From a virus: a DNA stretch of 23,458 nt. The notes beneath the pieces were generated by a model. The model was not told where the DNA came from. It ran no database searches and was given only the letters and a program-made list of their open reading frames with translations. Positions 1 through 23,458 of the stretch are shown here, piece after piece; the first letter of the stretch is position 1; every line of letters begins with the position of its first letter. The translations under genes were made by a program, and so were the position numbers. Location: IMG/VR virus record IMGVR_UViG_3300022818_000047, positions 1 to 23,458 of that record, one strand, 5' to 3'.

Positions 1-255
1 GAGGGCCAGCGCGCCAGTATCCGCGATGATGTTTCCGCGGAGTTCAGGGATACTCATACAATATCGCAAGCCACGAAAGACAGAATCAAAAAGTATAATG
101 CGATGATTTCTACATCGAAAACGCCCGATGTAAAAAAGATGGGATACATTGATGAAAATGCTGTGAGACGTTTTGTTGCTGGCCCGGATAAGATTGGCAC
201 AGTTGACAAAATAAGACAGGCACAAAACATACAGGCGCAAAGAAAGAGCCAATAA
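1..255 (+). CDS. C-terminal end of an unrecognised late protein (5' end outside window)
   Basis: The frame is open from the first base to a TAA at 253-255, giving the last 84 residues of a longer protein. The fragment is hydrophilic and rich in Lys, Gln and Asp, with no membrane segment or motif I recognise; it ends in ...QAQRKSQ. The stop codon overlaps the start of the next gene (TAATG), which points to translational coupling with the terminase small subunit. From its place just before the terminase genes it may belong to the virion morphogenesis group, but that is inferred from position only. Confidence 0.7.
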   Translation, partial: EGQRASIRDDVSAEFRDTHTISQATKDRIKKYNAMISTSKTPDVKKMGYIDENAVRRFVAGPDKIGTVDKIRQAQNIQAQRKSQ

Positions 256-923
256 TGGGACAGTTTACCCTTCGGAAATCAAAAAGCGAGACTCGCTCAG
301 TGGCAAACAAGACGCCTATCAAGCAGAAAGTCTTATTGCTTGTTCAACACATGATCGCGGGTGTGGAGCCGTTGGATGCTTTCAAGGAAGTCTGGGGGTT
401 CCCGAACGACATCGCTATAGCGGTACTGGAAGAAAAATACTTGGCGGTTCATCGCCGTTATCGCATCCCCGGCTTGGTGGCATCTATGAAGAAAGATAAT
501 TGCGTGAAAGTGCCCGACAACAAAAACGGGGGGCGATTGCCAGAAACACCCCCTGCGTCAATTATTGAGGAGACTCGACGCAAAAAAGTCATTCAAGCAT
601 TGGACGATATTGCGTTCGGCGGCGTTGAGGTAAATGACACCAACCGAATCAAAGCCCTTGATATGCTGGGGGACATGGAGAACATCTTCAAAGGTTCTGC
701 AGAATCTTCCTACAAGCCAAAAATTATGATCGTCAAGGAAAACCCGGACTTCAAGGCGATGCTTGAGAAATTATTAAAAATCCACACCGAAGAAACCGTT
801 CAAACGGAAGAGGAATCAAAAGAGACGTGGCGTGAAGTAGAGTTGTTGGTTAAAGCGGGGAGCGCGTTGTCCGCTCATCTGGTGCATGAAAACGAAGGGA
901 AGGAGAACAGTACCAGTGCATAG
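255..923 (+). CDS. Putative terminase small subunit
   Basis: Encodes 222 residues. Terminase small subunits recognise phage DNA and bring it to the large-subunit motor at the portal. The call rests on position directly before and overlapping the large-subunit gene, on suitable size, and on a helical segment around residues 130-147 (DTNRIKALDMLGDMENIF), which resembles the C-terminal stretch common in phage small terminases. Residues 25-75 could form the helix-turn-helix region. The C-terminus is strongly charged. The ATG at 255 overlaps the preceding stop codon (TAATG) with only a weak AG-rich ribosome site, so translation is probably coupled. I cannot place it in a named family from sequence alone; another DNA-binding packaging protein is the main alternative. 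Confidence 0.62.
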   Translation: MGQFTLRKSKSETRSVANKTPIKQKVLLLVQHMIAGVEPLDAFKEVWGFPNDIAIAVLEEKYLAVHRRYRIPGLVASMKKDNCVKVPDNKNGGRLPETPPASIIEETRRKKVIQALDDIAFGGVEVNDTNRIKALDMLGDMENIFKGSAESSYKPKIMIVKENPDFKAMLEKLLKIHTEETVQTEEESKETWREVELLVKAGSALSAHLVHENEGKENSTSA

Positions 924-2415
924 ACCAGAAGATATTACTTACAACAACAACGATATCGTATATGTGGCTGGGAAAACCGCCCGCAAGTTTCATGCAAGCG
1001 ACAAGCAGGTTCGCGCCATCATGGGGCCGATTGGAAGTGGCAAGTCGGTTTCGTGCTGCATGGAACTCTTCATGCGGATGATGGGCCAAGCCCCTGATGT
1101 AAACGGGGTGCGCCGTACCCGGTGGGCCGTAGTTCGCAACACATACCCTGAGTTAAAAACAACCACTATCAGGACATGGACGGATTGGATGCCGTCTGAT
1201 ATGTATACCATAAATTGGGGGCCTCCAATCAAAGCGAACGTGGCCTTCTCTATGGAAGACGGCACATACGTTGAAAGCGAGTTGCTGTTTCTCGCGATTG
1301 ACCGCACCGAGGATACCAAAAAACTGTTGTCGCTTGAAATTACTGGCGGATGGATCAATGAGGCCCGCGAAGTAACCAAGCAGGTATTCTCCCGGCTTCT
1401 GTCGCGCTGCGGTCGTTTTCCCAGCAAGAAAAACGGGGGGCAGACGTGGACGGGCGTAATTATGGATACCAACCCACCGCCCGTTGGTCATTGGTATTAC
1501 AATATTGCGGAACTGGAAAAGCCGCCTGAGTGGGATTTTCTGAGACAGCCCGGTGCGTTGACGATGGATCAAGATGGGACATATTGGAACAACCCCGAAG
1601 CCGAAAATGTGGAGCATCTTTCTGAAGGGTATCATTACTGGCGGAAGACGCTGCCTGGCAGCACAAAAGAGGAAATCAAAGTTACCTGTCTGGGCGAATA
1701 CGGGTCGGTATTTTCTGGAAAGCCGGTGTACGATGGCGTCTATAAAGATTCTGTTCATTGTTCCGAAGTTCCGTTGACAATTTATCGTGGACTTCCGCTC
1801 TTCCTTGGGTGGGATTATGGTACAACGCCCGCCTGCGTGATCTGCCAGTTATCCCCGCTGGGGCAACTGAGGGTGTTGCGAGAGTTCTTTTACAAGATCG
1901 CGGGTATTCGCCAGATCGTTTCGGAAATGGTGCGCCCGGAATTGATAAACTCTTTCCAAGGGATGCGGATAATTTCGTTTGGTGATCCCACGGGCGACTC
2001 GCGCTTTCAGGGTGATATTACTCTCACCGCGTCGGGCATCTTGGCGGAAGAGGGAATCCCGACAGAGCCGGGTGCAATCATTGACTTCGCCGGACGGCGC
2101 GGGGCGGTAGTCGATTACCTGCTTCGTATGGTGGACAAGGACGAGCCAGGGTTTATTATCGACCCGTCTTGTACTATGATTCGCCAAGGATTTCAGGGCG
2201 GATACATGTTCCAAAAAGTGCAGGTTACAGGAGCAGAGGAGCGGTTCCGGGAAGAGGCATGCAAAAACGATTTCTCCCACCTTCACGATGCGTTGCAACA
2301 GGTAGCGACTTCCATCAAAAAAGTGGATGTGGTTTCGTTGTCGGATGTAACAAATCGAAGAGCCGTTCCTTTACATGCGGTGAGCGGAAATCAGGTATGG
2401 CAAGCGGTTTGTTAG
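916..2415 (+). CDS. Terminase large subunit (packaging ATPase/nuclease)
   Basis: Encodes 499 residues from a GTG start. The large terminase pumps DNA into the prohead and cuts the concatemer. The N-terminal ATPase has Walker A GPIGSGKS at residues 37-44 and a Walker B region ending in GGWINEARE (144-152). The C-terminal RNase H-like nuclease shows its three acidic sites: D300 in GWDYG, D357 in FGDPTGD and D458 in HLHDAL. I chose GTG at 916 because AAGGAG lies ten bases upstream at 900-905, whereas the in-frame ATG at 886 has no ribosome site and lies deeper in the preceding gene. The gene overlaps the small-subunit gene by 8 bases. The motif style resembles podovirus-type terminases, but I would not name the packaging strategy from it. 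Confidence 0.93.
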   Translation: MHRPEDITYNNNDIVYVAGKTARKFHASDKQVRAIMGPIGSGKSVSCCMELFMRMMGQAPDVNGVRRTRWAVVRNTYPELKTTTIRTWTDWMPSDMYTINWGPPIKANVAFSMEDGTYVESELLFLAIDRTEDTKKLLSLEITGGWINEAREVTKQVFSRLLSRCGRFPSKKNGGQTWTGVIMDTNPPPVGHWYYNIAELEKPPEWDFLRQPGALTMDQDGTYWNNPEAENVEHLSEGYHYWRKTLPGSTKEEIKVTCLGEYGSVFSGKPVYDGVYKDSVHCSEVPLTIYRGLPLFLGWDYGTTPACVICQLSPLGQLRVLREFFYKIAGIRQIVSEMVRPELINSFQGMRIISFGDPTGDSRFQGDITLTASGILAEEGIPTEPGAIIDFAGRRGAVVDYLLRMVDKDEPGFIIDPSCTMIRQGFQGGYMFQKVQVTGAEERFREEACKNDFSHLHDALQQVATSIKKVDVVSLSDVTNRRAVPLHAVSGNQVWQAVC

Positions 2416-2440
2416 GTACTGTTTTTTTGATTATCAATAG

Positions 2441-2469
2441 TTGAATGCCGGAAGATGAACGAATATACT
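2441..2469 (+). promoter_or_regulatory. Possible sigma70-type promoter before the fibre genes
   Basis: TTGAAT at 2441-2446 and TATACT at 2464-2469 are separated by 17 bases in the only sizeable gap after the terminase gene. They match the sigma70 consensus at 4/6 and 5/6 positions. Transcription would begin near 2476, which almost coincides with the GGAGG ribosome site at 2476-2480; that makes a very short leader and lowers my confidence. Confidence 0.3.
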
Positions 2470-2487
2470 GTCCTTGGAGGAACGTTT

Positions 2488-2862
2488 ATGTTTGTGCAAA
2501 TCCTATCCCAGCCCCAAAACGCTTTGCCTATTATTGCAGAAAACGATTGTGCCAAGGGCGAACTGCTTGGGTGTTTTCCAAGTGGCATTGGCCCGGCTAC
2601 GACAGTTACCCGTGCTTTTGCGGTGGCAACCCAAGCAACTCTGTCCGGGGGCGTAATTCGGTATGCGTCATCGGGAGTTCAAAACGTCCTCTTTGAGGCT
2701 AGTATTGCCCCGTCGCCTACGGATCACTGCTATCAGTCCCAAACGGTCTCAGGACGCGCCACAAACGTTTCTGGGGGGCAATACATCGGACAGTGCTGGG
2801 GTAGCGTTTCGGGCGGACTTTATCCGGTGATGTTGGCATTTCAAACGGGGGTGCAATCGTGA
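2488..2862 (+). CDS. Small unknown late protein, possibly virion-associated
   Basis: Encodes 124 residues. The ATG at 2488 is preferred to the in-frame ATG at 2455 because GGAGG at 2476-2480 sits seven bases upstream. The protein is rich in Gly, Ala, Ser, Thr and Val with alternating hydrophobic residues, suggesting a beta-rich fold, and has four Cys spread along it. There is no signal peptide or membrane span. Small beta-rich proteins in this place can be head decoration or fibre accessory proteins, but I see no diagnostic motif. Its TGA overlaps the GTG start of the fibre gene (GTGA), so the two are probably translated together and may act in the same structure. Confidence 0.6.
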   Translation: MFVQILSQPQNALPIIAENDCAKGELLGCFPSGIGPATTVTRAFAVATQATLSGGVIRYASSGVQNVLFEASIAPSPTDHCYQSQTVSGRATNVSGGQYIGQCWGSVSGGLYPVMLAFQTGVQS

Positions 2863-5600
2863 AGAAACTGTTCTTGATTTGGAGTTTATTCCTTTGTTTT
2901 GGGTTGGCTTCGGCGGCAAACCCAATCATCGTCAAAGATACCCGCGCGGGGGCTTGGCCCTCGGATACGGTGGCGGTTACGACCGTTACGGTAAATTCTA
3001 CCGGGTTGTCAATCAATGGGGCGGATGTACTGACAACTGTTACCCGCGTTGCTTCCGCTGAAGAGGCCGACGTTTGCACCACGGCTACCTTCGCGGTGCT
3101 GGCGGCAACGGCTCAAGTGGCGAACACGGCAACGACGTCAACCTATGCAACAGGGGCCGGAACGGCTTATCTGGCTTACAACGCAGACAATGCAACTACC
3201 GCAACGATAGCACCGGGGTATGGAAAACTTGCCAGCGGCGCAACCACGCAGACGTGGACGGGTTTAAACGACTACGTAACAACCCCCACGGTGAACGGCG
3301 TGCGTCTGGGAACTGGAAGCGGGTCGGGTGGTGCAACGGCGTTGAGCGCGTTGACAGACGTATCCTTGACCTCTAAGACTACCGGCCAATCTCTTGCGTG
3401 GAGCGGGACGCATTGGACAAATACCACGATCACCGGGGGAAGTTCTGGGGGCGCAACGGTCTATTACACCAGCGGAACTTTGAGTTCAGGGCAGTCTTTT
3501 ACTGTAACTCATCCATCCGACCCATTTCCATCGTACAAGCGCAATGCACAAGTGTTTTTAGTGTCGGGATATGGGTTACAACCAATGGGTATTTCTGGGT
3601 CTCAGCCTTCATCTATTATTGTAACTTATCCCACAGATACAACAACCGTTTTTTATAATAACGGATTGGGGGCTTCGAATTATTTGGGCGTTGTGCAGCT
3701 ACTACCAGCGGACGGTGCAACCGGCCCGCAAGGGGAAACGGGCGCAACCGGGGCAGCAGGCCCACAAGGCCTGGCTGGTGAAGGAACAACCCTTCCGTCG
3801 TATACAGGGAACGCGGGGAAAGTGCTCACGGTAGATGTTGGCGAGACAACGGCGACCTGGCAGACGGCTTCCGTTGGGCTGACCACGGTAACTCTGGTTG
3901 ATCATGCAAACACCGCTGACATGGCGACGTCGTGTTCTCAGGCGTTGACAACGGTTACCTTCCCGGCGTCCGTTACCTCACTCAGTGCGTTGACCGATGT
4001 TGCACTTACCAGCCAGACCTCCGGAGAGGTTCTTGCGTGGGATGGGGCCGCTTGGACAAACACAGTTGCGGGGGCTGGCTCACAAGGCCCGCAGGGAATC
4101 CCCGGAGACAAAGGCACTACAGGAACACAAGGCGTGGCTGGCAATGACGGCGCGGCGGCAACTATCTCAGTTGGGACGGTAACAACCGGAACGGCAGCGG
4201 TTACGAACGTCGGAACTACCAGCACAGCCGTTTTCGATTTTATAATCCCGAAGGGCGACACCGGATCGGCTGGCGCGGGTGGAGCACAAGGCCCGCAAGG
4301 AGTTCAGGGTATCCAAGGCCCGCAAGGGGATAAAGGTACTACCGGGACGCAAGGCGTTAAAGGCGACACTGGAGACACGGGCGCAACGGGTGCGCAAGGC
4401 ATCCAGGGTATCCAAGGATTGACGGGCGACACGGGAACTACGGGAACACAAGGCGTGCAAGGGGAGCAGGGAATACAAGGCATCCAAGGGCTTACAGGTG
4501 ATAAAGGTACCACGGGAACACAAGGAACGGACGGGACTAATGGAACCAACGGAACAAATGGTGTAGACCTTACCCCGCTTCCGTCGTACGCGGGCAATGC
4601 AGGAAAAGTTTTAACCGTTGCTGTGGGCGAAACCACGGCAACGTGGCAAACCTCCACCGGCAGTGGAGGCGGATTAACGACGGTTACGCTCGTCGAACGC
4701 GCTTTGAGTGCGGATACTGCTACTACGTGCCCCCTTGCGGCAACGTCAAGCATTGCATACGTAACGTCCACTTCGTTCCCGGTTGGCAACACTATTTATG
4801 TTACTCATGCCGCTGATCCTTTCCCACAGAAACGAACCCCTTCTTTTTTAGCAAATTCTCTCTTACCCTCGGCGTGGTGGAATCTAAATGAATTCAGTGG
4901 GTTACCAGGAACGCAATTTTTTGCAGAATTCTATGGCGGGACGGCAATGACAATGACCGGGGGCCCAACATTGACATCTGGAACATTCGGGAATTGTCTG
5001 ACATTTGTTACGGGATCGTCGCAATATGCGGGATCCGCAACCTCGTTCTCCGCTAAAACCGCTTTCTCTATCGACATGTGGGTAAATCGGACAGCGGCGG
5101 CCGCTACAAAAAATATTTACTCGGTTGGCGCTACTTACAATTCTGGGACACCGTTCATCATGCTCCGAGACGCTTCCGGCACACTTACTTACTATGTAGG
5201 AGGAAACTACAACCTGCAAGGCGGCACTTTAACAGATTCCACCTGGACGCATCTAACATTGACATGGGACGGGGTTAATTGGAGGTCTTACAAAAACGGC
5301 GTTTTGGTTTCGTCATATTATAGTGTTGGCTCCTACCAGTCTACGGCAACGTCTTTGTTTTTGTCCAGTGGGGCAGGCGGCTATTGGGGCGGATCGATTG
5401 ACAATGTCATGGTTTACGATTCTGCTCTTTTGAGTAGTCAAATCCCAACGACAGAATCCCCGTCTATTTATTCTGGGTTTCCGGTTTTGATCGGAATGGC
5501 AAACGGACAAATTCAGGCCGTATTTGTAAGCGATACAGTAACCGCCTTTATAAACAACTTATCTGCGACGATTTCAGGAACCGCAATCGTTAAATTTTAA
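2859..5600 (+). CDS. Fibre/adhesin protein with signal peptide, collagen-like repeats and C-terminal LamG-type lectin domain
   Basis: Encodes 913 residues from a GTG start overlapping the previous stop codon. Residues 1-19 look like a Sec signal peptide: MKK, a hydrophobic core and an ASA cleavage site before ANP. Three modules begin with a TTVT...A..AD.AT.C pattern. Two carry a SALTDV...LAW.G..WTNT repeat (about residues 164-194 and 374-404) and two carry LPSY.GNAGKVLTV. Gly-X-Y collagen-like stretches lie near 285-310, 407-430 and 466-568, joined by a linker ending in FDFIIPKGDTG that is common in phage collagen-like proteins. About 665-865 matches a LamG/concanavalin-like jellyroll (FSIDMWVNR, WTHLTLTWDG, GGSIDNVMVYDSAL), expected to bind glycans. 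A receptor-binding or surface-adhesion role is likely. The signal peptide is unusual for a tail fibre, which normally assembles in the cytoplasm. Confidence 0.85.
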   Translation: MKKLFLIWSLFLCFGLASAANPIIVKDTRAGAWPSDTVAVTTVTVNSTGLSINGADVLTTVTRVASAEEADVCTTATFAVLAATAQVANTATTSTYATGAGTAYLAYNADNATTATIAPGYGKLASGATTQTWTGLNDYVTTPTVNGVRLGTGSGSGGATALSALTDVSLTSKTTGQSLAWSGTHWTNTTITGGSSGGATVYYTSGTLSSGQSFTVTHPSDPFPSYKRNAQVFLVSGYGLQPMGISGSQPSSIIVTYPTDTTTVFYNNGLGASNYLGVVQLLPADGATGPQGETGATGAAGPQGLAGEGTTLPSYTGNAGKVLTVDVGETTATWQTASVGLTTVTLVDHANTADMATSCSQALTTVTFPASVTSLSALTDVALTSQTSGEVLAWDGAAWTNTVAGAGSQGPQGIPGDKGTTGTQGVAGNDGAAATISVGTVTTGTAAVTNVGTTSTAVFDFIIPKGDTGSAGAGGAQGPQGVQGIQGPQGDKGTTGTQGVKGDTGDTGATGAQGIQGIQGLTGDTGTTGTQGVQGEQGIQGIQGLTGDKGTTGTQGTDGTNGTNGTNGVDLTPLPSYAGNAGKVLTVAVGETTATWQTSTGSGGGLTTVTLVERALSADTATTCPLAATSSIAYVTSTSFPVGNTIYVTHAADPFPQKRTPSFLANSLLPSAWWNLNEFSGLPGTQFFAEFYGGTAMTMTGGPTLTSGTFGNCLTFVTGSSQYAGSATSFSAKTAFSIDMWVNRTAAAATKNIYSVGATYNSGTPFIMLRDASGTLTYYVGGNYNLQGGTLTDSTWTHLTLTWDGVNWRSYKNGVLVSSYYSVGSYQSTATSLFLSSGAGGYWGGSIDNVMVYDSALLSSQIPTTESPSIYSGFPVLIGMANGQIQAVFVSDTVTAFINNLSATISGTAIVKF
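4252..4563 (+). repeat. Collagen-like Gly-X-Y repeat tract inside the fibre gene
   Basis: About 33 consecutive Gly-X-Y codon triplets, with recurring units such as GDKGTTGTQG, GIQGIQGLTG and GTNGTNGTNG. The DNA repeats are imperfect (for example ACAAGGC and ATCCAAGG recur), so the tract is prone to length change by recombination or slippage. Such tracts fold as trimeric collagen-like helices in other phage fibres. Confidence 0.85.
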
Positions 5601-5610
5601 GGAGCCAGCC

Positions 5611-6171
5611 ATGAGAAAATTACTTGTTTGCTTGGCAATCTGTTTCACGTTTTCTGGTCAAGTTTTTTGTGCAGAGATCACATCCGAAACTCTGGAATCG
5701 GTTGGCAGTGGGCTCAAATTTTTAGGAAATCTTCCGCCAGCCCCGAATACCCCAACTTTTTGGTATCAGGGGCAGACGATAGGCGTCCCTGCTGGGCTAT
5801 CGTTTCCAAACCAGGTAAAACGCGCCTGCAACATTTTAGGGTTGGATTTCGACGACGTTACGGTATGGCAAAAGAAGAGCAGCAAGAAAAAGGGAAAACA
5901 GAATAACCGGGAAGCGTTTGTGGCGGATTATTTAGAGGATCAGGGGTATTCCGAGTCTCTACGAATTTCAATCATTGATAGAGGCTTTGGCGTAATTGCA
6001 GATCGCGTTACCAGCGCGGGGCTTCTCAACTGTTCAATTTCCGACGTTACGCTCAAAGCCGTGGAGCAAAACCAGTTGAACAAATATAACGATATGCGAG
6101 TCATAGAAAACGATGGACGTGCAGCCGCAATAATTCAATATCCCGATGAATTAAAAAACTCAACAAAATAA
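5611..6171 (+). CDS. Unknown exported protein with signal peptide
   Basis: Encodes 186 residues. AAGGAG at 5599-5604 lies six bases before the ATG. Residues 1-21 form a likely Sec signal peptide (MRKLLVCLAICFTFSGQVFCA); Cys20 is preceded by Phe and Val, which does not fit a lipobox, so I expect a soluble exported protein. The mature part has a basic Lys/Ser patch around residues 89-97 and no further membrane span. I do not recognise the family. It follows the signal-peptide-bearing fibre gene by ten bases, so the two form a pair of exported late products and may work together at the cell surface. Confidence 0.7.
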   Translation: MRKLLVCLAICFTFSGQVFCAEITSETLESVGSGLKFLGNLPPAPNTPTFWYQGQTIGVPAGLSFPNQVKRACNILGLDFDDVTVWQKKSSKKKGKQNNREAFVADYLEDQGYSESLRISIIDRGFGVIADRVTSAGLLNCSISDVTLKAVEQNQLNKYNDMRVIENDGRAAAIIQYPDELKNSTK

Positions 6172-6186
6172 GGAACGGATTTACAA

Positions 6187-6510
6187 ATGCAAGCACAAAC
6201 TATTTTTTCCGCTATCTCCGCATCTGTCGCGGCCATTACGTTACTGTTAGGTTTGCTGGCCCTCATAGTCAAACTTGGGAAGTTGCTGGCAAAAATTGAC
6301 GGACTTTGCGAACAACTTGCTCTGTTTTGTACCGCGCTGCAAGACCTGACTAAAACACAAAACCAGCAAAATGTGGTTATGGCAGAGATTGAACAGCAAA
6401 CAAAGTCGTTAATGATTTCAGACATTGAACAATGGGAAAGCATTGACGACCATTCCACGCGCCTATCCAAGGTCGAAAGCGCGTGTGAAGTGCGGCACCT
6501 CAAAGGATAG
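6187..6510 (+). CDS. Membrane-anchored coiled-coil protein; spanin or holin-type candidate
   Basis: Encodes 107 residues. Residues 5-35 form one long hydrophobic segment (ISASVAAITLLLGLLALIV) followed by lysines; the rest is Gln/Glu/Leu-rich and probably a coiled coil. This N-in, single-anchor plus coiled-coil layout is that of an inner-membrane spanin subunit, which links inner and outer membranes during lysis, but it also occurs in other small phage membrane proteins. AAGGAA lies about ten bases before the start. The gene sits between the second exported protein and structural genes, some 4 kb from the lysozyme, so the lysis role is only a suggestion. Confidence 0.65.
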   Translation: MQAQTIFSAISASVAAITLLLGLLALIVKLGKLLAKIDGLCEQLALFCTALQDLTKTQNQQNVVMAEIEQQTKSLMISDIEQWESIDDHSTRLSKVESACEVRHLKG

Positions 6511-6527
6511 GCGGAAGGTATCGTATC

Positions 6528-6878
6528 ATGGAAAACAAAATACCAACGCCCCCGCTGGAAACGCCCGTGCAAGTGCGGGACGCTATTCGCATCCTGTTCA
6601 ACCTTGCGCGGGAGAACAACAAGTCTGCCGGGCGCGGTCAAGTGTTATCTGTTTCGCATCCCCGCGTAGATGACGATAGGTATGGCATTCAGTTTTACGA
6701 TTCAAAAGTTTTTGTGGGGGAAGACGGCACGCTTGAAATCGGTGCGCCAGCCCCCGCTAAATTTGTCCCTTGGCCTATTATCCCACAAGTTACAGAAACC
6801 AATACGACAGTTTCAGGTGGAGGCGGAGGCGGAGGAGGCAGTACAACGACACAACTCGACCTTTTCTCTGGCAACTAA
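6528..6878 (+). CDS. Small unknown late protein with polyglycine tract
   Basis: Encodes 116 residues. The N-terminal two thirds look like a small folded domain (residues 10-80), including DDRYGIQFYDSKVFVGEDG. A tract of eight glycines follows near residues 98-105, then a short tail TTTQLDLFSGN. The glycine tract probably acts as a flexible linker to a C-terminal tail peptide. A GGAAGG site precedes the ATG. No membrane span or signal peptide is present, and I do not recognise the family. The next gene starts immediately after its stop codon (TAA then ATG), suggesting the two are co-translated and that this is an accessory to the large protein downstream. Confidence 0.6.
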   Translation: MENKIPTPPLETPVQVRDAIRILFNLARENNKSAGRGQVLSVSHPRVDDDRYGIQFYDSKVFVGEDGTLEIGAPAPAKFVPWPIIPQVTETNTTVSGGGGGGGGSTTTQLDLFSGN

Positions 6879-9800
6879 ATGCGAACATATATCTCATCCG
6901 ATCTTCCCATTTCCTGTTATCCAAACGACCCCATCTATGGCGTGCCCGTGGTTGACGGGTGCGAAGTTGTTCCAATTTTCGGTGATTCGTTGCATCCTCG
7001 GTATCCAACAAAGTTTATTTACAGGGATGCCACCACGCACGCAGAGATTACGAATGCCGACGCTATCACGGCACTTATGAACAAATACCGCGATCTCTGG
7101 CTTCACGGGCAACGGCTTCGCTCGACGCTAGAAGGCTTAGCCTACGGAGCACCCGGAAGCGGCCCTGGATTTGTTTTGAACACGGATAAGCATTTCCCGA
7201 ATATATGGAACAGCGCTGAAGTAGTTGCCAGCGGTGCGGGCGAAATCGTTACCATAAGCGACGCGACGCTTGGCGATAATTTTGCAGAGGTGTTCGCAAA
7301 TTGCTTCAATCTTGGTAACGGCAACACGGGTGGGCCTACACCGGGTGATGGGTTTATTGTGATCGGAACGGGTTCACTAACCGGGATGGCAATCGTCAGA
7401 GATTATAGAACAGTTAGCGTAAGTAGCGTTGACCTTTTGCTAACAACTTATAAGTTTCCACAATGGGAAGCGTTGCATATAATAACGAGTTCAACGGAAC
7501 CCGCAGGCCTCCGGTTGAATTTTCGAGTTACCGTTTTTCCGTACAACTTGATGCAACCGTACACCAATTACTGTGTGCATTGTATTGATACGTGCCTCAA
7601 TATTTTCAGTTCGGCAAAAGAAATTCTTGGCGGAAAGATGCCTGTAATTAATGTCCCCAATCCAGATGATACCTCTGGCTTTGGAGGCTCTGATTTTATT
7701 TGCGGTGCGTTCGCAAGTAACCCAACAGGTATGGAAAATTTTACGCTTGAGTGCAACCAAACAACATGTAGTCATTACTCCTCTCATCATACCACGGGCG
7801 GAACTACAATATCAGCCGACGAAATGGCGCAACTGTATTATGGCATTGCTGGTACGTTCTACACCCTTTTCAATTATTCGGGTGGTTGGACAATGCCGAA
7901 ATTTGATTATAACGATCACGGGTTGCCTGGTATTTACCCCCAGAATGGCATGCACCTGCAATATCAAGAAGACTATGGTTTTGGGATGGGGAAATATTAC
8001 GACATTTGGCCCATTCTGAAACCGTCAACCGTGGACAACATGTTTAGGATAACATATCGCGATGTGGATTTTTACAATGATTACAACCCTATCGAGTGTC
8101 AGAAAAAACATCCAATTGACGGAACGGATTGGACAACAGACGGAAGCACACAACGGGAACTTGGAACGGCTGACAGGGCGTTTGATTTTCCTTCGGTGGT
8201 CGGGCACGAAGGACTTGTTTTGCGCGTTCGAGACTTTGAACGCAATACGGACGATGTAACGTTTCCAGTTGCAACGCAGATAGTTATCGCAGACCCGGAA
8301 CTTAAAATTACGATAACGCCAAACGGTTCTAATCTTGATTTTATTCTGGAAGAATCACGGTTTGCCGAAAAACTGGCAACTCCGCTGAACCGCAACAAGG
8401 GCGCGGGCTTGGCGGATATCTCTGGCGTAATCGGAAACTACGTAACCTTTTGGTTTAAATTTGGGGTTGTCAACATCCATTACCCCGGATCAGGGCAGGA
8501 TGGCGTTACTGTCGCATACGCCACAGGCGGGAACGTTGTCCAACCGGAATACTTGCAAACGATTTGGAATGCGGAAAGCGCAGAATTATTTGGGGATGAG
8601 CAAGCAAAATTGTATCCGGGCGACGCGATAAAAATAACAGCTGCGGAACAAACTATCTATGGTATTTGCACGGAAGCAACGGCGTTTGCAGTGGCACGCG
8701 AGTTGTCGGGTAATTGCCTTGATAACAGCATAAGCCAATTTGTGCAACCTACCACTGGTGTCCCGTCTGTTCGTTCAAACACAACCACTGGAGTTTATAA
8801 CAAGTGTGATTCTGCGGTTGTTAAATTCGAGCCGGAGGCGGTGGAACTTTTGGCAGCGGCAACCGGGCCTTTCAACGTTGAATATTACCGTGCGGCGGTG
8901 CATCTGCCGGGAACCCCGCCAGCCATTACCATCTGCAATCTTGATGATACTGTTGCGTATACCGTTCCGCCGGAAAACCTTACCAGTTATTTTACGCAGG
9001 GGAAGATAACTTTTTCGGTTGCGGTATCCGAGATTGAAGCCGGAACGAAATATATCAAGGTTTCCGGGAAGCGGTACTTTGCAAAAGCGAATACTCGCGT
9101 TTTGGAATCGGCGGCGCAATACATGCTGGATTTACAAAAGGCTATTTCTTGGTGGACGTATGCCGTTTCTTCCACAATCGTTCCAGGCGGGACTGTTGGC
9201 GGAGGCGGATCGCAAATGCATTTTACAATGGCCGGATCGTTTATCAATGAACCTGAGTTTTATCCTGGGACTGAGTTATATTACACGGCCCCGGATGGGA
9301 CGGATGTTTGGGATCATCCCGGAGAAAGGATAGGGACGAGATATACTAACTGGTTTAGTTACGATTCGATAACTCCAAGTTCCTACGGTAAGTATTGCCC
9401 ATATAATACTTGGACTTGGCTGCAATATCTTCGCGTGTGTGAGAATTCCAACCCGACATGGCCGACTTCCCCTGTAATTCTAAAACCAGGGGCAGTGGCA
9501 GGGTTAAGCAGTTATAGCGGGATTTACGATCCCGCAATTGGAATGCAACGTAATCAGACAATGGGATTTCCAGCGGTTCCGATTGCGCATTCTATGCCTG
9601 CTTATTATTACAATGGTTATCAAAACCAGTTTGATCGAGTAGAAAATGCAACAATGACTTATTCGGTTTCCGTTCCTGCAACTTATTCGCAAACAGTTTC
9701 CTCCGGGCGCGAGGGGTTAATGTATGGAAAATTTGTTTATGATGGAAATGGGGTAAGAATTGACGAAGAGCCGGGGGCAGAAGCGGAATTGCCTGGGATG

Positions 9801-10454
9801 GGATTTAAAAGCCCCGGAGGCGGATTTGAAGTATGGGCCAATAGGCTATCAACGGTTACAAATTACCCCATGCCGGACTGGGTTGTATCTATTATAATGG
9901 TTACGACGATTTATAGGACAAAGATGTCATCGTACTCAGGGCATAGTTACGAGACGCAAGAAGATCCTCTTATTTTTTGTAAAAAAGTGCAAGTCTTACA
10001 CTCCGTTGCGGCAGGAGAATCATGGTCGGAAACGCTTGCATTTGATGGCGGGTTGATAAAAGCAACATCCAACATGGTAACATATGATGCCCAAACGGGG
10101 ATATCTCGCGGGAAAGACATATCATTTTATGTCGCCGCGGATTGTCCGGGTCTCGGAATAAGCATTGAAACTCCAGAATTACCCACAGATATAGGGTCAA
10201 TCAGTTTTGACGGACGCGTCATGTTCACATTGCCCGATGGGCTGTCTCATGTTTGTTATGGGACCGCCACCATGATTGATATTTCCGCTGGGGCACCTAC
10301 GCTTACTGCCGGATGGTCTGGGAAATACGCAGGCGATATTATCCCAGGCTCGCAGATTTTTGCAGCCCCGGAACTAGGATCAAAGTGGCCGCACTTTTAT
10401 GGATCGGGAAATCATCACGAACTTGTTCCCTTTTTCAACAGCCTGCCAAAATAG
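6879..10454 (+). CDS. Very large unknown late protein (1191 residues), probably structural
   Basis: Encodes 1191 residues, the largest gene in the window. It is rich in Tyr, Gly, Thr, Asn and Pro, has no signal peptide or membrane span, and contains many Cys for a cytoplasmic protein, for example CVHCIDTC near residue 232 and CNQTTC near 294. Long stretches alternate polar and hydrophobic residues as in beta-rich tail or appendage proteins. Its place between fibre-region genes and the lysozyme suggests a tail appendage or adsorption protein; I see no enzyme motif. No clear Shine-Dalgarno site precedes the ATG, which abuts the previous stop, so translation is likely coupled. The function call is positional only. 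Confidence 0.75.
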   Translation: MRTYISSDLPISCYPNDPIYGVPVVDGCEVVPIFGDSLHPRYPTKFIYRDATTHAEITNADAITALMNKYRDLWLHGQRLRSTLEGLAYGAPGSGPGFVLNTDKHFPNIWNSAEVVASGAGEIVTISDATLGDNFAEVFANCFNLGNGNTGGPTPGDGFIVIGTGSLTGMAIVRDYRTVSVSSVDLLLTTYKFPQWEALHIITSSTEPAGLRLNFRVTVFPYNLMQPYTNYCVHCIDTCLNIFSSAKEILGGKMPVINVPNPDDTSGFGGSDFICGAFASNPTGMENFTLECNQTTCSHYSSHHTTGGTTISADEMAQLYYGIAGTFYTLFNYSGGWTMPKFDYNDHGLPGIYPQNGMHLQYQEDYGFGMGKYYDIWPILKPSTVDNMFRITYRDVDFYNDYNPIECQKKHPIDGTDWTTDGSTQRELGTADRAFDFPSVVGHEGLVLRVRDFERNTDDVTFPVATQIVIADPELKITITPNGSNLDFILEESRFAEKLATPLNRNKGAGLADISGVIGNYVTFWFKFGVVNIHYPGSGQDGVTVAYATGGNVVQPEYLQTIWNAESAELFGDEQAKLYPGDAIKITAAEQTIYGICTEATAFAVARELSGNCLDNSISQFVQPTTGVPSVRSNTTTGVYNKCDSAVVKFEPEAVELLAAATGPFNVEYYRAAVHLPGTPPAITICNLDDTVAYTVPPENLTSYFTQGKITFSVAVSEIEAGTKYIKVSGKRYFAKANTRVLESAAQYMLDLQKAISWWTYAVSSTIVPGGTVGGGGSQMHFTMAGSFINEPEFYPGTELYYTAPDGTDVWDHPGERIGTRYTNWFSYDSITPSSYGKYCPYNTWTWLQYLRVCENSNPTWPTSPVILKPGAVAGLSSYSGIYDPAIGMQRNQTMGFPAVPIAHSMPAYYYNGYQNQFDRVENATMTYSVSVPATYSQTVSSGREGLMYGKFVYDGNGVRIDEEPGAEAELPGMGFKSPGGGFEVWANRLSTVTNYPMPDWVVSIIMVTTIYRTKMSSYSGHSYETQEDPLIFCKKVQVLHSVAAGESWSETLAFDGGLIKATSNMVTYDAQTGISRGKDISFYVAADCPGLGISIETPELPTDIGSISFDGRVMFTLPDGLSHVCYGTATMIDISAGAPTLTAGWSGKYAGDIIPGSQIFAAPELGSKWPHFYGSGNHHELVPFFNSLPK

Positions 10455-10468
10455 AAAAGGAAGTTATC

Positions 10469-10957
10469 ATGGAATCGGACAACTTTAAAACCTTGTTGGA
10501 TTGGGTAATGCGCGAAGAGCAATTTTCGGCAACGGTCTTTTGGGACGTGGACGATTGGAGCGTCGGTTTCGGTAGGCACGGCGCGGCGCAAGGCGTAACC
10601 GAGAACACGGCTGTTACGCTTGAGACTGCCCGCCAGTGGTGCGTTGAGGATTTGATCGTCCGATATAAAGGCTGTGCAGAGTTGCTCGGAGAAGCCGCGT
10701 GGCAAGCCCTCTCGCCCATCCGCCAAGGATGCCTCGCCGCAATGGCCTACCAGATGGGCGTGGGCGGCGTGGAAAAATTTGTGAACACGCTCCAAGCGAT
10801 CAAGGAGGGGGATTGGGAGTTGGCTTTTAGCAATCTCTTGCAAAGCCGATGGGCGCAACAAACACCAGCACGCGCGCGCCGCACGGCAACCGCCATGCTG
10901 AATGACAAATGGCCCGACCCGAATACGCTGCCGCCGATTACGTGGGAGGACAACTAA
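10469..10957 (+). CDS. Endolysin: T4-type lysozyme (glycoside hydrolase family 24)
   Basis: Encodes 162 residues, close to the 164 of T4 lysozyme. It would cut the MurNAc-GlcNAc bonds of peptidoglycan to release progeny. The catalytic Glu17 and Asp26 keep the E-x8-D spacing of T4 lysozyme. Ser31 in WSVGFGRHG takes the place of the usual Thr and lies one residue nearer to the Asp. The C-terminal half is strongly T4-like: AMAYQMGVGGV, then SRWAQQTPARARRTATAML. AAAGGA lies seven bases before the chosen ATG, just after the previous gene's stop. There is no signal peptide, so export would depend on a holin; the next gene is a good candidate. Confidence 0.93.
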   Translation: MESDNFKTLLDWVMREEQFSATVFWDVDDWSVGFGRHGAAQGVTENTAVTLETARQWCVEDLIVRYKGCAELLGEAAWQALSPIRQGCLAAMAYQMGVGGVEKFVNTLQAIKEGDWELAFSNLLQSRWAQQTPARARRTATAMLNDKWPDPNTLPPITWEDN

Positions 10958-10958
10958 A

Positions 10959-11156
10959 ATGAAATTGACCACACTGTGGCTTCCCGAAGGAAGTGTTCGG
11001 GCAATTCTTTCAATCGGGCTGGTTGTTGTTTCGGGGTGGCTGGCGATCATGGAACCCGACAAATACGGGTTAATCGTCATGACAATGGCGGCAAACTGCT
11101 TTGGTTATTATTTTGGGGAGAGAAAGGGGAGCCAAGATGCCAACGAAAAAGTGTAA
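10959..11156 (+). CDS. Small two-helix membrane protein; holin candidate
   Basis: Encodes 65 residues. Two hydrophobic segments are visible, about residues 13-30 (VRAILSIGLVVVSGWLAI) and 37-52 (GLIVMTMAANCFGYYF), followed by a charged tail (GERKGSQDANEKV). This two-span form with a charged C-terminus is typical of class II holins, which make the membrane hole that releases endolysin. GGGAGGA at 10944-10950 sits eight bases before the ATG, and the gene begins one base after the lysozyme stop codon. Holin is the natural reading from topology and place, but there is no diagnostic family motif. Confidence 0.7.
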   Translation: MKLTTLWLPEGSVRAILSIGLVVVSGWLAIMEPDKYGLIVMTMAANCFGYYFGERKGSQDANEKV

Positions 11157-11289
11157 CTCCTGCGCGTGGCTGGTGAATGGCGCGTGCATTCGGCAAGGCG
11201 ATTACCAGATGAGTGCAACCGCCGATTCTGTTATCTGCCTGAAGTGGATTGCAATCGTTATCCCGGAGCCAAATAAACGGTATGATTAA
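11137..11289 (+). CDS. Small Cys-containing protein, 50 residues
   Basis: Encodes 50 residues with cysteines at 6, 9, 17 and 34 (CNSC...GAC...VIC), a pattern compatible with a small zinc-binding fold. The ATG is preceded by GGGGAG at five bases and the gene overlaps the holin candidate by 20 bases in another frame. It has no signal peptide; the only hydrophobic stretch is near residues 34-42. The overlap and ribosome site favour a real gene. I do not know its function. It is the last gene before a gene-free region. Confidence 0.6.
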   Translation: MPTKKCNSCAWLVNGACIRQGDYQMSATADSVICLKWIAIVIPEPNKRYD

Positions 11290-11344
11290 GTTTTATTGGC
11301 CTTTTCCCTATTGATACGGAAATGGTTTAGTTTTTTAAACAAGT

Positions 11345-11372
11345 TTGACTCTCACAAAACGCAAAATATGAG
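11345..11372 (+). promoter_or_regulatory. Weak promoter-like pair upstream of the lipoprotein cassette
   Basis: TTGACT at 11345-11350 and TATGAG at 11367-11372 are spaced by 16 bases. The -35 match is good (5/6) and the -10 match fair (4/6). If used, the transcript would carry the hairpins at 11417-11587 as its leader before the lipoprotein gene. Confidence 0.25.
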
Positions 11373-11536
11373 CGACAACGAATCTTGTGTTGCATAGATG
11401 GGCATCAAATTAGCAATGAGGATGACGAACACCTCACTAAAAACGGCTATCGAGACCCGCCTTAGCGGGTAACTATCCCATAAGTAAAGGAGCCTGCGAC
11501 TTTTAGTACCTCAATTACTGGGTGGTAATTCAGGCA

Positions 11537-11561
11537 CCGGGCGGAGTGATGATCCGCCCGG
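11537..11561 (+). terminator. GC-rich hairpin, terminator-like but lacking a U tract
   Basis: CCGGGCGGA pairs perfectly with TCCGCCCGG around a GTGATGA loop, a 9-bp stem. It is followed by CATTATTT and not by a run of T, so it is at best an imperfect intrinsic terminator. It could instead be part of a regulatory leader: its left arm can also pair with TCCGC at 11590-11594 beside the ribosome site of the next gene. Confidence 0.4.
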
Positions 11562-11565
11562 CATT

Positions 11566-11587
11566 ATTTCGTTGACGTCAACGAAAT
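11566..11587 (+). promoter_or_regulatory. Perfect 22-base palindrome, operator-like or hairpin
   Basis: The half-site ATTTCGTTGAC is followed directly by its exact reverse complement, centred between 11576 and 11577. It ends 20 bases before the lipoprotein start codon. A perfect palindrome without a loop suits binding by a dimeric protein; as RNA it would form a 9-bp stem with a four-base loop that could hinder ribosome access. No second copy was noticed elsewhere in the window. Confidence 0.5.
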
Positions 11588-11607
11588 GATCCGCAGGAAC
11601 CGAAACC

Positions 11608-11859
11608 ATGAAAAAACTACTTTGTTTGCTTGCAATGGCTGGCACGCTGGCCGCCTGTACCACGTTGACGTTTCCGACTCAGTGCGGCGACGCAACCGTT
11701 ACTGTACCATCGTTTATGACCGCTCAGGGGTTTGAACTCACTCGCACGTCGGACACGCTCCGTATCGTCTACACGCGCGGCACCGACCCGCAAGCAACCG
11801 CTCTGGTTACGGGCGTTGTTGCGGCTGCGGTAACGGCGGCGGCGAAGGGGGCGAAATGA
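11608..11859 (+). CDS. Small lipoprotein
   Basis: Encodes 83 residues. Residues 1-16 form a signal peptide ending in a lipobox (LAAC, Cys17), so the mature protein should be lipid-anchored in the envelope. The mature part is Thr/Val-rich with one further Cys and ends in an Ala/Val-rich hydrophobic stretch (TALVTGVVAAAVTAAA) that could insert in or lie on a membrane. AGGAA precedes the ATG at eight bases. The last codons overlap the peptidase gene by ATGA. It could be an outer-membrane spanin subunit, but it is not Pro-rich as many of those are; superinfection exclusion lipoproteins are another possibility. Confidence 0.8.
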   Translation: MKKLLCLLAMAGTLAACTTLTFPTQCGDATVTVPSFMTAQGFELTRTSDTLRIVYTRGTDPQATALVTGVVAAAVTAAAKGAK

Positions 11860-12308
11860 TCGCGCTACTCTCAATACTGGAAGACCCCGCAGCACGCTAC
11901 AAAAACTGGCTCCGTGCCCAGCAGATAGCCAATGGTGATCCTGCCTGCGCAATCACCGCCTCAGTGCATTTAATCGCCGCTGGGGTGCTACAGGAGGGTG
12001 AGGTGATACCGTGGGCGGAAGACCTAGCCACGCGGCTGAAAGAGATTGGATGGAAACGTATCGGCTCACCCGCCGATGTTTTGCCTGGCGATTTGATCGT
12101 GTGCCAAGATATTAACGGCAACGGAGCAACCGACCACGTTTGGTTTGCACTGGGAACTCCATACCACAGCATCATGACGGGATACGCGGCGCGATGCCTG
12201 GATAATCACAACGACGGTGCGCCGTACTCGCGCACGCTAAACGGCAAGGGTTTCCCACCGCCTCACACGCCGATGGATTACGCGCTACGGCAGGAGGATG
12301 CGCCATGA
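11856..12308 (+). CDS. CHAP/NlpC-P60-like cysteine peptidase candidate
   Basis: Encodes 150 residues. The layout is that of papain-like peptidoglycan amidases or endopeptidases: Cys31 at the start of a helix (DPACAITASVHLI), a LPGDLIV strand at 76-82, His94 in DHVWFAL, and a polar residue site near DNHN at 116-119 as third member. It lacks a signal peptide, so access to peptidoglycan would need a holin or release at lysis. It overlaps the lipoprotein gene upstream and the Cys-rich gene downstream, both by ATGA. A second muralytic enzyme beside the GH24 lysozyme would cut the peptide part of the wall. The family assignment is by motif order; it may be a divergent member. Confidence 0.65.
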   Translation: MIALLSILEDPAARYKNWLRAQQIANGDPACAITASVHLIAAGVLQEGEVIPWAEDLATRLKEIGWKRIGSPADVLPGDLIVCQDINGNGATDHVWFALGTPYHSIMTGYAARCLDNHNDGAPYSRTLNGKGFPPPHTPMDYALRQEDAP

Positions 12309-12466
12309 GTTGCTACGATGACGGATGCCCGAATAACATCACATGCGTCTGGTGGGTAAATCGCGACATGACTGGTACGCTGGGAAAAACTAACTTTTCG
12401 CTTTTCCCGTATGATATTCCGATTTCCGATCCGTGCCCGAATTACAAGGGGATGCAAGTGCCATGA
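12305..12466 (+). CDS. Cys-rich 53-residue protein
   Basis: Encodes 53 residues with Cys at positions 3, 8, 14 and 44 (SCYDDGCPNNITC ... DPCPNY) and no membrane segment. Its ATG overlaps the peptidase stop (ATGA) and its own TGA overlaps the next ATG, so it is held in a four-gene coupled string; that arrangement is the main reason to accept so small a gene. The Cys pattern could bind a metal ion or form disulfides. It is not clearly related to the 50-residue Cys protein at 11137. Function unknown. Confidence 0.6.
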   Translation: MSCYDDGCPNNITCVWWVNRDMTGTLGKTNFSLFPYDIPISDPCPNYKGMQVP

Positions 12467-12990
12467 TCCAGCAAAAAATGAAAATCGTGTCCGGCGTACC
12501 CGCCAACGCCAACCTTGTTGGGAAACTCACAATGGAAGTCATGGAGGATTACCGCGTTGAATCGAACGGGTTGGCAATCACCATTCCTGCCGGATGCCAA
12601 ACTGACGGCGCAAGTATCCCCGAATGTCTCCAATGGCTGGTGGGCGGGCCGTTTGAAAACGCCTATCGCGCGGCAGCACTTGTGTATGACTGGCTGTACT
12701 ACACACACCGGGCGTTGCACCAAAGCAAAGTGATTACGATTGATCGTCTCAATGCTGACGATTGTTTTTTCGATCTGCTCGAACAAAACCGAGTTGGCTG
12801 GATACGCCGCCACACCATTTACCGCGCCGTGCGCATGTGTGGAGGAGATTATTGGGAAAATAATAATAACGACAAGGTTTATCTTGCCGGACTCGCGGCG
12901 CAGATCACAGAGCGGGGACAGAATCCCGCTGATTACGGGCTGCAGGTGGACAATATTCGGAACATTTTAGACAAGAAAAGCATCGTATAG
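12463..12990 (+). CDS. DUF1353-family phage protein
   Basis: Encodes 175 residues. The core IPAGCQTDGASIP followed by YRAAALVYDWLYY and, further on, RLNADDCFFDLLEQ and IYRAVRMCGG is the pattern of DUF1353, a family of small proteins common in tailed phages, often near tail or lysis genes, whose function is not established. The ATG at 12463 overlaps the previous stop (ATGA) with AGGGG upstream; an in-frame GTG at 12433 and an ATG at 12478 are alternatives. It is the last rightward gene before the convergence point and closes the lipoprotein-peptidase cassette. Confidence 0.8.
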   Translation: MIQQKMKIVSGVPANANLVGKLTMEVMEDYRVESNGLAITIPAGCQTDGASIPECLQWLVGGPFENAYRAAALVYDWLYYTHRALHQSKVITIDRLNADDCFFDLLEQNRVGWIRRHTIYRAVRMCGGDYWENNNNDKVYLAGLAAQITERGQNPADYGLQVDNIRNILDKKSIV

Positions 12991-13113
12991 CATTGATTTT
13001 ACAGTAAGATGCGGTGGACATTTTTATGGACATTTACTCAAGAATTGTGGCATGTTGAATCCATAAGTCGTCGCCCCAAGCCTCTCCACGATGCTCACAC
13101 GGGGGTGCTGCAG

Positions 13114-13341
13114 TTAGGGTGAGGGACGCGTTACCTCGCAAATCGCCGATCCGCCATGTGTGGACACGGTAACGGAGCCGTCTGGAGATGTCCCAGGCGG
13201 CTCTTGCATTTTTAACAAACCTGTCAGCCGTTCAATCTCTGCCTTGGCGCGTTCCAGTTCGTCGGTCATCCGAATAATCACCAGCCCCATTGTCTCGTTT
13301 TCGTGAATGACGCGCTGGATGTCGATTGTGTTGCCTTTCAC
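13114..13341 (-). CDS. Small coiled-coil protein, GTG start
   Basis: Encodes 75 residues from GTG, preceded by AAGGGGAAGAA. Residues 5-45 are helical with a heptad-like pattern (ENETMGLVIIRMTDELERAKAEIERL); the C-terminal third is Pro/Gly/Ser-rich. No known family recognised. It is the last gene of the leftward operon, 123 bases from the convergent DUF1353 gene. Small coiled-coil proteins recur in this operon (13364, 17804, 16652), but I cannot say whether they are related. Confidence 0.6.
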   Translation of the reverse strand: MKGNTIDIQRVIHENETMGLVIIRMTDELERAKAEIERLTGLLKMQEPPGTSPDGSVTVSTHGGSAICEVTRPSP

Positions 13342-13363
13342 TCTTCTTCCCCTTTCTTGGACT

Positions 13364-13588
13364 CTATCCCCGTTGATCTAAGTCAAAACACTCCATCGAA
13401 TCGTTCAATAACTTCTCCCATTGTGGGAGTAATTCGTTTTGGAATTTAACAAATTGTCGGATATTCACCAACTCTTTTTCGGATTGGCTGCACTTGCGTT
13501 CCGACTCCCAAACCTTCGTGGTTTGCTCCTGCACTTTTGCAAGTAACCGTTTGTTTTCTAACTGCAAGAGTTCTAATTCAGTTGGCAT
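13364..13588 (-). CDS. Small coiled-coil protein
   Basis: Encodes 74 residues, almost entirely charged and helical (ELELLQLENKRLLAKVQEQT and onward), ending in MECFDLDQRG. AAAGGGG lies about seven bases before the ATG. It overlaps the end of the upstream gene by 11 bases. The leucine and glutamate spacing predicts a dimeric coiled coil. I do not recognise a family and infer only that it may form a scaffold or bind another protein. Confidence 0.6.
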   Translation of the reverse strand: MPTELELLQLENKRLLAKVQEQTTKVWESERKCSQSEKELVNIRQFVKFQNELLPQWEKLLNDSMECFDLDQRG

Positions 13589-13976
13589 CGGGTACCCCTT
13601 TCTTTTTGCGTCTTGCTTCCGCCGCCGCGTCTCTCATTTTTAGCATGTGGGCATCGTGCTTTTTAACGTTCACGGGGCGGTTCTCAAGCCGTTCTTGTTG
13701 GCGGTGGTCGAATCCATCTACCTCATACGTACCTCTGTTCTTCTCGTCGGTGATGCGGTAGTGCCCGCGAGGAGCATTAAAGCCGGACTCTATAAAATTG
13801 GGTTGACCCATCCATTCACCGTTCAAACTTATCTGATTGTAACATGGCCTGCCATCACCTTGGTTAAGCGTTGGTTCAGAGCGGATGCCTGAGGCGCGTT
13901 CCGCGTACCGTGAGCACTGATTACATAGTTTACAGAAGTGGTCTAGGCAGCGGGTGATTGATTTGTGGAGGGGCAT
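13578..13976 (-). CDS. Cys-rich N-terminus protein, zinc-binding candidate
   Basis: Encodes 132 residues. Cys at 10, 15, 18 and 21 with His13 (CLDHFCKLCNQC) make a likely zinc-ribbon or related metal site. The middle contains GQPNFIESGFNAPRGHYRI, and the C-terminus is strongly basic (RDAAAEARRKKKG), as in nucleic-acid-binding proteins. AAGGA lies seven bases before the ATG, three bases after the previous stop. The basic tail and metal site suggest binding of DNA or RNA; I see no nuclease motif such as HNH. Confidence 0.62.
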   Translation of the reverse strand: MPLHKSITRCLDHFCKLCNQCSRYAERASGIRSEPTLNQGDGRPCYNQISLNGEWMGQPNFIESGFNAPRGHYRITDEKNRGTYEVDGFDHRQQERLENRPVNVKKHDAHMLKMRDAAAEARRKKKGVPDAN

Positions 13977-13979
13977 GAT

Positions 13980-14234
13980 CTATCCTTCGTTCTTTACAAT
14001 GATTTTAAACCCTGCAATATATACTTCTGCGTCAATTGTTCCAGAACTTCGCATGAGCATGTGTTTGAATCGATCTTCCATTCCTGCTAATTGCAAACCA
14101 GTTACAAACGCAACCGGATTTTCAAGTGTTCCAAGCCACATTTTCAACTCGGCTTGGGCTTGTATGAATACATCAACCGTCAATTCTTCCACGCCCCGCA
14201 AATCTGCATAAACCCCCGTTGTTATTTCGTCCAT
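13980..14234 (-). CDS. Unknown small early protein
   Basis: Encodes 84 residues from the ATG at 14234, chosen because AAGGAGA lies seven bases upstream; a start six codons earlier has no such site. The protein is acidic with mixed helix and strand character (ADLRGVEELTVDVFIQAQAE, then SSGTIDAEVYIAGFKIIVKN). No membrane span, Cys cluster or known motif. Only one base separates its start from the stop codon of the membrane protein upstream, so the two are likely co-translated. Confidence 0.6.
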   Translation of the reverse strand: MDEITTGVYADLRGVEELTVDVFIQAQAELKMWLGTLENPVAFVTGLQLAGMEDRFKHMLMRSSGTIDAEVYIAGFKIIVKNEG

Positions 14235-14235
14235 G

Positions 14236-14544
14236 TTATTTCTCCTTGTCAATTCTGAGTGTGCAGGTCGTAACGCTGCACGGCCTCACGTCGGGGATTT
14301 TGCATTCCTTTTCGAGCCGGGAAATCCGGGCATCGTAGGCGTTGCTTCGTTTCTCTATCAACGATATCCATTTGATCATCAAATTTAAACTTTGATCGGT
14401 AACGGCTTGGGACTGGCGGGATTCGGCGGCGCGTGATATTTCGTTACCACGTATTATTAATGCCGAAAAAAATGTGCCTGCCATTGTTAAGAGACAGAAC
14501 AAACCTAACAAAATGATTAGAATATCAATGATCTTGTTTTTCAT
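14236..14544 (-). CDS. Single-span membrane protein with coiled-coil tail
   Basis: Encodes 102 residues from the ATG at 14544, which has AAAGG about nine bases upstream; the longer frame upstream overlaps another gene and lacks a ribosome site. Residues 4-29 are a transmembrane helix (IIDILIILLGLFCLLTMAGT), followed by a helical region and three Cys near the C-terminus (C90, C97, C102 region: ECK, PCS, TTC). Topology resembles small phage membrane proteins that alter the host envelope, such as exclusion or lysis regulators, but no family is recognised. Confidence 0.6.
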   Translation of the reverse strand: MKNKIIDILIILLGLFCLLTMAGTFFSALIIRGNEISRAAESRQSQAVTDQSLNLMIKWISLIEKRSNAYDARISRLEKECKIPDVRPCSVTTCTLRIDKEK

Positions 14545-14701
14545 TCTCGTACCTTTCCCATTTTTTTTTTCCTTCTTCAATGGATATATTTTTAATCCAC
14601 TTCTGTAAAAACTCCACAGGAACGTCCCCCCGGATAAAAATACCAATCGCCGTAATTATAGCACCAGTCATTAAAAACGGATAAGCGACAATGTTTTTCA
14701 T
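14525..14701 (-). CDS. Small single-span membrane protein, 58 residues
   Basis: Encodes 58 residues from the ATG at 14701, which overlaps the stop of the zinc-ribbon gene upstream (ATGA) with GAGGCG before it. Residues 3-22 form a transmembrane helix (NIVAYPFLMTGAIITAIGIF); the remainder is charged (EEGKKKWERYENEKQDH). It overlaps the next membrane protein gene by 20 bases. Two successive small membrane proteins in an early operon suggest an action at the host inner membrane; what they do is unknown. Confidence 0.6.
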   Translation of the reverse strand: MKNIVAYPFLMTGAIITAIGIFIRGDVPVEFLQKWIKNISIEEGKKKWERYENEKQDH

Positions 14702-15000
14702 TTGAACGCCTCGCATCCGCCGCTTGTAAAACATGGGCCATCCATGTAAAGGCAACACATCAAATCTTCGCCCAAGAAACAAACGCAATTATCATCGTCT
14801 CTTAGCCCGGCGTACCCGTTCGCTTCCAAATATTCCAGGACGATTGAGCGGATGGTTTGCGGTTGAGGCTCCGGCTGCTTGGAAGTTGCGGAGGGCCATA
14901 TATGCTGACACGTGTGATTGAGACAACGGTCATTCCCGTTTGGGCGGCGTTCTCTGGCTACATTGTGGCTTCCGCATTTAGGGCAGGTTATTACGAGCAT
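14698..15000 (-). CDS. Zinc-ribbon protein with C-terminal Cys motif
   Basis: Encodes 100 residues. The N-terminus is a zinc ribbon: CPKCGSHNV at 6-14, then Cys26 and Cys31. The C-terminal half has YLEANGYAGLR, NCVCFLGEDLMCC and GGC, a motif string (YL..NG..GL...C.C.L.DLM.C) seen in short phage proteins of unknown function. GGAGG lies eight bases before the ATG and the gene overlaps the previous one by 10 bases. Two metal sites are plausible, suggesting an adaptor that binds nucleic acid or protein. Confidence 0.7.
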   Translation of the reverse strand: MLVITCPKCGSHNVARERRPNGNDRCLNHTCQHIWPSATSKQPEPQPQTIRSIVLEYLEANGYAGLRDDDNCVCFLGEDLMCCLYMDGPCFTSGGCEAFK

Positions 15001-15449
15001 TTCGCTTCCTCCATCGCTTCCTTGGCGCGTGCCACAAGCGGTTTCTCCAATTTCTCGCGGCAGCGAGGGGCGAGTTCTTTTAATATGCGTTCCGCGCGCA
15101 TCAGAAACACATCATCTTTTCCAATGCTACACAACATGCTGTCATATTTAACCACCGCCTTCAAAACTTCCCGGTAAAGTTCAGCGTTTTTACAATATGC
15201 AGTCAGCGTAGGGCGTTTTCCCTCAGAATATTTACGTAGGCTAGCCAATACTTTTTTGCTCTCGGTTGCCGTGTTGTTTATTTCTTGCACCCCCCTCGCA
15301 GCGAGCATGGCGTCTGCAACATTAAAAGCATCTTTTGCCATTCCGGTTGCTCCGTCGACCCCAGTTGTGCAAATATCCGCATTGTTACCAATAATGATTG
15401 CGTTCATCGCCAGCCCTGCGAAATAGTCCCTCAGCGTTATTTCTGGCAT
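14991..15449 (-). CDS. Unknown early protein with LRDYFAGLAM N-terminal motif
   Basis: Encodes 152 residues. The N-terminus LRDYFAGLAMNAIII and the later ADAMLAARG form a pair of motifs found in many short phage proteins of unknown function. Between them the sequence is longer than is usual for these. The C-terminal 90 residues are helical and charged (KVLASLRKYSEGKRP; AERILKELAPRCREKLEKP) and may be a separate domain. GGGAGA precedes the ATG, and the gene overlaps its upstream neighbour by 13 bases. Confidence 0.65.
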   Translation of the reverse strand: MPEITLRDYFAGLAMNAIIIGNNADICTTGVDGATGMAKDAFNVADAMLAARGVQEINNTATESKKVLASLRKYSEGKRPTLTAYCKNAELYREVLKAVVKYDSMLCSIGKDDVFLMRAERILKELAPRCREKLEKPLVARAKEAMEEAKCS

Positions 15450-15706
15450 GGAATTCTCCCGAAAAGGTTCTTTTCAATTTCTGGATAAGTCTTTAATATT
15501 TCCGCCCCTTCCTCTGCCGATATCCTAAAACAATTCTGAAACCACCGTTCACTTTCAAATACTTTGTAATAAAAATCTCCGTTCGGCGTGAGTTGCATTT
15601 TACCTTGGAAAAACCCTACATACCACGGATCACAAGGGTCATGGTCGCCCCATCTGCAAAGAAGAACATATTCCCCAATTTTTGGAGATTGAATCTTTCT
15701 CATCAT
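15437..15706 (-). CDS. Small early protein, GEYVLLCRWGD type
   Basis: Encodes 89 residues. The stretch GEYVLLCRWGDHDPCDPWYV and later RWFQNCFRIS resembles a class of short phage proteins with a compact beta-rich fold and many aromatic residues, function unknown. The start is either of two adjacent Met codons at 15706 or 15703, with AGGAGG just upstream inside the previous gene's end. The ATG overlaps the previous stop codon. Confidence 0.62.
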   Translation of the reverse strand: MMRKIQSPKIGEYVLLCRWGDHDPCDPWYVGFFQGKMQLTPNGDFYYKVFESERWFQNCFRISAEEGAEILKTYPEIEKNLFGRIPCQK

Positions 15707-15912
15707 TCCACCTCCTCAATCGTAACTTTGACCTTCCGACACTGTCCGGGGCGGAGGCCAAGGGTCTCTTCAAAAGTGGCATAGAGATTTCCTTTAAAAA
15801 GTGGCCCATACATCATTGACGATATTTCTTTCGGGGCGTTTTTAAATAACTGTGTTGTTTTAAATCCGTCCCTGTCCCTTGCTAACCACATCGTTAGTGT
15901 TATTTTTTTCAT
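15703..15912 (-). CDS. Unknown 69-residue early protein
   Basis: Encodes 69 residues from the ATG at 15912, which follows GGAGGGG and overlaps the stop of the MazG-like gene (ATGA). The longer frame upstream lies inside that gene and is rejected. The sequence has ITLTMWLARDRDG at the N-terminus and ends RKVKVTIEEVE. Other short phage proteins begin with a similar strand and also have a Lys-Val-rich end, but I cannot name a function. No membrane span. Confidence 0.6.
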   Translation of the reverse strand: MKKITLTMWLARDRDGFKTTQLFKNAPKEISSMMYGPLFKGNLYATFEETLGLRPGQCRKVKVTIEEVE

Positions 15913-16214
15913 TTCATCCCCTCCAAAATCTGCACGCAGACGGCGGCTAACTGTGTGAGTTCGGTGCGGATTTCTTCGGGTGTCTCGGCAGCCAGAACTT
16001 CGGCCAGTTCTTCTTGTAAAATGAGTTCCCACGAACACCACCCTTTTTCAACCGCCCTATTACAGAATTTCTTTGCTCTATCCGCAATATGGTTGTATAT
16101 TTCCAAATCAAAATCAGTTTTTCCGTGTCTAAGTGGAAACTCCTGCTTTCCCCCCTTGGCGTGCTGTCGTTCGCGCTCCTCGGTAATGGCTGCGTAGATT
16201 TTATCGCGGTTCAT
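15909..16214 (-). CDS. MazG-like nucleotide pyrophosphohydrolase candidate
   Basis: Encodes 101 residues. The pattern EERERQ at 12-17, ILQEELAEVLAA at 65-76 (Glu68, Glu69, Glu72) and ELTQLAAVCVQILE near 85-97 fits the small all-alpha MazG/NTP-pyrophosphatase fold, where the paired Glu residues hold magnesium. Such enzymes remove pyrophosphate from nucleoside triphosphates; phage versions are thought to tune nucleotide pools or the host stress signal. The gene overlaps its upstream neighbour by 14 bases. It may be a non-catalytic relative, because a full set of metal-binding acidic residues is not obvious. Confidence 0.6.
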   Translation of the reverse strand: MNRDKIYAAITEERERQHAKGGKQEFPLRHGKTDFDLEIYNHIADRAKKFCNRAVEKGWCSWELILQEELAEVLAAETPEEIRTELTQLAAVCVQILEGMK

Positions 16215-16443
16215 CCCCTGCCCCCGTTCTGCCGGTGGCGGCCTCTCCCCTGTCGTAGCATCCCATCAAGAAAGGAATCCCAATAAAAATTAACATCCCA
16301 AAACCGCCCACCATTGCGCCATAAAATCCACGGGCTGCCCCTGATATAAAACCTAATAGCGTAAACAAAAATAACGGAGTCCACCCAGGATGATGCCCAT
16401 ATTTCTCGTTGTATTTTGCACCTCGAATAATTCTTGTAATCAT
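16201..16443 (-). CDS. Small Gly-rich membrane protein
   Basis: Encodes 80 residues. Two hydrophobic segments are visible: residues 22-38 (TPLFLFTLLGFISGAAR) and 41-62 (YGAMVGGFGMLIFIGIPFLM). The rest is basic at the N-terminus and Gly/Glu-rich at the C-terminus. The start overlaps the previous stop (ATGA). Function unknown; two close spans and small size would allow an accessory holin or an inner-membrane effector. It sits next to the MazG-like gene. Confidence 0.6.
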   Translation of the reverse strand: MITRIIRGAKYNEKYGHHPGWTPLFLFTLLGFISGAARGFYGAMVGGFGMLIFIGIPFLMGCYDRGEAATGRTGAGDEPR

Positions 16444-16655
16444 TTCTTCGTCTCCCGGTACGCGTCGAGGGCATTGGATCTCTCCACAGGAACCTCACAT
16501 CTATCACAACCACTGTCCTGAGAACACCCTTGGCAGAACTCCGCACTCTCCAACGCCTCCGCCATCTGCGCAGCGGCCTGTTCGAGTTTGTCAACATCCT
16601 CGGGTTCGCAATAGTACCCATCAACGCCGTCCTCCCGCCCATGTCGTTCAATCAT
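16440..16655 (-). CDS. Cys-rich 71-residue early protein
   Basis: Encodes 71 residues from the ATG at 16655, which overlaps the stop of the coiled-coil gene and has GAGAGGG upstream; a start 27 codons earlier lies inside that gene and is rejected. The middle is a helix (DVDKLEQAAAQMAEALE) followed by a Cys cluster, FCQGCSQDSGCDRC, fitting a small zinc-binding site. No family recognised. Confidence 0.6.
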   Translation of the reverse strand: MIERHGREDGVDGYYCEPEDVDKLEQAAAQMAEALESAEFCQGCSQDSGCDRCEVPVERSNALDAYRETKK

Positions 16656-17605
16656 GGCTTGCCCTCCCCCGGCGCGGATGCCTGTTGTTTCTTCCCAAGT
16701 TTTAAAAATGTGTACTTTGCAATATTCTGCGCCCATGCTTTGAAATTTGAATCCGACGGGTCATCCCATTCCTTGGTTTTTGCATACGCAATACTTTTCA
16801 AACATTCCTCCGTCTCCCGCACGCGGGCTTGCAACTCCCGATTTTTGTTTCTAATGTAGGCAAACTTTTTAAGTGTTTTTCTTCGTCCAATAACACAATC
16901 GACGCGTTCCCCGTTTAAAACTCTTGTTCTCTCGGAATATGCGTCTAATGATTTCTGGAGCATTTCGCCGCGGGCTTGCAGAACTTTTATATATTCCACA
17001 GGCCCAACGTCTTCCGGCAACACTGCACCCAGTTCCCCTTCTGACTTAATAATTTGGGCTTGCAGGGCGTCGCGCTCTTTCTGTAGGCCAAATAGTGTTT
17101 GTTCTGTTGACTCTACGTACCCCGAAAAAGAATCACTAATCCACTGCCTGATAACGCTAATGTCATCCATTTTCATTATAGATCGCAGCGTTTCAGCGTG
17201 TCCCTCCCAATGCAATTTGTAGGAATCTACCTGTCCCATAAGCCACTTAAGCAATTCGCCAGGCTCAGGATATACAAATTCATTTACCACGGGATGCGCT
17301 ATTCTCCAGCGGTCTATGGCTTTAATGCTTTGCTCTTGCATTGAGTCAAATATTGATTGGAGTCCGGCTGCATACTTCTCCGCCTTCATCAGTGTGTCGC
17401 TTAAATTTTTGTTGATACCCTCAAGATTTTTACCCCAAGTCTCCGCCTTCTCCGCCCGTTCCCGCATCGCATCCAATTCCTCGGCGGCGTGCGCATCATC
17501 GTTTTCTCCACAAATCGCTGTCGTTTCTTCGCGCTCCAGCCGTTCGGATTCTGCGGCCTCAAAATTATCCAGTTGTCTCTCATTGCGTTCGTCTGCGTCG
17601 AGCAT
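16652..17605 (-). CDS. Long coiled-coil protein, 317 residues
   Basis: Encodes 317 residues and is the longest gene in the leftward half apart from the DUF2800 nuclease and the SPPY methyltransferase. It is acidic and mostly helical, with heptad-like runs in residues 1-100 and 160-270 (for example REETTAICGENDDAHAAEEL and LFGLQKERDALQAQI), and a central part that may fold separately (AHPVVNEFVYPEPGELLKWL). The last residues are basic, then Pro-rich. I see no catalytic motif. It follows the previous stop codon after one base. It could tether DNA or proteins, but no function is shown. Confidence 0.65.
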   Translation of the reverse strand: MLDADERNERQLDNFEAAESERLEREETTAICGENDDAHAAEELDAMRERAEKAETWGKNLEGINKNLSDTLMKAEKYAAGLQSIFDSMQEQSIKAIDRWRIAHPVVNEFVYPEPGELLKWLMGQVDSYKLHWEGHAETLRSIMKMDDISVIRQWISDSFSGYVESTEQTLFGLQKERDALQAQIIKSEGELGAVLPEDVGPVEYIKVLQARGEMLQKSLDAYSERTRVLNGERVDCVIGRRKTLKKFAYIRNKNRELQARVRETEECLKSIAYAKTKEWDDPSDSNFKAWAQNIAKYTFLKLGKKQQASAPGEGKP

Positions 17606-17606
17606 T

Positions 17607-17807
17607 TTATTTCCCGTCCTTCCAGCAGCCCGTATGGATATTGTAATCCCGAAGTTCGCGTTTCAAATCTTCTAAAACATAATTAGACATGTTCGACGAT
17701 CTTAAACTATTGCGCAGCAATCCTGCCAACTGCCTTTTGACTTCGTTCCCTTGATCAATTGTCCTTTTTGCCTGACCAATTATATTGTTGAGTTCGTCAA
17801 GATTCAT
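17607..17807 (-). CDS. Small early protein with LKRELRDYN motif
   Basis: Encodes 66 residues. It starts MNLDELN and ends in LEDLKRELRDYNIHTGCWKD, a helix-rich protein resembling short phage proteins with an L..LK.EL..FN..TG.WK C-terminus, of unknown role. The ATG overlaps the upstream stop (ATGA) following GGGGATGG. No membrane span or Cys cluster. Confidence 0.6.
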   Translation of the reverse strand: MNLDELNNIIGQAKRTIDQGNEVKRQLAGLLRNSLRSSNMSNYVLEDLKRELRDYNIHTGCWKDGK

Positions 17808-18034
17808 TTTCCATCCCCTTCCTCTCGCTCGATTTGCGCCTCAAGGTCAACGATGCGTATTTTAAGACACCGGATTTCGTCTTCTCTTTTTATAATCCAA
17901 AGGTGCCCATTTGATGTACATGCGTCTGCTTCGCGCACACGCTCCCGGAGCAACGCGTTCTCTTCCAGCAACCGTTCCAACTCCTCGCGGTCGGCGGCTT
18001 CCTGCGCTAATTCTTCAACGCGTAGTTTTGACAT
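17804..18034 (-). CDS. Small coiled-coil protein
   Basis: Encodes 76 residues from the ATG at 18034, overlapping the previous stop codon (TAATG) and preceded by AAGGAGG about 11 bases away. The protein is highly charged: EELAQEAADREELERLLEEN is a likely coiled coil, followed by ACTSNGHLWIIKRED and a second helix (CLKIRIVDLEAQIEREEGD). This helix-turn-helix hairpin form suits a dimerising adaptor. No family recognised. Confidence 0.6.
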   Translation of the reverse strand: MSKLRVEELAQEAADREELERLLEENALLRERVREADACTSNGHLWIIKREDEIRCLKIRIVDLEAQIEREEGDGK

Positions 18035-18426
18035 TATTTCGTTTCCTCCTTGCAAGTTGAACCGGGTGTCATTTTTCCTGTTTTGGGATTCAACTTTCCG
18101 CGCCCGCCTTTGCAGAAACGAATTTTGTTTTTACTAAACAGCATCTTACACCCCTTGCAGGATTTTCGCACGCACGCAGGAACAAGAGACTTTGTGCTTG
18201 CCGAAACCATATCTGGATTTTCCAAAATATGCTGAAACGCGTCCACGATGGATTGCATCGCCTCATCGGACAGAATCATGGATCGGTCGGATATCGCTAC
18301 TTTCCCCTCTGGCGTGTATAACAAGTTTCTTGTTTTAATCTGCCACTTCCCGCTGGCGTAACGGAATAACTTGATGCGCCTGTTTTTGAGTTTAACAAAT
18401 CGGAGGGCAACGCATTTGGTTCGCAT
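18034..18426 (-). CDS. Basic protein with C-terminal Cys-rich domain
   Basis: Encodes 130 residues from the ATG at 18426, with AAAGGA upstream. The frame could be extended to a TTG at 18486, but that TTG is the -35 box of a promoter, so I reject the longer form. The N-terminal half is basic (KLKNRRIKLFRYASGKWQIK) and the C-terminal part has five Cys (ACVRKSCKGCKML, RFCKGG, STCKE), fitting metal binding. A nucleic-acid-binding role is plausible. It is the first gene after the internal promoter and so heads the distal part of the operon. Confidence 0.65.
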   Translation of the reverse strand: MRTKCVALRFVKLKNRRIKLFRYASGKWQIKTRNLLYTPEGKVAISDRSMILSDEAMQSIVDAFQHILENPDMVSASTKSLVPACVRKSCKGCKMLFSKNKIRFCKGGRGKLNPKTGKMTPGSTCKEETK

Positions 18427-18457
18427 TATTTTTATCCTTTCCCTGTGCAACGCGGCA

Positions 18458-18486
18458 ATTATGTACAAGCCGGGATGCGGTGTCAA
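18458..18486 (-). promoter_or_regulatory. Strong sigma70-type promoter inside the leftward operon
   Basis: On the minus strand TTGACA (18486-18481) is followed after exactly 17 bases by CATAAT (18463-18458). These match the -35 and -10 consensus at 6/6 and 5/6. Transcription would begin near 18451 and read the genes from 18426 down to 13114. It lies in one of the few true gaps of the operon (18427-18498), and an A/T-rich stretch (AAAATAGTTCACTTTTTTAT) sits just upstream. Confidence 0.7.
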
Positions 18487-18498
18487 TAAAAAAGTGAA

Positions 18499-18879
18499 CT
18501 ATTTTGCGGACTGTTCCGCTTCCCATTCTTTTTTAAAACGTTCAATGGTTTCAAATTTATGCGTCCGTTTGATTCCAAGATTAATTGCCGTTTCCCATTC
18601 TTTGCACGTTCCGACAGAGTTTTGCCAAAATCCCACTACCAGAACCGCTTGGCAGTCCCGAAGCATTTCCAAACCGAGTTCCAGAAAGTATTCGTCCGAC
18701 GCTACGCCGTCCATTAGCCCGGTCATTGTATGCGGGCAGCGGAAGTGTATCCCGCGCGTTACCAGTTCAATCGCCGCGTTCCGGGCGGCTTCGATATTGG
18801 AGCGCACGCCATTGATTGTATCGGCGCGGTACGGCCCCGCGATGTAAACGGTGAAGATTGTTCGGTTGTTCTTAATCAT
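18499..18879 (-). CDS. Nucleoside 2-deoxyribosyltransferase-like protein (DUF4406 type)
   Basis: Encodes 126 residues. VYIAGPYRAD at residues 11-20, RSNIEAARNAA, FRCPH and a later FWQNSVGTCKEWETA fit the deoxyribosyltransferase/DUF4406 fold, in which an early Gly-Pro loop and a later Ser-x-Gly-Thr-x-x-Glu motif bind nucleotide. Relatives exchange or remove bases of deoxynucleosides; many phage members are untested and may act in nucleotide salvage. Asp or Glu at the usual nucleophile place is represented by Glu in CKEWE. It overlaps the methyltransferase gene upstream by ATGA. Confidence 0.75.
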   Translation of the reverse strand: MIKNNRTIFTVYIAGPYRADTINGVRSNIEAARNAAIELVTRGIHFRCPHTMTGLMDGVASDEYFLELGLEMLRDCQAVLVVGFWQNSVGTCKEWETAINLGIKRTHKFETIERFKKEWEAEQSAK

Positions 18880-19442
18880 GTTGGTTTCTCCCGATCTTCG
18901 AATAAGTCGTGTTGTTTTCTGTGAGTTTTTCTTTCAACCGTTACGATTGAATCATAGTGTACCCCGCCGTGTGGAACCATTAGAACTTCTAACAATTCAA
19001 ACCCGTTTGTTTTCCCAATTCCTCCGCTGTTATACCCGCAACAAATGACGATGCCGCCCGACCTTGTTATTCTGGAAACTTCTTTTTTCCGTTGTGAATA
19101 AAACCCAGCGGTCGTGTCTGATGCGTGAACCGTTTTTCCTATGCCCTTGTAGCACTCCGATATTTGCCGCAAAGTCCACGGCGGATCGAAAAGAACCATG
19201 TCCACCGACTCATCCTCAAACATTTTTAAAAAGTCAAGTGATTCAACATGATGTGTTGTTTCAAAATCCGGGTTCAGGTCGTTGGTTGCAAAACATAAAT
19301 CGCGAAAACAAGACTGGTTTGTAAACGGGTCAATGATTTTTTTGGGGGACTCAGTGTAAATGTATCGCTGAATTAAATCGTTAATTGGTTTTATCGAAAA
19401 CGTGTTTTTGCTTGGCATCGCCCAAGTTCTGCTTATTTTCAT
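18876..19442 (-). CDS. Phage adenine-methyltransferase-like protein (DPPW motif)
   Basis: Encodes 188 residues from the ATG at 19442, which follows GGAGGGGGAGAA and overlaps the HTH gene's stop (ATGA). RTWAMPSKNTF, IIDPFTNQS (36-44), TNDLNP (53-58), DFLKMF and LFDPPWTLRQISECYKG (84-100) follow the order of a phage family annotated as adenine-specific DNA methylases. The catalytic tetrad is DPPW, where DPPY is usual, and the Gly-rich SAM loop is replaced by FTNQS. It may be active with relaxed motifs or be a divergent relative, so I infer the reaction (N6-adenine methylation with S-adenosylmethionine) with some caution. Confidence 0.72.
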   Translation of the reverse strand: MKISRTWAMPSKNTFSIKPINDLIQRYIYTESPKKIIDPFTNQSCFRDLCFATNDLNPDFETTHHVESLDFLKMFEDESVDMVLFDPPWTLRQISECYKGIGKTVHASDTTAGFYSQRKKEVSRITRSGGIVICCGYNSGGIGKTNGFELLEVLMVPHGGVHYDSIVTVERKTHRKQHDLFEDREKPT

Positions 19443-19654
19443 TTTCTCCCCCTCCACGGTTCTGTTTTATTTTTCCCGGCTTCAAATCTCTGCACCGCCA
19501 AAAGCAATTTCTCAAACGTCAAAAGCAGGATGTTATCCCGATCGCCCGACGATATTTTCATGATGATGCTGTGTGATACTCCAGACTCTTGCGCCCACTC
19601 CGCACCCGTGATGCCAAGGGCGCGGAAGCGGGAAAGTAATTCCTCAAGGAGCAT
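19439..19654 (-). CDS. Small helix-turn-helix protein
   Basis: Encodes 71 residues. Residues 14-48 have the Xre-like form: a first helix ITGAEWAQESG, the turn, then VSHSIIMKISSGDRDN as recognition helix. A hydrophobic helix follows (LLTFEKLLLAV). It would bind DNA, perhaps as a regulator of the methyltransferase genes on either side, but its target is not visible. The start overlaps the upstream methyltransferase stop (TAATG) and the stop overlaps the next gene. Confidence 0.72.
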   Translation of the reverse strand: MLLEELLSRFRALGITGAEWAQESGVSHSIIMKISSGDRDNILLLTFEKLLLAVQRFEAGKNKTEPWRGRK

Positions 19655-20610
19655 TATAGGACTCCTGTTAGCATGTCCTGTTTTTCTGCAATGCGCTTTT
19701 GTGCAAGTTTAACGTATTCCGGGTTTAGTTCAATTCCTATAAAATCCCGCCCTTGTTGTATTGCTACCATCCCCGTAGTTCCGCTTCCGGTGAACGGGTC
19801 TAAAATAACGCCGCCAACAGGGCACCCAGCCATAACGCAAGGCTCAATAAGCGCTGGGGGGAAAGTGGCGAAGTGAGCTCCTTTGTACGGAACCGTTGCC
19901 ACATTCCAAACAGATCGGCGATTCCGCGTGTCCCTGTCGTATCGGACATCTTCTCGGTCTGGCCTGTGTGTTGGACTCGGACTATTCGGGCAAATGCTTA
20001 CACCGCGCTTTGATTTTTCCCGCCTGAATGACGCCCCCGCTCCTTTTGTGCTGCCCACCGCTGTCTCTTTTACCGACTCCTGGTCAAAGTAATAACGACC
20101 TGATTTTGCAAACAAGAAAAGGCTCTCGTGAGATTTTGTGAAGCGGTCTTTAACACTCTCCGGCATTGGGTTGGGTTTCGCCCAGATAATCTCTTGCCGT
20201 AAAATCCATCCATCTTTTTGCAGCGCAAACGCCACGCGCCAAGGTATACCAAGGAGGTTTTTAGCAGGTACCCCACAATTAACCTTGTTTGACCTTTTAC
20301 CGCCTTCGTGTTGCGTTTGTTTTCCTCCTTCCAGCCTGGAATGCTTTGAATCTGCACCAGTAGGAGAACTCACGTAACTATCACCGAGGTTTACCCAAAG
20401 CGTCCCGTCGTCGCGTAGAACACGCCGCACCTCACAAAAAACAGAAACCAGCGCGGAAACGTATTCGTCTGGTGTTTGCTCAAGTCCTATTTGTTCTTTC
20501 ATCCCATAATCGCGCAACCCGTAGTATGGCGGGCTGGTAATGCAGCAGTGGACGCTTTCAGCAGGGAACGTTTTCAGAATAGTGAGACAATTCCCGTCAT
20601 AAATTTGCAT
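19654..20610 (-). CDS. DNA methyltransferase, beta-class, SPPY motif
   Basis: Encodes 318 residues. It would methylate DNA with S-adenosylmethionine. Motif IV is TSPPYYGLRDYG at 25-36, and the SAM-binding motif DPFTGSGTTG starts at residue 271, so the order is IV then I, the beta class. The SPPY form is typical of cytosine-N4 methylation but also occurs in adenine enzymes, so the base is not settled. Residues 100-240 contain the variable target-recognition region. GAGGAAAAC precedes the ATG, and 37 bases separate it from the next upstream gene. Phages use such enzymes to escape host restriction; no restriction endonuclease partner is visible. Confidence 0.9.
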   Translation of the reverse strand: MQIYDGNCLTILKTFPAESVHCCITSPPYYGLRDYGMKEQIGLEQTPDEYVSALVSVFCEVRRVLRDDGTLWVNLGDSYVSSPTGADSKHSRLEGGKQTQHEGGKRSNKVNCGVPAKNLLGIPWRVAFALQKDGWILRQEIIWAKPNPMPESVKDRFTKSHESLFLFAKSGRYYFDQESVKETAVGSTKGAGASFRREKSKRGVSICPNSPSPTHRPDREDVRYDRDTRNRRSVWNVATVPYKGAHFATFPPALIEPCVMAGCPVGGVILDPFTGSGTTGMVAIQQGRDFIGIELNPEYVKLAQKRIAEKQDMLTGVL

Positions 20611-20647
20611 TATTCGTTTTCCTCGTTTCCCGCCCCGTGGCGGCGTT

Positions 20648-21280
20648 TTAAAACATGTCCGGCGCGTTCAATGCCGCCTTGATGCGGTCGACCGCAATGT
20701 CAAAATAATCCTTGTCCTTCTCAATCCCGATAAACTTTCTTCCGGTTTTCACGCATGCCACCCCGGTGGTTCCGCTCCCCATAAATGGATCAAGTACAAT
20801 ATTTCCTACCATTCCAACGCACCATTCCATTAACAACAAAGGTTTTTGAGTGGGGTGCTCTTTTTTTTCTTTTGCAGGATGCGTAGGGTTTACCATTACG
20901 ATTTTTGCGTTTCCATCCCAAGAACACCACGCGAGTTCGACTTCCGAAAAGTCCCTACCGCGCAAACACGGCCCTTTGTCCCAAACTAAAAAGTTTCTGG
21001 AAACGGGTAAGCAGAAATAGTTTCCCCCCATATAATTTGGCTTTTCACCGATTCCCAAAAGACTGTCAAAAACAAATTGCGCGGGTGGGACAGAGTCCCA
21101 ATTTTTTGCAATCGCTGCGAACCTTTTTTTGTTTTCCCGTCCAACACCTTTCCCGGCATTGATCCCGTACGGCGGATCGGTCACCACGGCGTTGATTGTT
21201 TTTGTATCCAACGTCGGCAGGATTTCCGCGCAATCGCCGTGGTAAAGTTCTATGCCGTCAGCCAGTTTCACAAAATCCAT
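20648..21280 (-). CDS. DNA adenine methyltransferase, beta-class, DPPY motif
   Basis: Encodes 210 residues. DPPYG at 35-39 is the N6-adenine catalytic motif and DPFMGSGTTG at 164-173 the SAM-binding loop, giving beta-class order. HPTQKPLLLMEWCV lies between them. The enzyme is small, with a short target-recognition segment around residues 45-135, as in other single-chain phage methylases. GAGAGG is near the ATG. It precedes the SPPY enzyme, so two different marks may be placed on phage DNA. Confidence 0.9.
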   Translation of the reverse strand: MDFVKLADGIELYHGDCAEILPTLDTKTINAVVTDPPYGINAGKGVGRENKKRFAAIAKNWDSVPPAQFVFDSLLGIGEKPNYMGGNYFCLPVSRNFLVWDKGPCLRGRDFSEVELAWCSWDGNAKIVMVNPTHPAKEKKEHPTQKPLLLMEWCVGMVGNIVLDPFMGSGTTGVACVKTGRKFIGIEKDKDYFDIAVDRIKAALNAPDMF

Positions 21281-21321
21281 TTTAAGCCTCTCTAAGCCGT
21301 TTTATCCCCTAACCAGTCCAA

Positions 21322-21346
21322 GGCACGGATTCGACTCCGTTTTGCC
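21322..21346 (-). other. Intergenic hairpin resembling a tRNA T-arm
   Basis: In the 69-base gap before the adenine methyltransferase, ACGGA and TCCGT flank a six-base loop, and outer GGC/GCC pairs extend the stem with an AAA bulge. Read on the plus strand it contains GGATTCGACTCC, which looks like a tRNA T-arm but with a loop one base too short, and no rest of a tRNA is found. Transcribed leftward it would be a leader hairpin ahead of the methyltransferase; a decayed attachment-site fragment is possible. Confidence 0.35.
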
Positions 21347-21349
21347 ATA

Positions 21350-21562
21350 CTAAGCGACGCTGGGCGTTAAATCAAACGACAATGCGCTATTTTTTAATCC
21401 CAGCATCGGACATTTATCTCCGGGGCTGTCGCCACCGTCCGAAAGCCGGCAACTTTGCCCTTGTCCACATCCGTCCTCAACGTGCAATTCACATTCTATT
21501 TCGTCGAATTTCCCGCAGGTCTTGCAATCACCGCGATAGTTGGTTCTGAGTATGATACTCAT
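21350..21562 (-). CDS. Small Cys-rich protein, 70 residues
   Basis: Encodes 70 residues with six Cys: DCKTCGKF near residues 12-19, IECEL, DGCGQ, SCRL and KCPM. This pattern suggests one or two zinc sites. GAGGAGG precedes the ATG, which lies two bases after the nuclease stop. It is placed between the recombination pair and the methyltransferases. It may be a small zinc protein working with nucleic acid; I recognise no family. Confidence 0.62.
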   Translation of the reverse strand: MSIILRTNYRGDCKTCGKFDEIECELHVEDGCGQGQSCRLSDGGDSPGDKCPMLGLKNSALSFDLTPSVA

Positions 21563-21564
21563 GG

Positions 21565-22638
21565 TTAAATTTCCTCCTCTGTTTGTTTTGCGGCCCGTTC
21601 CTTCTGTAAGAACACGGATGGGGTTCCGGTTACTACGGTGTCGCCCAACCTGTCAGCCAACCCCCGTCGCGCTGCCGCCAAGGATTCATCGGGCATGATT
21701 TCGGCCTTGAACGCCTTTTCCAGTTCCCCGAATTTCACGGAGCAACATTGCAGAAACGCCGTGCTGGTGATTGCCGCCCGCTGAAACGCATCCACAACGC
21801 TGGTAACGTCCCGCCGCCCGGCGCGTTCCGTCAATTTGTAGCCGGGGATTTGCATACCGCCCTTGGCCATTTCGGTGGCGTGATGTTTGACAGACTTCAC
21901 CCAATCTTCCATCATACCCGCCAGCCCCAGGGCCTTGCTCATTTCGACCGGGTGCGCGATCTGGCTCGCATGGTAGGTATCCAGTTTCCAATCTTCGCGT
22001 CCCCGCACTACGGCAAACACCCGCTCAGTAAGCGCGGCGCAGTTAATTGCATGTTTACACCACGCGCAGTAGTCGCAGGCGTACACGGGCTTGCATCCGG
22101 CCCGCTGTGCCTCAAGGATTGCAAAGACGATCTTCTCCGCCTCTACCCGTGTCATACCGAACTGCTCAACATGTTTGAATCGTCCGTACAAGATGGCAAT
22201 ATCGGCCCGGTCAACGCCGTACTCGTCCATCGCTGCCAGAGCGTAGCCCGCCAGTTGCGCGGTGTAGTCCCGTATTTCGCCGGACTTGTAATCGCCCACG
22301 AACACGCTGTCAATGCGCGGCTCAAGAATATCCGCCCGACCTTCATACAGCGTTTCGAAATCGGCGTCGGTGAGGTAGACTTTTTGTTCAAGTACGCGGG
22401 CATCGCCCGTATTGGCTTTTATCCATTCCAGAATCCAGACCAGTCCTTCCAATTCCGTTGGTTCAAGAAGGTCTATTACGTCATTGTGATCCGTTCCCTC
22501 CAACAATCGCTGTAAAACGGTGTGCTGGAGGGTGCCGCGTTCGGCGGCGTCGGACGGGCGCGTTTCGTCGTTGGCAAACCCCGGACACTTCGACCAGGCG
22601 GGGAACTTCGACGGGGATTGTGGGTGATGTGCTGTCAT
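21565..22638 (-). CDS. DUF2800-type PD-(D/E)XK nuclease (Cas4/RecB-like)
   Basis: Encodes 357 residues. HHPQSPSKFPAWSKCPGF at the N-terminus, GTLQHT with His39, GRAD (Asp103), VGDYKSG (Asp116, Lys118) and a late Cys cluster (C188, C191, C194, C200: CDYCAWCKHAINC) match the Cas4/RecB-like fold; Cys18 with three or four late Cys probably holds an iron-sulfur cluster. The family is associated with phage recombination, resecting DNA ends to give a 3' single strand. The start overlaps the stop of the RecT-like gene (ATGA), as expected for an exonuclease plus annealing protein pair. Residues 230-350 are helical and of unknown role. Confidence 0.85.
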   Translation of the reverse strand: MTAHHPQSPSKFPAWSKCPGFANDETRPSDAAERGTLQHTVLQRLLEGTDHNDVIDLLEPTELEGLVWILEWIKANTGDARVLEQKVYLTDADFETLYEGRADILEPRIDSVFVGDYKSGEIRDYTAQLAGYALAAMDEYGVDRADIAILYGRFKHVEQFGMTRVEAEKIVFAILEAQRAGCKPVYACDYCAWCKHAINCAALTERVFAVVRGREDWKLDTYHASQIAHPVEMSKALGLAGMMEDWVKSVKHHATEMAKGGMQIPGYKLTERAGRRDVTSVVDAFQRAAITSTAFLQCCSVKFGELEKAFKAEIMPDESLAAARRGLADRLGDTVVTGTPSVFLQKERAAKQTEEEI

Positions 22639-23458
22639 ATTACCGGGTTCTCTTTCGCGAACCTCTCCACCGCTGCCACAAACTTGTTTGACGCCTTGAG
22701 GATTTTTTCTAGGGTGGGGCGCGAAAGGCTGTCAAATTCTTCGCCGGGTTTCACCCACTGCTTGAAAACGATGTATCGGTTAACGTCGTCAATCATCGGT
22801 TCGATCCGTGCCAGTAAATCCCCCAGCGGATCAGCCGATTGCACGGCGGGTGGAACAACGGGGGGGGCAGGATCGGGTGCAGCGGGCGGGATAATCTCAG
22901 CATCCAAAATTTGTTCCACAGGGGCGGGTTTCGCTACAGGTAACGGAACAATAAAATCCGCAATTTTTTCAGTATGGGGGGCGTGTTTCGCAGCGGGTTT
23001 CGGGGTAGCGATGGGCGGGGCGGGCGTTACGTCGGGCAATAACTCTTGCGCCACTTGCTCGGCTGGTTTCAGGGCGGGACGTTCCGCATACGCCTCATCG
23101 GCGGCCTCTTCTGTAGACATCATCCCAGCGATGGCTTCCGGGCAGATCATCTTGATAGCGTTTGTGATAACGCGGGCGCGTAGCATGCTCTGGGGGTTGG
23201 TATCCCACGGACTCCCCGATCGAACGTATCCGGCTTTCTTGCCCTGTTCAAACGTGTATTCAATTTCGATGCCCTGATTTTTCTTGTAGAAAAACTTCGC
23301 GGCGGCGCGGATTCCGTCCCATTGCGTCCATGTTTCCTCTCCGCCCAGCGCGTGGAACGCGGCCAGCATGTAATCAGCCCGCATGGTCAACTGACCACGC
23401 TCTGTAAGGTGGTATTTTTTTTGAAGTCCACGAAACTGATGCGCTCCGAAAAACAGGT
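22635..23458 (-). CDS. RecT-family single-strand annealing protein (5' end outside window)
   Basis: The frame is open at the right edge, leaving the last 273 residues. RecT-type proteins coat single-stranded DNA and anneal it to complementary strands in recombination. The match is in the core: TERGQLTMRADYMLA, WTQWDGIRAAAKFF, then GSPWDTNPQSMLRARVITNA, followed by CPEAIAGMMSTEEA. After about residue 110 of the visible part comes an unusual Pro/Ala-rich stretch of 80-90 residues and a C-terminal helical domain (RYIVFKQWVKPGEEF to the end). The start codon is beyond the window; the ATG at 23384 (preceded in frame by TTG at 23390) lies inside the core and is not the start. Confidence 0.82.
   Translation of the reverse strand, partial: LFFGAHQFRGLQKKYHLTERGQLTMRADYMLAAFHALGGEETWTQWDGIRAAAKFFYKKNQGIEIEYTFEQGKKAGYVRSGSPWDTNPQSMLRARVITNAIKMICPEAIAGMMSTEEAADEAYAERPALKPAEQVAQELLPDVTPAPPIATPKPAAKHAPHTEKIADFIVPLPVAKPAPVEQILDAEIIPPAAPDPAPPVVPPAVQSADPLGDLLARIEPMIDDVNRYIVFKQWVKPGEEFDSLSRPTLEKILKASNKFVAAVERFAKENPVI

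Follow-up and report, generated by a model that had tools for sequence, protein, structure and literature searches.

A 22-base palindrome in the longest intergenic stretch of a phage genome fragment belongs to a dispersed family of dyad sites, AYCATTTY-N12-RAAATGRT with a self-complementary interior, and the existence of this family is well supported. Inside the bacterial DNA-damage gene dinD, the same palindrome is held at the DNA level across phyla by compensatory changes. The family is apparently undescribed so far: in the open-access literature, which as the only literature covered gives no proof, we found no description of the palindrome sequence or of a relevant DinD/Bro-N operator.

The stretch of DNA analysed (the window) is a 23,458-base IMG/VR phage record, itself a fragment, in which the gap at 11290-11607 lies within the late region. 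The preliminary description had called this gap exceptional, and with its 318 nt it is indeed the longest intergenic stretch of the window, the runner-up being 123 nt. The genes and elements in and around the gap are as follows.

10463-10957, plus strand: lysozyme/endolysin-like gene, 5′ of the gap
10959-11156, plus strand: gene for a holin-like 65-aa hydrophobic protein without family match
11489-11498, plus strand: 5′ strand of a predicted closing stem, GGAGCCTGCG (prediction only)
11506-11537, plus strand: imperfect AT-rich hairpin
11537-11561, plus strand: GC-rich 9-bp hairpin, CCGGGCGGA/TCCGCCCGG, with a weak T-run (CATTATTTCG), terminator-like
11563-11590, no strand assigned: 28-bp dyad site, ATTATTTCGTTGACGTCAACGAAATGAT, belonging to the dispersed family and differing by one base from the perfect L017-type site
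11567-11586, no strand assigned: 20-bp core, TTTCGTTGACGTCAACGAAA, matched in IMG/VR
11592-11601, plus strand: 3′ strand of the predicted closing stem, CGCAGGAACC (prediction only), containing a Shine-Dalgarno-like AGGA (11595-11598)
11608-11859, plus strand: small lipoprotein-like gene, 83 aa (MKKLLCLLAMAGTLAAC...), 3′ of the dyad site

No homologue of the gap was found, a scan of it for sigma-70 promoters found none, and searches with the NlpC-like, terminase, lipoprotein and holin-like proteins of the window (the holin-like query being misframed) returned no relatives.

The 22-base perfect palindrome reported at 11566-11587 is exact, and it can be lengthened to 28 bases (11563-11590) if a single broken pair, T opposite G, is allowed. 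Compared with AYCATTTY-N12-RAAATGRT, the window sequence has both half-sites apart from a single substitution at position 3 (T for C), and its inner 12 nt (GTTGACGTCAAC) are self-complementary in 6/6 pairs. The window record, a 23-kb fragment, contains one copy of the site at zero mismatch, which is intergenic and ends 17 nt before the start codon of the lipoprotein gene. Its exact 20-mer core was found in only three other IMG/VR contigs, which are unrelated and each of which carries it within a perfect 28-30 bp palindrome. No Bro-N match was found within the window record, and as it lacks a Bro-N or dinD neighbour, we class the window copy as a member of the sequence family but not as an autoregulatory operator.

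A relaxed scan of IMG/VR matched at least 120 stretches, and a scan with ACCATTTT-N12-AAAATGGT, the interior being left free, likewise matched at least 120; both figures are lower bounds on the size of the family. A control with the spacing changed to N10 gave 5 matches with non-complementary interiors; 117 of the N12 sites were read, and 67 of these 117 fit the stricter R..Y form used for that control. The outer arms were conserved, and the inner triplets were diverse (GTT, CGT, CCT, GCC, GCT, CCC, GGT and TCC) but varied in dyad symmetry. Covariation between the left and right inner positions, measured against shuffled half-sites in 99 independent groups, gave z values of 9.2, 6.1, 4.8 and 5.6 for the first four positions; locus-level clusters and k-mer groups were used for grouping, clustering by flanks having been dropped since it chained AT-rich sites into one large group. 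In eight related phages (L227, L242, L280, L300, L303, L314, L325 and L328), an orthologous site lies in a structured intergenic stretch with a strong hairpin (TGTTCCCGAAATCTGTTTCGGGAACA) directly after it; their flanks and outer arms are kept, while the inner triplets change type, in most cases in both halves. Template-switch correction of imperfect palindromes is a known process, and it could keep both arms identical without any present function, as the joint switching of both arms at these orthologous sites (CCT/AGG, GCT/AGC) would allow. Such mutational upkeep does not account for the outer ACCATTTT/AAAATGGT being conserved from phylum to phylum, for an inner spacing of exactly 12 nt or for the intergenic bias described below, and we consider it very unlikely.

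Copy number is about one per phage. Among 143 independent viral sites, 29% were within ORFs, against 78% for the background, and 42% were within 60 nt of a gene start, against 29%, which is a mild bias; neither divergent nor convergent gaps were favoured, and no orientation bias was seen relative to the flanking genes. The neighbouring genes are unrelated to each other. A phage-wide packaging, origin or terminator signal would agree with a single copy per phage and with the position of the site in Flavobacterium phage FpV9, immediately ahead of the terminase genes, and in the window the neighbouring hairpin at 11537-11561 is terminator-like, with 8 GC pairs in its 9-bp stem; the tail of this hairpin, CATTATTTCG, is interrupted, an intrinsic terminator being a GC stem followed by a T-run. 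We nevertheless regard such a signal as highly improbable, as the site elsewhere neighbours thyX, methylase, repressor, lysis or tRNA genes, occurs within the dinD genes of bacteria, and shows no enrichment between convergent genes. The packaging site that had been considered for the gap fares no better, the family being terminase-adjacent in only a few phages and the window terminase being located at 886-2415, with the site at 11563.

Three thyX phages (L049:12496-12731, L060:7313-7549 and L126:2475-2709) have a small membrane-protein gene of about 210 bp between two copies of the site, and in relatives of the thyX phages different genes follow the same site, which we read as modular gene exchange at the element. 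The main rival to a regulatory role, and one that this exchange supports, is a mobile or recombination element: a target or linker for cassette exchange, or else a small hairpin unit able to insert into intergenic positions. Such an element would suit the occurrence of single copies next to genes that are unrelated, in-frame copies in a few unrelated ORFs (L004, L085), and the resemblance of the layout, with 12-bp half-sites around a variable 2-bp centre, to the crossover sites of serine recombinases. It appears doubtful to us all the same, since integrases are not consistently near (5 matches among 141 site-neighbour proteins), no empty site has been demonstrated, and the codon constraint and compensatory swaps in dinD are left unexplained.

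These swaps were seen in cellular genomes. A search of about 85,000 bacterial and archaeal genomes gave 33 loci with ATTTCGTTGANNTCAACGAAAT, spread over many phyla, against a chance expectation of about 0.2-0.5 estimated by base counting. About 20 of the 33 loci were within one gene, dinD (NF008573), and the rest were intergenic or in unrelated frames. The dinD genes were then sampled from 595 genomes irrespective of the palindrome. For 35 distinct 30-mers, covariation was 0.392, compared with 0.154±0.014 for shuffled sets (0/500) and at most 0.169 for slid controls. Codons were found to swap jointly as the pairs GTT..AAC, GCC..GGC, CCC..GGG, CGT..ACG, TCC..GGG/GGA and GAG..CTC, with the amino acids of DinD following as V..N, A..G, P..G, R..T, S..G and E..L. 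In addition, TTT pairs with AAA, the partner of TTC is in most cases a codon beginning with G, and GAC..GTC was found 35 times and GAT..ATC 9 times, with no mixed combination. The His codon of the palindrome was CAT in 44/44 dinD genes, including those with high third-position GC, while another conserved His had mixed codons; the probability of this is about 1e-11 from gene codon usage, with the genes treated as independent. The paired codon swaps, the covariation and the invariant CAT rule out that the dinD copies are a mere chance of codon choice. In a predicted model, the residues encoded by the palindrome correspond to the first strand of the N-terminal beta-hairpin of DinD.

Several cellular copies directly adjoin dinD, rhuM or Bro-N genes, some of them in restriction-modification loci. 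One contig has a 44-bp palindrome upstream of dinD, one copy inside the gene, and two more by a type I restriction locus. In Cytophaga (L343; G002 C51), dinD was found together with type I restriction-modification, RtcB-like, TROVE-like and WYL-like genes, with four sites within about 9 kb; the last three gene names are presumed from our reading of the sequence. Copies of the same inner type are present on both sides of dinD in L344, and in L031 and L345 the site lies directly upstream of Bro-N genes whose products have DinD-matching C-termini, that of L345 being in a restriction-modification-like operon. The site is beside rhuM in L039 and L009 and at a DNA methyltransferase gene in L350. Extra self-complementary sites were found in 7 of 45 genomes with dinD and 1 of 40 without it, a small difference. 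It was also observed that two prophages of Streptococcus marmotae HTS5 (L351, L352) both have CGT-type sites, one inside dinD next to a repressor and the other upstream of a capsid/scaffold gene.

Comparison of a predicted DinD model (L032) with known structures revealed similarity to the fold of DdrC, a DNA-binding dimer of Deinococcus, with a Z score of 15.7 over residues 133-252 (next unrelated, 6.7). This suggests that the C-terminal domain of DinD has the DdrC fold and that DinD and Deinococcus DdrC are relatives; for the N-terminal Bro-N part, no match to a DNA-binding domain of solved structure was obtained.

Taken as a whole, the gap folded more strongly than its dinucleotide shuffles (z about -4.0 to -4.3). 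This excess is due to 11480-11607 alone (z -5.9), positions 11290-11480 behaving like shuffled sequence (z -1.07). Accordingly, of the five hairpins described earlier, those at 11506-11537 and 11537-11561 are real, and those at 11325, 11417 and 11455 fall in the shuffle-like stretch. The repeated element ATGATCCGC is present, as had been stated, at 11549-11557 and 11586-11594. An RNA switch operating through these two copies is not supported by pairing energy, the left arm forced onto the second copy giving -30.2 kcal/mol against -41.1 kcal/mol for the hairpin, about 11 kcal/mol worse, nor by the rate of chance repeats, as a 9-mer repeat occurs in 14% of shuffles. Comparison of the gap with Rfam covariance models gave no match at gathering score, only chance-level ones. 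It is possible that 11489-11498 pairs with 11592-11601 in an RNA fold that would bury the ribosome site, as the folding model predicts.

As another rival reading, the stem of the palindrome would act in the transcript, by protein binding or by masking of the ribosome site, and in the window it would be one element of the 11489-11601 fold. A stem agrees with the compensatory changes, many sites lie shortly before a start codon, and the fold at 11480-11607 has the Shine-Dalgarno sequence paired. We judge this to be quite unlikely, since the would-be stem carries A-A, C-A or T-C mismatches, not G-U, in many copies, some of them in the sense strand immediately ahead of genes such as thyX (three in the thyX phage group); conservation is in the outer stem and not the loop; and neither an orientation bias between flanking genes nor an Rfam match was found. 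Because so many copies have these stem-breaking mismatches, recognition at the DNA level is favoured.

The reading that we prefer, with less than even confidence, is that the site is a dyad DNA operator for a dimer of the DinD/Bro-N type. A putative homodimeric protein of the DinD/Bro-N/RhuM group would bind the site, with the outer half-sites AYCATTTY conserved and the inner triplet switching type, usually in both halves together. Proteins of the DinD type would control the genes that encode them by way of copies lying within or next to those genes in prophages and restriction-modification loci, and a phage carrying a single copy by one gene would place that gene under a DinD-type regulator in the cell, possibly a damage-responsive one. 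A search with phmmer near viral sites recovered essentially dinD alone. A Bro-N protein was encoded in only 3 of 42 site-bearing phage records; phage-encoded Bro-N proteins were thus rejected as the cognates of the phage sites, and it is the host or another prophage that would need to supply the regulator. Against an operator, a lone copy per phage by unrelated genes is unlike a regulon, the upstream bias and the difference between genomes with and without dinD are small, and joint switching of both halves exceeds what a simple dimer operator needs. A wider form of the operator reading, which strikes us as unlikely, is a pan-bacterial DNA code of switchable specificity, in which the inner triplet would be a compatibility type for DinD/Bro-N proteins and phages; the site within the regulator gene would change along with it, and a phage site would plug its gene into a damage-responsive circuit of the host or of a co-resident prophage.

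In the window, the operator reading would place the late lipoprotein gene under DinD-type control through the site before its start codon. A cis-acting element controlling this gene had been proposed in the preliminary description. Such an element directly upstream of the ribosome site of the gene is plausible, as the palindrome belongs to a conserved dispersed family, but the RNA-switch mechanism given for it is unsupported.

Two further features were noticed in the window. An abiF RNA (Rfam RF03085, 37.8 bits, gathering 37) is located on the plus strand at 13072-13108, between convergent genes, and no Abi_2/AbiF gene was found in the window record. In C. difficile, the abiF RNA is an RNA antitoxin, and abiF occurs near phage lysis modules (PMC12373285); on this basis, the isolated copy in this phage might serve as a decoy or as an anti-AbiF RNA. 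On the plus strand, 13174-13204 forms a GC-rich hairpin of 12 bp that has a T-run and resembles a terminator; it falls within the end of a minus-strand ORF, shortly after the point, at about 13 kb, where gene direction and GC skew change.

A palindrome that stays symmetric across phyla, although it forces paired amino-acid changes in the gene carrying it, is unusual. That phages unrelated to one another carry the same element, at about one copy per genome, suggests a common regulatory or recombination signal that has gone unrecognised and that links phages, prophage antirepressors and restriction-modification loci, and it offers a handle on the role of the DinD, RhuM and Bro-N proteins. An operator is a known kind of thing, but one that is intragenic, specificity-switching, pan-phylum and phage-shared would be a novel form of it.

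Among known systems, the DinD/Bro-N antirepressors and restriction-modification-associated proteins (NF008573, PF02498, PF13310) are those whose genes contain or adjoin the palindrome; no published operator was found for them, and most phage copies are not near such genes. The serine-recombinase sites hix, gix and res I, of about 26-28 bp with 12-bp half-sites and a 2-bp centre, are similar in size and half-site layout, but the dyad site has no linked recombinase and lies in conserved coding sequence. Rickettsia palindromic elements and REP-type repeats are short palindromes dispersed in and between genes, as is the dyad site, which differs from them in having about one copy per genome, in occurring in unrelated phyla, and in the symmetric switching of its inner triplets. 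CIRCE, the operator of HrcA, and parS-type sites are near-invariant palindromes common to distant bacteria because one protein family reads them. The dyad site is likewise a near-invariant palindrome across distant bacteria; unlike CIRCE and parS, it has inner triplets that switch symmetrically, copies inside a coding gene with compensating amino acids, copies across unrelated phages, and a reader protein that is putative.
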